Shown: piece after piece, positions 1 to 64,000 of the stretch | Layout of the letters: each line of letters starts with the position of its first letter | Position numbering within the stretch: position 1 is the stretch's first letter | Assembly: GCA_025458045.1 (NCBI GenBank) | Contig: JALOTE010000001.1 | Coordinates: forward strand, 1-64,000 | Origin: Rhizobiaceae bacterium | Lineage (GTDB): Bacteria > Pseudomonadota > Alphaproteobacteria > Rhizobiales > Rhizobiaceae | DNA length: 64,000 bases | Direction: 5' to 3' | Position numbers and translations under genes: made by a program | Notes under the pieces: model-generated | Databases searched by the model: none | Told to the model about the DNA's origin: nothing | Seen by the model: only the letters and a program-made list of their open reading frames with translations

Positions 1-1455
1 CAGGCCGAATTGCGGGCAACCGGCCAGGTTGTGCGGTTTGACGGCTGGTTTGCCGCCTATGCCGATCTGCGCGAGAAAGACGACAAGGCGGACGGCGAGG
101 ATGACGAGGACGGCCGCCTGCCGGAACTGAAGACCGGAGAGGCCGTCGCGCGTGACATGATCACGCCTTCGCAGCATTTCACCGAGCCCCCCGCCCGCTA
201 TTCCGAAGCGTCGCTGATCAAGAAGCTGGAGGAACTCGGCATCGGCCGCCCGTCGACCTATGCTGCGACATTGCAGACCCTGACCGACCGCGACTACATC
301 CGCATCGAGCAGCGCCGCCTGTTTGCCAATTCGCGCGGGCGCATCGTCACCGCCTTCCTCGAGAACTTCTTTACCCGCTATGTGGAATTTGATTTCACGG
401 CCGGGCTTGAGGAGAAGCTGGACGCGATTTCAGCGGGCGAACTCGACTGGAAGTCGGTGCTGCGCGATTTCTGGCGCGATTTTTCCGCCCAGATCGACCA
501 GACCAAGGAACTGCGCATCACCAACGTGCTGGACGCGCTCGACGAAGCGTTGGGGCCGATGCTGTTTCCGGCGCGCGGCGATGGCGGCAATCCGCGCCAA
601 TGCCCCAAATGTGGCAGTGGACGGCTTGGCATCAAGCTCGGCAAATTCGGCTCATTCATCGGGTGCTCCAATTATCCGGAGTGCCAATACACCCGCCAAT
701 TCGGCGAGACGGGCGAAGGCGAGACGGACGCGGCGGGGGCGGATGGCATCCTCGGCAAGGACCCGCATACGGGCGAAGAAGTCAGCCTGAAAACCGGGCG
801 CTTCGGACCTTACGTCCAGCGCGGCGACGGCAAGGAGGCGAAGCGCTCTTCCCTTCCAAAGGGATGGAAGCCCGAAGACATCGACATCGAGAAGGCACTG
901 GCCTTGCTCTCACTGCCGCGCGACATCGGCCAGCATCCTGAAAGCGGCAGAATGATCTCGGCCGGGCTTGGGCGGTATGGCCCGTTCCTGCTGCATGACG
1001 GCGCTTACGCCAATCTGCCAACGATCGAAGACGTGTTTTCCATCGGCATCAATCGCGCCGTTTCGGTTCTGGCTGAAAAGAAGGAGCGCCCCGGCCGCGC
1101 TCGCGGATCGGCACCTGCCGCGCTCAAATCGCTAGGCGACCACCCGGAAGGCGGGCCGGTCACGGTGCGGGAAGGCCGCTACGGTGCCTATGTGAACCAT
1201 GGCGCGGTCAACGCCACGCTGCCCAAGGGCAAGGACCCGCAATCGGTGACGCTTGAGGAGGCGTTGGCGTTGATTGCCGAGCGGGCCGGCAAGATGCCCG
1301 CATCGAAAAAGCCGAAGGCGGCAGGAAAAACCGGTGCCTCGGCCAAATCCGCAACCAAGACCAAAGCTCCCGCCAAGACCGCTGCAAAAGCCAAGGCTCC
1401 GGCCAAGACCAAGACAGCGGCGAAGAGACCGGCCAAAAAGGACGCGTCAGCGTGA
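1..1455 (+). CDS. topA: DNA topoisomerase I, C-terminal part (5' end outside window)
   Basis: Relaxes negatively supercoiled DNA by transient single-strand cleavage. The frame is open from base 1, so the gene is cut by the window edge; the toprim domain and active-site tyrosine lie upstream and are not visible. What is seen: the type IA signature around KKLEELGIGRPSTYA, a four-cysteine zinc ribbon starting CPKC at fragment residue 201 and ending GCSNYPEC, and three Toprim_Crpt-like repeats built on GRFGPYV, GRYGPFL and GRYGAYV. The last roughly 50 residues are a Lys/Ala-rich low-complexity tail, a common alphaproteobacterial extension likely to bind DNA. The stop overlaps the GTG of rnr by 4 bases (GTGA), so the two are probably translationally coupled. 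Confidence 0.97.
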   Translation, partial: QAELRATGQVVRFDGWFAAYADLREKDDKADGEDDEDGRLPELKTGEAVARDMITPSQHFTEPPARYSEASLIKKLEELGIGRPSTYAATLQTLTDRDYIRIEQRRLFANSRGRIVTAFLENFFTRYVEFDFTAGLEEKLDAISAGELDWKSVLRDFWRDFSAQIDQTKELRITNVLDALDEALGPMLFPARGDGGNPRQCPKCGSGRLGIKLGKFGSFIGCSNYPECQYTRQFGETGEGETDAAGADGILGKDPHTGEEVSLKTGRFGPYVQRGDGKEAKRSSLPKGWKPEDIDIEKALALLSLPRDIGQHPESGRMISAGLGRYGPFLLHDGAYANLPTIEDVFSIGINRAVSVLAEKKERPGRARGSAPAALKSLGDHPEGGPVTVREGRYGAYVNHGAVNATLPKGKDPQSVTLEEALALIAERAGKMPASKKPKAAGKTGASAKSATKTKAPAKTAAKAKAPAKTKTAAKRPAKKDASA

Positions 1456-3713
1456 AAGGGCGGCGCAGCCCGGCCCGACCCGAGTTCACGCGGGACGCCG
1501 TGCTGGAGTATCTGGCGCGCAATCCGGGCCGCTCATCGAAGCGCGACATCGCGAAAGCCTTCCAATTGCACGGCGATGACCGCATCGCGCTGAAACTTCT
1601 GTTGCATGAATTGGAACAGGATGGCGCGCTGGAGCGTCAGGGCAAACGCCTTGTCCGCCATGACGCCCTGCCTCCGGTCGCGGTGCTCGACATCCGCGAA
1701 CGCGACGCCGATGGCGGGCTGATCGGTGTCCCGGTGACATGGAACGAAGCCGAAAAGGGCGAAGCCCCGAAGGTGCGCATCGGTGTCAGCCGCTTCGCCA
1801 AGGGGCCGCAGGCGGGCGTCGGCAACCGGGTCCTGGCCCGCATCTTCGCGCCCGCCCATGGCTCCGACCAGCACACCGCGCGCGTGATGAAGCTGATCGA
1901 CACACGCAAGGATGCGCTTCTCGCCGTGTTGCGCGTGCTGCCCGACGGCACGATGCGCGCCGAGCCGACCGAGCGCAAGCAATCGGAACATGCGATCGCG
2001 GCGGGCGATGAAGGCACCGCGAAATCCGGTGATCTGGTCGAGATCGTGCCGGTTGGGCAGGCGCGCTACGGCCTGCCGCGCGGTCGCGTGGTTGCAGTCA
2101 TCGGCGCGATCAAGTCGGAAAAGGCGGTCTCGATGATCGCCATCCATGCCCACGGCATCCCGCATGTGTTTCCTGCCGATGTGGAAGCTGAGGCGGCCGC
2201 GCTGCCGCCCTTGCCGCGCGCGCACCGAGAGGATTGGCGGGCGCTGCCGCTCATCACCATCGATCCGGCGGATGCCAAGGACCACGATGACGCCGTCTTT
2301 GCCGAGCCGGACACCGCTGCGGACAATCCGGGCGGCGTGATTGCCATCGTTGCCATTGCCGATGTCGCCGCCTATGTGCCGGCCGGTTCCGCGCTCGACC
2401 GCGAAGCGCAACTGCGCGGCAATTCCGTCTATTTCCCCGACCGTGTGGTGCCGATGCTGCCGGAGGCGATCTCGAACGATGCTTGCTCGCTGCGCGAAAA
2501 CGAGGACCGGTCGGCGCTCGCCGTGAAAATGCGCTTTGCCGCCGACGGCCGGAAAATCAGCCACTCCTTTCATCGCGTCCTGATGCGGTCGCATGCCAAG
2601 CTTGCCTATGAGGCGGCGCAAGCGGCAGTCGACGGCATGCCGGATGCCAGGACCGCGCCGATCCTCGACACGATCCTGAAGCCATTGTGGGAGGCTTATG
2701 CAATCCTCAAGCGCGGGCGCGATGCGCGCGAACCGCTGGATTTGGATTTGCCGGAGCGCAAGGTGGTGCTGGACGCCGAAGGCAAGGTGGAGCGCGTCGT
2801 GGTTCCGCCGCGCCTCGACGCGCACCGGCTGATCGAGGAATTCATGATCATGGCCAATGTCTGCGCCGCCGAAACGCTGGAGCGCAGGCATTACCCCCTC
2901 TCCTACCGCGTGCATGACGCGCCGCCGATGGCCAAGCAGGAAGTGCTGCGCGAGTTCCTGAAAACCATCGGCATTTCCATGGCGCAAGGCGCGGCACTGA
3001 CGCCGGCCAAGCTGAACGGCATCCTGCGGATGGTCGCCGGGACCGACAAGCAGGACATGGTCAACACGATCATGCTGCGCTCGCAAAGCCAGGCGGTCTA
3101 TGCGCCGGAAAACATCGGCCATTTCGGCCTGCATCTGCGCCGCTACGCCCATTTCACTTCTCCGATCCGCCGCTATTCGGACCTGATCGTGCATCGTGCG
3201 CTGGTCGCGGCGCTGGAACTCGGCGAAGGCGGCGTCGACACCCGCACCTTCACGGGCCTTGGCGAGATCTGCGAGCATATCTCGATGACGGAGCGGCGCG
3301 CGGCGGCAGCCGAGCGCGACACGGTGAGCCGCCTGATCGCCAACCACCTCGCCGACCGCACGGGAGCCGTGTTCAACGGCAAGGTGACGGGCGTGACCTC
3401 GTCGGGCCTGTTTGTGATGCTGGATGAGTATGGCGCGGATGGCTTCGTGCCGATCGGCAAGGTCGGCGCGGAGTATTTCCACTTCGATGAGGGTGCGCAG
3501 GCCTTGATCGGGGCCAACAGCGGCGGCGGCTTCCGCCTCGCCGATCCTGTGGAGGTTCGGCTGATTGACGCGCAGCCGCTTGCCGGTTCATTGACGTTCG
3601 AGATGGTGTCGAAACCGGTCAAGCTCAATCTGCCGGCCGTGTCGCGCCACAAGGCGCGGGCCGCCGTCAAGCGACCCCTGCGGCCCATGGGCGGTGGCAA
3701 ACGGAGGCGGTGA
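1452..3713 (+). CDS. rnr: Ribonuclease R
   Basis: Processive 3'-5' exoribonuclease that degrades structured RNA. The 753-residue protein has the usual family size. Visible parts are an N-terminal winged-helix-like segment, the RNB catalytic core with its acidic signature DPADAKDHDDAVF near residues 271-283 (metal-binding aspartates), the second RNB motif HFTSPIRRYSDLIVHRAL near residue 565, and a C-terminal S1 RNA-binding domain at about residues 640-725, followed by a short basic tail. It starts with GTG inside the topA stop and its own stop overlaps the start of the DUF983 gene, so it is the second gene of a five-gene overlapping string. Identification is secure. Confidence 0.97.
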   Translation: MKGRRSPARPEFTRDAVLEYLARNPGRSSKRDIAKAFQLHGDDRIALKLLLHELEQDGALERQGKRLVRHDALPPVAVLDIRERDADGGLIGVPVTWNEAEKGEAPKVRIGVSRFAKGPQAGVGNRVLARIFAPAHGSDQHTARVMKLIDTRKDALLAVLRVLPDGTMRAEPTERKQSEHAIAAGDEGTAKSGDLVEIVPVGQARYGLPRGRVVAVIGAIKSEKAVSMIAIHAHGIPHVFPADVEAEAAALPPLPRAHREDWRALPLITIDPADAKDHDDAVFAEPDTAADNPGGVIAIVAIADVAAYVPAGSALDREAQLRGNSVYFPDRVVPMLPEAISNDACSLRENEDRSALAVKMRFAADGRKISHSFHRVLMRSHAKLAYEAAQAAVDGMPDARTAPILDTILKPLWEAYAILKRGRDAREPLDLDLPERKVVLDAEGKVERVVVPPRLDAHRLIEEFMIMANVCAAETLERRHYPLSYRVHDAPPMAKQEVLREFLKTIGISMAQGAALTPAKLNGILRMVAGTDKQDMVNTIMLRSQSQAVYAPENIGHFGLHLRRYAHFTSPIRRYSDLIVHRALVAALELGEGGVDTRTFTGLGEICEHISMTERRAAAAERDTVSRLIANHLADRTGAVFNGKVTGVTSSGLFVMLDEYGADGFVPIGKVGAEYFHFDEGAQALIGANSGGGFRLADPVEVRLIDAQPLAGSLTFEMVSKPVKLNLPAVSRHKARAAVKRPLRPMGGGKRRR

Positions 3714-4132
3714 TGCAGAGCTATGGCGAGACGGCACAACTGGACGCTCCGCGTCCTGTCTTGCGTTCAATGCTGCGCGGGTTGGCCTGCCGTTGCCCCC
3801 ATTGCGGCAAGGGACGGCTGTTCGCACGCTTTGCCGCGTCGGCTGACACTTGCGCTGTCTGCGGCGAGGAACTGCACCACCATCGTGCCGACGACATGCC
3901 GGCCTATCTCGTGATCTTTGTCGCGGGGCATCTGATCGTCGGTGCCTATCTCGGCGTCGAGATGCTCGTCGAATGGACGGCGTTCCAGCACATGGCGTTA
4001 TGGTTGCCGCTGACGGCCATTGTCTGCATTGGTTTGCTTCAACCTCTGAAGGGCGCTGTCATCGGCCTGCAATGGGCGTTGCGCATGCATGGGTTTGGTG
4101 CGGGGGAACCCGATCACGGACACGACAGGTGA
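3713..4132 (+). CDS. DUF983 zinc-ribbon membrane protein
   Basis: Small inner-membrane protein of the DUF983 family, function unknown. The N-terminal half carries two CxxC pairs (CPHCGKGRLF and CAVCGEEL), expected to form a zinc ribbon, followed by HHHRADDMPAY, typical of the family. Two hydrophobic stretches, about residues 62-80 and 90-112, are predicted transmembrane helices. The ATG at 3713 overlaps the rnr stop by one base; an in-frame GTG one codon earlier (3710) would give a 4-base overlap. The stop is in turn overlapped by the NUDIX start. Its place behind RNase R is likely operonic; no direct role can be read from sequence. Confidence 0.88.
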   Translation: MQSYGETAQLDAPRPVLRSMLRGLACRCPHCGKGRLFARFAASADTCAVCGEELHHHRADDMPAYLVIFVAGHLIVGAYLGVEMLVEWTAFQHMALWLPLTAIVCIGLLQPLKGAVIGLQWALRMHGFGAGEPDHGHDR

Positions 4133-4863
4133 TTGTCGGCTTGAAACGCGACGCGCTCGATGCGCTGGAAAACAGCACGCTTGCCGTGATGCCAAGGCGC
4201 CTGCGCCCGCGCCACGCCGCTTCGCTCATCCTGATTGACCGAAGCGGCAAGGAACCGAGGCTTCTTCTTGGCCAAAGGCGCGCTGACCTCGCCTTCATGC
4301 CCAGCCAGTTCGTGTTTCCGGGCGGTCGAACCGATCCGGGCGACGCGCAGTTTGCGCTTCTCGAAGGCTTGCCCGCCCATGACGCCCGATGCCTCGCGGC
4401 GGGAATGGGCGCCGCCGCCTCAACGCGGCGCGCGGGTGCGCTTGTCGCAACCGCCTTGCGTGAATGCTACGAGGAGACTGGGCTGATGCTCGGTGCGGCC
4501 GGCGGCGGCAAGGCAACGCTCTACGGCAATGAGACGATCGTGCCCGATGCGCGCGGCCTGCGCTATGTCGCGCGCGCCATCACGCCACCCGGCCGCATCC
4601 GCCGGTTTGACACGCGCTTTTTTGCGGCTTTCCGGGACCGTGTCGGGGCAGAACGGCCCGGCGGCCCGCCGGATCAAGAGTTCACACGGCTTGTCTGGGC
4701 GACCCCGGAAGAAACGCAAGGGCTGGACTGCCCGGCAATCACGCGGACGATCATTCAGGCGGTGATGCAGCGCCTCATGGACGACCCAGAACTGACGTGC
4801 GATCTGCCCGTGCCGGAATATCGGATGCGTCACGGCCGTTTCGTCTGCGAGATGAGGTCATGA
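4129..4863 (+). CDS. NUDIX hydrolase with split NUDIX box
   Basis: Predicted pyrophosphohydrolase of nucleoside-diphosphate-linked compounds; substrate unknown. The start chosen is the GTG at 4129, which overlaps the DUF983 stop as GTGA and gives 244 residues; sequence farther upstream in this frame is only antiframe of DUF983. The NUDIX box is divided: the glycine part FPGGRTDPGDA is followed by about 40 extra residues before the helix ALRECYEETGL, which keeps the REx2EE metal-binding residues. This insertion resembles NUDT19-type proteins. The stop overlaps the MFS start as ATGA. Confidence 0.85.
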   Translation: MIVGLKRDALDALENSTLAVMPRRLRPRHAASLILIDRSGKEPRLLLGQRRADLAFMPSQFVFPGGRTDPGDAQFALLEGLPAHDARCLAAGMGAAASTRRAGALVATALRECYEETGLMLGAAGGGKATLYGNETIVPDARGLRYVARAITPPGRIRRFDTRFFAAFRDRVGAERPGGPPDQEFTRLVWATPEETQGLDCPAITRTIIQAVMQRLMDDPELTCDLPVPEYRMRHGRFVCEMRS

Positions 4864-6029
4864 CCGCCTTGCCGACGCACGCCCCGCCGGACCGGATCAA
4901 CTGGCGCGCCGCTTCGGCTGCGATCGGCGCGATCTCGGTCATCGGGATCGCCATCGGTCTGGGTGTGCCCCTGTTGTCGATCGTCCTGGAAAAGCAGGGA
5001 TGGTCGGCCTCCGTCATCGGTGCGAATACGGCTGTCGCGGGGGTGGCGGCGTTGATCGCCGCCCCGCTCGGTCCGCGTATCGCCCATCGTTTCGGCCTTG
5101 CGCCATCCATGGCATTGATGATCGCCGTCTCGGCTATGTCCTTTGTCGGTTTCCATTTCCTGCCATCCATCGCGGCATGGTTCGCGCTTCGGTTCACGCT
5201 GCATTTCGCGCTGACGGTCCTGTTCATCCTGTCGGAATTCTGGATCTCGACGGCGGCCCCGCCTGCCAAACGCGGTTTGATCCTCGGCATCTACGCGACA
5301 GTGCTTTCCGTCGGCTTTGCCGCAGGGCCGTTGATTTTCTCATGGACGGGCAGCGATGGCGGGCTGCCGTTCTATGTCGGGGCCGGCGTTGCGTGTCTCG
5401 CGCTCATTCCACTCGTCTTTGCCTGGCGGGATTCAGTCCAGGTCGAGTCCGGCGATGTCGGCGGCTTTCTGCCCTATGTCTGGCTGGTGCCGACGGCCAC
5501 CGCCGCCGTCTTGGTATTCGGCGCGGTTGAAACCGGAGGCTTCGCCCTGTTTCCGGTCTATGGCAACCGGATTGGCATGCCGGAGGCCGATGCCGCCCTG
5601 CTGCTCACCGCCATCGGGCTCGGCAATGTGATGCTGCAAATCCCGTTGGGCGTGATCAGCGACCATGTTGGCGACAGGCGGCGCGTCCTGCTGGCCTGCG
5701 CGTTGATCGGCCTGTGCGGCAGCCTTGCCCTGCCATTCGTGATCGCCAACTGGTGGTTGACGGCGGCAATCCTGTTTTTCTGGGGCGGTGTCGTGGCCGG
5801 ACTCTACACGGTCGGCCTCGCGCATCTGACGACGCGGACGCCGCCCGCAGCGCTTGCGCAGGCCAATGCCGCCTTCGTGTTTTGCTATGCCCTCGGGATG
5901 TTGCTCGGCCCGCAAAGCATGGGCGCGATGATGGATGCCGTCGGTGACAATGGCTTTGCGTGGACATTGGCCGCGTTTTTCGGGGCGTACCTGCTTCTGG
6001 CGGTCGGTCGCCTTGTCATCCGCCATTGA
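4860..6029 (+). CDS. MFS transporter
   Basis: Major facilitator superfamily permease of the inner membrane, 389 residues, about 12 predicted helices; substrate not identifiable. The ATG at 4860 overlaps the NUDIX stop (ATGA) and gives the hydrophobic first helix soon after a short polar N-terminus (TALPTHAPPDRINWR). The loop between helices 2 and 3 reads LGPRIAHRFG, in the position of the family A motif. A related loop in the second half reads GVISDHVGDRRRVL, a good match to the MFS motif. It is the last gene of the topA-rnr-DUF983-NUDIX string; rpmG follows after a 117-base gap with its own promoter. Confidence 0.9.
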   Translation: MTALPTHAPPDRINWRAASAAIGAISVIGIAIGLGVPLLSIVLEKQGWSASVIGANTAVAGVAALIAAPLGPRIAHRFGLAPSMALMIAVSAMSFVGFHFLPSIAAWFALRFTLHFALTVLFILSEFWISTAAPPAKRGLILGIYATVLSVGFAAGPLIFSWTGSDGGLPFYVGAGVACLALIPLVFAWRDSVQVESGDVGGFLPYVWLVPTATAAVLVFGAVETGGFALFPVYGNRIGMPEADAALLLTAIGLGNVMLQIPLGVISDHVGDRRRVLLACALIGLCGSLALPFVIANWWLTAAILFFWGGVVAGLYTVGLAHLTTRTPPAALAQANAAFVFCYALGMLLGPQSMGAMMDAVGDNGFAWTLAAFFGAYLLLAVGRLVIRH

Positions 6030-6052
6030 GGCGCGGCTGCGCCAAACCGCAC

Positions 6053-6080
6053 TTGACTTCCATGGGTTTCACGGTAGACG
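6053..6080 (+). promoter_or_regulatory. Predicted promoter of rpmG
   Basis: A TTGACT -35 element (6053-6058) and TAGACG -10 element (6075-6080) are separated by 16 bases, a good fit to the vegetative alphaproteobacterial pattern. The start would fall near 6087, leaving a leader of about 60 bases before the rpmG ATG. Confidence 0.45.
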
Positions 6081-6083
6081 GGC

Positions 6084-6121
6084 CCAGCATCTGTGCTGGC
6101 GCGCGAACAGAACGGCGCGCC
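6084..6121 (+). promoter_or_regulatory. Two adjacent hairpins in the rpmG leader
   Basis: The leader contains a perfect 6-bp stem CCAGCA/TGCTGG (6084-6099) and a 7-bp stem GGCGCGC/GCGCGCC (6098-6121). The two share G6098 and G6099, so they compete at their junction. Such structure just upstream of a ribosomal protein gene could serve autoregulation; this is inference only. Confidence 0.35.
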
Positions 6122-6146
6122 ATATTCATTTCAAAGGTGAAGACTC

Positions 6147-6314
6147 ATGGCCAAGGCCGTCACAATCAAGATCAAACTGCTGTCAACGGCTGACACCGGC
6201 TATTTCTATGTCACCAAAAAGAACAGCCGCACCATGACCGAGAAGATGACCGTGCGCAAATATGACCCGGTCGCGCGCAAGCACGTGGACTTCAAGGAAG
6301 CCAAGATCAAATAA
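6147..6314 (+). CDS. rpmG: 50S ribosomal protein L33
   Basis: Component of the large ribosomal subunit, 55 residues ([14 protein letters not shown] at the N-terminus). The core [19 protein letters not shown] is the L33 signature. It has no cysteines, so it is the zinc-independent (C-minus) form. It is preceded by a purine-rich AAAGGTGA ribosome binding site and followed by a strong terminator, so it is probably a single-gene transcript. In other Hyphomicrobiales rpmG also lies next to divK and pleD, as here. Confidence 0.97.
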
Positions 6315-6346
6315 CTGCCGTCGCACTGCACGCAACGCGCATGCTG

Positions 6347-6368
6347 AGCCGCCTTCGGGCGGCTTTTT
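6347..6368 (+). terminator. Rho-independent terminator after rpmG
   Basis: A 7-bp perfect stem AGCCGCC/GGCGGCT with a TTCG tetraloop is followed by five T. It acts on the + strand only, since no T-run follows on the other strand. Confidence 0.9.
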
Positions 6369-6390
6369 CGTGCCTTGCCGACACGCCGGA

Positions 6391-7692
6391 TCAGGCGGCT
6401 GCCGTCATGCTGCGGCCATGGGCCGCTGACGGGCCGTTGCGGATCGCTTCATCCAAGGCCGCATTCGCCAGCGGGAGCAAACCTGACGCGTCCTCGGCGT
6501 GTCCGGCGGCGACGCCGACCGAACAGGTGAGCCCTTGACGTCGCTCCGGCCCGAATCGCAGGCGTTCGAGGGCGATGTCCTGGCAAAGCCTCTCGGCAGC
6601 GCGTTGCGCGCCTTGCGCATCCGTTCCCGGCATCAGGATCGCAAATCGCGTGGCATCAAGCCGTGCGGCCAGATCGAGGCCGCGCAAGCCGCGCAGGATG
6701 ACTGCCGCGAGGTCCTTCCATGCAGAATCAGGCAGCGTTTGCCCGGCTGCAACCGGATCGGGCCCGATCAGCATCAACGATGTGGGCTTGCCCCTCGAAG
6801 CCGACCGCCCCGCCAAGACTGTGATGGCGCGGGCGAGCGTTTCGCCATCGGCCAAGCCCGTCACCGGATCATACTTCACAGAAGCCGCGGCGGCCGATTT
6901 CGCCGCATCGCGCGCAAGCCGTTGCAGCGCGGCCGACAGGTCCTTGCGTTCGCACGCTGACAGGACATGCAACGCGACTGCCGCGGCCGGCATGTCCGGT
7001 GTCAGAACATCGGCCGCCCCTTCGGCCATCAGCGCCATGGCGTCGTCGCCAGCCGCGAGGAAAGGTATGAGCCGAAGGGCCGAGACCCGTCGTGCTTGTG
7101 CCAGAACCATCGCGCAAAAACCGCGGTTGTTCGCATCGAGGATCACAGCATCCGGCTTGGCCGCCGCAAGCGCGATCAGCACCGATGCGTCATCGGCAAC
7201 AGACAGGATCGTATGCTCACCCAACGCTGACAGATTGGCGCAGGCACCGCCAACACGCGCAACCCTCCGCTTGCGCGGGCTACGCATCGCTGTTCCGCCC
7301 TGCGCCTGCACCTCATGGCGCAGCATCGAGGCGCGCGTTGCGGCGCGCGAGGCACAGATCAAGGCATCGGTTGAGAACGGCAGGCCGAGCGCGGCATGGG
7401 CACCCGAACGAGCCGCATGTTCAAAATCTCCGGCAACGGCGCAAACGGCTATCAAGGGCTGGAGGCCGGCTTCGGGCCGGGCAGCGGTCAACGTCGCGCA
7501 AAGCGCCTCCATGTCCGCGGCGTCGACGATGAGCGCATCGGCCTGCGCGGCTTGAGCAAGCTGGGCCGCAGAACCCGTCGTGAGCGCGCCGAGATGCAGG
7601 GGCTCCAGTGTCAATCCGGCCTTGCGCGCGCAGGCCTGCAACGCGTCGCGCCGCTTGGCGTCGGTCCAGACATGGCAGATATCATGCGTCAT
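6391..7692 (-). CDS. PleD paralogue with degenerate GGDEF domain (PopA-like)
   Basis: 433 residues with the REC-REC-GGDEF layout of PleD, located 12 bases behind divK as pleD usually is. The GGDEF domain is recognisable (YDPVTGL near 270; LTCSVGVAAG near the end), but the active-site loop GG(D/E)EF is DATRF at 346-350 (6643-6657), so cyclase activity is not expected. The upstream inhibitory-site motif RxxD is intact as RGLD at 337-340 (6673-6684). Caulobacter PopA, a PleD paralogue, shows this same combination and acts as a c-di-GMP receptor in CtrA degradation. Both receiver domains are divergent; each keeps one Asp at the phospho-acceptor place (LIVDAAD, VILDANN), but the N-terminal acidic pair of the first is missing. 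Role as a non-catalytic c-di-GMP effector is inferred. Confidence 0.75.
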   Translation of the reverse strand: MTHDICHVWTDAKRRDALQACARKAGLTLEPLHLGALTTGSAAQLAQAAQADALIVDAADMEALCATLTAARPEAGLQPLIAVCAVAGDFEHAARSGAHAALGLPFSTDALICASRAATRASMLRHEVQAQGGTAMRSPRKRRVARVGGACANLSALGEHTILSVADDASVLIALAAAKPDAVILDANNRGFCAMVLAQARRVSALRLIPFLAAGDDAMALMAEGAADVLTPDMPAAAVALHVLSACERKDLSAALQRLARDAAKSAAAASVKYDPVTGLADGETLARAITVLAGRSASRGKPTSLMLIGPDPVAAGQTLPDSAWKDLAAVILRGLRGLDLAARLDATRFAILMPGTDAQGAQRAAERLCQDIALERLRFGPERRQGLTCSVGVAAGHAEDASGLLPLANAALDEAIRNGPSAAHGRSMTAAA

Positions 7693-7704
7693 CGCTGTGG
7701 TGCC

Positions 7705-8076
7705 TCACGCGTCGCCGAGGAATTCCTTGATGGTCTGGATGAAGGGGCCAACCGAAATGGGCTTGGAGATGTAGCCTTCGCAACCACCCTTGCGGATGCG
7801 CTCTTCGTCACCCTTCATGGCGAAGGCCGTCACCGCGACAACAGGAATCATCCTCAATTCATCATCCTGTTTCAGCCATTGCGTGACCTCGAGGCCGGAA
7901 ATGCCGGGAAGTTGGATGTCCATCAAGATAAGATCCGGCCTGTGCTTGCGCGCCAGATCGAGTGCATCGAACCCGTTCGCCGTCGGCACGGCAACATAGC
8001 CGCTCGCCTCGATCAGATCGCGGAACAGCTTCATGTTGAGTTCGTTGTCCTCGACGATGAGGATTGTTTTTGGCAT
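7705..8076 (-). CDS. divK: Single-domain response regulator DivK
   Basis: Cell-cycle response regulator that controls the DivJ/PleC kinases and, through DivL-CckA, CtrA activity. The 123 residues form one receiver domain with the acidic pair in [13 protein letters not shown], the phospho-acceptor Asp in [13 protein letters not shown] (residue 53), a conserved Thr in [14 protein letters not shown] and the conserved Lys in GYISKPIS. No output domain is present. It is the first gene of a divK-pleD-like pair; the ATG follows a short divergent intergenic region shared with the DUF3572 gene. Confidence 0.93.
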
Positions 8077-8135
8077 GTCGAATTCGCGATCGCGTCCGTC
8101 CTGATTCCCTGCACAAACGTAACGCCAACTGATTG

Positions 8136-8492
8136 ATGAAAGAAGAATCGCGTGCCGCTGCCGAAAGCCCGCCCCTGATGCGCCACCGCCCCATGATGAC
8201 GGCGGACGATGCCGAAATGCTGGCGGTGCAGGCGCTGGCCTTCATCGCAAGCGATGCAGACCAGTTGACCCGGTTTGCAAGTCTGACCGGCCTCGATGCC
8301 GGTGACATCCAGACGTCTGCCCGTCAGCCCGGGTTTCTGGCCGGCGTGCTCGCCCATCTCCTGCAAGACGAAGAGGCGCTTCTGGCATTCGCCGCGGCTG
8401 CGCGGATCAAGCCTGTAACCGTGCCGCTCGCCTTCCGGGTCATCCCCGGAGGCGACCCGATGCTTGAAATCAACATGGACGCATTTCGCTGA
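8136..8492 (+). CDS. DUF3572 family protein
   Basis: Small protein of unknown function, common in Hyphomicrobiales next to divK. The 118 residues contain the family core [19 protein letters not shown] and end in [13 protein letters not shown]. No membrane segment or signal peptide is seen; it is acidic and mostly helical. The ATG at 8136 is chosen over a TTG one codon earlier; a start at the ATG at 8178 would remove a poorly conserved N-terminus and cannot be excluded. The HAD gene follows 11 bases later, so the two form an operon divergent from divK. Confidence 0.8.
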
Positions 8493-8503
8493 AGGGGTCT
8501 GCG

Positions 8504-9148
8504 ATGATCGACGAGGAAACCCTCTCCCAGATGGAGCGGCTGGAACGCGGCACGCGGCCGCTGATCGTCTGTGACGTGGATGAGGTGATCTTGCACTTCG
8601 TCGAGCCATTCGGCGCGTTCCTTGACCACAAAGGCTGGACCTTCACGCCGCGCTCCTACCGGCTGACCGGCAACATTCACGCGCGTGATGGCGGCGCGGC
8701 GGCCACGCAAGAGCAGGTCTGGGCACTTCTCGGCGATTTCTTTGCCGCCCAGCACGAATGGCAGACGCCGATTGCCGACGCGCGTGAAGAGTTGCATGCC
8801 TTGGGCGACCAATTCGATATCGTGTTGCTGACGGCGATGCCGCATGCCTATCGCGACACCCGCAAGCGCTTCATGGCGGGCCTCGGTCTCGATCAGCCGC
8901 TCCTGACCGTGGAGAGCGACAAGGGCCCGGCGGTCGCGCGGCTTGCCCATGCACGGCCGTTTGTCGCCTTCATCGATGATCTCGCGCCCAACCATCATTC
9001 CGTCTTCGAGCATCACCCGGAGACCCATCTGCACCAGTTCATGGCGTTTCGCGGTTTCGACGGTGAACTGCCGGCCGCGCCTGCCCATGCGCGCTATCAC
9101 GAGGAATGGCCAGCGATGGCGGCTGCGATCAGGTCCGGTTTGGGCTGA
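8504..9148 (+). CDS. HAD-superfamily hydrolase
   Basis: Predicted phosphohydrolase of 214 residues; substrate unknown. The HAD motifs are visible in order: motif I VCDVDEV with nucleophile and acid/base aspartates (residues 24-26), motif II Thr in IVLLTAMP, the conserved Lys in ESDKGPA, and motif IV FIDDLAPN. The ATG at 8504 follows an AAGGGG ribosome binding site. Its 3' end overlaps the end of the convergent dehydrogenase gene by 20 bases. Confidence 0.82.
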   Translation: MIDEETLSQMERLERGTRPLIVCDVDEVILHFVEPFGAFLDHKGWTFTPRSYRLTGNIHARDGGAAATQEQVWALLGDFFAAQHEWQTPIADAREELHALGDQFDIVLLTAMPHAYRDTRKRFMAGLGLDQPLLTVESDKGPAVARLAHARPFVAFIDDLAPNHHSVFEHHPETHLHQFMAFRGFDGELPAAPAHARYHEEWPAMAAAIRSGLG

Positions 9149-10010
9149 GACCTGCCGATTGCGCTTCGAGTTCGAGCAGAATGGCCGAATGGTCTAGCTC
9201 GCCCTGCCCCATCGCCTGCACCAGCGTCGCGTAGCGTTCACGCATCATGGTGGAGAGGGGCGTCGCGGCGTTCGCCTCTCCCGCCAGTTTCAGGATGTTG
9301 TCGAGGTCTTTCAACTGGATGGACGAGCGCCCGCCGGGCGTGAAATCCCGCGCCAGCATGCGTGCGCCGTGCAGCTCAAGGATGCGGCTTTCAGCAAAAC
9401 CGCCACGGATCGCGGCCCGCATCGCCGCCGGATCTGCGCCTGCCCGTTCGGCAAGATGAAGCGCCTCGGCGACCGCGCCGATGGTAATCGCGACAATCTG
9501 CTGGTTGCACAATTTGGCGACCTGCCCTGCCCCCGCCCCGCCCACACGGATTGCCCGTCCAAGCGGAGCAAACACGGGATGGGCAGCCTCGAAGGCAGAA
9601 GCCTCGCCCCCGACCATGATGGCCAGCGTCCCGTCGCGCGCACCGGCCGTGCCGCCCGACACCGGCGCATCCAGTGCCTGCACGCCACGTACTGCGAGAA
9701 GGTCGGCATGGCGGCGGGCTTGCGCCGGAGCGATCGAACTCATGTCGATGAAAAGGGTTCCAGGTTGCAAAGATTCAGCCATGCTGTCCAGGACTGAACG
9801 GACTGCAGCCCCGTCCGTCAGCATGGTGATGACCGCTTCGGCTCCGGCTACCGCCCCGGCCGGCGTAGCGGCCAATGTCGCGCCCATGTCGGCCAACGGT
9901 TGCATCTTGGCTGTGTCACGGTTCCACACCGTCAGATCATGCCCGGAGGCGATGAGCCGTCCGGCCATCGGGCCGCCCATCAGCCCCAGTCCCAAAAACG
10001 AGATCCGCAT
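9129..10010 (-). CDS. NAD(P)-dependent beta-hydroxyacid dehydrogenase (3-hydroxyisobutyrate dehydrogenase family)
   Basis: Oxidoreductase acting on a 2- or 3-hydroxy acid; which one cannot be told. The N-terminal Rossmann fold shows FLGLGLMGGPMA and a basic residue after the second strand (VWNRD), suggesting NADP use. The substrate-binding signature is DAPVSGGTAGARDGTLA, and the catalytic Lys is in GGAGAGQVAKLCNQ. The ATG at 10010 puts the Rossmann glycines at the expected place; an extra 12 codons upstream are poorly supported. Length 293 residues is normal. The gene reads toward the HAD gene and overlaps its 3' end. Confidence 0.88.
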   Translation of the reverse strand: MRISFLGLGLMGGPMAGRLIASGHDLTVWNRDTAKMQPLADMGATLAATPAGAVAGAEAVITMLTDGAAVRSVLDSMAESLQPGTLFIDMSSIAPAQARRHADLLAVRGVQALDAPVSGGTAGARDGTLAIMVGGEASAFEAAHPVFAPLGRAIRVGGAGAGQVAKLCNQQIVAITIGAVAEALHLAERAGADPAAMRAAIRGGFAESRILELHGARMLARDFTPGGRSSIQLKDLDNILKLAGEANAATPLSTMMRERYATLVQAMGQGELDHSAILLELEAQSAGLSPNRT

Positions 10011-10030
10011 CGCAGGCTCCCTCCGCAAAG

Positions 10031-10058
10031 AAAAAGACCGCTCCACGCGGAAGCGGTC
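10031..10058 (-). terminator. Rho-independent terminator after tig
   Basis: Read on the minus strand, a 7-bp stem GACCGCT/AGCGGTC is followed directly by five T. It lies between tig and the dehydrogenase gene and separates their transcription. Confidence 0.85.
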
Positions 10059-10089
10059 TCGGTATCAGGCCAAACAGGGGGGCCGCGGC

Positions 10090-11514
10090 TTATTCAGCCT
10101 TGGCTTTCCTCTTGGCCGCTTTTTTCGGTTTGTCTTCGTTGGCTTCCGTTGCGCCACCGGATGCTTTTTCCTCGTCGGCGGCTTCCAGCGCCATCAATTC
10201 GTCTTTGGTGACCGAATTGTCCGTCACGCTGACGACGCCAAGCAGATGGTCAATGACCTTTTCCTCAAAGATCGGCGCACGCAGGGCCGCGACAGCATCC
10301 GGATTCTTCCGATAAAACTCATAGACCTGCTGTTCCTGCCCGCGGAAACGGCGCACCTGCTCGAACAATGCGCGCTGTGTTTCATCTTCAGAAACCGTCA
10401 CGCCCTGCCCTTCGCCGATCTGCGACAGGACAAGCCCGAGGCGGACGCGGCGTTCGGCGAGCTTCATATACTCGACGCGGGCGTCCTCTTCCGTGGTGCC
10501 CTCGTCAGCAAAGGTCTTGCCCTGCTGTTCGAGTTCCATCGAAATCTGCCGCCAGATGTTGTTGAATTCCGCTTCGACCATGCCACCCGGCGCGTCGAAC
10601 CTGTAGAGCGCATCGAGCTTATCGAGCATGGCCCGCTTCACGCGCTGGCGGGTGATCGCGCCATACTGGCTTTCCAGCTGTTCGCGCACCACGCGGCGCA
10701 GATGCTCCAGATCCGTCAGGCCAAGCGAAACGGCAACCTCGTCGGTGAGCACCAGCTCGTCGGCCTTCTCGACTTTCGAGCAGGTGATGTCGAAGGTCGC
10801 GGCCTTGCCGGCCAGATGCTCCGCGCCATAGTTTTCGGGGAAGGTCACGGTGATGGTCTTTTCGTCACCGGCCTTGATGCCGATCAGTTGCTCCTCAAAG
10901 CCCGGGATGAACTGGTTCGAGCCAAGCACGAGTTGGGCATCATCGGCTGCACCGCCCTCGAAAGCCACGCCGTCGATCTTGCCGAGATAGTTGATGGTGA
11001 CACGGTCGCCATCGGCAGCCTTGCCCTTCTTCTCGGACCAGGTCTGCGCGGATTTCGCGACATTGCGGACCTGCTCCTCGACCTCTTCGTCAGGGATCGA
11101 AACGACATCGCGCGTGATCGTAATCGACGAATGGTCCTGCAACTCGAAGCTCGGCACGACCTCATAGGCAATCGAGAACACGAAATCCTCTTTGCCTTCC
11201 AGCACGCGGGTCGCTTCGCCCTCGTCCTCGCTCATGTTGACGAGCGGCTGCATGGCCGCTTTCTCATTGCGGTCGGCGAGGACGGTCTTCGGCGTTTCGT
11301 TCAGGATCTCATTGACAACCTCGGCCATGAAGCTCTTGCCGTACATCTTGCGCAGGTGCGCGACCGGCACTTTGCCGGGGCGGAAGCCATTGATGCGGGC
11401 GCGGTCCTTGGCGGCATGCAGGCGGGTTTCAACACGGGCGGCGAGGTCGGTCTTGGGAACCGTGACCTTGATTTCGCGCTTCAACCCTTCGTTGAGCGTT
11501 TCGGTGAACTGCAT
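10090..11514 (-). CDS. tig: Trigger factor chaperone
   Basis: Ribosome-associated folding chaperone with peptidyl-prolyl isomerase activity, 474 residues. The ribosome-binding domain contains [16 protein letters not shown], the tail-loop signature. The FKBP-type domain spans about 165-245 ([24 protein letters not shown]), and a helical C-terminal domain follows. The last 25 residues are Lys/Ala-rich. The ATG is preceded by GGAAGG. It has its own terminator, and tRNA-Leu lies about 100 bases upstream on the same strand. In many genomes tig leads into clpP; here the downstream neighbour is a dehydrogenase. Confidence 0.97.
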
Positions 11515-11618
11515 GTCTGGACCTTCCGGCTAAGCTGACGCATTGAATGGACGGGCGCGGCAACCGGCCGGATGCCGGACGGTCACCGATGAAATTGGCG
11601 CGCGCCGGGGCAACCTGA

Positions 11619-11703
11619 TGGTGCGGGTGGAGGGACTCGAACCCCCACAGCTTTCGCCACCAGAACCTAAATCTGGCGTGTCTACCAGTTCCACCACACC
11701 CGC
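11619..11703 (-). tRNA. tRNA-Leu (anticodon TAG)
   Basis: 85 nucleotides including the encoded CCA. The acceptor stem GCGGGTG/CACCCGC is perfect, the anticodon loop in CCAGATTTAGGTTCTGG gives TAG, the T-loop is GTTCGAGTC and a long variable arm is present, as expected for class II tRNA-Leu. It decodes CUN codons, chiefly CUA. Confidence 0.97.
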
Positions 11704-11741
11704 ATCGGGGGCGGGACCGCCCACAGCCTTAGCGCGCGCGC

Positions 11742-11769
11742 TCTCTATCACAGCGTTTTTGACGGTCAA
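11742..11769 (-). promoter_or_regulatory. Predicted promoter of tRNA-Leu
   Basis: On the minus strand TTGACC (11764-11769) and TAGAGA (11742-11747) are 16 bases apart, placing a start about 30 bases before the mature tRNA. A G+C-rich stretch follows the -10 element, as in stringently controlled promoters. Confidence 0.35.
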
Positions 11770-11799
11770 AGCCTTTTTGCCCCGCTTCGGGCCATGGGT

Positions 11800-12378
11800 T
11801 CAAGCCGGCCATGGGCCGTCATAGTCGTTGACCAGTTGATCGAGATCGGGGCGCGGGCGCTCCGGAAACATGCCATCGAATGAGCCGATGTGAACAAATC
11901 CGGCGATCCGTTCGTGCGGGGCGACGCCCAGCATGCGCCGGGCTTCGGCATCGTCGGAAAACCAGCCGGTGACCCAGTTGGACGCAAAGCCGTGCGCGCG
12001 TGCGGCAAGCGTGATCATGAAAGCGACAGCGCCTGCCGACAGGAACTGCTCCCATTCCGGGATGCGCGGATGCGCCTTCGGCGAAGACACGACACCAATG
12101 ACGACGGGCGCACGCGAAAGCCGCTTTTCCTCGCGATCACGCTCATCCGGCGTCAACGGTCCGTCACGCGCATCGAGCCGGTTGGCGATGGCGCGGCCGG
12201 CCAGCGCGCGCGCCTCGCCGCGATAGACAATCAAGCGCCAAGGTTCCAGACGGCCGTGGTCGGGCACGCGCAGCCCAAGCGTCAGAATGGCGCGCAATGT
12301 CGCGTCATCGGGCCCCGGTTCGCCAATTTGCGACACGGGGATGGATTGGCGCGCGGCCAGAAACTCAAGCGGGGTCAT
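11800..12378 (-). CDS. Nitroreductase family flavoprotein
   Basis: FMN-dependent NAD(P)H oxidoreductase of 192 residues, YdjA-like; physiological substrate unknown. The N-terminus MTPLEFLAARQSIPV corresponds to the family's arginine/serine FMN phosphate-binding start, GLRVPDHGRLEPWRL is the second signature, and SAGAVAFMITLAARAHGFASNWVTGW the dimer-interface helix region. The ATG at 12378 is chosen because sequence upstream in the same frame is low-quality and runs over the divergent gene. Its neighbour on the other strand starts 125 bases away, so promoters are back to back. Confidence 0.88.
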   Translation of the reverse strand: MTPLEFLAARQSIPVSQIGEPGPDDATLRAILTLGLRVPDHGRLEPWRLIVYRGEARALAGRAIANRLDARDGPLTPDERDREEKRLSRAPVVIGVVSSPKAHPRIPEWEQFLSAGAVAFMITLAARAHGFASNWVTGWFSDDAEARRMLGVAPHERIAGFVHIGSFDGMFPERPRPDLDQLVNDYDGPWPA

Positions 12379-12502
12379 CGGGACATACTCAAAGTGGCTC
12401 TGACTCGTCGTTATGGGAAAGCGGACCAGCTTTCTCAAGCGCCGGACTGGCGATGCTTTGAATCTGCCTTGAATTCGCCGCGCGTTCCGGTTCAAACGGC
12501 GC

Positions 12503-13420
12503 ATGCGCTTCCCGCTTTCCGCCGCCCTTGTCCTGTTCAGCCTCTTGCCAGCCGCGGATCCGGCTGCGGCCCAGTCCGCGCCTGATCTGGATCTGCCGAA
12601 GCTGAATTTGCAGCAATACGCTCCGGCCGACGAGGCAGTGCCGGATTTGCGCCGCGAAACCGGGCGGCTGCAACTTGAGGCGAAGTTGACCGACAAGGGG
12701 GAACCCGTCCAGGCGGGCATTGTCTGGCGCGTCTTTGAAGCGGATCCTGGCCCGGATGGCCGCTTGCGGCTCATCGCCAAGGCGGAAGGCGGCCCTGCCT
12801 CACTGGACGTTCCCGAGGGCACCTATCTGGTCCATGCAGCTTTTGGACGTGCGGGCGCGACGAAGAAGATCGTTGTCGGAACGGAGCGTGTGGAGGAAGT
12901 GCTCGTGCTGGATGCGGGCGCGCTCGCCATGCGTGCGGAGGAAAGTTCAGGCAATGCCATACCGCCGTTCAAGTTGCGTTTCGCAGTCTATGAAGCAGAG
13001 GTCGATGAAGCGGGCGAACGGCGCCTGATCGTGGACAATGTCGCGCCCGGTGCCATTGTCCGGCTGAGCGAGGGGAACTATCACATTGTCTCCAGCTATG
13101 GCGCGGTCAACGCCATCATGCGCACCGACATCCGCGTGGAACCGGGCGTCGTGACCGAGGCGACGGTGCAGCACCGTGCCGCGGAGTTGATCTTGAAACT
13201 GGTGGCGCGGCCGGGCGGCGAGGCGCTCGCGGACACCTCATGGTCCGTCTATACCGAATCGGGCGAATTGCTGTTCCAGAGCATCGGGGCCTATGCGCCC
13301 GTGGTTTTGGCGGAAGGCGGGTACACGGCTGTCGCCAAGCACCGCGACCGTGTATTTGAAAAGCCGATCATGGTCGAAAGCGGAAAGAACGGCGAAGTGG
13401 AAGTGCTGGCGGAGTTTTGA
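12503..13420 (+). CDS. Secreted protein with three beta-rich repeats, function unknown
   Basis: 305 residues beginning with a clear signal peptide (hydrophobic ALVLFSLLP core, likely cleavage after PAAAQ near residue 24), so it is exported to the periplasm. The mature part is three copies of a roughly 80-residue unit at about 55-142, 153-228 and 229-305. Each has a strand with an aromatic residue (VWRVFEA, RFAVYEA, SWSVYTE) and a turn motif EGxYxV (PEGTYLVHA, SEGNYHIVS, AEGGYTAVA). This looks like a carboxypeptidase-regulatory or Ig-like beta sandwich. No catalytic motif is seen. Transcribed divergently from the nitroreductase; no partner genes suggest a pathway. Confidence 0.75.
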   Translation: MRFPLSAALVLFSLLPAADPAAAQSAPDLDLPKLNLQQYAPADEAVPDLRRETGRLQLEAKLTDKGEPVQAGIVWRVFEADPGPDGRLRLIAKAEGGPASLDVPEGTYLVHAAFGRAGATKKIVVGTERVEEVLVLDAGALAMRAEESSGNAIPPFKLRFAVYEAEVDEAGERRLIVDNVAPGAIVRLSEGNYHIVSSYGAVNAIMRTDIRVEPGVVTEATVQHRAAELILKLVARPGGEALADTSWSVYTESGELLFQSIGAYAPVVLAEGGYTAVAKHRDRVFEKPIMVESGKNGEVEVLAEF

Positions 13421-13459
13421 ACGCGCCTTGTTTTCTTCTCAGGCTTCAGTCTGTCGGCC

Positions 13460-14287
13460 TCACCGTTTGCCTATCGGATCAAGCGCCTCAACCTGATGGC
13501 GCAGATGGTCGATCAGCAATTTGCGGTCGCCGATGGCCGCCAGATCCAGCGGGCTGATCAGCTTGCCCGTGTGGAACACGATCGACCGGCCGGACAGTTT
13601 GGTGAATTCGCGCACCAGCAAGGACAGACGCAATGTCAGCGAAAACTGGCTGACAATGTGGAACATCCGGCTGTTTTGGCCCTCGAAGAACACGGGCAGC
13701 ACATGGGCTTGCGCCTTGTGGATCAACGAGGCGACAAACCCTTTCCACGGCAAATCGACGGCCCTGCCAAGACCCTTCGGCGCGGTCGCAACTCCGCCCG
13801 CCGGAAAAATGATGATTGTCCCGCCGGATTTGAGAAAGGCAAGCGCCTCCCTGCGCATGGCAAGGTTGGTCGCCATCGCCTCCTTGGTTTCCTCAAAATC
13901 GACGGGGAGCGCATAGGGCCTCATTTCCGGCACGCGCAGCAGGGCATTGTTGATGATCACCTTGAAGGGCCGGCCCAATTGCTCTGCAAGCGCCAGTGCG
14001 GCCGCCCCGTCGCCGATGCCGTAGGGGTGATTGGCGACAATGATCAGCGGGCCATCGGGGAGGTCGCGCGGCGGGAAAACCCCGGCGGGTGCCAGCCCGA
14101 TCCCCGTCAGCCGGAGCATTTCGGTGAACAAATTGTGGCCGGACGGCACAATCTGCTGACGCCAGATTTCATACAGGGCCGCATAATGCCTGCGCCCGGA
14201 CAGGTTCTCTATGCCGCGGATGATCCAGCGCTTCAGTCGCGGGTGGCGCTCGTCGGCATAGGTGAGGATGTCGAGGGCGGTGCTCAT
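13460..14287 (-). CDS. PlsC-like lysophospholipid acyltransferase family protein
   Basis: 275-residue predicted membrane-associated acyltransferase. The family HX4D motif appears as NHPYGIGDG, and the later glycine motif as IIIFPAGGVA; both are needed for acyl transfer in the PlsC family. The protein resembles the 'hemolysin-like' acyltransferases that modify glycerolipids or ornithine lipids, but the acceptor cannot be fixed from sequence. No long transmembrane helix is evident. The gene is 82 bases upstream of thrS's stop on the same strand side and convergent with the secreted repeat protein (39-base gap). Confidence 0.78.
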   Translation of the reverse strand: MSTALDILTYADERHPRLKRWIIRGIENLSGRRHYAALYEIWRQQIVPSGHNLFTEMLRLTGIGLAPAGVFPPRDLPDGPLIIVANHPYGIGDGAAALALAEQLGRPFKVIINNALLRVPEMRPYALPVDFEETKEAMATNLAMRREALAFLKSGGTIIIFPAGGVATAPKGLGRAVDLPWKGFVASLIHKAQAHVLPVFFEGQNSRMFHIVSQFSLTLRLSLLVREFTKLSGRSIVFHTGKLISPLDLAAIGDRKLLIDHLRHQVEALDPIGKR

Positions 14288-14369
14288 GAAGACCCCGTAT
14301 CATGCTTGGCGACGGGTGCCGCCATGCAACAGAAGTATGTCAGCTGCGTGAAATCTCAAAGACGGCCAC

Positions 14370-16349
14370 TCAGACGTTTCGTGCAAGATCGGGAGGCGTT
14401 GCTTCCTTCGCAAGCGCGCTGACAGCATCGGCAAGCGTCATGCCGGTCGATTGGGGCGAGCCGAGACGGCGCATGCTCACGGTCCCCTCTTCCGCTTCCT
14501 TGCGTCCGACCGCGAGGATGACCGGCACCTTTGCCAGCGAATGTTCCCGCACCTTGTAGTTGATCTTCTCGTTGCGCAGGTCGGCGGTGGCGTTCAGACC
14601 TGCGGCGCGCAGTTCCTCCACCACCCGCTCGGCATAGGCGTCCGCCTCCGATGTGATTGTCGTCACCACGACCTGTTCCGGTGACAGCCACAGCGGGAAA
14701 TGCCCGCCATGGCTCTCGATCAATATGCCGAGAAATCGCTCCATCGAGCCACAAATGGCGCGATGCACCATCACGGGCTGCACCTTGTCGGAGTTCTGGT
14801 CGATGTAAAAGGCACCGAAGCGTTCGGGCAGGTTGAAGTCCACCTGCGTCGTGCCGCACTGCCAGTCACGGCCGATGGCATCTTTCAGTGTATACTCGAA
14901 CTTAGGCCCGTAGAACGTGCCTTCGCCCTCGTTGATGCCCGTCTTGATGCGTCCGCCGGATTCGGCCGCCATCTTCTCCAGGACGCGGCGCAGGATGCCC
15001 TCCGCATGGTCCCACATCGCGTCGGTACCGACCCTTTTTTCGGGACGTGTCGCCAATTTGACGACAACATCATGAAAGCCGAAATCGGAATAGGTTGAGA
15101 GCATCAGATCATTGATCTTGAGGATCTCGGCCTCAAGCTCGTCTTCCGTGCAGAAGATGTGGGCGTCATCCTGTGTGAAGCCGCGCACGCGCATCAGGCC
15201 ATGCAGCGCGCCCGACGGCTCATAACGGTGCACCGCGCCGAATTCCGCAAGCCGGATCGGCAGGTCGCGGTAGGATTTCAGCCCATGCTTGAAAATCTGG
15301 ACATGGCCGGGGCAGTTCATCGGCTTCAGCGCGAAGATGCGCTTGTCTTCGGCTTTGTCCCCCGCTGACTGCACGCCGAACATGTTGTCCTTGTACCAGC
15401 CCCAATGGCCGGACACTTCCCACAGGTCGGACACCAGAACCTGCGGCGCGTTGACCTCCTGATAGCCAAGCTTGCCAAGGCGTCGGCGCATATAGGAGAC
15501 GAGCGTCTGGAACATGCGCCAGCCCTTGGCGTGCCAGAACACCACCCCCGGCCCTTCCTCCTGGAAATGGAAAAGGTCCATCTCGCGGCCCAGCTTGCGA
15601 TGGTCGCGTTTCTCGGCTTCCTCGATCTGCGTCAGATGCGCCTGCAACTGCTCGTCGGTTGCAAAGGCCGTGCCATAAATGCGCGTCAGCATCGGGTTCC
15701 TGGCGTCGCCGCGCCAATAGGCGCCTGCGACCTTGGTCAGCTTGAACGCCGAACCGACCTGACCGGTCGAGGCCATGTGCGGGCCGCGGCAGAGATCGAA
15801 CCAATCGCCTTGGCGGTAGATCTTCAGGTCCTGACCGTCGGGGATGGCGTCGACCAACTCCACCTTGAAGTGCTCACCCTTGTCGGCAAACACCTGTTTG
15901 GCCTTCTCGCGCGTCCAGATTTCCTTGGTGAACGGCGCATTGCGGGCGATGATGTCCCGCATTTTCTTTTCGATGACCGGCAGGTCGTCCGGCGTGAACG
16001 GCGTGTCGCGCTTGAAATCATAGAAGAAACCATTGTCGATGACAGGGCCGATCGTCACCTGCGTTTCCGGCCAGAGTGCTTGCACGGCTTCCGCCAGCAC
16101 ATGTGCGCAATCATGCCGGATGAGTTCGAGCGCGCGCGGATCGTCACGCGTCAGGATCTCCAGCGCGCCTTGCGTCACGGGGTCCGCCAGATCGCGCACC
16201 TCGCCATCGATGGCATAGGCGACCGCTTTTTTGGCCAGTGATTTGGAGATGCCTTCTGCAACGTCGCGGCCCGTCGTGCCGGGTGCAAACGCGCGGATCG
16301 AGCCATCGGGGAAACGGAGGGACACGGCCTCGGCCGTCAAATCGGACAT
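14370..16349 (-). CDS. thrS: Threonyl-tRNA synthetase
   Basis: Charges tRNA-Thr, 659 residues, full length. Domains in order: N-terminal TGS domain (about 1-65), the editing domain with [16 protein letters not shown] (conserved histidines that clear Ser-tRNA-Thr), the class II catalytic core with [11 protein letters not shown] (zinc-binding Cys), motif 2 around [15 protein letters not shown] and motif 3 near [14 protein letters not shown], and a C-terminal anticodon-binding domain. The gene is preceded by yidD on the same strand with a 124-base gap; no T-box or other leader structure is evident. Confidence 0.97.
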
Positions 16350-16473
16350 GGGATGCTCCTGCTATCCAGTCCCGCAAACGAGCGCGGGTGGGGTGTGATG
16401 CTGCGCCTGCCGCGCGTGGCGCGCTTAGCGGAAATCTGATCAGGCGGCAATGATTTGCGGCAAAGGCAAACGA

Positions 16474-16827
16474 TCAATGATCGTGGCCGCAACCCGGCCC
16501 GTGCCTGTGTCCCTTCCGTCCATGCCGCCACAGACGCCATGGCATCAATGCGCTGCCACCGGCCAGTTGCTCCGGCACATTGTCAATGCCGGAGGTGCCG
16601 CCCGGCCCGCAACGCGATACTCGAAACAGGGTGAGCCAGAAGCCTCGCCACAAGCCGTGGCGTGCAACCGCTTCATAGCCATATTCGGAGCAGGTCGGCA
16701 GATGGCGGCAAGTGTTGCCGACAAAGCCCGACAAGGTGAGTTGATAGAGCCGGATCAGCCCGACGCCAAGGATGCGCCCGGGGGTTTTGGGCCATGGGCC
16801 GCCAAAGTTACGGGATGCTGGGGCCAT
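16474..16827 (-). CDS. yidD: Membrane protein insertion efficiency factor YidD
   Basis: Small membrane-associated protein that helps YidC insert inner-membrane proteins. The 117 residues show the family core LIRLYQLTLSG followed by the cysteine motif CRHLPTCSEYG, and RVSRCGPGG. The C-terminus is Gly/His-rich (HGRKGHRHGPGCGHDH). The ATG at 16827 is chosen because the conserved part begins shortly after it. That start lies 20 bases inside the end of the HepT-like gene. In related genomes yidD normally follows the IscU-like gene directly. Confidence 0.9.
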   Translation of the reverse strand: MAPASRNFGGPWPKTPGRILGVGLIRLYQLTLSGFVGNTCRHLPTCSEYGYEAVARHGLWRGFWLTLFRVSRCGPGGTSGIDNVPEQLAGGSALMPWRLWRHGRKGHRHGPGCGHDH

Positions 16828-17191
16828 GGTTCCGGTCCATGTCCTCGATGATTGGACGCAAGGCGCTGCCAAACATTGGAATGGCAGTCTCGAACGTTGA
16901 CCAGACAGTCGCAATGTCGACCCCTTCATACTCGTGGATGACGCGGTTGCGCATGCCTTTTGCCTTCGCGAACGGTAAATCCGGGTGCCTTGCGCAGAAC
17001 TCGGGAAAGCGCTGCAGCATCCTGCGAGACATTTCACCAAACTGACCAATAAGCGCGAAGATCGCCAGTTGCGCCAAGTCGTCATTTAAGAAACGGTCAT
17101 GATCGCATAGCCCCCGGATTTTTTCGGCCTTTTCACAGAGCGAAAGCAGCGACTCCAAATGCGCGCGCAGGTCCGTGGCATCTTCCGTCAT
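16808..17191 (-). CDS. HepT-like HEPN ribonuclease toxin
   Basis: 127-residue all-helical HEPN protein of the DUF86/HepT family. The RX4HXY active-site motif is RNRVIHEY, with R81, H86 and Y88. In characterised HepT/MntA pairs this protein is the RNase toxin, inactivated by AMP added to the tyrosine by the MNT antitoxin. Its ATG overlaps the antitoxin stop by 4 bases and its 3' end overlaps yidD by 20 bases. Assignment as a toxin follows from family and pairing. Confidence 0.85.
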   Translation of the reverse strand: MTEDATDLRAHLESLLSLCEKAEKIRGLCDHDRFLNDDLAQLAIFALIGQFGEMSRRMLQRFPEFCARHPDLPFAKAKGMRNRVIHEYEGVDIATVWSTFETAIPMFGSALRPIIEDMDRNHGPSIP

Positions 17192-17475
17192 TGCAGAGGC
17201 TTGAAATCCATGAAGCGCTTGACGCGTTCGCTGAATTCTCCGCTGGTGCGAATGTCGACCTTCACACCCGCAACGCGGCCCAACTCCTCTTCAAGCGCCG
17301 CCAGATCAAAAAAGGTGATGCGGCCAACCGGTTCGACCATGATGTCCAGATCACTCGCGTCAGTATCCTGCCCTTTCAAGACCGACCCGTAGAGCATCGG
17401 ATTGGCCACCGGATAGCGCGCCAGCACTTCCAGTATGGCGTCCCTGTGCAATGCCAGCGCTTTCGACGGTTTCAT
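17188..17475 (-). CDS. MntA-like nucleotidyltransferase antitoxin
   Basis: 95-residue minimal nucleotidyltransferase (MNT) domain. The signature GSVLKGQDTDASDLDIMV (G30-S31 and D42-x-D44) carries the metal-binding aspartates; a third acidic residue is in VKVDIRT. In MntA proteins this domain AMPylates the partner HepT. The ATG at 17475 is favoured over a start 12 codons upstream, because it overlaps the IscU-like stop by exactly 4 bases (ATGA), mirroring the next junction. Confidence 0.85.
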   Translation of the reverse strand: MKPSKALALHRDAILEVLARYPVANPMLYGSVLKGQDTDASDLDIMVEPVGRITFFDLAALEEELGRVAGVKVDIRTSGEFSERVKRFMDFKPLQ

Positions 17476-17909
17476 GCCGCACTCTCCCGCGCCTCGATCT
17501 GATCGAGGCAATCAACAACCGCATCGAATGTGAGCAATGTTGAGGCGTGGCGGGCCTTGTAATCGCGCACAGGTTGCAGGTAGCGCATGTCGGCGAAGCG
17601 CCCTTGCGGCGGTTCGCCGCCCTCCTTCAGCATCGCGGTCACGTCGCGCCTCGCGGTCCTCACCTCGTCCGGTGTTGCGCCAAGGATGGCACGCGCCATC
17701 ACCGAGGATGACGCCTGGCCAAGCGCGCAAGCCTTCACCACATGGGCAAATGCGCTGACGCGTCCGTCAGTCAGCTTGAGGTCGACAGTCACCGTCGAGC
17801 CGCAGAGCTTGGAATGCGCCTTGGCTGTCGCGTCCGGCTGCTCCAGACGGCCAACGGCCGGGATGTTGGCCGCCAGGTCCAGCAATTTGGCGTTGTAGAT
17901 GTCATCCAT
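17472..17909 (-). CDS. IscU/NifU-like iron-sulfur cluster scaffold protein
   Basis: 145-residue protein of the IscU-like fold, which holds nascent Fe-S clusters. Two of the three scaffold cysteines are clear: C36 in SKLCGSTV and C61 in KACALGQASSSV. At the third place, where IscU and SufU have Cys, this protein has RHAST with Ser123; another cysteine (C134) follows 11 residues later. The start ATG at 17909 precedes the family core DDIYNAKLLDLAANIP. It heads a string iscU-like, mntA, hepT, yidD with overlaps at every junction, upstream of thrS. Divergent from folE. Confidence 0.82.
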   Translation of the reverse strand: MDDIYNAKLLDLAANIPAVGRLEQPDATAKAHSKLCGSTVTVDLKLTDGRVSAFAHVVKACALGQASSSVMARAILGATPDEVRTARRDVTAMLKEGGEPPQGRFADMRYLQPVRDYKARHASTLLTFDAVVDCLDQIEARESAA

Positions 17910-18071
17910 GGTCGAGCGCGCCTCTCCGCCGTGCGCCCCACTATACAAGCGCCAGCCAAGGTTGCACAATTGCGGCGTGATCACGCGGCCGTGAAACGAA
18001 TGCGTGCGGGTTGCCGTGGTCTGGTCGCCGGATGATGGCGTATCAAGGCTTTAACGGCGAAGGAACATGCC

Positions 18072-18695
18072 ATGGATGCTCTGGTTACGAAGCTGCCGGC
18101 CCTGACCGAAAAGCCTGAAACAGCCGAAATCGTGCGGCCGACGCAGGCAGAGGCCGAAGCGGCTGTGAAAACGCTCTTGCTGTGGGCGGGGGACAACCCG
18201 TCGCGCGAGGGCTTGCTCGACACGCCGAAGCGCATGGCAAAAGCCTACAAGGAAATGTTTGCAGGTTATGCCGACGATCCGCATGAAATCCTCGGCACCG
18301 TCTTTGAAGAAATCGCTGGATACGAGGACATCGTGCTGGTGAAGGACATCGCGTTCTTTTCCCATTGCGAGCATCATGTCGTGCCCATCATCGGCAAGGC
18401 GCATGTCGCCTATCTGCCGGATGGCCCGGTTGTCGGCCTGTCGAAAATCGTCCGCCTGGTCGAGAGCTTCGCGCAGCGCCTGCAAACGCAGGAAGCGATG
18501 ACGGCGCAGATCGCGACGACATTGCAGGACGTTCTAAACCCGCGCGGTGTTGCGATCCTGGTCGAGGCCGAACACATGTGCATGGCGATGCGCGGCATCC
18601 GCAAGCTCGGCTCGAAAACGCTGACGACCTCGTTCACCGGCACCTTCAAGGACTCGTTCGAGGAACAACAGCGTTTCCTTGCCATGGCGCGCTGA
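18072..18695 (+). CDS. folE: GTP cyclohydrolase I
   Basis: First step of tetrahydrofolate (and queuosine precursor) synthesis: GTP to dihydroneopterin triphosphate plus formate. 207 residues, homodecameric family. Zinc ligands are C99 and H102 in [11 protein letters not shown] and C170 in EHMCMAMRG; the active-site motif [17 protein letters not shown] is intact. The N-terminal 25 residues are variable. An AAGGAAC ribosome binding site precedes the ATG. hisI follows after 18 bases, so they are likely co-transcribed. Confidence 0.97.
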
Positions 18696-18713
18696 CAGCG
18701 CTAGCGGGAGGCG

Positions 18714-19103
18714 ATGAGCGCTCCGCACAATCACGATCAGGACGAAACGACCGATTTCCGCCCGCGCTTCGATGCGGGCGGATTATTGACTGCTGTCGTG
18801 CAGGATTGCGCAACCGGCGAAGTGGTGATGCTCGCCCACATGAACGCGCTGGCCTTGGAACGCACGATCGAAACCGGCGTCGCCCATTACTGGTCGCGCT
18901 CGCGCGCCAGCCTGTGGAAGAAGGGCGAGACCTCCGGCAACACCCAATCAGTGGAGGAGATCCTTGTCGACTGCGATCAGGATGCGGTCGTGCTGAAGGT
19001 TAGGGTCAACGGGGATGGCGCGTCTTGCCACACGGGGCGCATCTCGTGCTTTTACCGTCGTCTCACCACACTGGACGGTCAGCCGAAGCTGGATTTCGTC
19101 TGA
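18714..19103 (+). CDS. hisI: Phosphoribosyl-AMP cyclohydrolase
   Basis: Third step of histidine biosynthesis; opens the adenine ring of PR-AMP. 129 residues, the monofunctional form without a HisE domain. Signatures: [36 protein letters not shown], the metal-binding DCDQDA and the cysteines in [14 protein letters not shown]. Its pairing with folE and a patatin gene rather than with other his genes is common in this order. Confidence 0.96.
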
Positions 19104-19185
19104 CAGCGCGACAACCTGCGCGCATTCCCTGTTCATCAGTTTTTGACGCTTCGGGCGCAGGCTGGACGGTGAAAGGCGTGTCAAG

Positions 19186-20115
19186 ATGATGCTGCACCGT
19201 TCCTCCGCCGGCCGGTCCTTGCAGGAAGGCGACCGCAGCGTGGCGCTTGCCCTTGGCGGCGGCGCGGCGCGTGGCTGGGCGCATATCGGCGTGTTGCGCG
19301 CACTTGATGAGGCGGGCATCAAGATCGACATGATCGCAGGTACGTCCATTGGCGCGCTTGTCGGCGGGTGTTACCTCGCCGGACGGCTGAATGAGTTGGA
19401 GGACTTCGCCCGCAGCCTCAACCAGCGCCGCATTTTTTCCCTGCTCGACTGGCGCTGGCGTGGCGACGGGCTGCTCGGCGGCCAGAAATTGCATGACCGC
19501 ATGATGCGTCACATGGCGGGCCTGCGCATCGAAGATCTCCCCGTGCCGTTTGTTGCCACCGCGACTGAGATCGCGACCGGCCACGAAATCCTCATCAATC
19601 ACGGCAATCTCATCATGGCGATGCGGGCCTCCTACGCCCTGCCCGGCGTGTTTGAGCCCGTGCTCTGCAATGGGCGTGTTCTGGTGGACGGCGCTCTAGT
19701 CAACCCGGTGCCCGTTTCCGTTTGTCGGATCCATGAGCGGGCCAATGTCGTGGCGGTCAACCTCAACTACGACCTGTTCGGCCGCGCCGCCATTTTGCAA
19801 CATGCAGCGGGCGATACCGACATGGACATGCCTTCGGCGGCGCCGCGCCGCGCGCCATTGCAGCGGCCCGATGGCAACCGGCTTGGGATCACCGGGGTGA
19901 TGGTCGAGGCATTCAACATCATCCAGGACCGCATTTCGCGCGCGCGGCTTGCCGGCGATCCGCCGGATCTGTCGATCCAGCCGAAGCTCGGCCATATCGG
20001 CCTGACGGAGTTTCACCGCGCCGCCGAAGCCATCGAAATCGGCAGGCAGGCGACAATGGCGCGCATCAGCGAGATCGAACGAATGCTCGATTCATCGACG
20101 GTCGGTCACCGCTGA
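19186..20115 (+). CDS. Patatin-like phospholipase family protein
   Basis: Predicted lipid acyl hydrolase of 309 residues, RssA-like. It has the oxyanion-hole loop LGGGAARGWAHIGV, the nucleophile Ser54 in GTSIG and the catalytic Asp168 in VDGALVNP, so the Ser-Asp dyad is complete. No signal peptide; probably cytoplasmic or peripheral to the inner membrane. The start has two adjacent ATG codons (19186 and 19189). Its end is only 7 bases from the convergent CBS-protein gene, with no obvious terminator between. Confidence 0.88.
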   Translation: MMLHRSSAGRSLQEGDRSVALALGGGAARGWAHIGVLRALDEAGIKIDMIAGTSIGALVGGCYLAGRLNELEDFARSLNQRRIFSLLDWRWRGDGLLGGQKLHDRMMRHMAGLRIEDLPVPFVATATEIATGHEILINHGNLIMAMRASYALPGVFEPVLCNGRVLVDGALVNPVPVSVCRIHERANVVAVNLNYDLFGRAAILQHAAGDTDMDMPSAAPRRAPLQRPDGNRLGITGVMVEAFNIIQDRISRARLAGDPPDLSIQPKLGHIGLTEFHRAAEAIEIGRQATMARISEIERMLDSSTVGHR

Positions 20116-20122
20116 CGCAATC

Positions 20123-20557
20123 TCAGGCCATCGCGATGTAGTTGCGGATCTCGTCAGCTTCGCGCTGGATGTCCTCTATGCGCTTCTTGACAACGTCGCC
20201 GATGGAAATGATGCCGCCAAGGCGCCCCTGCGCGTCTTCGACCGGCAAATGGCGGAAACGGCCGCGTGTCATGCGCGCCATCACCTGCTCGATGGATTCC
20301 TGCGGCTTGCACGTCTGCACCGCCGCCGTCATCGCGGTCGAGACAGAGCGCAGCAGCACCTGCGGCCCGTCTTTCGCAAGGTGCCGCACAATGTCGCGCT
20401 CGGACAGGATGCCTATGATCGCACCCTTGGCATCCGTGACAACGAGGGCACCGATCCGGTTTTCTCCAAGAACGCGAACGGCGTCGGTCAATGATTGTTC
20501 GGGCTGGACCGTGAATACGGTCGTGCCTTTCTCCGCCAGAATATCCTTCACGCTCAT
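20123..20557 (-). CDS. Two-CBS-domain protein
   Basis: 144 residues made almost wholly of a CBS pair (about 5-60 and 75-130), the fold that senses adenosine nucleotides or NAD(H). Motifs such as IGALVVTDAKGAIIGILSERDIVR and FRHLPVEDAQGRLGGIISIGDVV are typical. The ATG at 20557 follows a GGGAGG ribosome binding site; upstream in-frame codons lack support. Target unknown; stand-alone CBS proteins of this type are widespread in Hyphomicrobiales. Confidence 0.88.
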   Translation of the reverse strand: MSVKDILAEKGTTVFTVQPEQSLTDAVRVLGENRIGALVVTDAKGAIIGILSERDIVRHLAKDGPQVLLRSVSTAMTAAVQTCKPQESIEQVMARMTRGRFRHLPVEDAQGRLGGIISIGDVVKKRIEDIQREADEIRNYIAMA

Positions 20558-20668
20558 CCCTGCCTCCCTGAACAGCGTGGTTGGGCGGCGATGCTGCATC
20601 ATGTTGCGCTGCGTTGGCAAGTGAATGCTTGGCGGCTTCTGTCGTCACAACCCATTGATCAGGCGGGA

Positions 20669-21346
20669 TCAATTGCGCCGGTCAAACAATGACAGGAGCA
20701 GGAACCCCGCGAGGAACCCGCCGACATGCGCTTCCCAGGCGATGCGCGCCCCGCTCCCGGAGGGAAACAAGCTTGAAGCCGCATTGATCACGATCCAGAC
20801 CAGAATGAAGCCAAGCGCAGGCGCGTGTGACAGGGTTTCCCCGATCGTCATGCGGCGCTGCCGATAGCCATCCACCCCGGCGCTGAAGCCGTACCGCGCA
20901 GCGGCGGCCGTGATGCCGGAAACGGCGCCCGACGCGCCGATCAGCGGGCCGACAGCGTGAAGGTTCAGCGCGGCAAAAAACGCCGCCCCAGCCGCCGCCG
21001 TCAGCGAAAAGAACATGAGGAAGCGCACCGGACCGATGCGCCGCGCCAATGGCGAACCGAACACCACGAGCCACAGGCTGTTGACGACCAGATGCGGCCA
21101 GGAGCCGTGCAGCACCGTATGCGTCACGGGAGTGGTGAGCATCGGCCAGATTTCGCTGCCTGAGCCTGGCACGTAGCGCAGCGGGATGAACCCGCCAAAG
21201 GCGAGGATGAAACCATCATCCTGAGGTGAGACAATGTGGACCCTGAAGATCTGGACAACCACGAACACGCCGACAACGGCCAGCACCACGCCCGGCACAT
21301 TGACCGCAGGTTCATGTCGCAGCGGGGGTGGCTTGCGATCTTGCAT
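20669..21346 (-). CDS. Rhomboid family intramembrane serine protease
   Basis: 225-residue polytopic membrane protein with about six helices. Active-site elements are complete: HxxxN motif at H85-N89 in HLVVNSLW, the catalytic Ser139 in GASGAVSG and the catalytic His207 in AHVGGFLAG. The ATG at 21346 lies one base after the hflX stop; a GTG five codons upstream would overlap hflX. Substrate unknown. Following hflX directly, it may be the last gene of the hfq-hflX operon. Confidence 0.88.
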   Translation of the reverse strand: MQDRKPPPLRHEPAVNVPGVVLAVVGVFVVVQIFRVHIVSPQDDGFILAFGGFIPLRYVPGSGSEIWPMLTTPVTHTVLHGSWPHLVVNSLWLVVFGSPLARRIGPVRFLMFFSLTAAAGAAFFAALNLHAVGPLIGASGAVSGITAAAARYGFSAGVDGYRQRRMTIGETLSHAPALGFILVWIVINAASSLFPSGSGARIAWEAHVGGFLAGFLLLSLFDRRN

Positions 21347-21347
21347 G

Positions 21348-22727
21348 TCAGACCGGGTCACTGAGCCGGACGCCCTTCAACCGCGCCAACTGACCGAACG
21401 CCTGATGGGTCGCCTCGATTTCAAGTTCCAGCGAACCATCCTCGTGGGCGTGGCGCTCCACGACGCGCGCCGCGCCATAAATGGCAGGCAGTGCCGCCTG
21501 AGCGTCGGCCGGGATGCGCAAACGGCGGCGCTCGATCGTGCCGCCCAGCGCATCCTCGATGGCTGCAAGCAATTCAGGCACGCCCTGCCCCGTCTGCGCC
21601 GACACGGGCATCACCGGATGGCCGGAAGCATCGCCGCGGGCGGCGAGCAGGCCGGTCCGCGTCGCCTGATCAGGGTCGAGCAGGTCAACCTTGTTCCAAA
21701 CCTCGATGACAGGCACGCGCCCGCCCTCGGTTTCAAGGCCAAGTTCGCCAAGAATGCGGCGCACATCGGCAGCTTGCGCCTGCGTGTCGGCGCTTGCGAT
21801 GTCACGCACATGCAAGATGAGATCAGCCTCCGTCACCTCCTCCAGCGTGGCGCGGAAGGCGGCGATGAGATGGGTCGGCAGGTCGGAGATGAAGCCGACG
21901 GTGTCGGACAGGATGGCGGGCGTGCCGCGCGGCAACTTGAGGCGGCGCAATGTCGGGTCGAGCGTTGCAAACAACATATCCTCGGCCAGCACCTGCGAAC
22001 CGGTCATCCGGTTGAACAACGTCGACTTGCCTGCATTGGTGTAACCGACAAGCGCGACGACGGGATGCGGGATCTTCTTGCGCCCCGAGCGGTGCAAGGA
22101 ACGGGTTTGCCGTACTTTCTCCAATTCACGTTTCAGCGTGTCGATCTTGTCTTGCAGCAGGCGGCGGTCTGTCTCGATCTGGGTTTCACCCGGTCCGCCA
22201 AGAAAGCTTGCGCCACCCCCGCCGCCGCCGCGTTGTCGTTCAAGGTGCGTCCAGGAGCGCACCAGCCGACCCTTCTGATAGTTCAGATGCGCCAGTTCCA
22301 CCTGAAGCACACCCTCGCGTGTGCGAGCGCGGCGGCCGAAGATTTCAAGGATCAACCCGGTGCGGTCGATCACCTTGGCTTTCATTTCGCGTTCGAGATT
22401 GCGCTGCTGGACGGGCGTCAAAGGATGATCGACGATGACGAGTTCGATCTCCTCGCTGTCGACAAGCGCCGCGATCTCATCCACCTTGCCGCCGCCAATC
22501 AAGGTGGCGGGCTTCGGCTGCTTGAGGATGAACGCCTGCTGGTGCCGGATGTCGAGATCGATCGCCAGGCCGAGGCCGACGGCTTCGGAGAGCCGTGTTT
22601 CAGCGCTGCGGGCGAGATCCGCCGCCTCGTCGGTCTCGACAACCGAAGGCCGCCGCGCCACCAGCGGCACGACGACTGCGGCACGCACGCCGCGGCGGAT
22701 CCCGTCAGCGGATGATTGCGCCGACAT
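21348..22727 (-). CDS. hflX: Ribosome-associated GTPase HflX
   Basis: GTPase that binds the 50S subunit and rescues stalled ribosomes, 459 residues. N-terminal HflX domain with the glycine-rich linker ending FLGGPGETQIETDRR, a coiled-coil helix, then the G domain: G1 GYTNAGKST (about residue 227), G3 DTVGFI, G4 NKVD. It follows hfq at 48 bases, as in most proteobacteria. Confidence 0.96.
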   Translation of the reverse strand: MSAQSSADGIRRGVRAAVVVPLVARRPSVVETDEAADLARSAETRLSEAVGLGLAIDLDIRHQQAFILKQPKPATLIGGGKVDEIAALVDSEEIELVIVDHPLTPVQQRNLEREMKAKVIDRTGLILEIFGRRARTREGVLQVELAHLNYQKGRLVRSWTHLERQRGGGGGGASFLGGPGETQIETDRRLLQDKIDTLKRELEKVRQTRSLHRSGRKKIPHPVVALVGYTNAGKSTLFNRMTGSQVLAEDMLFATLDPTLRRLKLPRGTPAILSDTVGFISDLPTHLIAAFRATLEEVTEADLILHVRDIASADTQAQAADVRRILGELGLETEGGRVPVIEVWNKVDLLDPDQATRTGLLAARGDASGHPVMPVSAQTGQGVPELLAAIEDALGGTIERRRLRIPADAQAALPAIYGAARVVERHAHEDGSLELEIEATHQAFGQLARLKGVRLSDPV

Positions 22728-22775
22728 TTCAATGGCCGCCTTTGCTGTTCAGCCTGCGAGCACAGGTGCGCGCGG

Positions 22776-23021
22776 TCACGCGCCGTCTGCTTCCTCGGTC
22801 TCAAACAGCGAAACCGGTTGGCTCGGCATGATGGTTGAGATGGCGTGCTTGTAGACCAACTGCACCTGTCCGTCGCGACGCAGGAGCACGCAGAAGGAAT
22901 CAAACGAGGTCACAACACCGGTGAGTTTCACGCCATTGACCAGGAAAATGGTGAGCGGGACACGGTTCTTGCGAACCGAATTCAGGAATATATCCTGCAG
23001 ATTGTGGCTGCGTTCGGCCAT
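22776..23021 (-). CDS. hfq: RNA chaperone Hfq
   Basis: Hexameric Sm-like protein that pairs small RNAs with mRNAs. 81 residues, with Sm1 ([20 protein letters not shown]) and the Sm2 motif [10 protein letters not shown], the proximal-face signature. The short acidic C-terminus is typical of alphaproteobacteria. A 158-base gap separates it from trkA upstream; a promoter there is likely. Conserved order ntrX-trkA-hfq-hflX. Confidence 0.97.
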
Positions 23022-23179
23022 GTGTCGTTCCCCAAGCGATCAATTTTTTGTTGTCAGGCGGGCAGGCGCGCGATGCACGAGGCGGACAATACAGCCAAAG
23101 CAGTTCGGATCAATGCCAAAACCTGCCAAGTGGCGGAAAAGACAGGCGATGGCGTTGCGGCCGGGTGCCCGGATGCCGC

Positions 23180-24556
23180 TCAAAAATAATCGAGCGACAC
23201 GCGGAACAATTGTTCGGCATCCGACACGGCGCCCGCAAGCGCGAACACGATCACCCGGTCCTTGGCGCGGATAACGGTTGCGCCATCAGGCTTGATGACG
23301 GTCGAATTGCGGTAGATCGCGCCGATCCGCACGCCCTCCGGCAATGTCAGGTCGCGCAAGGGCGTGCCGACGAGCGGAGAGGTGTCGAGCGCATCGGCTT
23401 CGATGAACTCGGCCGCACCGCGCATGACGCTCTGGACCGAGCGGATGCGCCCGCGCCGCACATGCTGCAACACGCCGGAAATGGTCACGTTGCGCGGATT
23501 GATGAACTGGTCGATCCCGAATGACTTCACATAAGGGTGCAGCGACGGATCATTGATGAGGGCGATGGCCGCCTTGCTGCCCAGCCGTTTGGCGATGACC
23601 GCCGACAGAATGTTGACCTGATCATTGTTCGTCACGCTGATCATGAGGTCCGCGCCGTCGATGTCCGCTTCCTTCAATATCTTCTCATCAAGCACGCTCG
23701 CGTTGAGCACGACCGTACGGTCGAGCATGTCGGCGATCTGGATGGCACGGTCGCGGTCCTGTTCGATGATCTTGGCGCGCACATTGCCCTGGCGCTGCTC
23801 CAGCGCCTGCGCCACATAGACGCCGATATTGCCGCCGCCGGCGATGATGATGCGCTTGGCCTCCGGTTCCTCATGGCCGAACAAGGACAAAGTGCGCTTC
23901 ACCTGCTCATTGGTGGTGACGACATAGGCAAGATCACCCGCTTGAAGCATGTCGGCTGAGTGCGGGATGAACACCGTGTCGCCGCGCGCAATGCCGACAA
24001 CCGTTGACGGCAGATTGGGAAACAGCGCCGACAATTGCGACAGCGGCGTGTCGACGACCGGGCAATCCTCCATGCATTCGATGCCGACCGTGACTATCGC
24101 GCCGCCGCCGAAGCGCATCACATCGGTTGCCCCCGGCAGCGCGATGCGCCGCAGGATGAGTTCGCCGACCGCCACCTCCGGTGAAATCACGACATCGATC
24201 GGCAGGTCATCGCGGGCAAAAAGCTTCTTCGCGGAGCCGCGCAGATAGCTTTGCGAGCGGATCCGCGCGATTTTCGTCGGGATGTTGAACAGCGAATGCG
24301 CAACCTGGCAGGCGAACATGTTGACTTCGTCCGACAGCGTGACGGCGATCAGCATGTCGGCCTGTTCGGCACCCGCCTCGCGCATCACTTCCGGATGAGA
24401 GCCGTGGCCGACGACACCGCGCACATCGAGCGCTTCGGAAATGGTGCGGATCAATGACGGCGATATGTCGATGACGGCAACATCATTGCCCTCGGTCGAT
24501 AGCCGTTCGGCAATCCCGTATCCGACGCGGCCGGCCCCGCAGATGATCACGCGCAT
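23180..24556 (-). CDS. trkA: Trk system potassium uptake protein TrkA
   Basis: Cytosolic NAD(H)-binding regulator of the TrkH/G potassium channel, 458 residues. It is an internal duplication: two RCK units, each an N-terminal Rossmann domain (IICGAGRVGYGIAERL at residue 4 and IIAGGGNIGVYVAQAL near 238) followed by a TrkA-C domain. No trkH gene is in the window. It lies 34 bases after ntrX and before hfq. Confidence 0.96.
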   Translation of the reverse strand: MRVIICGAGRVGYGIAERLSTEGNDVAVIDISPSLIRTISEALDVRGVVGHGSHPEVMREAGAEQADMLIAVTLSDEVNMFACQVAHSLFNIPTKIARIRSQSYLRGSAKKLFARDDLPIDVVISPEVAVGELILRRIALPGATDVMRFGGGAIVTVGIECMEDCPVVDTPLSQLSALFPNLPSTVVGIARGDTVFIPHSADMLQAGDLAYVVTTNEQVKRTLSLFGHEEPEAKRIIIAGGGNIGVYVAQALEQRQGNVRAKIIEQDRDRAIQIADMLDRTVVLNASVLDEKILKEADIDGADLMISVTNNDQVNILSAVIAKRLGSKAAIALINDPSLHPYVKSFGIDQFINPRNVTISGVLQHVRRGRIRSVQSVMRGAAEFIEADALDTSPLVGTPLRDLTLPEGVRIGAIYRNSTVIKPDGATVIRAKDRVIVFALAGAVSDAEQLFRVSLDYF

Positions 24557-24590
24557 GGCAAATTGCTTTCCTGACTTGGCATCGCGCTTC

Positions 24591-25952
24591 TCACACGCCG
24601 AGCGATTTCAGTTTCCGGTGCAGAGCCGAGCGCTCCATTCCGACGAAATCGGCCGTGCGGGAGATATTGCCGCCAAAGCGCTTGATCTGCGCCACCAGAT
24701 ACTCCTTCTCGAACGCCTCCCGCGCCTCGCGCAAGGGGAGAGCCATGATATGCGTGTCGGAGTTGTTGGGCACTTTCGGCATCATGTCACCGATTTCGGC
24801 GGGCAGCATGTCGGCCGAAATCATCGACACGCCCTCCTCGCCCCGCGACATGATCATCAAACGCTCGACGGCATTTCGCAATTGGCGCACATTGCCCGGC
24901 CAGTCATGCGCTTGCAGCACCGCCATTGCATCGTTCCCGATGGGAAGCGTGCGCATGCCGCTCTGCCCGGCGAAGCGTTTCATGAAGTGATCCACAAGCT
25001 GCGGGATGTCCTCGCGCCGGTCGGCGAGTGACGGCACGTCCACGGGCACCACCGCAAGGCGGTGGTAGAGGTCGTCGCGGAAGCGTCCGCGTTCGATGAG
25101 GGATTCGATGTCTTGCGCCGTTGACGAGATGATGCGGACGTCGACCTTCACCTTCTGGCTGCCGCCGACGCGGAAGAATTGCTGCTCGGTCAGCACCCGC
25201 AGGATTTTCGCCTGCGTCTCGCGCGGCATGTCGGCGATTTCATCCAGATAGAGCGTGCCCCGGTGGGCCTCCTCCAACGCGCCGACCTTGCGCTCGCCAT
25301 TGGCCGGCTCGGTGCCGAACAGTTCGATCTCCATGCGGTCCGGCGTCATGGAGGCGGCGTTGACGGTGACGAAGGGTGAGCCGGCGCGCGAGGACGCCTC
25401 ATGAATGGCACGCGCCACCATTTCCTTGCCCGCCCCCGACGGGCCGAGAATCATTACGCGGCTGTTTGTCGGGCCGATCTTCTCGATCATGGAGCGCAGA
25501 TTGCGCATTGCCTGCGAGCGGCCGATGAACTCCGCGGTGTCGTCGGACTTGCGCTTGAGGACCGACACTTCGCGGCGCAGCCGCACGGTTTCCAGCGCGC
25601 GGTCCGCCAGCACGATCAGGCGGTCGGCCTTGAACGGCTTCTCGATGAAATCATAGGCACCGCGCTTGATCGCCGAGACGGCGGTCTCGATCGTGCCATG
25701 GCCTGAAATCATCACCACCGGCATTTGCGGATGTTGAAGCTTGATCGTGTCAAGCAGTTGCAGGCCATCAAGCTTCGAGCCCTGCAGCCAGATGTCGAGG
25801 AAGACCATGCCCGGCGCCCGATCATTGATGGCGTCGAGCGCCGTGTCCGAATCACGGGCGATCCGAACCTCATGGCCTTCGTCTTCCAGAATGCCCGCCA
25901 CCAATTCGCGAATATCGGCTTCGTCATCGACGACGAGAATATCGGTCGCCAT
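24591..25952 (-). CDS. ntrX: Nitrogen assimilation response regulator NtrX
   Basis: Response regulator partnered with NtrY, 453 residues: receiver domain (phospho-Asp53 in MVFLDIWLQ), AAA+ sigma-54-type domain with Walker A GPSGAGKE and Walker B TLYLDEIAD, and a Fis-type HTH at the C-terminus. The GAFTGA loop that contacts sigma-54 is missing: the position after ELFG reads TEPANGERKVGAL. That is a family trait of alphaproteobacterial NtrX and implies it does not activate sigma-54 directly. Follows ntrY by 3 bases. Confidence 0.96.
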   Translation of the reverse strand: MATDILVVDDEADIRELVAGILEDEGHEVRIARDSDTALDAINDRAPGMVFLDIWLQGSKLDGLQLLDTIKLQHPQMPVVMISGHGTIETAVSAIKRGAYDFIEKPFKADRLIVLADRALETVRLRREVSVLKRKSDDTAEFIGRSQAMRNLRSMIEKIGPTNSRVMILGPSGAGKEMVARAIHEASSRAGSPFVTVNAASMTPDRMEIELFGTEPANGERKVGALEEAHRGTLYLDEIADMPRETQAKILRVLTEQQFFRVGGSQKVKVDVRIISSTAQDIESLIERGRFRDDLYHRLAVVPVDVPSLADRREDIPQLVDHFMKRFAGQSGMRTLPIGNDAMAVLQAHDWPGNVRQLRNAVERLMIMSRGEEGVSMISADMLPAEIGDMMPKVPNNSDTHIMALPLREAREAFEKEYLVAQIKRFGGNISRTADFVGMERSALHRKLKSLGV

Positions 25953-25955
25953 GCG

Positions 25956-28316
25956 TCACACCCCCAAATTCTGCAATTCCGGCTCTTTGGCCGGTCCGTC
26001 ATGCGCTGCCCCATCGACCGGCAGCATCGGCAAGGACAGCCGCACCATGGCTCCGCTGGCAAAGCCGGTTTCGCCCGGCGCATCCATCAAGGTGATCGTT
26101 CCGCCATGGTCCTCGACAATCTTGCGCACGATGGCGAGGCCGAGGCCCGTCCCCTTCTCGCGCGTCGTCATGTAAGGCTCCAGCAGGCGATTGCGGTCGG
26201 CCGCGGGGAAGCCGCGACCATTGTCGATGACATCGACGACAACCCTGTCACCTGCGCGATAGGTGCGCAGACGGATCTCGCCTTTGGGCCGTTCGGCATC
26301 ATCGGCGACAGCGCCTTCAATCGCCTCCGCCGCGTTCTTCACCAGATTGCCGATCGCCTGCCCCATCAGTCGGCTGTCATACATGCCGAAAAGCGCGTCC
26401 TCGCCGGCCTCGAGCGTGAAGCCGGTCTCGGCATGGGACACTTCGACCAGGAACAGCGCCTCGCGCGCGATCGCCCGCATGTCATGGCGCTCGGGCGAAG
26501 GCTTCGGCATGCGCGCGAAGGTCGAGAACTCGTCGACCATGCGGCCGATGTCGCCAACCTGACGAATGATGGTTTCGGTGCAACGGTCAAACACTTCGCG
26601 GTCATGCTCGACGATTTTGCCGTAGCGGCGCCGCAACCGCTCCGCCGACAACTGGATCGGGGTCAGCGGGTTCTTGATCTCGTGGGCGATGCGGCGGGCG
26701 ACATCGGCCCAGACGCTGGAGCGCTGCGCGTCCACCAGGTCGGTGATGTCGTCGACGGTGATCACATGGCTGTGCTGTGCCTCGGGTGATTGCTCCATCG
26801 TGATCTGGACATTGTAGGTCCGCTCGCGGCCGCCGCGCGTGATCATGATCGAGGCGTTGTGGCTGCGCTTCTTCTGGCGCACGACATCGCGATAGATGTC
26901 GGCCAATTCCGGAATCGCCGTTTCAAGTGCCTGGCCAAGAGGTGGACCGGATATCCTGCCGCCACGGCCCGCCACCAGCGCCGAAGCCGAACGGTTGATG
27001 ATGGTGATCTGCCCGTCGGGCCCGACACCGATGATCCCCGCAGTGACGCCGGACAGCACAGCTTCGATGAAGCGCCGTCGCGTGTCGATCACCTGATTGG
27101 CTTCGAGAAGCGCGCTGCGCTGGCTGGAGAGCTGGCCGATCATGTTGTTGAACGTGTTCGAGAACGCGCCAAGATCCCCGTCCGACGTCTTGACCGGCAG
27201 GCTGACGCTGAGGTCGCCGCCCGCCACTGCATCGGCCGCGTGGATGAGATAGCGGATCGGGCGCACCAGACGGTCGGCAACCGCGATGCCGGTCCAGATC
27301 GCCGACAAAAGCACCACCAGCGTGATGCCGATATAGAGCAGCGCGAAGGCGATCTGCGTGGACGTGCGGTTTTCCTCAAGCCCGCGATACTCGGCCATGT
27401 TGTCTTCCATGAGCCGCAGCGAGCCGAGCACTTGGATATCCACGGTGCGGATCGAATAGAGATAGGCGTCCGGAATGCGCTGAAGGCGGATGATCGTACC
27501 GGCATAGCCGCCCGATGTCGGCGGGATCAGCACGGCACGGCCGTCGAGCGCGGCCTGCATCGCATTGTCCGGAACGGGCGGCAGTTCCTCATCGCCGTCG
27601 ATGTCGGCGGAAACGATGATGTCCTTGTTGGAGCGGATGAGGCTTGCATCCGCCAGCCCGCGGGCGCGCGCCTGCTGCGTCAACAGGTTGCCGAAGCCGG
27701 TCCGGTCGAGATTGAACAGGCTTTCGGCCTGATCGAGTGTCGCAGCCAGCGAAATCGTGGTGCCTTGCAAGTTGCGGGCGTTCTCGTTGATGTAGGCTTC
27801 GGCGATGTTGGACGAGGATTCGACGATGGCGCGCGTGCGCTCCTCGAACCATCGGTCGAGCCCTTGATTGAGCGTAAAGGCCGCAACGAGCGCGACCACC
27901 ATGGCAGGCGTGGCCGCCACAAGCGAAAACAGGCTGATGATGCGCACATGCAGCCGCGAGGCCGCGCGCCGGTTGCGCCGCGCCCTGACAATGCGCCAGA
28001 CTTCATAGACCACCAGCAGCGCGAGACAGGCGATCAGGAACGCGTTGACAACGATCAGTGCCGTCGTCGTTCGCGCGGAAGGTTGGATCGGTGTTGCGCC
28101 GAGCAGGATCGCGAAAGAAACGGTTGCCACCACCAGCGCTGTGACAACCAGCAAAATCCCGGGCACGGCAAACATGCGCCGTCCGGACAAATCCTCGAAA
28201 CGCGTCCCATACGCACCGCGCGGCACGGCATCGGCGGCGGGCGTGCTGCCGAGCGGAATTGCGCTGGGTGTGGGCTGCGGGATCGGGTTCATCGGCCTCA
28301 TTTCCGTTGCCATCAT
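25956..28316 (-). CDS. ntrY: Sensor histidine kinase NtrY
   Basis: Membrane kinase for NtrX, 786 residues. N-terminal membrane region with two adjacent helices (about 50-75 and 84-106) and a third (about 130-150), a periplasmic sensing part, another helix near 330-350, a HAMP domain (ADRLVRPIRYLIHAADAVAGG), a PAS domain, the H-box HEIKNPLTPIQLSAERLRRR, and N/G boxes ([29 protein letters not shown]). A 54-base gap separates it from ntrC. Links nitrogen and, in some species, redox or cell-envelope signals. Confidence 0.95.
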   Translation of the reverse strand: MMATEMRPMNPIPQPTPSAIPLGSTPAADAVPRGAYGTRFEDLSGRRMFAVPGILLVVTALVVATVSFAILLGATPIQPSARTTTALIVVNAFLIACLALLVVYEVWRIVRARRNRRAASRLHVRIISLFSLVAATPAMVVALVAAFTLNQGLDRWFEERTRAIVESSSNIAEAYINENARNLQGTTISLAATLDQAESLFNLDRTGFGNLLTQQARARGLADASLIRSNKDIIVSADIDGDEELPPVPDNAMQAALDGRAVLIPPTSGGYAGTIIRLQRIPDAYLYSIRTVDIQVLGSLRLMEDNMAEYRGLEENRTSTQIAFALLYIGITLVVLLSAIWTGIAVADRLVRPIRYLIHAADAVAGGDLSVSLPVKTSDGDLGAFSNTFNNMIGQLSSQRSALLEANQVIDTRRRFIEAVLSGVTAGIIGVGPDGQITIINRSASALVAGRGGRISGPPLGQALETAIPELADIYRDVVRQKKRSHNASIMITRGGRERTYNVQITMEQSPEAQHSHVITVDDITDLVDAQRSSVWADVARRIAHEIKNPLTPIQLSAERLRRRYGKIVEHDREVFDRCTETIIRQVGDIGRMVDEFSTFARMPKPSPERHDMRAIAREALFLVEVSHAETGFTLEAGEDALFGMYDSRLMGQAIGNLVKNAAEAIEGAVADDAERPKGEIRLRTYRAGDRVVVDVIDNGRGFPAADRNRLLEPYMTTREKGTGLGLAIVRKIVEDHGGTITLMDAPGETGFASGAMVRLSLPMLPVDGAAHDGPAKEPELQNLGV

Positions 28317-28370
28317 GCAACAGAGTGTGGCGACAATGCAACGCTTGATGCCTTCAGGGGCGGATCATAT

Positions 28371-29837
28371 TCAACTGCGCGGCATACGGTAGACCGAGAC
28401 GCCAAGCTCGCGCACCTTCTTGCGCACCGTGTTGCGGTTCAGCCCCAGAAGGTCGGCCGCCTTGATCTGGTTGCCATTGGTCGCGGCAAGGACGGCCAGC
28501 AGCAGGGGGCGCTCCACCTCGTCCATGATGCGCTGATGCAAGCCAACCGGCGGCAGCGACCCGTTGAAGCCAGCGAAATACCGGGCGAGATAGCGCTCGA
28601 CCGCGTTCTCCAGAGAGGTGACCTCGCTCTCTGCCGCCACACCGTCGCTTGTGTCATGTGTTGCAGCCTCGGTCGCTCCGTAAAGCTCGCTTTGAACAAT
28701 GGCGGCGCTGATTTCGTCCTGCGGGTAAAGCGCAGCCAGACGACGCACCAGGTTCTCCAGTTCGCGCACATTGCCAGGCCAGCGGTAGCGCCGCATCAAT
28801 TCCAGCGCATCGGCCGAAATCCGCTTTTCAGGCAAACCCTCCCGGCTGCCTTTCATCATGAAGTGGCGCACGAGATCGGGCACATCCTCCAGCCGCTCGC
28901 GCAAGGGCGGCAGGCGCACCGGCACGACGTTCAGGCGATAAAACAAGTCTTCGCGGAAGCTGCCCGCGGCAATCGCGCCGCGCAAATCCTTGTGCGTCGC
29001 CGCGATGATGCGCACGTCGGTCTTGATCGGCGTGCGCCCGCCGACGCTCATGTATTCGCCCTGCTGCAACACGCGCAGCAGGCGGGTCTGGGCTTCCATC
29101 GGCATGTCGCCGATTTCGTCAAGGAAAAGCGTGCCGCCATCGGCCAATTCAAACTGTCCGGCCTTGCGCTGGACGGCACCGGTGAATGCGCCCTTCTCAT
29201 AGCCGAACAATTCAGCCTCGATCAGGTCGCGCGGGATCGCGGCCATGTTGATGGCGACAAACGGGCCTTTGCGGCGGCGGCCATAATCATGCAGCGCGCG
29301 CGCCACCAGTTCCTTGCCGGTGCCGGATTCGCCGTTGATCATGACAGTGAGGTCCGTCTGCATCATGCGGGCGAGCATGCGGTAGATGTCCTGCATGGCG
29401 GGCGAACGGCCGATCAGCGGCATGGCTTCGGCGGCGTCTGGCGTGTCGGCCGCGGGCTTCGCCTTGGGCTCGGCGAGCGCGCGGCTGACAACCGAGATCA
29501 GTTCCGTCAGGTCAAACGGCTTCGGCATGTAATCATAGGCGCCAGCCTCGGAGGCGCGGATGGCGGTCATGAAAGTGTTCTGCGCGCTCATCACCAGAAC
29601 CGGCAGGTCAGGTCGCGCCTTTTTCATGCGCGGCAGGATGTTGAAGGCGTTGTCGTCCGGCATCATCACGTCGGTGATGACCATGTCGCCGTCCCCGGCC
29701 GCAACCCAGCGCGCCAGCGTCGCCGCATTGCCGGTCGCACGCACCGTGTGTCCTTCGCGTGAAAGGGCCTGCGTCAGAACGGTGCGGATCGCTGCGTCGT
29801 CATCGGCCACAAGGATGACGTGTCCGGTCTCGTTCAT
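28371..29837 (-). CDS. ntrC: Nitrogen regulator NtrC
   Basis: Sigma-54-dependent activator of nitrogen-scavenging genes, 488 residues. Receiver domain with phospho-Asp56 in [12 protein letters not shown]+ domain with Walker A GESGTGKE, intact GAFTGA loop ([11 protein letters not shown]) and Walker [10 protein letters not shown]; Fis-type [23 protein letters not shown]. The ATG at 29837 overlaps the ntrB stop by 4 bases and starts the receiver domain correctly; upstream in-frame sequence belongs to ntrB. Confidence 0.97.
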
Positions 29838-30997
29838 GGGCGCGCCCCTGCTGGCTCTGGTGTGGTCGCGGGCGTGATGCTGCGCCCTGTTTCGTCTTGA
29901 AACGCAGGCATCAGGATGCGGAATGTCGTGCGGCCGGGCTGGCTGTCGCATTCGATCGTGCCGCCATGGTCGCCGACGATTTTCGCGACCAATGCCAGCC
30001 CAAGCCCGGATCCGTTGGTCTTGGTTGTGATGAAGGGATCAAACATGTGCGGAATGAGGTCCGGCGAAATTCCGGACCCGGTGTCGGTCACGCAGAATTC
30101 GAGCGGCAATGTCATGCGTGTGGACGACCCCGGAAGCGAAAGCCTCATGCCGGGGCGATAGGCCGTCGTGAGTGTGATGCGCTTTGTCTTGCTGCCCATG
30201 CACGCCTCGGCGGCATTCTTGACCAGGTTCAAGAACACCTGGATCAACTGGTCGCGATTGCCGGTGACAAGCGGCAAGGACGGGTCGAACAATTCGACAA
30301 ACTCGATGTCCTTGGCGAAACCGGCTTCCGCCACAGCCTTCACATGATTGAGGACGAGGTGAATGTTGACTGGAAAGCGCTCGATCGGCCGCTCATCGGA
30401 GAACACCTCCATCCTGTCGACCAGCGCCACGATGCGGTCTGTCTCATCCTTGATGAGTTGCGTCAGTGCCTTGTCTTCCGGTGACACCGCACGTTCCAGC
30501 AATTGCGCCGCGCCGCGAATGCCGGACAGCGGATTCTTGATCTCATGGGCGAGCATCGAGGCAAGCCCGGTGACGGAGCGTGCAGCCGCGCGGTGCGTCA
30601 TCTGCCGGTCGATCTTTTCAGCCATCGTCCGCTCGCGGAACATCAGGCAGACCGAGCCGGTCTGCTCGTTCATCGGGCTGCCATGCACATCCGCCACACG
30701 ATCCGGCCCGATGCGTGGCGACGAGACGTCCACACGATATTCGTTGACGCTCGCATGGTCGGCGCGCACCTGTTCCACCAGCGCGAACACGGGCGAGCCG
30801 AACGGCAGGATTCGTTCGAGTTTTTCCCGTGTGAGGTAGGAACGAGACGCGCTGAAAAACGCCTCGGCGGTTGAATTGGCAAAGATGATGTTGTTGCCGG
30901 CGTCAACGACGATCACGGGATGGCTCAACGCATCGAGAATGCCGACCGCCATTTCGGCGGCCGGTGCGGGCAAGAACTGGACCGTGCCTTTCGACAT
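29834..30997 (-). CDS. ntrB: Nitrogen sensor kinase/phosphatase NtrB
   Basis: Soluble histidine kinase controlled by PII that phosphorylates NtrC, 387 residues. N-terminal PAS domain (about 20-120), H-box [22 protein letters not shown]-box [10 protein letters not shown] boxes DTGSGI and [13 protein letters not shown]. No membrane segments. The ATG at 30997 overlaps the dusB stop by one base (TGATG); a GTG one codon earlier is the alternative. The dusB-ntrB-ntrC order is the classical nifR3-ntrBC operon. Confidence 0.96.
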
Positions 30998-32040
30998 CAC
31001 GCGGCCTCGGCCAATGCTTGCGCATCATGGAAGACCTGCCAGATCAGCAGCGCGGCCTCTTGCGGCGCATGGGTGGTGAGCAGTGCCGTTCGCAACTCCG
31101 GCGGGGTGTGCGGCGCATGGCGGTCGATATACCAGCCGAGATGCTTGCGCGCATGGCGAATCCCCTGCCCGATGCCGTACAGCGTCAGCATGTCCTGGTG
31201 GTGCGCGATCACATAATCCGCCAGAGCGGGCCTCGTCAGCGGCGGCCGGTCTGCATCACGTGCCGCCCCCGCAGCACGCGCGATCATGCCCGCAGCCCAG
31301 GGCTGGCCGTAGCCGCCGCGACCGACCATCACCGCATCCGCGCCGGAAAGAGCCAGAGCGCGTTCGGCATCGGCGGCGGTCACTATGTCGCCATTGACGA
31401 CCAGCGGCACGCAAACCGCATCGCGCACCGCGGCGACCGCAGACCAATCGGCCGCGCCTTGATAGAATTGGCACCGCGTGCGGCCATGGACTGTGATCAT
31501 CTGCGCGCCCGCCGCAACGGCAAGCCGCGCGATGGCAGGAGCGTTATGGGCGCCCGCCTCCCAACCCAGCCGCATCTTGGCGGTGACGGGCACGCGCACT
31601 GCGCTGACAACCGCCTCAACCAGCCGCGCCGCCAGATCCGGCTCGCGCATCAGCGCCGATCCCGCGAGCCCGCCGGTCACCTTCTTGGCCGGACAGCCGA
31701 AATTGATGTCGATGATTTCGGCCCCCTCCGCTTCACAGAAACGGGCCGCCTCCGCCATCATCGCCGGGTCGCGCCCGGCAAGCTGGATGATGCGCACGCT
31801 GCCATCAGGAAAAGCGCGGCGCAGCGTGTCACGCGATGTTCCTTCGCCGACCCGGCTTGCTACCGTCATCTCCGCAACCGCCAAGCCAGCCCCATGCGCA
31901 AGCGCGCGGGCGCGAAACGGAAAATCCGAAACGCCCGACATGGGTGCACAAAACACGCGGTTGGCAATGACATGATTGCCGACCATCAATGGCTTGGCCA
32001 GCCGGCTTGGCACGTCGCCTGATTTTTGCGCATCACTCAT
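30997..32040 (-). CDS. dusB: tRNA-dihydrouridine synthase B
   Basis: FMN enzyme that reduces uridine to dihydrouridine in tRNA D-loops (historically nifR3), 347 residues. TIM-barrel with [12 protein letters not shown] at the start, the catalytic cysteine in [11 protein letters not shown], the KMRLGW motif and FMN phosphate-binding [12 protein letters not shown]. First gene of the ntr operon, divergent from ispDF with a 130-base region between. Confidence 0.95.
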
Positions 32041-32170
32041 CGTGCCTAATCCTTAGGCAGTTGTTTTGGTCCAGTCAAATGATCAAAGGGCGCATCCGGC
32101 CTTGCGGCGGCGCGTCGCGCATGCCATCCCCGTAACCGGCTTGCATTGGGGCATGCAACGGGGCGCAGGG

Positions 32171-33361
32171 ATGACAACGGGTTTGGTTCTGGTTGCAGCC
32201 GGGCGCGGCACACGCGCCGGCGACGGTCCGGCCAAGCAATACAGAAGGGTCGGCGGTGTTCCAGTCCTGCGGCGCTCGGCGGAACGTTTTGCAACCATCG
32301 GCGCTATATCCGCGCGGGTGGTGGTTGTCGGACCGGATGACGCCGCAGACGCGCGGGCCGCACTTGGCGATCTCGCGGCGACATTCGACTTTGTGACGGG
32401 CGGCACCACACGTCAGCAATCGGTGCTGAACGGATTGCGGGCGCTCGCCGCATCCGGTGTTGAACGCGTGCTGATCCATGATGCCGCCCGGCCTTTCGTC
32501 AGAGTGTCAGAGATCGAGGCCCTCCTGGCCTTGCCCGCCAACTCTGTAGCGACGCTTGCCGCACCGGTGCATGACAGCCTGCGTCGCATGCTGGACGATG
32601 GTTCGAGCGCGGCTGTCCCGCGCGAGGGCATGCATGCGGTTCAGACACCGCAACTGTTCCCGTTCGCCCGCCTGCTTGCTTCCCATGAGGCAGCGGAAAC
32701 GCGGGGCGACACCGGTTTCACCGATGATTGCGGGCTGATGCAGGCCGCCGGGCACACTGTGACCATCGTGCCGTCAAGCCCCGGCAATTTCAAACTGACT
32801 ACGCCGGATGATTTCGCGCACGCGGAGGCGATGCTGATGACGACACCCGCCCTTCCTGACATCCGCGTCGGCCATGGCTATGACATTCACACGCTGGGGC
32901 CGGGCGACCACGTGACGCTGTGCGGCGTGCGCATCCCGCATGACCGCGCGCTGGAAGGCCATTCGGATGCCGATGTCGGCCTGCACGCGCTCACAGACGC
33001 GCTGCTCGCCACGATTGGCGCGGGCGACATCGGCACGCATTTCCCCCCGTCAGATCCGCAGTGGCGCGGTGCCGCATCGACCATCTTCCTGCGCCACGCG
33101 GGAAATCTCGTCAGATCAGCAGGCGGGCGCATCACCCTCGCTGACGTGACGATCGTGGCGGAAGCCCCCAAAATCGGCCCGCACCGCGCTGCGATGACAG
33201 AGGCGATTGCAGCGGCGCTCGGGCTTGAACTCACCCGCGTCTCCATCAAGGCGACAACCAATGAGCAGATTGGTGCCATCGGCCGCAAAGAAGGCATTTG
33301 CGCCATGGCCACCGCCACCGTAGTGTTTGACGCCAACGCAGCCGGTTCGCCCCATGTTTGA
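32171..33361 (+). CDS. ispDF: Bifunctional IspD/IspF (MEP pathway)
   Basis: Fusion of 2-C-methyl-D-erythritol 4-phosphate cytidylyltransferase (IspD, about 1-225) and 2-C-methyl-D-erythritol 2,4-cyclodiphosphate synthase (IspF, about 235-396), two non-consecutive steps of isoprenoid synthesis. IspD signs: LVAAGRGTRAGDGPAKQY and VLIHDAARPFV. IspF signs: GYDIHTL with the metal-binding Asp/His, GHSDADVGLHALTDALL and THFPPSDP. The ATG at 32171 starts the IspD nucleotide-binding loop properly; an ATG 18 bases earlier is possible. The 3' end overlaps pncC by 8 bases. Confidence 0.95.
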   Translation: MTTGLVLVAAGRGTRAGDGPAKQYRRVGGVPVLRRSAERFATIGAISARVVVVGPDDAADARAALGDLAATFDFVTGGTTRQQSVLNGLRALAASGVERVLIHDAARPFVRVSEIEALLALPANSVATLAAPVHDSLRRMLDDGSSAAVPREGMHAVQTPQLFPFARLLASHEAAETRGDTGFTDDCGLMQAAGHTVTIVPSSPGNFKLTTPDDFAHAEAMLMTTPALPDIRVGHGYDIHTLGPGDHVTLCGVRIPHDRALEGHSDADVGLHALTDALLATIGAGDIGTHFPPSDPQWRGAASTIFLRHAGNLVRSAGGRITLADVTIVAEAPKIGPHRAAMTEAIAAALGLELTRVSIKATTNEQIGAIGRKEGICAMATATVVFDANAAGSPHV

Positions 33362-33857
33362 CCAGGATATCCTCAGCCGCGCGCAATTGATCATCGATGC
33401 GGCGACCGCCCGCGCGATCCGGATCGCCACCGCCGAATCCTGCACCGGCGGCTTGATCGCAGGTGCCTTGACCGAAATCCCCGGCTCCTCGCGCGTGCTG
33501 GACCGTTCGTTCATCACTTATTCCAACAACGCCAAGGCCGAGATGGTGGGCGTGAAAGTGGACCGGTTGCTGGCCTTCGGCGCGGTGTCGGCCGAAGTGG
33601 CGACAGACATGGCGAACGGCGCGGTGAAGCACTCCGACGCCGACCTTGCGCTGTCTGTCACCGGCATTGCCGGGCCGGATGGCGCGACGCCGCAAAAGCC
33701 GGTCGGCCTCGTATTCATGGCGCTCGCCGGAAAACGCGGCACGATCGATGTGAAGGCGTTTCAGTTTGAGGATTATGGCCGCTCGGCCATCCGGCTTGGC
33801 ACGGTCAGCACCGCGCTTCAGATGATCCTCGACCAGCTGCCGCGGTTCCAGCCGTGA
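33354..33857 (+). CDS. pncC: Nicotinamide-nucleotide amidase (CinA C-terminal domain)
   Basis: Deamidates NMN to nicotinate mononucleotide in the pyridine nucleotide cycle. 167 residues, only the PncC amidase domain; the MoCF-like N-terminal half of full CinA is absent, as usual in this order. Signatures: ATAESCTGGLIAGALTEIPG, the ITYSNNAKAEMVGV segment and VTGIAGPDGATPQKPVGLV. The ATG at 33354 lies inside the ispDF end. Convergent with the Coq10-like gene; the 114 bases between show no clear terminator. Confidence 0.92.
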   Translation: MFDQDILSRAQLIIDAATARAIRIATAESCTGGLIAGALTEIPGSSRVLDRSFITYSNNAKAEMVGVKVDRLLAFGAVSAEVATDMANGAVKHSDADLALSVTGIAGPDGATPQKPVGLVFMALAGKRGTIDVKAFQFEDYGRSAIRLGTVSTALQMILDQLPRFQP

Positions 33858-33971
33858 GCCTGCGACGTGGCCTTTGGGCCAATGTCGGCTTTCCGCCGCT
33901 GACCGAGAGTCAGATCGTGGGATGATGATCGAGCGGATCAATTTTGGCCGCCCTGTTGCGGACGTACAACC

Positions 33972-34424
33972 TCAACCCTTCCCGTACACCTTGTCCGCCC
34001 GCTCCTCGAACGCTTCGGCGAATTTGCGGAAAGCGCGGTCGAACATCGCGCCCATCAATGCGCCGAGCACGCGGCTCTTGAATTCATAGTCGATGAAGAA
34101 CACGACATCGCACGCTTTGTCGCCTACCGGTTTGAACGTCCACAGATTGTCGAGGCTCTTGAACGGCCCGTCGATGTAACGGGCGCGGATCTGGCTTTCG
34201 GCGGGCTTCAGGTGCACCTGGCTGGTGAACGTCTCGCGGATCGCCTTGTAGCCAACCGTCATGTCGGCGACGAGCAATGTCTGCCCGTCGCGGTCACGCC
34301 GCTCGCGCACCGACAGCGCTTCGCACATCGGCAGGAATTCAGGGTATTTCTCGACATCGGCGACAAGCGCGAACATATCGGCGGCACTGTGGGCCACACG
34401 CCTTGTAGTTTCATATTTTGGCAT
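33972..34424 (-). CDS. Coq10/RatA-like START-domain protein
   Basis: 150-residue lipid-binding protein of the SRPBCC (START) fold, of the type that includes mitochondrial Coq10 (binds ubiquinone) and E. coli RatA. The family core is RVAHSAADMFALVADVEKYP and EFLPMCEALSV near the N-terminus, with the long C-terminal helix after FKSRVLGALMGAMF. A Coq10-like role in respiration is plausible in alphaproteobacteria. It starts 4 bases after lipA, so it is the last gene of the pdh-lipA string. Confidence 0.87.
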   Translation of the reverse strand: MPKYETTRRVAHSAADMFALVADVEKYPEFLPMCEALSVRERRDRDGQTLLVADMTVGYKAIRETFTSQVHLKPAESQIRARYIDGPFKSLDNLWTFKPVGDKACDVVFFIDYEFKSRVLGALMGAMFDRAFRKFAEAFEERADKVYGKG

Positions 34425-34428
34425 GGGA

Positions 34429-35397
34429 TCAGCGGCTTGCGTGTCTTTCTTCGCGTGCTTTTTTCAGCCGCGCGAAATCATCACCCGCATGATGGGACGA
34501 GCGTGTCAGCGGACTCGCCGCAACCAGCAGGAAGCCTTTGGCGTAGGCCGCCGTCTCGAAGGATTTGAACTCGTCCGGCGTCACGAAATTCAAGACCGGA
34601 TGGTGCTTCTTCGTCGGCTGGAGATACTGACCGATGGTCATGAAATCCACATCCGCCGAGCGCAGATCGTCCATCAATTGCAGCACCTCGTTGCGCTCCT
34701 CGCCAAGCCCTACCATGATGCCGGACTTGGTGAACATCGCCGGGTCGATTTCCTTGACCTGCTGAAGCAGGCGGATCGAGTGGAAGTAACGCGCGCCGGG
34801 ACGGACAGTCAGATAGTTGCGGGCGACCGTTTCGAGGTTGTGGTTGAACACGTCGGGCTTGGCGGCGACGACAATTTCCAAGGCGCCCGGCTTGCGCAGG
34901 AAGTCAGGCGTCAGCACTTCGATTGTGGTTGCGGGGTTCAAGTCGCGCACCGCCAAAATCGTGTCGGCCATGTGGCGCGCGCCGCCATCGTCGAGGTCGT
35001 CACGGTCAACCGAGGTGATGACGACATGGGAGAGGCCCATCTCGCGGGTCGCCTTCGCAACGCTCATCGGCTCTGCACGGTCGAGCGCGTCGGGCTTGCC
35101 GGTTGCGACGTTGCAGAACGAGCAGGCGCGCGTGCAGACCTCGCCCATGATCATGAAGGTCGCGTGCTTCTTCTCCCAGCATTCGCCGATGTTGGGGCAG
35201 CCTGCCTCTTCGCACACCGTCACCAGCTTGTGCTGGCGGACAATGGCATGGGTTTCCTGATAGCCCTTCGAGACGGGCGCCTTGACGCGAATCCAGTCCG
35301 GCTTCCTGGCCTGCGGCTGGTCAGGCCGGTGCGCCTTTTCCGGGTGCCGCGGACGTGTTTCCGGGCGCTCTTTGGTGATGTCGAGAACCGTGACCAT
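34429..35397 (-). CDS. lipA: Lipoyl synthase
   Basis: Radical-SAM enzyme that inserts two sulfurs into the octanoyl chains of lipoyl domains, including those of PdhB and PdhC encoded nearby. 322 residues. The auxiliary cluster motif is [12 protein letters not shown] and the radical-SAM cluster motif CTRACSFC; the C-terminal SSHHAGDDF serine signature (RSSHHA) is present. The ATG at 35397 is chosen over a TTG three codons upstream. Context supports co-expression with pyruvate dehydrogenase. Confidence 0.97.
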
Positions 35398-35420
35398 CGT
35401 GTCCAACCTTCAAAACGTGT

Positions 35421-35696
35421 TCACCGCGCCTTTTGCGCGCGGCCAAAAAACCACAGGATGAGCACCGCCCCTGCGACCGCTACTACCAGATTGCCGGCAA
35501 AGCCATAAAACTGAATGTTGAGCACGCCTGCGAGCGTGCCGCCGACAAACGAGCCGGAAATGCCGACAAGGATGTTGGTGAGCAGGCCATGGTCGCGGTT
35601 CATCGCCTTTTCTGCCACATAGCCAGCCAGAAAGCCGATGATCAGCATGCCGAAAAAGCCGACGCCCGGCATTGAGAGCAAACCCGCCTGTTCCAT
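35421..35696 (-). CDS. GlsB/YeaQ/YmgE family membrane protein
   Basis: 91-residue small inner-membrane protein with three glycine-rich hydrophobic helices (Transgly_assoc family; LVGISGSFVGGTLAGVL is the core). Members are often stress-linked; no enzymatic role is shown. The ATG at 35696 follows a GAAAGG ribosome binding site; a TTG two codons upstream is less likely. It lies in a run of three small membrane-protein genes between lpd and lipA. Confidence 0.87.
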   Translation of the reverse strand: MEQAGLLSMPGVGFFGMLIIGFLAGYVAEKAMNRDHGLLTNILVGISGSFVGGTLAGVLNIQFYGFAGNLVVAVAGAVLILWFFGRAQKAR

Positions 35697-35698
35697 GA

Positions 35699-35977
35699 TC
35701 AATGCCTTTCAGACGCGAGCGCAATGGCGCGGAACACGAGAAACCAGATCAAACCGAAGGCGAAGCCGCCGACACCCAGCGCCAGCGTCACCATCCAGAC
35801 GCCGCGCCAGCCTTCGACCGCAACGCCATTGACCGAAATGGTGTTGCCCGACAGCAGCGACAAGGCGGCCACTATGAAGCCGAGTGCGGCAAATCCGACC
35901 GTGCACCATTTCAGCACCGCCCAGCCCCGCGCGCGCCAAGGCGAGGCCTCAAAAGCGAGGATGCCACGGCGCTCCAT
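35699..35977 (-). CDS. Small two-helix membrane protein, function unknown
   Basis: 92 residues with two predicted transmembrane helices (about 21-41 and 60-82) separated by a short loop (GNTISVNGVAVEGW). No family recognised. The ATG at 35977 overlaps the preceding gene's stop by one base (TGATG), supporting this start, and the gene ends 2 bases before the GlsB-like ATG. Confidence 0.65.
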   Translation of the reverse strand: MERRGILAFEASPWRARGWAVLKWCTVGFAALGFIVAALSLLSGNTISVNGVAVEGWRGVWMVTLALGVGGFAFGLIWFLVFRAIALASERH

Positions 35978-36135
35978 CAGGAACCGACCACCCATGCCCA
36001 AAGGATGAAGCCGATCACGGCCACACTGCCGGCCGCGGCGAGCATTGTTCCAAATTCGGGAAACACCCATCCCGCCAAGGCAAGGACGCCAATCAAGACC
36101 AGCACGACGGCCAACCATTTCAAGCGTCCTTGCAC
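35977..36135 (-). CDS. 52-residue membrane protein, function unknown
   Basis: A short reading frame with a GTG start at 36135 and an AAGGAG ribosome binding site at 36143-36148, 7 bases upstream, which is among the best in the region. The product is almost wholly hydrophobic: helix 1 WLAVVLVLIGVLALAGWVF, a short FPEFGTM turn, and helix 2 GSVAVIGFILWAWVV. The stop overlaps the next gene's ATG by one base, and lpd ends 19 bases upstream. It looks like a real, translationally coupled gene of the lpd-lipA segment. Confidence 0.65.
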   Translation of the reverse strand: MQGRLKWLAVVLVLIGVLALAGWVFPEFGTMLAAAGSVAVIGFILWAWVVGS

Positions 36136-36154
36136 GGGCGAACTCCTTGTCAGT

Positions 36155-37597
36155 TTACGCGTTCAGCACCTTGCCATAAGCATCAAGCACCGCTTCCTTC
36201 ATCATCTCCGACAGTGTCGGGTGCGGGAAGATGGTGTGCATCAGTTCTTCCTCGGTTGTTTCCAACCCGATGGCCACGACGAAACCCTGTATGAGTTCCG
36301 TCACTTCCGCACCCACCATGTGGGCCCCAAGAAGTTGCCCGGTCTTCTTGTCGAAGATCACCTTGATCAGGCCCTGATCTTCGCCCAGCGCGATCGCTTT
36401 GCCATTGGCGGCAAACGAGAACCGCCCGACGCGGATCTCATGGCCGGCGTCCTTCGCCTTCTGTTCAGTCAGGCCGACGCTTGCCACCTGCGGGTGGCAA
36501 TAGGTGCAGCCCGGCACTTTCGATTTGTCCATGGCGTGGACGCCCGGCACGCCTGCGATCTTCTCGACGCAGATCACGCCTTCATGCTCCGCCTTGTGGG
36601 CCAGCATCGGCGGGCCCGCCACATCGCCGATGGCGAGGATGCCCGCAACATTGGTGCGGCCATAGCCATCCGTCACGATGCAGCCGCGCTCCGTCTTCAC
36701 GCCCAGCGCCTCAAGACCAAGATTTTCGATATTGCCCTGGACGCCCACCGCCGAAATCAGCCGGTCTGCAGTGATCATCTGCACCTTGCCATCCTTGGTC
36801 TCGATATGCGCCGTGACGGAATTTGCTCCCTTCTCGACCTTGGTGACCTTGGCTTCGAGGATGAATTTCAAACCCTGCTTTTCCAGAAGCTTCTGCGCCA
36901 GCTTGGAAATCTCGGTGTCTTCGACGGGCATGACCTGACCCATCAGTTCAACCACCGTCACATCGACGCCCATGGCATTGTAGAACGACGCGAACTCGAT
37001 GCCGATGGCGCCCGAACCCATCACCACCATGCTCTTTGGCATTTCTGCCGGAACCATCGCCTCGAAATAGGTCCAGATCAGTTTCCCGTCCGGCTCGATG
37101 CCCGGCAGGACGCGCGGGCGCGCGCCGGTGGCGACAATGATGTTCTTGGCTGTGTAAGTGCCATGCCCGAGCGTGCCTTTCGGGGCCGGGTGCGCAGGCT
37201 GCACGGCGGGCTTTGACGGCGCGGAAACGATAATCTCTCCCGGCTTGGTGATCTTCGCTTCGCCCCAGATCACGTCGACCTTGTTCTTCTTCATCAGGAA
37301 CCCGACGCCGGTGTTGAGCCGCGCCGACACGCCGCGCGAACGGGCCACAACGGCCTTCACATCCGCCGTCACCGTTCCGTTCAGCGTCAGGCCGTAATCC
37401 TTTGCATGATCGGCGTAATGCTTGATTTCGGCGGAGCGCAACAGCGCCTTCGTCGGGATGCAGCCCCAGTTGAGGCAGATGCCGCCCAGATGCTCGCGCT
37501 CGACAATGGCTGTTTTCAGCCCAAGCTGCGCGGCGCGGATCGCGGTGACATAGCCGCCGGGGCCGGAGCCGATGATGATGAGGTCATAGGTGGACAT
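36155..37597 (-). CDS. lpdA: Dihydrolipoamide dehydrogenase (E3)
   Basis: FAD enzyme that reoxidises dihydrolipoyl groups of the pyruvate (and possibly 2-oxoglutarate) dehydrogenase complex with NAD. 480 residues. FAD-binding IIGSGPGGYVTAIRAAQLG, redox-active disulfide C41/C46 in GGICLNWGCIPTKALL, NAD-binding VVMGSGAIGIEFASFY, and the catalytic His in FPHPTLSEMM near the C-terminus. Nearby pdhABC and lipA suggest that this is the pyruvate dehydrogenase E3. Confidence 0.96.
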   Translation of the reverse strand: MSTYDLIIIGSGPGGYVTAIRAAQLGLKTAIVEREHLGGICLNWGCIPTKALLRSAEIKHYADHAKDYGLTLNGTVTADVKAVVARSRGVSARLNTGVGFLMKKNKVDVIWGEAKITKPGEIIVSAPSKPAVQPAHPAPKGTLGHGTYTAKNIIVATGARPRVLPGIEPDGKLIWTYFEAMVPAEMPKSMVVMGSGAIGIEFASFYNAMGVDVTVVELMGQVMPVEDTEISKLAQKLLEKQGLKFILEAKVTKVEKGANSVTAHIETKDGKVQMITADRLISAVGVQGNIENLGLEALGVKTERGCIVTDGYGRTNVAGILAIGDVAGPPMLAHKAEHEGVICVEKIAGVPGVHAMDKSKVPGCTYCHPQVASVGLTEQKAKDAGHEIRVGRFSFAANGKAIALGEDQGLIKVIFDKKTGQLLGAHMVGAEVTELIQGFVVAIGLETTEEELMHTIFPHPTLSEMMKEAVLDAYGKVLNA

Positions 37598-37631
37598 TCA
37601 TGGTCTCCAACTTACTCGCGGTTCGTCATAT

Positions 37632-37721
37632 CCTTCATCCTGAGGTGCTTCTTGCCTCCTGGTTCGAGGCTCACTGCGTTCACACCTCACCATGAAGGCA
37701 AGAAGCCTCGAAGGACGAAGG
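37632..37721. repeat. Intergenic palindromic repeat, type A
   Basis: Between lpd and the SGNH hydrolase gene. It has a perfect 11-bp inverted repeat GCTTCTTGCCT (37647-37657) / AGGCAAGAAGC (37696-37706), flanked by conserved ends CCTTCATCCTGAGGTGC and GCCTCGAAGGACGAAG, with a further partial inverted pair inside. The same ends recur in pdhC at 39836-39882. It has the look of the short palindromic repeats dispersed in Hyphomicrobiales genomes. Confidence 0.75.
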
Positions 37722-37744
37722 GTGTCCGTGAGGCACCGAAATCA

Positions 37745-38383
37745 TCACAACCCCAATTGCATCGACACCAGCGGCGCGAGCGCCAGCCCCAGTGCGCGCG
37801 TGCCCTCGGAGTCGACATGGACGCCATCAGCCGGCGAAGTCGCGCAAACCGACCCCGCATCGAAAAAGCCTGCACCCGCCTCATCCGCCAGGTCGCGGTA
37901 GAGCGAAGCGACCATCTTTGATTGCTCGACGCGGCCTGCAAACATCGCGGCAAACTCATTGTTCGCGGTGTCGCAAAGCGGTGGCGGCGCAACCACGATG
38001 ACTTCGGGGCGTGCATCGCCGGCGCGCGCCACATGGTTCTGCACGATGGAGATGCAGCGGCGCATGCCCTGCATGGCGGCGAGCGCGGTGCCGGCAATAT
38101 GCGGCTTCAAATCATTGGCGCCCAGCATCAGGATGACGAGATCCAGCGGCGCATGGGCGTAAAGCACAGTCGGCAGGATGCGTGCGCCGTTCCGGTCGCA
38201 GTCAGCGAGGTGCTCATCATAGGCTGTGGTGCGCCCGCGCAAACCATCCGTGATGATTTCGGCACGGCCCGCCAGCGCCTCGGCGAGTGCGTCCGGCCAG
38301 CGATGGCTTTTCGGATGGCGGCCACCGGAATGCGGGTCGGAACCCCAGGTCAGCGAGTCGCCATAGGCGAGGATGGTTTTCAT
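37745..38383 (-). CDS. SGNH/GDSL-type esterase
   Basis: 212-residue hydrolase, arylesterase-like. Blocks in order: block I YGDSLTWGSDP with nucleophile Ser10, block III LMLGANDLK, and block V DGVHVD with the catalytic Asp and His. No signal peptide, so probably cytoplasmic. Substrate unknown. It sits between the DUF465 gene and lpd in the same direction; a functional link to pyruvate dehydrogenase is not evident. Confidence 0.87.
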   Translation of the reverse strand: MKTILAYGDSLTWGSDPHSGGRHPKSHRWPDALAEALAGRAEIITDGLRGRTTAYDEHLADCDRNGARILPTVLYAHAPLDLVILMLGANDLKPHIAGTALAAMQGMRRCISIVQNHVARAGDARPEVIVVAPPPLCDTANNEFAAMFAGRVEQSKMVASLYRDLADEAGAGFFDAGSVCATSPADGVHVDSEGTRALGLALAPLVSMQLGL

Positions 38384-38423
38384 GCGGCACGGCCCTCAAG
38401 CGGGGAACCGCGCCGCGCCAGTG

Positions 38424-38660
38424 TCAGGCGGCGAGCATGCCCGCGATTTCGTCTTTCAGCATCATGCGCTGCTTGCGCAGCGCCGCCATGTTGAAGTCGT
38501 CTGTCGGCTCGATATTGGTCTCCGCGCGATGAATGGCACGGTTCACCTCGTGATAGGCATCGAACAACTTGGCGAAATGGGCGTTTTCCGCCTTCAGCGT
38601 ATGCATTTTCTCGACGGCGGCCGGAAACTCCTCGGCCAGTTCGTGCGGGGTGTTGGACAT
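38424..38660 (-). CDS. DUF465 (YdcH-like) small helical protein
   Basis: 78 residues, nearly all alpha-helical with a coiled-coil pattern, matching the DUF465 core (HFAKLFDAYHEVNRAIHRAE, then LRKQRMMLKDEIAGML). Function unknown. A GGAGACG ribosome binding site precedes the ATG. Confidence 0.85.
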   Translation of the reverse strand: MSNTPHELAEEFPAAVEKMHTLKAENAHFAKLFDAYHEVNRAIHRAETNIEPTDDFNMAALRKQRMMLKDEIAGMLAA

Positions 38661-38744
38661 CAGGCGTCTCCCTCATTGTGGCTGTGCCTGATTGTTTCAC
38701 TCCCGCCCTCCCCGGCCCTTGATCGGTGTCAAACCAACACGTGA

Positions 38745-38975
38745 TCAACGCACATTGGTCAGCGCATCGACCTTGGCTTCCAAAGCGGCGATCCGTTCTT
38801 CAAAGTCACCAGTGACCAGTCTTGACATCATGGAATCGGCCGAAAGTGCCTGACGAAAGCCGCGTTGCGTTTCCTCGATACGATCAAGCCGTGTTTCGAC
38901 TGATGCACGGAATTCGGCAACTTCCATGCGCATGTCCCGCAAAACAAGCAGCACCATGTCCGTTGGCTCAGCCAT
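38745..38975 (-). CDS. Small coiled-coil protein, function unknown
   Basis: 76 residues with two heptad-like stretches (ASVETRLDRIEETQ and DFEERIAALEAKVDALT). The ATG at 38975 has a GGAG site 7 bases upstream; an ATG four codons earlier is the alternative. It starts 64 bases after pdhC in the same direction. No domain is recognised; the pattern suggests self-association. Confidence 0.6.
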   Translation of the reverse strand: MAEPTDMVLLVLRDMRMEVAEFRASVETRLDRIEETQRGFRQALSADSMMSRLVTGDFEERIAALEAKVDALTNVR

Positions 38976-39039
38976 CGCAATCTCCATTCATCGCGGCATT
39001 CAAGATATGGTGGCTCTGCTCCACATCAGCAATTTCATC

Positions 39040-40449
39040 CTAGACCAACATCCCCATCGGGTTTTCGATGTACCCCTTGAACACGCCCAAAAGCTCCGCC
39101 CCCAACGCGCCATCGACACAGCGATGGTCGGTCGAGAGCGTCACGGTCATGACGGTTGCAATCGCCAATGCGCCGTTCTTCACCACAGGGCGCTGCTCGC
39201 CCGCGCCAACCGCGAGGATCGTCGCATGCGGCGGGTTGACGACGGCAGCGAAGTTCTTCACCCCCATCATGCCCATGTTGGAGACCGCTGTCGTCCCGCC
39301 CTGATATTCCTCGGGCTTCAGCTTCTTGTCTTTCGCGCGCGCACCCAGATCCTTCATGGCGTTGGAAATGGCGGACAAGGACAGCGTTTCAGCCTTGCGG
39401 ATGATCGGCGTGATCAGCCCGCCCGGGATCGACACCGCGACGCCGACATCGGCATGCTTGTGCTTCACCATCGCCTCATCCGTCCAGGACACGTTGGCAT
39501 CCGGCACATCACGCAGCGCAAGGGCGAGCGCCTTGATCACCATGTCGTTGACCGACAGCTTGTAGGCGGGCTTTCCGCCCTTGTCGGGTGCGGCAGCGTT
39601 CAATTGCGTGCGCAGCGCCAGCAGCGCATCCAGTTCGCAATCGACCGACACATAGAAATGCGGGATCGTCTGCTTGGATTCCTGCAAGCGCTTGGCGATC
39701 GTCTTACGCATCCCGTCATGCTTGACGAGCTCATAGGACCCTTCCGCGAAATTCTTGAGGATCTGCTCGGTGGTTGGGCCTTTGGGCCACGGCACCTCGG
39801 TGCCTTTGGCAATCGGAGCCGGTGCAGCTTTCGGGCCTTCATCCTGAGGTGCGGAGCGAAGCGGAGCCTCGAAGGACGAAGGCTTCACGCCGGAAGCAAT
39901 CGCCTTGTCCACATCCGCCTTCACGACGCGGCCATGCGGGCCGGACCCAGTGATTGCTGCGACATCCAGCCCGGCATCTTTGGCGATGCGGCGGGCGAGC
40001 GGGGAAGCAAAAACACGCGTGCCCATCTCCCCCCTTGAGGGGGAGATGTCGCTGCTAGCAGCGACAGAGGGGGGTGTCTGGCCAGCCGAGACCGCCCCCC
40101 CCTCTGCCGGCTTCACCGGCATATCCCCCTCCAGGGAGGAGATTGGAGCAGGCTTCCCACCCGATGAACTCTCCCCGCCTTTGGCCGCCGCGGCCGCGAC
40201 ATCCTCGCCGTCCACCGCCAGCACCGCGATCACCGTGTTGACCTTCACGCCCTCCGAGCCTGCCGGAACGACGATCTTCGCCAGCACGCCCTCATCGACG
40301 GCCTCGACTTCCATCGTCGCCTTGTCGGTTTCGATCTCAGCAATGACATCGCCGGACTTGATGGCGTCGCCTTCCTTCTTCAGCCATTTGGCGAGGTTTC
40401 CCTCTTCCATCGTCGGCGACAGCGCGGGCATGGTGATGGTGATCGGCAT
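39040..40449 (-). CDS. pdhC: Pyruvate dehydrogenase E2, dihydrolipoamide acetyltransferase
   Basis: Core of the pyruvate dehydrogenase complex; moves acetyl from lipoyl-Lys to CoA. 469 residues: lipoyl domain 1-77 with lipoylated Lys43 in ETDKATMEV, linker 85-145, peripheral subunit-binding domain about 146-184 ([15 protein letters not shown]), a second linker 185-215, and the catalytic domain ending with the active-site motif [13 protein letters not shown] (His and Asp). Both linkers contain palindromic repeat DNA read in frame: residues about 103-142 from a type B element and about 190-206 from a type A element. Starts 10 bases after pdhB. Confidence 0.96.
39836..39882. repeat. Type A palindromic repeat inside pdhC
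   Basis: Arms GCCTTCATCCTGAGGTGC and GAGCCTCGAAGGACGAAGGC form an imperfect inverted repeat around GGAGCGAAGCG. The ends match the intergenic copy at 37632-37721. Here it is translated within the second PdhC linker (about residues 190-206) without breaking the frame. Confidence 0.8.
40025..40143. repeat. Type B multi-hairpin repeat inside pdhC
   Basis: A chain of palindromes: ATCTCCCCC/GGGGGAGAT, then GTCGCTGC/GCAGCGAC, then AGAGGGGGG/CCCCCCCTCT, then GCCGG/CCGGC, and a last ATCCCCCTCC part. It encodes residues about 103-142 of PdhC, in the linker after the lipoyl domain. The same arrangement is found in pdhB at 41499-41609. Confidence 0.85.
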
Positions 40450-40459
40450 GGCGCGCCCC

Positions 40460-41869
40460 TCAAGCTTTGTAGCAGACGGTTTTCACCGCCTGCACGACTT
40501 CACCCACATTCGGCAGAGCCAGCTTTTCGAGGTTCGCCGCATAGGGCATCGGCACATCCTTGCCGGCAATCGTCAGGATCGGCGCATCGAGATAATCGAA
40601 CGCCTGCTGCATCACACGCGTGGCGATTTCCGTGCCGACGGAGGATTGCGGGAAGCCTTCCTCGACGGTCACCAGACGGCCTGTCTTCTTGACGCTCTCG
40701 ATGATGGTCGCCAAATCCATCGGGCGGATGGTTCTGAGATCGATCAACTCGACATCGATGCCATCCTTGGCGAGTTCGTCCACCGCCTTTACGGCGTAGG
40801 TCATGCCGATGCCGAACGAGACCATCGTCGCGTCCTTCCCCGCCTTGTGGATGCGCGCCTTGCCGATGGGCAGCACGTAGTCCATCGCGGGCACATCGAA
40901 GCTCTGGCCGTAGAGGATCTCGTTTTCGAGGAAGATCACCGGGTTGGGGTCGCGGATAGCGGCCTTGAGCAAGCCTTTCGCATCGGCCGCCGTATAAGGC
41001 ATAACGACTTTCAGGCCGGGGATGTGGCTGTACCAGGCGGCATAGCATTGCGAATGCTGCGCGGCGACGCGCGCTGCCGCCCCGTTCGGTCCGCGGAACA
41101 CCATCGGCGCGCCCATCTGGCCGCCCGACATGTAGAGCGTTTTCGCCGCCGAGTTGATGATATGGTCAATCGCCTGCATGGCGAAGTTGAACGTCATGAA
41201 TTCCACGATGGGTTTCAGACCTGCCATGGCCGCGCCGACGCCGATACCGGCAAAGCCGTGCTCGGTGATGGGTGTGTCGACCACACGGTTCGGGCCGAAT
41301 TCCTGCAGCAGACCCTGCGTGATCTTGTAGGCCCCTTGATACTCGGCGACTTCCTCGCCCATGACGAACACGTCCGGATCGCGGCGCATCTCTTCGGCCA
41401 TCGCCGAGTTCAGCGCCTCGCGCACTGTCATCTTCACCATTTCGGTGCCTGCCGGGATAGCCGGATCAGACGCCGGGATGACGGCGACGGGGGCCTTGAT
41501 CTCCCACTTTGAGGGGGAGATGTCACCGCTTGCGGTGACAGAGGGGGAAGGCTGGCTTATACCCCCCTCCTGTCGCTTCACGACATCCTCCCCCGCACGG
41601 GGGGAGGTTGAGGAAGAGGCGCTTTCGCCATCCTGCAACAACACGGCAATCGGCGTGTTGACCTTCACATTCTCCGAACCGGCGGCGATCAGGATCTTGC
41701 CAAGCACGCCCTCATCGACGGCTTCAACCTCCATCGTCGCCTTGTCGGTCTCGATTTCCGCGATGACGTCACCGGCCTTCACCGTGTCGCCTTCCTTCTT
41801 CACCCATTTGGACAGCGTGCCTTCTTCCATGGTGGGAGACAGCGCCGGCATCAGAATTTCAATGGCCAT
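40460..41869 (-). CDS. pdhB: Pyruvate dehydrogenase E1 beta with N-terminal lipoyl domain
   Basis: Beta subunit of the thiamine-diphosphate E1 component, 469 residues. Unlike the roughly 330-residue classical form it carries an N-terminal lipoyl domain (1-77, Lys43 in ETDKATMEV), then a linker of about 60 residues, then the E1-beta domain from about residue 140 ([18 protein letters not shown]; EDVxxx-type [14 protein letters not shown]). This fusion is common in Hyphomicrobiales. Linker residues about 87-124 come from a type B palindromic repeat read in frame. Starts 12 bases after pdhA. Confidence 0.96.
41499..41609. repeat. Type B multi-hairpin repeat inside pdhB
   Basis: Palindromes in the same order as in pdhC: ATCTCCC.../GGGGGAGAT, GTCACCGC/GCGGTGAC, AGAGGGGG/CCCCCCT, GTCG-CTTCA-CGAC and CCTCCCCC/GGGGGGAGG. 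It encodes residues about 87-124. The translated peptides of the two copies align (EGGISQ and [16 protein letters not shown] and [10 protein letters not shown]), so both sit in the same frame and orientation. Confidence 0.85.
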
Positions 41870-41881
41870 GGTCGCGTCCCC

Positions 41882-42919
41882 TTACAGCAGAATGTCGGTG
41901 TAGAGCTCGGTGGCATCCGGCTCGGGGTCGCTTTGGGCAAATTCGGCGGCGTCCGCCACCTGGTCGCGGATGTCCTTCTCGATCGCCTTCAGATCATCCT
42001 CGCTTGCCCATTTCTTCTCCAGCAGGCGCTCGCGCACCTGTTCGATCGGGTCATGCTCCGAGCGCATTTTCTGCACCTCGTCCTTGGTGCGGTATTTCGC
42101 CGGGTCCGACATGGAATGGCCGCGATAGCGGTAGGTCAGCATTTCGAGGATGAACGGGCCGTGGCCCTCGCGGCAATGCTTGACGGCCATTTCGCCCGCC
42201 GCATGCACGGCGCGCACATCCATGCCATCCACCTGCATGCCCGGGATCATGAAGGCAGCGCCGCGGGCGGCGAAATTCGTCTGGGCCGAAGCCCGGCTGA
42301 CGGCCGTGCCCATGGCATAGCGGTTGTTCTCGATGATGTAGATGCAAGGCAGCTTCCACAGCGACGCCATGTTGAAGCTCTCGAACACCTGACCCTGGTT
42401 GGCCGCGCCATCACCGAAATAGGCCAGCGCCACATTGTCGTTGCCGCGATAACGGTTGGCGAAGGCGAGGCCCGTGCCCAGCGACACTTGCGCGCCGACA
42501 ATGCCGTGACCGCCGTAGAAATTCTTTTCTTTCGAGAACATGTGCATCGAGCCGCCCTTGCCTTTCGACAAGCCGCCGCGCCGCCCGGTCAGTTCCGCCA
42601 TCACGCCGCGCTGGCTCATGCCGGCGGCCAGCATGTGGCCATGGTCCCGGTAACCGGTGATGAGCTGGTCGCCCTCTTTCAGGCACATCTGCATGCCGAT
42701 GACGACAGCTTCCTGCCCGATATAGAGGTGGCAGAAGCCGCCGATGAAGCCCATGCCGTAAAGCTGGCCCGCACGCTCCTCGAAGCGGCGGATCTCCAGC
42801 ATGTCGCGGTAAGCCGCCAGTTCCTGCTCCTTGGTGAAGTTGGTGGGCTTCGGAGCAGCGATCACCCCGGCGCTGCCTGCGCCGCTGGCGGCTGCGTCCG
42901 TCTTTTGACGGGCGGCCAT
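41882..42919 (-). CDS. pdhA: Pyruvate dehydrogenase E1 alpha
   Basis: Alpha subunit of the E1 component that decarboxylates pruvate's keto acid pyruvate and acetylates lipoyl groups. 345 residues. Thiamine-diphosphate/Mg motif GDGAANQGQVFESFNMASLW through ENN, the conserved RDHGHM segment and the phosphorylation-loop-like YRYRGHSMSDPAKYR. The ATG at 42919 is preceded by GGAGG (GTGGAGGAAACC); a GTG four codons earlier is less likely. First gene of pdhABC, with a promoter and a palindromic operator candidate upstream. Confidence 0.96.
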   Translation of the reverse strand: MAARQKTDAAASGAGSAGVIAAPKPTNFTKEQELAAYRDMLEIRRFEERAGQLYGMGFIGGFCHLYIGQEAVVIGMQMCLKEGDQLITGYRDHGHMLAAGMSQRGVMAELTGRRGGLSKGKGGSMHMFSKEKNFYGGHGIVGAQVSLGTGLAFANRYRGNDNVALAYFGDGAANQGQVFESFNMASLWKLPCIYIIENNRYAMGTAVSRASAQTNFAARGAAFMIPGMQVDGMDVRAVHAAGEMAVKHCREGHGPFILEMLTYRYRGHSMSDPAKYRTKDEVQKMRSEHDPIEQVRERLLEKKWASEDDLKAIEKDIRDQVADAAEFAQSDPEPDATELYTDILL

Positions 42920-42971
42920 GGTTTCCTCCACAGAAACGGGGCCGGTACGCGACCCTCATGCTTTGGGAGGC

Positions 42972-42999
42972 AAGCTAGCCCGTTGCGCCAATTCGTCAA
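42972..42999 (-). promoter_or_regulatory. Predicted promoter of pdhABC
   Basis: On the minus strand TTGACG (42994-42999) and TAGCTT (42972-42977) are 16 bases apart, giving a leader of roughly 45 bases before the pdhA start. Confidence 0.4.
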
Positions 43000-43002
43000 A
43001 GG

Positions 43003-43028
43003 GCAAATTTGCATGGGTGGCATGCAAA
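43003..43028. promoter_or_regulatory. Palindromic operator candidate upstream of pdhA
   Basis: Perfect 8-bp inverted arms TTTGCATG (43008-43015) and CATGCAAA (43021-43028) around a 5-bp spacer, overlapping a second perfect palindrome GCAAATTTGC (43003-43012). The site ends 3 bases above the predicted -35 element, a typical activator or repressor position. TTTGCAAA-type half-sites are known for PccR/RamB-family regulators of acyl-CoA metabolism; assignment here is only a guess. Confidence 0.45.
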
Positions 43029-43078
43029 CATCTGTTCAATTCCGGGCGAAATAACCCAACCGCGGGCCTGCCGAACCG

Positions 43079-43387
43079 TCACGGCATATAAACAACGTCT
43101 GCCGGTCCGATCAGCCCCAGCTTTTCACGGGCAAACCCGTCCAGCGTGTCGCGCTCGATTGAGCCCGACTTGAGCAGCGCGACCTTGTGCGTCAGATCGG
43201 CACGGGTCTGTCGGAGCGTTTCGAGCCGCGCCTGCGTTTCGGCAAGCGCGGCGTCGATCCGGACACGCGCATCGGACCCAAAACGGCCATCGACAGAATG
43301 ATGGGCGAAATAGGCGCTCACAATCAGACAGATTGCGGGAACAACGAACCGGTCCCTGTTATGGCGCTTTTTTTGAAGGGTCTTCAC
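43079..43387 (-). CDS. ftsB: FtsB/DivIC family septum protein
   Basis: Bitopic division protein, 102 residues if the GTG at 43387 is used: a short basic cytoplasmic end (KTLQKKRHNRDR), one transmembrane helix (VVPAICLIVSAYFA), and a periplasmic coiled coil (AALAETQARLETLRQTRADLTHKVALL) ending in the FtsB-like motif REKLGLIGPADVVY. It would bridge FtsL and FtsQ. An ATG eight codons upstream is the alternative start. Its place just before pdhA is usual in this order. Confidence 0.82.
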   Translation of the reverse strand: MKTLQKKRHNRDRFVVPAICLIVSAYFAHHSVDGRFGSDARVRIDAALAETQARLETLRQTRADLTHKVALLKSGSIERDTLDGFAREKLGLIGPADVVYMP

Positions 43388-43498
43388 GCGACACCATCCA
43401 CACTCACGCATTACCGAACAGGGCAATGGTAAGCGGGACAGGGTTAACAGCCGGTGATCAGGCCTTGCTTTCGCAGGCGCGAGCCCGCCCGCCGCGCC

Positions 43499-46400
43499 TC
43501 AAACCAACTCGACATCAACCACGCCGGGCACGGCCTTCACCGCGCCGGACACCTGCGGGCTGACGCTGAACTTCTCCGGCAGCAGCACTTCGATCTCGCG
43601 CGCGCCCTGTTCTTTCACTACCACGAGGCTGACCTCGCTCTTGCCGCCCTTTGGCAGCAGGCTGAAAATGGAGGCGAGCGGACCGTCATCGCGCACAAAG
43701 ACACGCATCTGCTTTTGCGCGTTGGCGGCCATGGCCTCCAATGACTCGACCGACGAGATGCGGATGTTGATCCCTTCCGGACGGTCTTCCGCCGTCACCA
43801 TCAGCACCACGGCGCGGCCGGGTTCCAGCGCTTCACGGTAGTGTGCGAGCGCTTCGGCAAACAGAACCGCCTCATATTGGCCTGAAGCGTCGGACAGCGC
43901 GATGATGCCCATCTTGTTGCCGGTGCGGGTCCGGCGCTCCGCCCGCGAAATCACGGTTCCCGCGAGCCGCCCGGCCGTCACGCCGCGCCGCACGCTTTCG
44001 GCGAATTCGGCGAATGCGGGAATGCCCTTGCGTTCGAGGAAGGCGCGATACTCGTCGAGCGGATGCGAGGACAGGTAGAAGCCAGCCGCGTCATATTCAC
44101 GCTTCAGTTTTTCGGCGGGAGTCCATGGCGCAACCTTGGGCAGCACCAAGGTTTCGGGCCCTGCCCCGCCGAGCGCGAAGATGTCCGACTGGCCGGATGC
44201 CTTGTTGTCATTGGCGCGCGCTGAAAGGCCGAGCAAGCGGTCGACGCCCTCCATCATCGCCGCACGGTCAACTCCGAAGCAATCGAGCGCGCCCGCTGCG
44301 ATCAGGCTTTCATAGACGCGCTTGTTGATGAAGCGCGGATCAACCCGCGCGCAGAAATCCGAAAGCGATGTGAATGGCGCTTCGTTGCGCTTGCGCACGA
44401 TCTCGTCCACTGCGCCTTCGCCGATCCCCTTGATGGCGGCGAGTGCATAGAGGATCTTTCCGTCCTTCACCTCGAAGCGCGCATGCGAGGTCATCACGGA
44501 GGGCGGCACCACGGTGATGCCGATCCGCTCGGCCTCTTGCCGGAAATCGCTCAGCTTGTCGGTGTTGAGCAGGTCGAAGCTCATCGAGGCGGCAAGGAAC
44601 TCCACCGGATGATGTGCCTTCATCCACGCTGTCTGGTAGGAGACGACCGCGTAGGCGGCCGCGTGCGATTTGTTGAAGCCATAGTCAGCGAATTTTGCGA
44701 GCAGGTCGAAAATGGCGTTCGCCTGCCCCTTGCCGACACCGCGCTCGGTTGCGCCCTTCACGAAGCGCTCGCGCTGCACTTCCATCTCGGCGCGGATCTT
44801 CTTGCCCATCGCTCGCCGCAGCAGGTCGGCCTCGCCGAGCGAGTAACCGGCCAGTTCCTGCGCGATCTGCATGACCTGCTCCTGATAGACGATGACGCCC
44901 TGCGTCTCGGCGATCAGATGGTCGATCTTCGGGTGGATGGAGGCGATTTCCTCCTCGCCATTTTTCCGGGCGTTGTAGGTCGGGATGTTTTCCATCGGGC
45001 CGGGGCGGTAAAGCGCCACGAGCGCGATGATGTCTTCGATGCGGTCGGGCTTCATGCCGATCAGCGCCTTGCGCATCCCGGCCGATTCCACCTGGAAGAT
45101 GCCGACCGTTTCGCCGCGTGACAGCATCTCATAGGTCGCCTTGTCGTCGAGCGGCAGCGTGGCGAGATCGATGTCGATGCCTTTGCGGCGCACCAGCGCC
45201 ACCGCGGTTTCAAGCACGGACAAGGTCTTGAGGCCGAGGAAGTCGAACTTCACCAGCCCCGCCTTCTCCACCCATTTCATGTTGAACTGCGTCACCGGCA
45301 TGTTCGAGCGCGGGTCGCGATACATCGGCACCAGTTCGGCGAGCGGCCTGTCGCCGATCACGATGCCCGCAGCATGGGTGGAGGCGTGGCGGTAGAGTCC
45401 CTCCAGCTTCTTGGCGATGTCGAGCAGCTTGCCGACAATCGGCTCGCGCTCGATTTCCTGCGCAAAGCGCGGCTCTTCCTCCACGGCCTTGGAGAGCGGC
45501 GTCGGGTTGGCCGGATTGTTCGGCACCATCTTGCAGAGCTTGTCCACCTGGCCATAGGGCATTTGCAGTACGCGGCCGGTGTCCCGCAGCACCGCGCGGG
45601 CCTGCAATGTCCCGAAAGTGATGATCTGCGCCACTTGGTCGCGACCGTATTTCTGCTGGACGTAGGCAATTACTTCGTCGCGGCGTTCCTGGCAGAAGTC
45701 GATGTCGAAATCCGGCATCGACACGCGGTCGGGGTTGAGGAATCGCTCGAACAGCAACGAGAAGCGCAGTGGATCGATGTCGGTGATGGTCAAGGCATAG
45801 GCGACCAGCGAGCCTGCGCCCGAGCCCCTGCCCGGCCCCACCGGAATGCCCTGCCGCTTGGCCCATTGGATGAAGTCGGCAACGATGAGGAAGTAGCCGG
45901 GGAACTTCATGCGTGTGATCACGCCCAATTCATAGTCAAGCCGCGCGCGGTAATCCTCCACGCTGTGGCCCTCGACCGGCCCGGTGACCGCAAGGCGCGC
46001 TTCGAGCCCGGCATGTGCCTGTCGCGCCAGCTCATCTGCTTCCGCCGCAAGCGCGGCCACCTCATCGGCCGTGTCTCCGCCGACAAAGCGCGGCAGGATG
46101 GGATCGCGGGACTTGGGGAAGAACGCGGCGCGGCGCGCGATCTCGGCGGTGTTCTCCAAGGCCTCCGGCAGATCGGCAAACAGGGCCGCAAGTTCGGATT
46201 GACGCTTGAGGCAGTGGTCGGGGGTCAACCGCCGCCGGTTGTCCTCCGCAATCACCGCGCCTTCCGCGATCGCCAGCAGCGCATCATGGGCCTCGAAATC
46301 GGCTGCCTCGGCGAAATAGGCTTCGTTTGTCGCAACGAGCGGCAGATTCAGTTCATAGGCAAGGCTGATCATGACGCGTTCGATGGCGCGCGACGTGCCG

Positions 46401-46972
46401 CGCTGGCGTTGCAACTCGACATAAAGCCTGTCGCCGAACAGCGCCGCAAGCGCTTCCAGCCGCGCCCGCGCCAAAGCGGATTGTCCGGCCTCCAACGCGC
46501 GGGCGATCGGGCCATTCGGTCCACCCGTCAGCAGGATGACGCCTTCGGCATGGCGCTCCAACTGCGCATAGGGCAAGCGCAGCAAGCCGCCCTCCCCGCC
46601 TTCCAGATAAAGCGCCGACGACAAGGCCACAAGGTTGGCATAGCCCCGCGCGGACGCGGCTATGAGGACGACTCCGGCTCTCGCCCTTCGCCGCGGGTCG
46701 GCATCATCGGCGAGCGCCAGTTCCGGCGGAAACGCGATCTCCATGTCGCAGCCGATGATCGGTTGGACGCCCGCCGCCTTTGCGGCATCGGCAAACTGCA
46801 GTGCGCCAAACAGGTTGTTCGTGTCGGCGATGCAGACAGCGGGCGCAATGTCGGCCGCGGTGCGCGCCACGATGTCCTTGATCTGCAAAGCGCCTTCAAG
46901 CAGCGAATAGGCCGAGTGCACCCGCAAATTGATGATGGGCTCGCGCCGCTTTGTTCCGCCTGCGTCCATCAT
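43499..46972 (-). CDS. dnaE: DNA polymerase III alpha subunit
   Basis: Replicative polymerase, 1157 residues. PHP domain at the N-terminus (LRVHSAYSLLEGAL; the first His of the metal-binding HxH is Arg, as in E. coli), palm with catalytic aspartates in MPDFDIDFCQERR, fingers motif GRGSGAGSLVAYAL, helix-hairpin-helix and OB domains toward the C-terminus (LAGTVISRAERRTRTGNKMG). Length and position behind lolD fit the chromosomal replicative DnaE rather than the shorter SOS polymerase DnaE2. Two adjacent ATG codons; the gene is 85 bases after a small SOS-box-associated gene. Confidence 0.95.
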   Translation of the reverse strand: MMDAGGTKRREPIINLRVHSAYSLLEGALQIKDIVARTAADIAPAVCIADTNNLFGALQFADAAKAAGVQPIIGCDMEIAFPPELALADDADPRRRARAGVVLIAASARGYANLVALSSALYLEGGEGGLLRLPYAQLERHAEGVILLTGGPNGPIARALEAGQSALARARLEALAALFGDRLYVELQRQRGTSRAIERVMISLAYELNLPLVATNEAYFAEAADFEAHDALLAIAEGAVIAEDNRRRLTPDHCLKRQSELAALFADLPEALENTAEIARRAAFFPKSRDPILPRFVGGDTADEVAALAAEADELARQAHAGLEARLAVTGPVEGHSVEDYRARLDYELGVITRMKFPGYFLIVADFIQWAKRQGIPVGPGRGSGAGSLVAYALTITDIDPLRFSLLFERFLNPDRVSMPDFDIDFCQERRDEVIAYVQQKYGRDQVAQIITFGTLQARAVLRDTGRVLQMPYGQVDKLCKMVPNNPANPTPLSKAVEEEPRFAQEIEREPIVGKLLDIAKKLEGLYRHASTHAAGIVIGDRPLAELVPMYRDPRSNMPVTQFNMKWVEKAGLVKFDFLGLKTLSVLETAVALVRRKGIDIDLATLPLDDKATYEMLSRGETVGIFQVESAGMRKALIGMKPDRIEDIIALVALYRPGPMENIPTYNARKNGEEEIASIHPKIDHLIAETQGVIVYQEQVMQIAQELAGYSLGEADLLRRAMGKKIRAEMEVQRERFVKGATERGVGKGQANAIFDLLAKFADYGFNKSHAAAYAVVSYQTAWMKAHHPVEFLAASMSFDLLNTDKLSDFRQEAERIGITVVPPSVMTSHARFEVKDGKILYALAAIKGIGEGAVDEIVRKRNEAPFTSLSDFCARVDPRFINKRVYESLIAAGALDCFGVDRAAMMEGVDRLLGLSARANDNKASGQSDIFALGGAGPETLVLPKVAPWTPAEKLKREYDAAGFYLSSHPLDEYRAFLERKGIPAFAEFAESVRRGVTAGRLAGTVISRAERRTRTGNKMGIIALSDASGQYEAVLFAEALAHYREALEPGRAVVLMVTAEDRPEGINIRISSVESLEAMAANAQKQMRVFVRDDGPLASIFSLLPKGGKSEVSLVVVKEQGAREIEVLLPEKFSVSPQVSGAVKAVPGVVDVELV

Positions 46973-47057
46973 GGCCGTACCCCGATTCCGAAGTGGTCAG
47001 CCTATGCGAGATGCACGCGTTCCGACAGCTTGATGACGCGTCATCCACCGTTGACGG

Positions 47058-47144
47058 TCAAACCGCCGACGCCCACATGGCGATGGTGATCAGGAACGCC
47101 GACAGGGACACAAGTGCGGCCACATCCTGGACAAACTCGACCAT
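47058..47144 (-). CDS. 28-residue single-helix membrane peptide, probably SOS-induced
   Basis: A 29-codon frame (28 residues and TGA) with ATG at 47144, preceded 4 bases away by GGAGGG, a near-ideal ribosome binding site. The product starts MVEFVQDVAALVS and continues into one hydrophobic helix ending ITIAMWASAV. Upstream are three consecutive GTTC half-sites with LexA-box spacing and a CtrA-like palindrome. Caulobacter SidA, a 29-residue inner-membrane division inhibitor induced by DNA damage, has this size and context; homology cannot be shown by eye. It precedes dnaE and might be co-transcribed with it. Confidence 0.6.
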   Translation of the reverse strand: MVEFVQDVAALVSLSAFLITIAMWASAV

Positions 47145-47166
47145 GGAACCCTCCAATTCGCGTTAA

Positions 47167-47192
47167 GTTCGATGTATGTTCTTTATGTGTTC
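47167..47192. promoter_or_regulatory. Triple LexA (SOS) half-site array
   Basis: GTTC at 47167-47170, 47178-47181 and 47189-47192, each pair 7 bases apart, giving two overlapping copies of the alphaproteobacterial LexA box GTTC-N7-GTTC. It lies 22-50 bases before the 28-codon gene and would cover its transcription start. Confidence 0.75.
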
Positions 47193-47197
47193 ACTTC

Positions 47198-47212
47198 TTA
47201 ACGGAACGTTAA
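47198..47212. promoter_or_regulatory. CtrA-type box
   Basis: TTAACG and CGTTAA form a perfect palindrome around GAA, which also reads TTAA-N7-TTAA, the consensus for the cell-cycle regulator CtrA. It is between the two LexA-type sites. Confidence 0.5.
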
Positions 47213-47228
47213 AATCCGGCCGCAACGC

Positions 47229-47243
47229 GAACATATTTGGAAC
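47229..47243. promoter_or_regulatory. Second LexA (SOS) box
   Basis: GAAC-N7-GAAC on the plus strand, which is GTTC-N7-GTTC in the direction of the small gene and dnaE. It is about 37 bases upstream of the triple array. Confidence 0.7.
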
Positions 47244-47423
47244 AGAAACAAAAACGCGGAAACCCGCGAATTCCGCTCGCCAATCAGGGCGGCGGCTGGC
47301 GGTGGCGCTCACACGACGCACAACGCAGAAGCAGGCGGAACATGGCAATCGCCGTCCAGCCGTGTGCGCAGCCTGTCGGCCCAAGACGCAACTGCCTTGC
47401 TTACGAAAAGTCAGCCGATCGGA

Positions 47424-48113
47424 TCACGCGGTGACGATGCGGCGGTCCCGCAACGTGATGATCCGGTCCATGCGGCGCGCGAGGTCATGGTTATGTGTGA
47501 CAATCAGCGCGGCAAGCCCGGACTGGCGCACAAGCGCCTCCAGAGCCTCGAACACATAGCTTGAGGTTTCGGGGTCGAGATTGCCTGTAGGCTCATCGGC
47601 CAGCAGAAGCCGCGGCGCATTGGCAACGGCGCGCGCGATCGCAACACGCTGCTGCTCGCCGCCGGAAAGCTCCGCCGGGCGGTGCAAGGCACGGGGCGCA
47701 AGCTTCATATAGGCAAGCAACTGGCCCGCCCGGTTCGCCGCCTCGGCCTTGGTCAGGCCCGCGATCATCTGCGGGATCATGACATTCTCAAGCGCCGTGA
47801 ATTCCGGCAGCAGGTGATGGAACTGGTAGACAAAGCCGATCGAGGTGCGGCGCAGCGCGGTCCGCTCGCTGTCGCCCATGCGCGCCGCGTCCTCTCCCGC
47901 GATCAGCACCTGTCCCTGATCAGGCGATTCAAGCAGGCCCGCCAGATGCAGCAAGGTCGATTTGCCGGCACCGGACGGCGCGACAAGTGCAACCATTTCC
48001 CCCTCATGCACGGCGAGATCGCCGCCCTCGAGGATGACGAGCCGCTTGTCGCCCTCCGCATACCAGCGGTGGATATCGCGAAATTCCAAAACGGGCGCGG
48101 CGGCGGTGTTCAT
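47424..48113 (-). CDS. lolD: Lipoprotein-releasing system ATPase LolD
   Basis: ABC ATPase that powers release of lipoproteins from the inner membrane to LolA. 229 residues: Walker [13 protein letters not shown] signature [14 protein letters not shown], Walker [16 protein letters not shown] and the switch His in VTHNHD. The ATG at 48113 overlaps the lolC stop by 4 bases. Part of proS-lolC-lolD. Confidence 0.95.
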
Positions 48114-49408
48114 TCGTAGCGCAGAGCCTCGACCGGATCGAGCCGTGCCGCCCGCCACGCCGGATAGAGCGTGGCAAGAAACGACAGGACAAGGCCCATC
48201 GCCACGATGGATGCCGTCTCGCCGATGTCCATGCGTGCCGGTATCTCGGAAAGGTAACGGATCGTCGGATCCCACACCTGTCCGCCGGACAGGGTTTCGA
48301 TGACAGACTGCACAGTCTTGATGTTGCGCACGAACAGCACGCCCAATGCCAAGCCAACCAGCGTGCCGAGCACGCCGATGGTGGAGCCGGTCATGACGAA
48401 TATGCGCAGAATCGCGCCACTGGTCGCGCCCATTGTGCGCATGATCGCGATGTCGCGGCCCTTGTCCTTCACCAGCATGATCAGGCCTGAGATGATGTTG
48501 AGCGCAGCTACCAGAATGATCAGCGAAAGGACGATGAACTGCACATTGCGGTCGATTTCGAGCGCCGCAAAAAAGGAGCGGTTGCGCTGGCGCCAATCCG
48601 TGATGAAGACCGGGCGCTGCGCCGCATCCGTCAGCAAGGGCCGCGCGGCGTCCACCTCGTCGGCATTGTCGAGAAACACGTCGATCGACTGAACCTGTTC
48701 TTCCGAGTTGAAATAGACCTGCGCCGCAGTGAGCGGCAGGAACACGATGGAGGAATCATACTCGCTCATCCCGATCTCGAAGATCGCCACAACCGGATAG
48801 GCAACGACCCGCGGCGTCGTGCCGAAAGGGGTCACGTCGCCTTCAGGCGAAACCAGCGTCAACTGATCGCCAAGCGACAGGCCCAGATTCTCCGACATGC
48901 GGATGCCGATTGCGACACCCTCGGCGGCATCAAAGCCATCGAGCGAGCCTTGCCGGATGTTGTTGGCCACCATGCCGAAGCGCTTCAGGTCCGCCTCGCG
49001 CACGCCGCGCACCAAAGCGCCGGTGCCGGGCCCGGAATTGCCGGAGGACAGCGTCTGTCCTTCGACCATCGGCACGGCCAGCTTGACCCCTGGCACCGCC
49101 GACAGCCGCGCGGCCAGCGCGTCATATTCGGTCATCGGCATATCGATCGGCTGCACCACCATGTGGCCGTTGATGCCGAGGATGCGGCTTGTCAGTTCCT
49201 GTCTGAATCCGTTCATGACGGCCATGACAATGATGAGCGTGGCGACACCGAGCAGGATGCCGATGAAGGAAAAGATCGCGATGACGGAAACGAACGCCTC
49301 TTTTCGCCGCGCCCGCAAATAGCGCATCGCCATCATCCGCTCGAATGGCGAGAACGGCCCGGCCGGTTTCGGGCGCCCGATGTCCGTGCGGGCGGCAGCC
49401 TTGCTCAT
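48110..49408 (-). CDS. lolC: Lipoprotein-releasing system permease LolC/LolE
   Basis: Inner-membrane component of the Lol transporter, 432 residues. One N-terminal helix (about 37-62), a large periplasmic MacB-like domain (about 63-290), three C-terminal helices, and the C-terminal FtsX-type region ending [21 protein letters not shown]. Only one permease gene is present, so the complex is likely a homodimer as in species with a single LolC/E (often called LolF). ATG overlaps the proS stop by 4 bases. Confidence 0.94.
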
Positions 49409-50760
49409 CCGCGCGCCGAAGCCTGTGCCACCAGCTTGGCAATCGCCGCATCCAGCGACAGCATTTCGCGGTCACCGGATTTGCGTTGTTTGATCTCGAC
49501 TTCACCTGACGCGGCCCCGCGCGGCCCGACGATCACCTGAACCGGCACGCCGATCAGATCAGCGGTCGCGAATTTCGCGCCGGCGCGGTTGTCCGTGTCG
49601 TCATGCAGCACATCGAGGCCGACGGCACCAAGCTGCGTTTCCAGCGTCGCACAGATTGCGTCGCATGCCGCATCGCCCGGCTTCATGTTGATGACGACCA
49701 CATCGAACGGCGCGACAGACGCGGGCCAGATGATGCCCGCGTCGTCATGACTGGCCTCGATGATGGCCGCCATCAGCCGCGTCGGCCCGATACCATAGGA
49801 CCCCATCTGCAAGAGATGCTCCTTGCCGTCTGGGCCGAGAACCTTCGCTCCCATCGGTTCGGAGTATTTGGTGCCGAAGTGGAAGATATGGCCGACTTCG
49901 ATGCCGCGCGCCGAGGTCTTGCCTTCGTCCGGCATGGCATCCCATGTGGCGCGCGCGCCTTCTTCCTTGTCATAGATCTCGTCGGTCGCGGCGAAGGGTG
50001 TGGTCCATGTATCGACAATGGCGGCGATTTCAGCGTCATCGCCATAATTGACGTCCGCGCCGGGTGTCTCGAACCCCATGAAAGCCTTGTCGCAAAACAC
50101 CTGGCTTTCACCTGTGTCGGCAAGAACGATGAACTCGTGGCTGAGATTGCCGCCGATCGGGCCGGTGTCGGCCCGCATGGGGATCGACTTGAGGCCGAGC
50201 CGCGCGAAGGTGCGCAGATAAGAGACAAACATCCGGTTGTAAGCGGCACGCGATGCTTCGTAATCGAGGTCGAATGAATAGGCGTCCTTCATCAGGAACT
50301 CGCGGCCGCGCATCACGCCGAAGCGCGGGCGGCGCTCGTCGCGGAATTTCCACTGGATGTGGTAGAGGTTGAGCGGGAGGTCCTTGTAGGACTTGACGTA
50401 AGACCGGACGATCTCGGTGACCATTTCCTCATTCGTCGGCCCATAGAGCATTTCGCGGCCGTTGCGGTCCTTAAGGCGCAGCATCTCTTCGCCATAGGCT
50501 TCATAGCGCCCGCTTTCGCGCCACAGATTGGCCGACTGGATCGTCGGCATCAGGATCTCGATGGCCCCTGCCCGGTTCTGCTCCTCGCGCACGATGCGGT
50601 TGATCTTGTCCAGCACGCGCAAGCCCATCGGCAGCAGCGAATAGATGCCTGCTGCCTGCTGGCGGATCATGCCCGCCCGCAACATGAGGCGGTGCGACAC
50701 GATCTCCGCTTCCTGCGGATTTTCTTTGAGAATGGGCAGGAAGTAGCGCGACAGACGCAT
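49405..50760 (-). CDS. proS: Prolyl-tRNA synthetase (short alphaproteobacterial form)
   Basis: Charges tRNA-Pro, 451 residues, well below the roughly 570 of E. coli because the INS editing domain between motifs 2 and 3 is absent. Class II motifs: [20 protein letters not shown] (motif 1 area), [20 protein letters not shown] (motif 2), [16 protein letters not shown] (motif 3); a C-terminal anticodon-binding domain follows. Clearance of Ala-tRNA-Pro would need a stand-alone editing protein. First gene of proS-lolC-lolD. Confidence 0.96.
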
Positions 50761-50936
50761 GAGGCAGCCTTGAGCAATGGGGTGCGGATCAGAATCGGCA
50801 GCAACTGCCCCGCTTTTTCAAGGCGTTTTGATAGTGTTCAATCGCGCGAAAAGAAAGGCGGTGGCGTCCGGTCTGACGCAACGTCAAATTTGCTGCACTG
50901 CAGCATGTTTTCTGCGTAACAGTTTGTAAAAAACGC
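50761..50936. other. Intergenic region upstream of proS
   Basis: 176 bases between the proS start and the candidate small-RNA promoter. It should hold the proS promoter on the minus strand. A CTGCACTGCAG-type dyad is seen near 50893-50903. No gene is supported. Confidence 0.5.
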
Positions 50937-50964
50937 GTGACACAGGCCGGCAAGACAGCTAGTT
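50937..50964 (+). promoter_or_regulatory. Predicted promoter of a small RNA
   Basis: GTGACA (50937-50942) and CTAGTT (50959-50964) with a 16-base spacer, pointing at the terminator at 51101. A start near 50971 is expected. Confidence 0.35.
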
Positions 50965-50970
50965 TTTTCG

Positions 50971-51123
50971 GCAACAAGAGCAGCGGTTAAGCACCGACTG
51001 CCAAAAACGCGGTCATGGTCTTGGGAGGATTAGACCCTTGGCGCGCCTGTCGCTGCCGCCGGTAACGGAATTGGGTCACTGCGTATAAGCCAGACTAAAC
51101 AAGGCCTTCGGGCCTTTTTTTTT
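50971..51123 (+). ncRNA. Candidate small RNA, about 150 nt
   Basis: The 405-base region between proS and the DUF1467 gene has no supported coding frame. On the plus strand, opposite to both neighbours, it has a possible promoter, an 8-bp stem with a bulged A (GCAGCGGT / ACCG-A-CTGC, 50980-51001), a further GACCC/GGGTC pairing possibility (about 51033 and 51073), and a strong terminator. A terminator in this direction has no protein gene to serve, which is the main argument for an RNA gene. No known RNA family is recognised. Confidence 0.45.
51101..51123 (+). terminator. Strong rho-independent terminator
   Basis: 6-bp stem AAGGCC/GGCCTT with a TTCG tetraloop, followed by a run of nine T that begins in the stem. 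No T-run follows on the minus strand, so it acts in the plus direction. Confidence 0.9.
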
Positions 51124-51165
51124 GGCTTTGGTTCAGCGCGTTGCGGTGCCTCATGAACGCAGCGA

Positions 51166-51447
51166 TCAATCGTTGGCGCGGAATTCCTGCGGGATGATCA
51201 GAGGCACATCGGCAAAGCCGAACCCCTTGATGGCGACCAGCCAATAAAAGCCGGCAAACAGGATTGAACTGGCGATCGTGGAGCGCAACGCCGCCTTGGC
51301 GAAATGCGGGCGGATCGGCGCGCCGCCAGCCGTTCCCGGCACGATCTTGCCCTCGTCGGCTTGCGTGCGCACACCGAACGGCATGACGGCAAACAGCACC
51401 GTCCACCACACGACGAAGTAGATGGCGATTGCGGTGAACCAGTTCAT
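51166..51447 (-). CDS. DUF1467 family membrane protein
   Basis: 93 residues with two predicted helices (about 4-24 and 60-80) and the family core WWTVLFAVMPFGVRTQADEG. Function unknown; it is almost restricted to alphaproteobacteria and typically follows methylmalonyl-CoA epimerase, as here. The ATG overlaps the mce stop by 4 bases. Confidence 0.9.
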   Translation of the reverse strand: MNWFTAIAIYFVVWWTVLFAVMPFGVRTQADEGKIVPGTAGGAPIRPHFAKAALRSTIASSILFAGFYWLVAIKGFGFADVPLIIPQEFRAND

Positions 51448-51857
51448 GATCCGCGCACTTCCTCAAGCTCGATCAATGTGCCGGCAAAATCCTTCGGGTG
51501 CAGGAACAGGACCGGATTGCCATGCGCACCTGTTTTCGGCTCGCCCGAACCAAGCACGCGTGCGCCGTTCGCCTTCAACGCGTCGCGTGCCGCGATGATG
51601 TCGGCGACTTCGTAACAGATGTGGTGCATGCCGCCCGACGGGTTCTTCTCAAGGAATGCACGGATGGGAGACGCGTCGCCAAGCGCCTCCAGCAACTCCA
51701 CCTTGGTGTTGGCGAGTTCGACGAAGGCGACCGTCACGCCATGTTCTGGCAGCGCCTGCGGAGCGGAGACAGTTGCGCCGAGCATCGAGCGGTAGCGCGC
51801 CATGGCATCCGACAGATCCGGCACAGCGAGCGCAACATGATTGACACGTCCGAGCAT
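51444..51857 (-). CDS. mce: Methylmalonyl-CoA epimerase
   Basis: Interconverts (2R)- and (2S)-methylmalonyl-CoA in propionyl-CoA metabolism. 137 residues, a VOC-fold protein with metal ligands in NHVALAVPDL, MHHICYEV and LIELEE. The ATG at 51857 starts right before the first metal-binding motif (LGRVNHVAL), so the longer reading frame is rejected. 11 bases after rnj. Confidence 0.92.
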   Translation of the reverse strand: MLGRVNHVALAVPDLSDAMARYRSMLGATVSAPQALPEHGVTVAFVELANTKVELLEALGDASPIRAFLEKNPSGGMHHICYEVADIIAARDALKANGARVLGSGEPKTGAHGNPVLFLHPKDFAGTLIELEEVRGS

Positions 51858-51868
51858 GGCGGCCCCGC

Positions 51869-53539
51869 TCACACCTGCACCACGAACACGGTGGCGATCG
51901 GCTTGCGGCCCCATTCACGGTCGGCAGCGGCCCGCACCGCGCGACGCACGGCCTCCTGCACCGCGTCAAGGTCGGCGCGCGCGCGCTTGCCCATCGACAG
52001 CACCGCTCCGCGGGCCGCTTTCGCCAGCATCACGTCGACATCCTCGCCGGCAAGGCTGCGCGGCAGGCCAAGCGACACGCATTCGACATCGTCAACAAGG
52101 TCGCCGCGATTATCGAGCAGCACGCTCACCGACACATGGCCGGAGAAGGACAGGCGGCGGCGGTCGGCAATTCCGGTCTCCTCCTCGTCGCCGATGACAG
52201 AACCGTCCTTGTAGATACGGCCATGCGGCACCTGATCGATCACGACCGGATTGTCCGTATCGAACACAAACATATCGCCATTGCGGACGCGCGCCACATG
52301 CGGCACGCCGCACTCGCGCGCCAGTTGCGCATGCGCTGAAAGATGCGCCGCCTCGCCATGAACAGGCACGGCAATCTGCGGTTTCAGCCAGGAGTAAAGC
52401 TGGCGCATCTCGCCGCGGCGCGGATGGCCGGACACATGCACCAGCGCATCGGAATCCTCGACAACGCGCACGCCCATGTCGATCAGCCCGTTCTTGATCG
52501 CGAGGATGGCCTTCTCATTGCCGGGGATGGTGCGGGATGAGAACACCACCGTGTCATCCGGGTTGAGCGTGATGTTGCGCATTTCACCGCGCGCCAGTTT
52601 GGCGAGTGCAGCGCGCGGCTCGCCCTGGCTGCCTGTGCAAAGGATGACCGAATTGCCGCGTGGAATGAGATTGTAATCCTCCTCGCCGAGAAACGGCGGG
52701 CATCCATCGAAATAGCCAAGCTCGCTTGCCACATCGATGACCCGCTTCAGCGAACGGCCCACCACGATGACGGAACGCCCGGCCTCCTGCGCAGCAAGCG
52801 CGACCGAACGGATGCGCCCCACATTGGACGAGAACGTGGTGACGGCGACACGGCCCGCTGCCTTGCGGATGACATCGGCCAAGCCTTTGGCAACCGCCTG
52901 CTCAGTCGGCGATTCGCCTTCGCGCAGCGCATTGGTCGAGTCACAGACGACCGCCAGCACGCCCTCCGCGCCGATCTGCCGCAAACGATTCTCATCCGTT
53001 TTCGGGGTGATCGCCGGGTCGTGATCGATCTTCCAGTCACCGGTGTGGAGCACGGTTCCGGCCTCAGTGCGAATGGCAAGCGCCATCGGTTCCGGGATGG
53101 AATGGGCCATCGAAATGGCTTCCAGTTCAAACGCGCCAATCGTGAAGCGTTCGCCCGCGCGATAAACCGTGACCGGCACATCCGGCGCGCCGCTTTCACC
53201 TTTTGCCTTGGACTCCAGCATGCCCGCGCCGAAGGGCGACATGTAGACCGGCAATTTCAACTGCGGCCAAAGCGCAAGGATCGCGCCATAGTGATCCTCA
53301 TGGGCATGGGTGACGACAAGCGCCTTGATGTGCGGCAGCACGGACAGGGCGAAACTGATGTCGGGCAGCACCAGGTCGGCGCCCGGCTGCTCGGGTCCAG
53401 GAAAGGACACGCCGCAATCCACCATGATCCATTCGCGCTTCTTGGCCGTGCCCCAGCCGTAGAGCGCCATGTTCATGCCGATTTCGCCGACGCCGCCGAG
53501 CGGCACGAAAACGAGTTCAGGTTTTGTGGTGTCAGCCAT
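51869..53539 (-). CDS. rnj: Ribonuclease J
   Basis: Metallo-beta-lactamase/beta-CASP RNase with 5'-3' exo- and endonuclease activity, acting in rRNA maturation and mRNA decay. 556 residues. Zinc-binding motif VTHAHEDHYGAI, further ligands in HTGDWKIDHD, the beta-CASP motifs ending VHVSGHPRRGEMRQ and IAVPVHGE, and the RNase J C-terminal domain. The ATG at 53539 is preferred over a TTG four codons upstream. Starts 13 bases after birA. Confidence 0.95.
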   Translation of the reverse strand: MADTTKPELVFVPLGGVGEIGMNMALYGWGTAKKREWIMVDCGVSFPGPEQPGADLVLPDISFALSVLPHIKALVVTHAHEDHYGAILALWPQLKLPVYMSPFGAGMLESKAKGESGAPDVPVTVYRAGERFTIGAFELEAISMAHSIPEPMALAIRTEAGTVLHTGDWKIDHDPAITPKTDENRLRQIGAEGVLAVVCDSTNALREGESPTEQAVAKGLADVIRKAAGRVAVTTFSSNVGRIRSVALAAQEAGRSVIVVGRSLKRVIDVASELGYFDGCPPFLGEEDYNLIPRGNSVILCTGSQGEPRAALAKLARGEMRNITLNPDDTVVFSSRTIPGNEKAILAIKNGLIDMGVRVVEDSDALVHVSGHPRRGEMRQLYSWLKPQIAVPVHGEAAHLSAHAQLARECGVPHVARVRNGDMFVFDTDNPVVIDQVPHGRIYKDGSVIGDEEETGIADRRRLSFSGHVSVSVLLDNRGDLVDDVECVSLGLPRSLAGEDVDVMLAKAARGAVLSMGKRARADLDAVQEAVRRAVRAAADREWGRKPIATVFVVQV

Positions 53540-53552
53540 CTCGCCTTGCAAT

Positions 53553-54359
53553 CTATGTCAAAAGGAACACATCGCCAGCGGCGATGCGCATCATGCCCGC
53601 GTCACGGGTCTCGAGCAGCAAATAGCCGTCCGCGTCGATATCCGCAAACAGCCCCTGCAAAGATCGGTCCGGCAGATTGACGCGGATGGGCTGGCCAAGA
53701 CCGGTCGCGACAGCGCGCCATGCTTGCGCGACATCGCGCGCGCCTGTTCCGTTGCCCCACGGCGCGAGCTTTCCCGCCAGCGACGAGGCCAATACCGGAA
53801 ACAGCGTCGCCGCTTCGAGATGCACTCCAGCTGCCGCCAAAGTCGTTGCAGGATAGGGCGTTCCGGCGGGAGCATGCCGCAGATTGATACCGCAGCCGAT
53901 CACGACGGCGCGTTTCGCTCCCGGTGCGGCTGCACCTTCCAGCAGGATGCCGGCGAGCTTGGCGTCACCCAGAAGCAAGTCGTTGGGCCATTTCAACGAC
54001 AGACGATGGGCCAGTTGCGGTGCGGCGCGCGCCACCGCCTCATGCACGGCAAGCCCCGCGACAAGCGGCAACGTTCCAAGCGCGGCAGGCGGAACATCCT
54101 CAAGGATTATGAGCGCGGAGGCATACAGGTTGCCGGGCTCCGACACCCAGACGCGGCCGCGCCGACCCCTGCCCTGCAATTGGCGCTGCGCCGTGATCCA
54201 CAGCTGGCCCGGGTCACCCGCGCGCGCCGCCGCCAGGGCAAGGTCATTTGTCGAACCGGCATCGCCAAGGGCCGCATGCCGCCAGCCCGCCAGATCAGGG
54301 ATAGCGCGAGCAACTCCAAGATATGTCAGGTCGGCGGACAGGTCGGCAACCAAATGCAA
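53553..54359 (-). CDS. birA: Biotin-protein ligase (no DNA-binding domain)
   Basis: Attaches biotin to acyl-CoA carboxylases. 268 residues, group I form lacking the N-terminal helix-turn-helix, so it is not a repressor. Motifs: STNDLA, QGRGRRGRVW (biotinyl-AMP loop), KWPNDLLLGDAKLAGILLE. No ATG precedes the conserved part; a TTG at 54359 or 54353 is the likely start, just after the nuoN stop. Coupled to nuoN as in many relatives. Confidence 0.9.
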   Translation of the reverse strand: MHLVADLSADLTYLGVARAIPDLAGWRHAALGDAGSTNDLALAAARAGDPGQLWITAQRQLQGRGRRGRVWVSEPGNLYASALIILEDVPPAALGTLPLVAGLAVHEAVARAAPQLAHRLSLKWPNDLLLGDAKLAGILLEGAAAPGAKRAVVIGCGINLRHAPAGTPYPATTLAAAGVHLEAATLFPVLASSLAGKLAPWGNGTGARDVAQAWRAVATGLGQPIRVNLPDRSLQGLFADIDADGYLLLETRDAGMMRIAAGDVFLLT

Positions 54360-54365
54360 GGCCGA

Positions 54366-55808
54366 TCAGAAAAAGGTCTTGGCGGCGGCCTCAGCGGCAG
54401 TCGAGACCGGGCCTGCGCCAACGATGAAGAACAGGACAAACAGCGAGGATGCGGCCAGCACAACCTTCAACTCACCGGCCACTGGTGCAAGCGGCGCGCC
54501 CTTCGGCTCGTCGAACCACATGATCTTGATGATGCGGATGTAGTAGAACGCGCCGACAACCGATGCCAGCACGCCGAGAATGGCAAGCGGGTAAAGCCCG
54601 GCCTCGATGGCGGCGAGGAACACATACCATTTGGCCATGAAGCCTGCGAGTGGCGGAATGCCGGCAAGTGAGAACATCAGGATGGTCAGGATGGTCGCCA
54701 TCAGCGGGTTGGTGGACGAAAGCCCGGCAAGGTCGGAAATCTCCTCCACCGGCCCATCGCGCGTGCGCATGGCAAGGATGAAGGCGAAGGTGCCAAGCGT
54801 CATCACCAGATAAATCAGCATGTAGAGGATGACGCCGCGCACACCCACCATGGATGCGGCCGCAAGCCCGACAAGCGCGTAGCCCATGTGCCCGATCGAC
54901 GAATAGGCCATCAGGCGCTTGATGTTCTTCTGGCCGATGGCGGCGAAAGCGCCAAGGCCCATGGACGCAATGGCGATGAAGATGATGATCTGGCGCCAGT
55001 CCGACGTGACCGGCTGGAAAGCCTCCATCACCACCCGGGTGACCAGCGCCATGGCCGCCATTTTGGGGGCGGCGGCGAAGAAGGCCGTCACCGGTGTCGG
55101 CGCACCCTCATACACATCGGGCGTCCACATGTGGAACGGCACCGCCGAGATTTTGAAGGCAAGGCCGGCCATCACGAAGACGAGGCCGACGAGCAAGCCA
55201 AGCGGACGCTCGCCCGAAGCCAGCACATTGGCAATTTCGACAAAGGAAATGTGGCCAGTGAAGCCATAGACCAGCGAAATGCCATACAGCAGCATGCCCG
55301 ACGACAAGGCGCCCAGCACGAAATATTTCAGGCCCGCTTCCGTTGCGCGCGTGGAATCCCGGTTGATCGCGGCCACCACGTAAAGCGCCAGCGATTGCAG
55401 TTCGAGGCCCATATAGAGCGCCAGCATGTCATTGGCCGACACCATCAGCATCATGCCGAGTGTGGCGAGCAGCACGAGCAGCGGGAACTCGAACTTGTCG
55501 AAGCGTTCCTCGCGGGCGAAGCCAACAGACATGGCAAGCGCGACCACCGACCCGGCCAATGTGAGCGCCTTCATGAAGCGGGCGAACGGGTCATTGACGA
55601 AGGCCGAGCCGAAAGCCTGACCGTCAACCGAAAAGAAAATGACAGCAGCAAGCGCCGCCAGCAGAACGGCGATTGTCAGGCCCGTCACGATGCGATTGGC
55701 GCTTTCGGCAGGCGAGAACACGCCGACCATCAGCAGCACGAGCGCGCTGACCGCGACGAAGAGTTCCGGAGCCAGCACGACCAGGCTTTGGGTGAAATCA
55801 ACCGGCAT
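54366..55808 (-). CDS. nuoN: NADH-quinone oxidoreductase subunit N
   Basis: Antiporter-like membrane subunit of respiratory complex I, 480 residues, about 14 helices. The proton-channel lysines and glutamate are in the conserved stretches ([15 protein letters not shown] with the key Glu; [20 protein letters not shown] with Lys; [18 protein letters not shown]). Last of the nuo genes, 29 bases after nuoM. Confidence 0.96.
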
Positions 55809-55837
55809 TGTTTAGGTCCGCCCGCTCATTGGCTCTG

Positions 55838-57355
55838 TCACTCACTGGCTGCGCTCTGGCTCGCCGCGGCTGCAGCATCAATCGACGCATTCACGCCGGT
55901 GACAAGGGCGTCGACCGATGCCTCCGTCACGTCGAGGATGGGCATCGGATAGACGCCGTAGAAGATTGTCAGGAACACCAGCGGCAGGATGATCGCACGC
56001 TCGCGCAATGTCAGGTCAGCCATGCCGCGCAGCGAATCCTTGACGAGGTCGCCGAACACGACGCGTCGGTACAGCCAAAGTGCATAGGCGGCCGACAGCA
56101 CGACGCCGGTCGTTGCAAACAGCGCCACCCATGTGTTGGCCTTGAATGCGCCCATCAGGGTCAGGAATTCGCCGACGAAACCGGATGTGCCGGGCAAGCC
56201 CACATTGGCCATGGTGAAGATGAGGAACACCACCGCATAGGCAGGCATTGTGTTGACGAGGCCGCCATAGGCCGAAATCTCGCGGGTGTGCATCCGGTCA
56301 TAGACGACGCCAACGCACAGGAACAAAGCGCCCGACACGAAACCGTGGCTGATCATCTGGAACACCGCGCCCTGCACGCCTTGCTGGTTCAGCGCGAAAA
56401 TGCCCATTGTCACGAAGCCCATATGGGCAACGGACGAGTAGGCGATCAGCTTCTTCATGTCCTCCTGCATCAGCGCCACCAGCGAGGTGTAGATGATGGC
56501 GATGACGGAGAGCGCGAAAACGAGCGGCGCGAAATCAGCAGACGCCAGCGGGAACATCGGCAGCGAGAACCGCAGGAAGCCGTAGCCGCCCATTTTCAGC
56601 AGGATGCCGGCAAGGATGACGGAGCCTGCGGTCGGCGCTTCAACGTGGGCGTCCGGCAGCCAGGTGTGCACCGGCCACATCGGCATCTTGACCGCGAAGG
56701 ACGCAAAGAAGGCAAGCCACAGCCAAGTCTGCATCTCGGCCGGGAAATCATGCGTCAGCAGCGTGCGGATGTCGGTGGTGCCCGCTTGCCAATACATCGC
56801 CATGATCGCGAGCAGCATCAGGACCGAGCCGAGCAGCGTGTAGAGGAAGAACTTGAACGAGGCATAAACGCGCCGTTTGCCGCCCCAGACGCCGATGATG
56901 ATGAACATCGGGATGAGGCCCGCCTCGAAGAACACGTAGAACAGGAAGATGTCGAGCGCGCAGAACACGCCGATCATCAGCGTTTCGAGCACGAGGAACG
57001 CGATCATGTATTCCTTCACGCGGTGCTCGATCGCCTCCCATGAGGCGAGGATGCAAATCGGCATGAGGAATGTGGTCAGGATGACGAAAGGCATGGAGAT
57101 GCCATCGACACCCATGTGGTAGCTGATGCCGCCGCCCAGCCAGTCGACCTTCTCGACAAACTGGAAATCCGGGTTTGCCTTGTCGAAGCCGATCCAGATC
57201 CACAGGGACAGGATGAAAACGAAGCTCGTCGTCAGCAGCGCCACATTGCGGATGTTGCGCCGCGCTGCCGCATCTTCGCCAGTGATGAACAGGATCAGCA
57301 GCGCGCCGACGAGCGGGGCGAATGTGATGGTTGAAAGAACGGGCCAGTCAGTCAT
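55838..57355 (-). CDS. nuoM: NADH-quinone oxidoreductase subunit M
   Basis: Antiporter-like proton-pumping subunit of complex I, 505 residues. Conserved features: [17 protein letters not shown] (channel Glu), [21 protein letters not shown] (Lys), [19 protein letters not shown]. It starts 3 bases after nuoL. Confidence 0.96.
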
Positions 57356-57358
57356 GGC

Positions 57359-59479
57359 TCAGAACGCGCCCCCGGCCAGCATCCATGTGACAAGCGCAGC
57401 GACGCCAAGCAGCATCGCAAACGCGTAATGATAGAGATAGCCCGTCTGCACGCGAACCACGCGCGCCGTCAGATCCTGCACGCGGGCGGCAATGCCGTCC
57501 GGCCCGAGACCGTCGATGACGCGGCCGTCGCCTTGCTTCCAGAGGAAATGGCCGAGCGCCTTGGCGGGACGCACGAACAGGAAATCATAGAGCTCGTCAA
57601 AGTACCATTTGTTGAGCAGGAACGCGTAGAGCCCGTATTGCGACTTGGCGATTTCGCCGGGCAACCAAGGCGAACGGACATACATCCACCATGCCAGCAC
57701 GAAACCGGTCGCCATCGCCGCAAAGGGCGAGAACTTCACCCATTTCGGAACCTCGTGGAACTCTTCGAGCACTGTGTTGTCCGGCAGCAGGAACAGCGCG
57801 CCCTTCCAGAAATGCTCGAAATCATGACCGTAGAAATACTCTTTGAAGGCCACGCCAGCAAACAGCGCGCCGAAAGCGAGCACGAACAGCGGGATGAGCA
57901 TGACGAGCGGACTCTCATGCACATGCTCCATCACGTCGGATGAAGCGCGCGGCTTGCCGTGGAACGTCATGAAGATCAGCCGCCACGAATAGAACGACGT
58001 CATCAGCGCTGCGACGACCAGCATGGCGAAGGCGAAACCCGCGGCCGGCGAATGTGTGACAGCAAAGGCCGACTCGATGATGGCGTCTTTCGAGAAGAAA
58101 CCGGCCGTGCCGATGACAGTGAGCGGCACACCGACGCCGGTCAAGGCGATGGTGCCGATGATCATCATCCAATAGGTCGTCGGGATCAGCTTGCGCAGGC
58201 CGCCCATGTTGCGCATGTCCTGTTCGCCCGACACGGCATGGATGACGGAACCCGCGCCGAGGAACAACAGCGCCTTGAAAAAGGCGTGCGTGAACAGGTG
58301 GAAGATGGCCGCGCCATAGGCGCCGATGCCGAGCGCGACAAACATGTAACCAAGCTGCGAACAGGTGGAATAGGCGATGACGCGCTTGATGTCGTTTTGG
58401 ACAAGGCCGACGGTCGCCGCAAAGAACGCCGTGACCGTGCCGATGATTGTCACGACGAGAAGCGCGTCATGCGACAACTCAAACAGCGGCGACATGCGGG
58501 CGACCAGGAACACGCCCGCCGTCACCATGGTCGCGGCATGGATCAGAGCCGACACCGGAGTCGGGCCTTCCATCGCGTCGGGCAGCCAGGTGTGCAGCGG
58601 CACCTGCGCGGATTTCCCCATCGCACCCATGAACAGGAGCAGGCAAATCATCGTCAGCGTGCCTTCGCGCGTCAACTCCAGCCAGAGGAATTGGAAATAG
58701 ACCTCGTCGGCGGCCCCGCCTGCGACAAAGCTCTGCGCATTGGCAAAGATCGTCTCGAAATTGACCGACCCAAACACGACAAACACGCCGAATATGCCAA
58801 GCGCGTAGCCGAAGTCGCCGACGCGGTTGACGATGAAGGCCTTCATGGATGCGGCGTTGGCCGACGGCTTCTTGAACCAGAACCCGATCAGCAAATAGGA
58901 GGCGAGGCCGACGCCCTCCCAGCCGAAAAACATCTGCACCAGATTGTCGGACGTCACCAGCATCAGCATCGCGAAGGTGAACAGCGACAGATAGGCGAAG
59001 AAGCGCGGCCGGTGCGGATCGTGACTCATGTAGCCGATGGAATAAAGATGGACGAGCGCCGACACCGTGTTGACGACCACGAACATCACGACCGTCAGCG
59101 TGTCGATGCGGAACGCCCATGACACGTCAAGCGCGCCGGACTTGATGAAGGGCAGAACCTCGATGGATTGCGCGCCGGAATGCGCGCCGTGGGCTTCACC
59201 GAAAACAACCTGCACGAACACGATCCAGGAGAGGACGGCGACGATCATCATCAAGCCGGTCGTGATGATCTCGGCGGCGCGCGAACCGGGCGCGGCGTGG
59301 TGATGCCCGTCATGGCCATGACCGTGCCCATTGTCGTCATGTCCGTTGGCGCCATGGCCATGGCCGTGATGGCCGTCATGATCCCCGCCGACGCTCGCAG
59401 GCATCTTGTGGGCCGAAAGAGCGATGAAGCCCGCGATGAGGAAGCCGATCAGCGGCAGGAAGACGATTGCGTGCACCAT
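57359..59479 (-). CDS. nuoL: NADH-quinone oxidoreductase subunit L with His-rich insert
   Basis: Largest antiporter-like subunit, distal in complex I, 706 residues, with the long lateral helix at the C-terminus. Conserved: [57 protein letters not shown]. Between helix 1 and helix 2 (residues about 33-62) there is an unusual insert with 12 His among Gly and Asp, where other NuoL proteins have a short loop. It would be a metal-binding-like loop on the membrane surface. Confidence 0.96.
59294..59383 (-). other. His/Gly/Asp-rich low-complexity segment in nuoL
   Basis: Codes for residues about 33-62 of NuoL: runs such as [10 protein letters not shown] and [11 protein letters not shown]. The DNA is a degenerate repeat of GGC-CAT codons, suggesting growth by slippage. 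Confidence 0.85.
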
Positions 59480-59484
59480 GACCG

Positions 59485-59796
59485 TCAGCCCCGCATCATG
59501 TTGACGTCTTCAACCGCGATGGAGCCGCGGTTGCGGTAGAAGACGACGAGGATGGCCAGACCGATGGCAGCTTCCGCAGCGGCCACTGTCAGGATGAAGA
59601 GGGCGAAAACCTGCCCGACAAGGTCATTCAAAGCGGCCGAAAAGGCGACGAAATTGATGTTCACCGCCAGCAGGATCAACTCCACCGACATCAGGATGAT
59701 GATGACGTTCTTGCGGTTGATGAAGATGCCGAACACGCCAAGCGTGAACAGGATGGCGGAAACCGTCAGGTAATGGGCGATGCCGACTTCAAGCAT
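59485..59796 (-). CDS. nuoK: NADH-quinone oxidoreductase subunit K
   Basis: Small membrane subunit of complex I, 103 residues, three helices. The conserved glutamates are in [12 protein letters not shown] and [13 protein letters not shown]. It lies between nuoJ (18-base gap) and nuoL (5-base gap). Confidence 0.96.
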
Positions 59797-59814
59797 GGAT
59801 CCGACCTTCGCCTC

Positions 59815-60453
59815 TCAAATGCCTTGGCCTGAATTGACCTTGACCACCTCGATGGCGGTCTCGGGCGTGCGGGCGACCTGTTTGGACACATCCTGCCGCT
59901 GGATGCCCTCGCGGCGACGCAGCGTCAGCACGATCGCGCCAACCATCGCGACCAACAGCACGAGCCCTGCGATCTGGAAGAAAAACACGTAGGTCGTGTA
60001 GAGCACGTCGCCCAACGCCTGCGTGTTGGAACGCTCCGACACGGGCGGGATCGGCATGGTCGTGGACCCGGCCAATTCAGGCGCGAGCGCGTAGCCCGCA
60101 AGCACGATGATGAGTTCAGCGGCAAAAACCAGTCCGATCAGCGTGCCGACGGGCGCGTAGGACGCGATGCCCGCGCGCAGTTCCGCAAAATCGACATCGA
60201 GCAGCATCACGACAAACAGGAAAAGCACCGCAACCGCGCCGACATAGACGACGATCAGGATGAGAGCGAGAAACTCGGCACCGGTCAGCAGGAACAAGGC
60301 CGCCGCATTGACGAAGGCGAGGATGAGGAACAGGACCGAATGGACCGGGTTGCGGCCTGCGATCACCATGAACGCCGACCCGATCGCGATGGCCGCAAAC
60401 AGGTAGAAGAAGGCGGCCTGAATTCCGGTCAGAAGCATGGTCTCAAATGCCAT
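59815..60453 (-). CDS. nuoJ: NADH-quinone oxidoreductase subunit J
   Basis: Membrane subunit of complex I, 212 residues, five helices, with the conserved IVYVGAVAVLFLFVVMLLD stretch (pi-bulge helix TM3). The C-terminal 40 residues are polar. It is separated from nuoI by the largest gap of the operon (134 bases). Confidence 0.95.
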   Translation of the reverse strand: MAFETMLLTGIQAAFFYLFAAIAIGSAFMVIAGRNPVHSVLFLILAFVNAAALFLLTGAEFLALILIVVYVGAVAVLFLFVVMLLDVDFAELRAGIASYAPVGTLIGLVFAAELIIVLAGYALAPELAGSTTMPIPPVSERSNTQALGDVLYTTYVFFFQIAGLVLLVAMVGAIVLTLRRREGIQRQDVSKQVARTPETAIEVVKVNSGQGI

Positions 60454-60587
60454 TCCCCGCGCGCCGGGGAAGCCCCTCTTGTCGACCCCGCCCTGCTTTG
60501 CCGGGGGCGTTCGGTCGGCGGTTCATTAGACGAGGCACCCTGCCCCGTCCACCCTTCTTATGGCGCTGTTGCTGCGCCGCACACAGA
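60454..60587. other. Spacer between nuoI and nuoJ
   Basis: 134 bases, the only long gap in the nuo operon. It contains runs of G and C that can form imperfect hairpins (about 60478-60510) and stops in all frames on the operon strand; no gene or recognised repeat is supported. Confidence 0.5.
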
Positions 60588-61079
60588 TCAACGGTATCGC
60601 GCGTCCATGGCGATGTTGCGCGCGATCTCGCGCTCCCAGCGGTCGCCATTGGCCAGCAGCTTGTCCTTGTCATAGTAGAGTTCTTCGCGCGTTTCGGTCG
60701 CGAACTCGAAGTTCGGGCCTTCCACGATGGCATCCACCGGGCAGGCCTCCTGGCAGAAGCCGCAATAGATGCATTTCACCATGTCGATGTCGTAGCGGAC
60801 CGTGCGACGCGTGCCGTCATTGTTGCGCGGGCCGGCCTCGATGGTGATGGCCTGCGCCGGACAGATCGCCTCGCAAAGCTTGCAGGCGATGCAGCGCTCT
60901 TCCCCGTTCGGATAGCGGCGCAGCGCATGCTCGCCGCGGAATCGGGGCGACAGCGGGCCCTTCTCATGCGGGTAGTTGAGGGTCGCCTTCGGTGCGAAAA
61001 ACTGCTTCATCGCAACGCCGAACGCGACGACGAACTCCCACAGCAGCAGCGACTTGGCGGCTTGTGCAAACGCGCTCAT
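60588..61079 (-). CDS. nuoI: NADH-quinone oxidoreductase subunit I
   Basis: Peripheral-arm ferredoxin-like subunit with clusters N6a and N6b, 163 residues. Two 4Fe-4S motifs: [16 protein letters not shown] and [16 protein letters not shown]. The ATG overlaps the stop of the preceding 65-codon gene by 4 bases, and its ribosome binding site GGAGG lies inside that gene. Confidence 0.97.
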
Positions 61080-61273
61080 CCCGCACCTCCAAACATCATC
61101 GGGGCGACAAACCAGCCGACCACCGGAAAGATGGCAACATCAACCAGCCCCGCGATACGGAGCACTTTCTTCACGTCCGGGTTCGTCATCGCTTCCGCTA
61201 CCCGAACAATCGCGGCGTAAGCGATGAGCCCGATCAAGAGACCTACCAGCGCTCCGGCGACAGCCACGCTCAT
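61076..61273 (-). CDS. 65-residue membrane protein inside the nuo operon
   Basis: Predicted small inner-membrane protein with two helices (about 3-26, [19 protein letters not shown]; and about 40-60, [21 protein letters not shown]) joined by a polar loop [11 protein letters not shown]. No family is recognised. Its ATG overlaps the nuoH stop by one base and its stop overlaps the nuoI ATG by four, so it is translated with complex I genes. An accessory or assembly role in complex I is an inference from position only. Confidence 0.75.
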
Positions 61274-62313
61274 CAGGCGAGACCCGTGATCTTGAGGAAG
61301 GTCGCGACAACCACGACGGCCGCCAGAGAGATCGGCAGGAAGACCTTCCAGCCCAGACGCATCAACTGGTCATAGCGGTAGCGCGGCACGATGGCTTTCG
61401 CCATCGCCACCAGGAAGAACATGAAAAACACTTTCAACAGGAACCAGAACGGGCCGGGGATCCAGTTGAAGGGCGCGATGTCGAGCGGGGGCAGCCAGCC
61501 GCCGAGAAACAGCACGGTGCCCAGCGCGCAGAGCCCGATGATCGCGACATATTCGCCGAGCATGAACAGCATGTAGGGCGTGGACGAGTACTCGATCATG
61601 TGGCCGGCGACGAGTTCCGATTCGGCTTCCACCAAGTCGAACGGCGGACGATTGGTTTCCGCCAGCAGCGAGATGAAGAAAATCACGAACATCGGGAACA
61701 GCGGCACGATGTGCCAATCGAGGAACGAGCCCGGCAGGCCGAGCATGGTGCCAAGTCCCTCGCCTTGCGCCATCACAATGGCCGACAGGTTGAGCGAGCC
61801 GACCAGCAACAGGACCGTGATGATGACGAAGCCGATGGAAACCTCGTAGGACACCATCTGCGCCGCCGAACGCAGCGCGCCGAGGAACGGATACTTGGAG
61901 TTGGACGCCCAACCGGCCATGATCACGCCATAGACCTCCAGCGAGGCGACGGCGAAAATGAACAGGATGCCCACATTGATGTCGGCGACAACCCAGCCCT
62001 CGCTGACCGGGATCACCGCCCACGCAAACAAGGCCAGCGTCGCGGAGATCACGGGCGCAAGGATGAAAATGGTCTTGTTGGCGGAGGCCGGAATGATCGG
62101 CTCCTTCAGCATCATTTTCAAAAGATCGGCAAAGGATTGCAGCAGCCCCCACGGACCGACGACGTTCGGCCCGCGGCGCAACTGGACTGCGGCCCAGATC
62201 TTGCGGTCGGCATACAGGAAATAGGCTGTCACGATCAGCACCGCGACCAGCATTGCCAGCGACTGCGCCACGATGATGGCCGTCGGGATGAGATAGGTCG
62301 AAACGAAATCCAT
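61273..62313 (-). CDS. nuoH: NADH-quinone oxidoreductase subunit H
   Basis: Membrane subunit at the quinone-binding junction of complex I, 346 residues, eight helices. Conserved: [18 protein letters not shown], the acidic loop [22 protein letters not shown] near the quinone channel, and [19 protein letters not shown]. The ATG at 62313 is chosen since residues upstream in the frame are not conserved; it lies 5 bases after nuoG. Confidence 0.96.
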
Positions 62314-62318
62314 CTGGC

Positions 62319-64000
62319 TTACTCCGCCGCGACCGCGAAATTGTTTTGCGCGAGTTTCGAGCACTCGGCCATCGTTGCCGATGCCCGCGCAATCGGGTTG
62401 GTCAAATAGAAATCACTGACCGGCGAGGCGAGCGGTTCCTTCGCTGGCTTGCCGCCCCGTTTGGCAAGCGCCGCGACATCATCCGGATTGCCAGGCGCAA
62501 TCGTGTCAATGGCGGCAAAATGCGGATGCGCGGCATGGAGTTTCGCCCGCAATTGGGCCAATGAATCAAACGGCAGCCGCTTGCCGAGCACGTCGGACAG
62601 CGCTCGGATCACCGCCCAATCCTCGCGCGCCTCGCCCGGCGCGAAGCCGGCGCGGTTGCCCATCTGCACGCGGCCCTCCGTGTTGACATAAGTGCCGGAT
62701 TTTTCGGCATAGGTCGCGCCCGGCAGGATGACATCGGCGCGATGCGCACCCTTGTCGCCATGCGTCCCGATATAGACGACAAATGCACCCGGCGCGATCT
62801 CGGTTTCATCGGCCCCGAGATTGAAGATGACATCGGCCTCAGACCAAGCCGAACCGGCCAAGCCAAGATCCAGCGCGCCGACCATGGCGGCGGATGTATG
62901 CAACACGGCAAAGCCGTTCCAGTCCTCACGCACCGCACCGGTGGCGATTGCCGCCTTGGCGGCGAGAGCGAGAATGGCCGCGCCGTCCTTGCGTGCGTAA
63001 GCGCCCTGCCCGATCAGCCAGAGCGGCTTGGCATACATGGCCGTGCCGTTCTCGGCGAGCATCTGCAATGTTTCGACGCCATTGCCGTGGTGGTTGACGG
63101 CATAGCGCAGATCCGTGTTCTCGCCGATCAGGCCAATCGGGATTCCTGCGGCACGCCAGCGCTTGCGGATGCGCGCGTTCAGGACAGCAGCTTCCTTGCG
63201 CGGGTTCGATCCGACGATCATGACGGCGTCAGCGTCCTCGATCCCGGCAATCGTCGGGTTGAAAAGGTAGGACGCGCGGCCGAGCGCCGGGTCGAGCGCG
63301 CCGCGTCCCTGAATGTCGATGGCGTCACTGCCCAACGCGGCAAGCAGCGACTTCAACGCGAACATTTCCTCGACCGAGGCCATGTCGCCTGCCAGCGCGC
63401 CGAGCTTGGCGCCGCCTGCGACCTTCGCCTTGATCACGTCGAAGGCTTCCGCCCAGCTTGCCGGTTTCAGCTTGCCATTGACGCGGACATAAGGCCGGTC
63501 GAGGCGTTGGGTCTTCATCCCGTCCCAAACGAAGCGCGTCTTGTCCGAAATCCACTCTTCGTTCACCGCCTCATTGATGCGCGGCAGGATGCGCATCACT
63601 TCGCGGCCGCGCGTGTCAATGCGGATCGCCGATCCGACGGCGTCCATCACGTCGATTGATTCGGTCTTGGTCAGTTCCCAGGGCCGCGCCTGAAACGCGT
63701 AAGGGCGTGAAGTCAGCGCACCGACAGGGCAAAGGTCGATCACATTGCCCTGCAACTCCGATGTCATGGCGCGTTCGAGATAGGTGGTGATCTCCGCGTC
63801 CTCGCCACGGCCGATGAGGCCCAGTTCGGAAATGCCCGCGACTTCTGTCGTGAAACGGACGCAGCGCGTGCAATGGATGCACCGCGTCATGATCGTCTTG
63901 ACCAGCGGCCCGATATATTTGTTTTCGACAGCCCGCTTGTTCTCCTGATAGCGGGACCCGTCCATGCCATAGGCCATGGCCTGGTCTTGCAGGTCGCACT
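62319..64000 (-). CDS. nuoG: NADH-quinone oxidoreductase subunit G, N-terminus outside window
   Basis: Iron-sulfur subunit of complex I. The frame stays open to the last base ([13 protein letters not shown]), so the start and the 2Fe-2S domain lie beyond the window. Visible: the His/Cys motif of cluster N5 near CDLQDQ, the 4Fe-4S motif [10 protein letters not shown] with distal Cys in [16 protein letters not shown], and the molybdopterin-oxidoreductase-like C-terminal domain. About 560 residues of roughly 690 are present. Confidence 0.96.

Follow-up and report, generated by a model that had tools for sequence, protein, structure and literature searches.

A conserved gene for a SidA-like single-helix peptide under a LexA-type operator between lolD and dnaE in a Rhizobiaceae bacterium

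The window, i.e. the whole stretch of 64,000 nucleotides from a Rhizobiaceae bacterium (order Rhizobiales) that was analyzed here, harbors between lolD and dnaE a 28-codon frame which, judged by its conservation in relatives, is a real conserved gene. It encodes one hydrophobic helix and lies downstream of a LexA-type operator. The case for homology of this gene to sidA of Caulobacter, by common descent, is good, though not certain. By analogy with SidA it is probable that the product is a SidA-type SOS division inhibitor, a LexA-repressed single helix that would act on the FtsW/FtsI/FtsN complex.

Organization of the lolD-dnaE region

The following features were assigned in the window, offsets being counted from the ATG of the peptide gene:

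43499..46972, minus strand: dnaE, on the same strand as the peptide CDS and 85 nt downstream of it
47058..47144, minus strand: CDS of a 28-residue SidA-like single-helix peptide (basis: translation, frame kept in relatives, pN/pS)
47149..47154, minus strand: Shine-Dalgarno sequence GGAGGG (basis: sequence; a similar motif is present in 51/53 loci)
47167..47181, minus strand: overlapping LexA-type box GAACATACATCGAAC, offset -37, sharing one GAAC/GTTC with the box at -48
47178..47192, minus strand: LexA-type box GAACACATAAAGAAC, offset -48, with the same offset in many relatives
47196..47201, minus strand: TTAAGA at the -35 position, 9 nt before the box, where 28/53 loci have TTG[AC][CA]
47198..47212, no strand: CtrA-like palindrome TTAA-N7-TTAA, TTAACGGAACGTTAA, its proximal half overlapping the -35 position
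47229..47243, plus strand: distal match GAACATATTTGGAAC, GTTC-N7-GTTC on the minus strand, starting 37 bases upstream of the double box
47255..47268, minus strand: terminator-like hairpin and T tract in the gap between lolD and the peptide promoter (weak: 1 found, 0.7 expected from shuffles)
47424..48113, minus strand: upstream lolD-type ABC transporter ATPase (Pfam: ABC_tran; the name lolD is taken from context)

The gene order in the window is lolD - peptide - dnaE. The peptide, MVEFVQDVAALVSLSAFLITIAMWASAV (28 aa plus stop, minus strand 47144-47058), reaches a maximum 17-residue hydropathy of 2.21, contains neither Lys nor Arg and has its Trp at position 24. A sequence-only reading had proposed a small membrane peptide gene at this place; its coordinates were all confirmed, and the proposal holds in that the gene is conserved and encodes a hydrophobic helix. 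No match to the peptide was obtained with Pfam, NCBIfam, PHROGs or PADLOC models up to E 1, and RNA folding around the leader gave nothing notable (z -0.05).

Conservation of the frame and its neighbors

With the window peptide as query, matches were obtained in 42 of 101 genomes, itself included (E<=10; the weak ones include chance matches such as L027). A profile built from 28 loci retrieved with this query (A1) matched 148/397 genomes of the order at E<=0.01, and 249/397 were without a match at this threshold. For further comparison 53 loci were used, which are the 59 retrieved (the best 30 per search, of 46 and more than 148 matches) minus six, namely L027, a chance match inside a respiratory-chain-like protein, the truncated L076, and L071, L077, L084 and L089, which were second fetches of one locus. 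L026 was retained despite having neither box, lolD nor dnaE; its peptide MAFIRDFASLVSLVLFLVSMLAWRELFIPLV (L270/L026, genome G056) is family-like, yet no LexA box was found there and neither lolD nor dnaE lies within 9 kb.

Across the 53 loci the peptides are 28-36 residues long. Within three genera, pN/pS was 0.12, 0.16 and 0.10; it was 0.50 over 21 loci of the window's family and 0.41, with much silent change, over 30 Caulobacteraceae loci. Whether the frame is kept in relatives was the check proposed together with the sequence-only reading, and it was passed, with matches in 148/397 genomes and pN/pS of 0.10-0.16. Frames of 28 codons are common, and this one could have arisen by chance, without coding function, inside an SOS promoter of dnaE; since the frame is conserved in relatives with an excess of silent changes, also where dnaE is missing, this reading was rejected and its probability is practically nil.

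In a class-wide profile search 154/385 genomes matched at E<=1, and 11 of 29 new loci were inspected. Two loci of the same order (L033, L051) and two of other orders (L034, L035) adjoin dnaE, and the other seven of the 11, at which neither dnaE nor lolD was found, look like chance matches. Within the order, the SidA-like gene is widespread and was missed by the family models searched.

The closeness of the gene to dnaE, which follows on the same strand after 85 nt, could also suggest a leader peptide or an upstream frame that regulates translation or transcription of dnaE, all the more as an sORF of Sinorhizobium meliloti, sORF25, is placed in the 5'UTR of dnaE1 (PMC10117765) and is possibly a member of the SidA-like family. 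Within the fetched stretch of the 53 loci, lolD was found upstream in 40 and dnaE downstream in 27, with both in 23, either in 44 and neither in 9; in 17/53 loci lolD and the peptide are present but dnaE is not seen downstream. Likewise, dnaE was absent from 15 loci of the window's family that were covered over a wider span of 9-13 kb, and in 7 of the 9 inspected among these the next long ORF (mechanically called) lies on the opposite strand. In addition, the amino acids are conserved beyond silent sites. Because operator and residues are kept without dnaE, the gene is not merely a dnaE leader; with dnaE so often absent from the stretches fetched, this explanation was rejected as very improbable.

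A LexA-type operator upstream of the peptide gene

GTTC-N7-GTTC is described as the SOS box of Caulobacter (PMC9578287). In the window, GAAC-N7-GAAC was observed three times compared to 1.86 expected (26/100 shuffles reach 3), and all three matches fall inside 77 bases at the peptide gene; genome-wide the motif was not enriched (76 matches versus 112 for the reversed control). By itself this count carries no significance, and the case for the operator rests on its conservation in relatives. A strict GAAC-N7-GAAC was present within 120 nt upstream on the coding strand in 46/53 loci but in only 3/1113 control windows, and with one relaxed position in 51/53 loci versus 4/1113. The control windows were taken from the same loci and are richer in GC and mostly coding; among those with GC <= 0.55, 1/125 has a strict or relaxed box. 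The LexA boxes seen in the sequence-only reading are thereby borne out.

The box starts mostly at about -48, and the double box at -48/-37 also occurs in L002, L003, L006, L009, L064, L065 and L067. In the 28 loci with a TTG[AC][CA] element, this element lies exactly 9 nt before the box, and therefore LexA would sit between -35 and -10. For the distal box at 47229-47243 no counterpart at that place was noted in relatives. Among five further dnaE-linked copies (L304, L305, L307, L310, L311), a strict box was found only in L304; the other four have one GAAC and a degenerate partner, and control of these copies may differ.

On contig C131 the host genome has a lexA gene (DNA-binding domain plus S24 peptidase), and the box GAACACAGGCAGAAC lies 57 nt ahead of its domain match. 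On contig C172 a LexA-type box precedes an impB/mucB-type gene and a second dnaE. LexA-type boxes were further observed before a chlI/Mg-chelatase-like gene (L263, C170) and an lhr-like helicase gene (L264, C159), which makes both candidate SOS genes; chlI is reported as an SOS gene of Caulobacter, and the filamentation of a Caulobacter lexA mutant as caused by sidA (both PMC12700426). The genome also has a sub-threshold match to RF01867, the Caulobacter RNA family CC2171 (G000:C97:4431-4626, E 3.4e-4). RF01867 was rejected as a marker of Caulobacterales, being too widespread (80/372 genomes of the class at E<=0.001, 13 of them over the cut-off).

A CtrA-type site in the window promoter

For TTAA-N7-TTAA, 0.03 occurrences are expected by chance in the 64-kb window. 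Genome-wide, 19 sites were found versus 5 for the reversed control, and CtrA sites of this form are therefore plausible here. Within 120 nt upstream of the peptide gene, the motif was detected in only three of the 53 loci (L001, L014, L017), each time at a different distance, and in 0/1113 control windows. The CtrA box, also part of the sequence-only reading, is thus present in the window but is not general, and CtrA timing was rejected as a general feature. Judged from these occurrences, a CtrA input to the peptide gene would at best be a local, lineage-specific addition; in the window promoter, a CtrA half-site may possibly have been swapped in for the basal -35 element.

SidA genes of Caulobacteraceae occupy the same slot

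Small frames upstream of dnaE were examined in 27 genomes of other orders in which dnaE was found (28 searched). At L093, L095, L100, L102 and L111 a small hydrophobic frame directly follows a strict LexA box; at L105 such a frame is present without a strict box. The peptide at L111, 29 residues long and located between lolD and dnaE, matched 96/119 genomes of its family at E<=1. In a scan of named genomes the best 80 of 149 loci were from Caulobacter, Phenylobacterium, Brevundimonas, Caulobacteraceae or -ales, or were taxonomically unresolved, and included Caulobacter vibrioides T5M6 and OR37. Among these best 80 loci, dnaE lies within 400 nt downstream in 79, including C. vibrioides T5M6 (the exception is L209, where the sequence ends about 100 bases past the match), and a strict LexA box is present in 54.

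The NCBIfam model NF033228, 'cell division inhibitor SidA', matched 30/30 aligned Caulobacteraceae peptides at E<=1, and three of the Caulobacteraceae peptides scored singly reached 57-72 bits (cut-off 35). SidA genes therefore occupy the lolD-dnaE slot. The Caulobacter locus CC1927 is taken to be sidA. In the literature sidA is given as CCNA_02004 (PMC10769358) and the dnaE of Caulobacter as CC1926 (PMC1839093).

Relation of the window peptide to SidA

The window peptide did not match NF033228 (cut-off 35 bits), nor did any of 28 peptides of the window's order at E<=1. Over 199 genomes of the order none passed the cut-off, and the 26 weak matches at E<=0.1 are probably due to chance, because they lie away from the A1 match wherever the genome has one listed. 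The window peptide is therefore named SidA-like and not a member of NF033228.

In a profile-profile comparison (hhalign) the alignments of the order and of SidA matched with E 2.2e-4, free of gaps from the first Met, with a probability of only 45%. Column permutation with the register fixed at Met gave p values of 4e-4 and 1.6e-3 for two scores, and 1.3e-3 and 6.4e-3 when the N-terminus was shuffled separately from the hydrophobic core. When the register was shifted from -4 to +4, zero shift scored highest. The top shared columns besides Met are D/E7, L11, S13 and F17.

Both profiles were also scored against 591 decoys, hydrophobic frames drawn from the same DNA. Any frame with 7 residues in common with a known member had been taken out beforehand, and after that 6/597 decoys that reached at least 15 bits with either profile; four of these six resemble true unaligned members (L026, L051 type), and the two others, from L059, which was fetched as a profile match, seem unrelated; keeping these two would slightly weaken the reverse test. 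With the profile of the order, 30/30 SidA peptides scored above the 95th percentile of the decoys and 28 above the 99th (AUC 0.997). In the reverse direction, 17/28 members of the order exceeded the 95th percentile with the SidA profile and 11 the 99th (AUC 0.89), and 0.5% of the decoys equaled or beat the window peptide. L093 and L095, located at dnaE in another order, obtained 20.2 and 14.6 bits with the profile of the order and 13.1 and 6.0 bits with the SidA profile, while L100, L102 and L105 obtained 11-23 bits and 0-3 bits, respectively.

Window peptide and Caulobacter SidA have similar lengths (28 versus 29 residues), consist of one helix, share the GTTC-N7-GTTC operator and the lolD-peptide-dnaE locus, and match without gaps with D/E7, L11, S13 and F17 in common. 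They differ in that SidA has arginines mostly at positions 3 and 6 and its Trp at 19, whereas the window peptide has no N-terminal arginines, a Trp at 24 and a score below the NF033228 cut-off. Common descent is concluded from the locus, the operator, the length, the gap-free residue match and the profile scores against decoys. The kinship with SidA suspected in the sequence-only reading is supported by locus, operator, length and profile comparisons, somewhat beyond the 'functional analogue' named there. We propose a SidA-like superfamily, whose traits, a helix of about 28-36 residues, a LexA-type operator, the lolD-peptide-dnaE locus and a profile related to SidA beyond common hydrophobicity, are all found in the window gene, the profile relation being of moderate strength.

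Short hydrophobic peptides easily resemble one another, and the likeness to SidA could be a matter of chance if the gene encoded an SOS-induced membrane toxin of type I that harms the membrane and slows growth. TisB and DinQ, two type I toxins of about this size, are single-helix peptides under LexA control. We consider this reading improbable, as the gap-free match to the SidA profile exceeds that of hydrophobic decoys and the locus is the same as that of the Caulobacteraceae SidA genes. In addition, the window peptide has no Lys or Arg, and neither Pfam nor NCBIfam models matched it up to E 1. As regards an antisense RNA antitoxin of the type I kind, a sigma-70-like promoter was absent from both strands of 46900-47450, and there was no Rfam match in 46800-47500 up to E 1 (consensus scans only). 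Neither a locus nor a sequence link of the window gene to TisB or DinQ was found; DinQ is described as an SOS-regulated toxic inner-membrane peptide (PMC3567139).

Relatives in viral contigs and prophage-like DNA

Second copies in several genomes lie in prophage-like DNA and are without a strict LexA box. Among them, L308, L309, L312 and L314 are located near repressor and RecT/exonuclease VIII/Erf or integrase genes. In genome G656 a longer relative occurs as three identical copies (L301, L302, L303), of which L301 adjoins a repressor-like frame; this genome also has the LexA-boxed copy between lolD and dnaE (L304).

Viral contigs yielded 11 loci (L318-L328), three with profile A5 and eight with profile A7; a strict LexA box within 200 nt upstream was found in 0/11. 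At least two of these contigs are not independent, because they are identical in size (42186, 41685) to genome contigs with copies. Neither A6 nor the SidA alignment A2 retrieved relatives from the viral contigs, and tblastn against phage records gave no match, although the low-complexity filter of BLAST may hide such peptides. Nine neighbor proteins at five loci match PHROGs entries for repressors or regulators, for exonuclease VIII, for RecT-like or Erf-like proteins, or for an integrase. The phage-type peptides scored 19-51 bits with the profile of the order (35-51 in the A7 group), and the SidA profile gave them about 0-11.5 bits. Over 6 distinct sequences of the A7 group, pN/pS was 0.72, which does not demonstrate purifying selection.

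A natural reading of these loci would be that temperate phages carry a division-arrest peptide. Tentatively, SidA might be regarded not as peculiar to Caulobacter but as the founder of an alphaproteobacterial division-arrest family with a LexA-gated chromosomal checkpoint form and a LexA-free phage form beside early recombination genes, the window copy perhaps being CtrA-gated by a half-site that replaces the -35 hexamer. If this is true, temperate phages would halt division of the host during lytic growth by means of a phage-borne SidA-like form.

Proposed mode of action

In the SidA-type reading, LexA would occupy the overlapping GAAC-N7-GAAC boxes between -35 and -10 as long as DNA is undamaged, and the promoter would be off. 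Upon DNA breaks RecA would become active and LexA would undergo self-cleavage, the 28-residue peptide would then be translated from the strong ribosome site, insert into the inner membrane as a single helix and keep FtsW/FtsI/FtsN, the complex for septal wall synthesis, inactive until LexA recovers. We infer induction, membrane insertion, the FtsW-complex target and division arrest by analogy; damage induction, insertion and the septal hold are expected from the probable homology of the gene to sidA of Caulobacter, where the function of SidA has been described (PMC4211646).

The C-terminal half and the N-terminal charge of the window peptide differ from those of SidA, and Rhizobiales show unipolar growth (PMC9022086). 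A SidA homologue whose target has moved off FtsW, e.g. to the polar-growth machinery of the order, is thus conceivable. We regard such a move as unlikely, since D/E7, L11, S13 and F17 are kept in register and no positive pointer to another target was found.

Inhibition of division by small membrane proteins is known from other systems, of which SosA, YneA and ChiZ are larger than the SidA-like peptide. These three are likewise SOS-induced small membrane inhibitors, but come from Gram-positive bacteria and mycobacteria. DidA of Caulobacter is, like SidA, a small membrane division inhibitor on the FtsW/I/N complex (PMC4211646), but differs in its length of 71 aa and in being under DriD rather than LexA. 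YneA is reported to interact with FtsW, and low-confidence AlphaFold 3 models in the same source place SidA on the opposite side of FtsW TM7 (PMC13396833).

Significance

Among the open-licence papers listed, work on SidA was recognized for Caulobacter, and none was recognized on an SOS division inhibitor of rhizobia or their relatives. Because gene and operator are widespread in the order, its checkpoint for DNA damage becomes directly testable. The natural SidA variants, those of phages included, would provide a ready series with which to work out how one helix can switch off the machinery of division.
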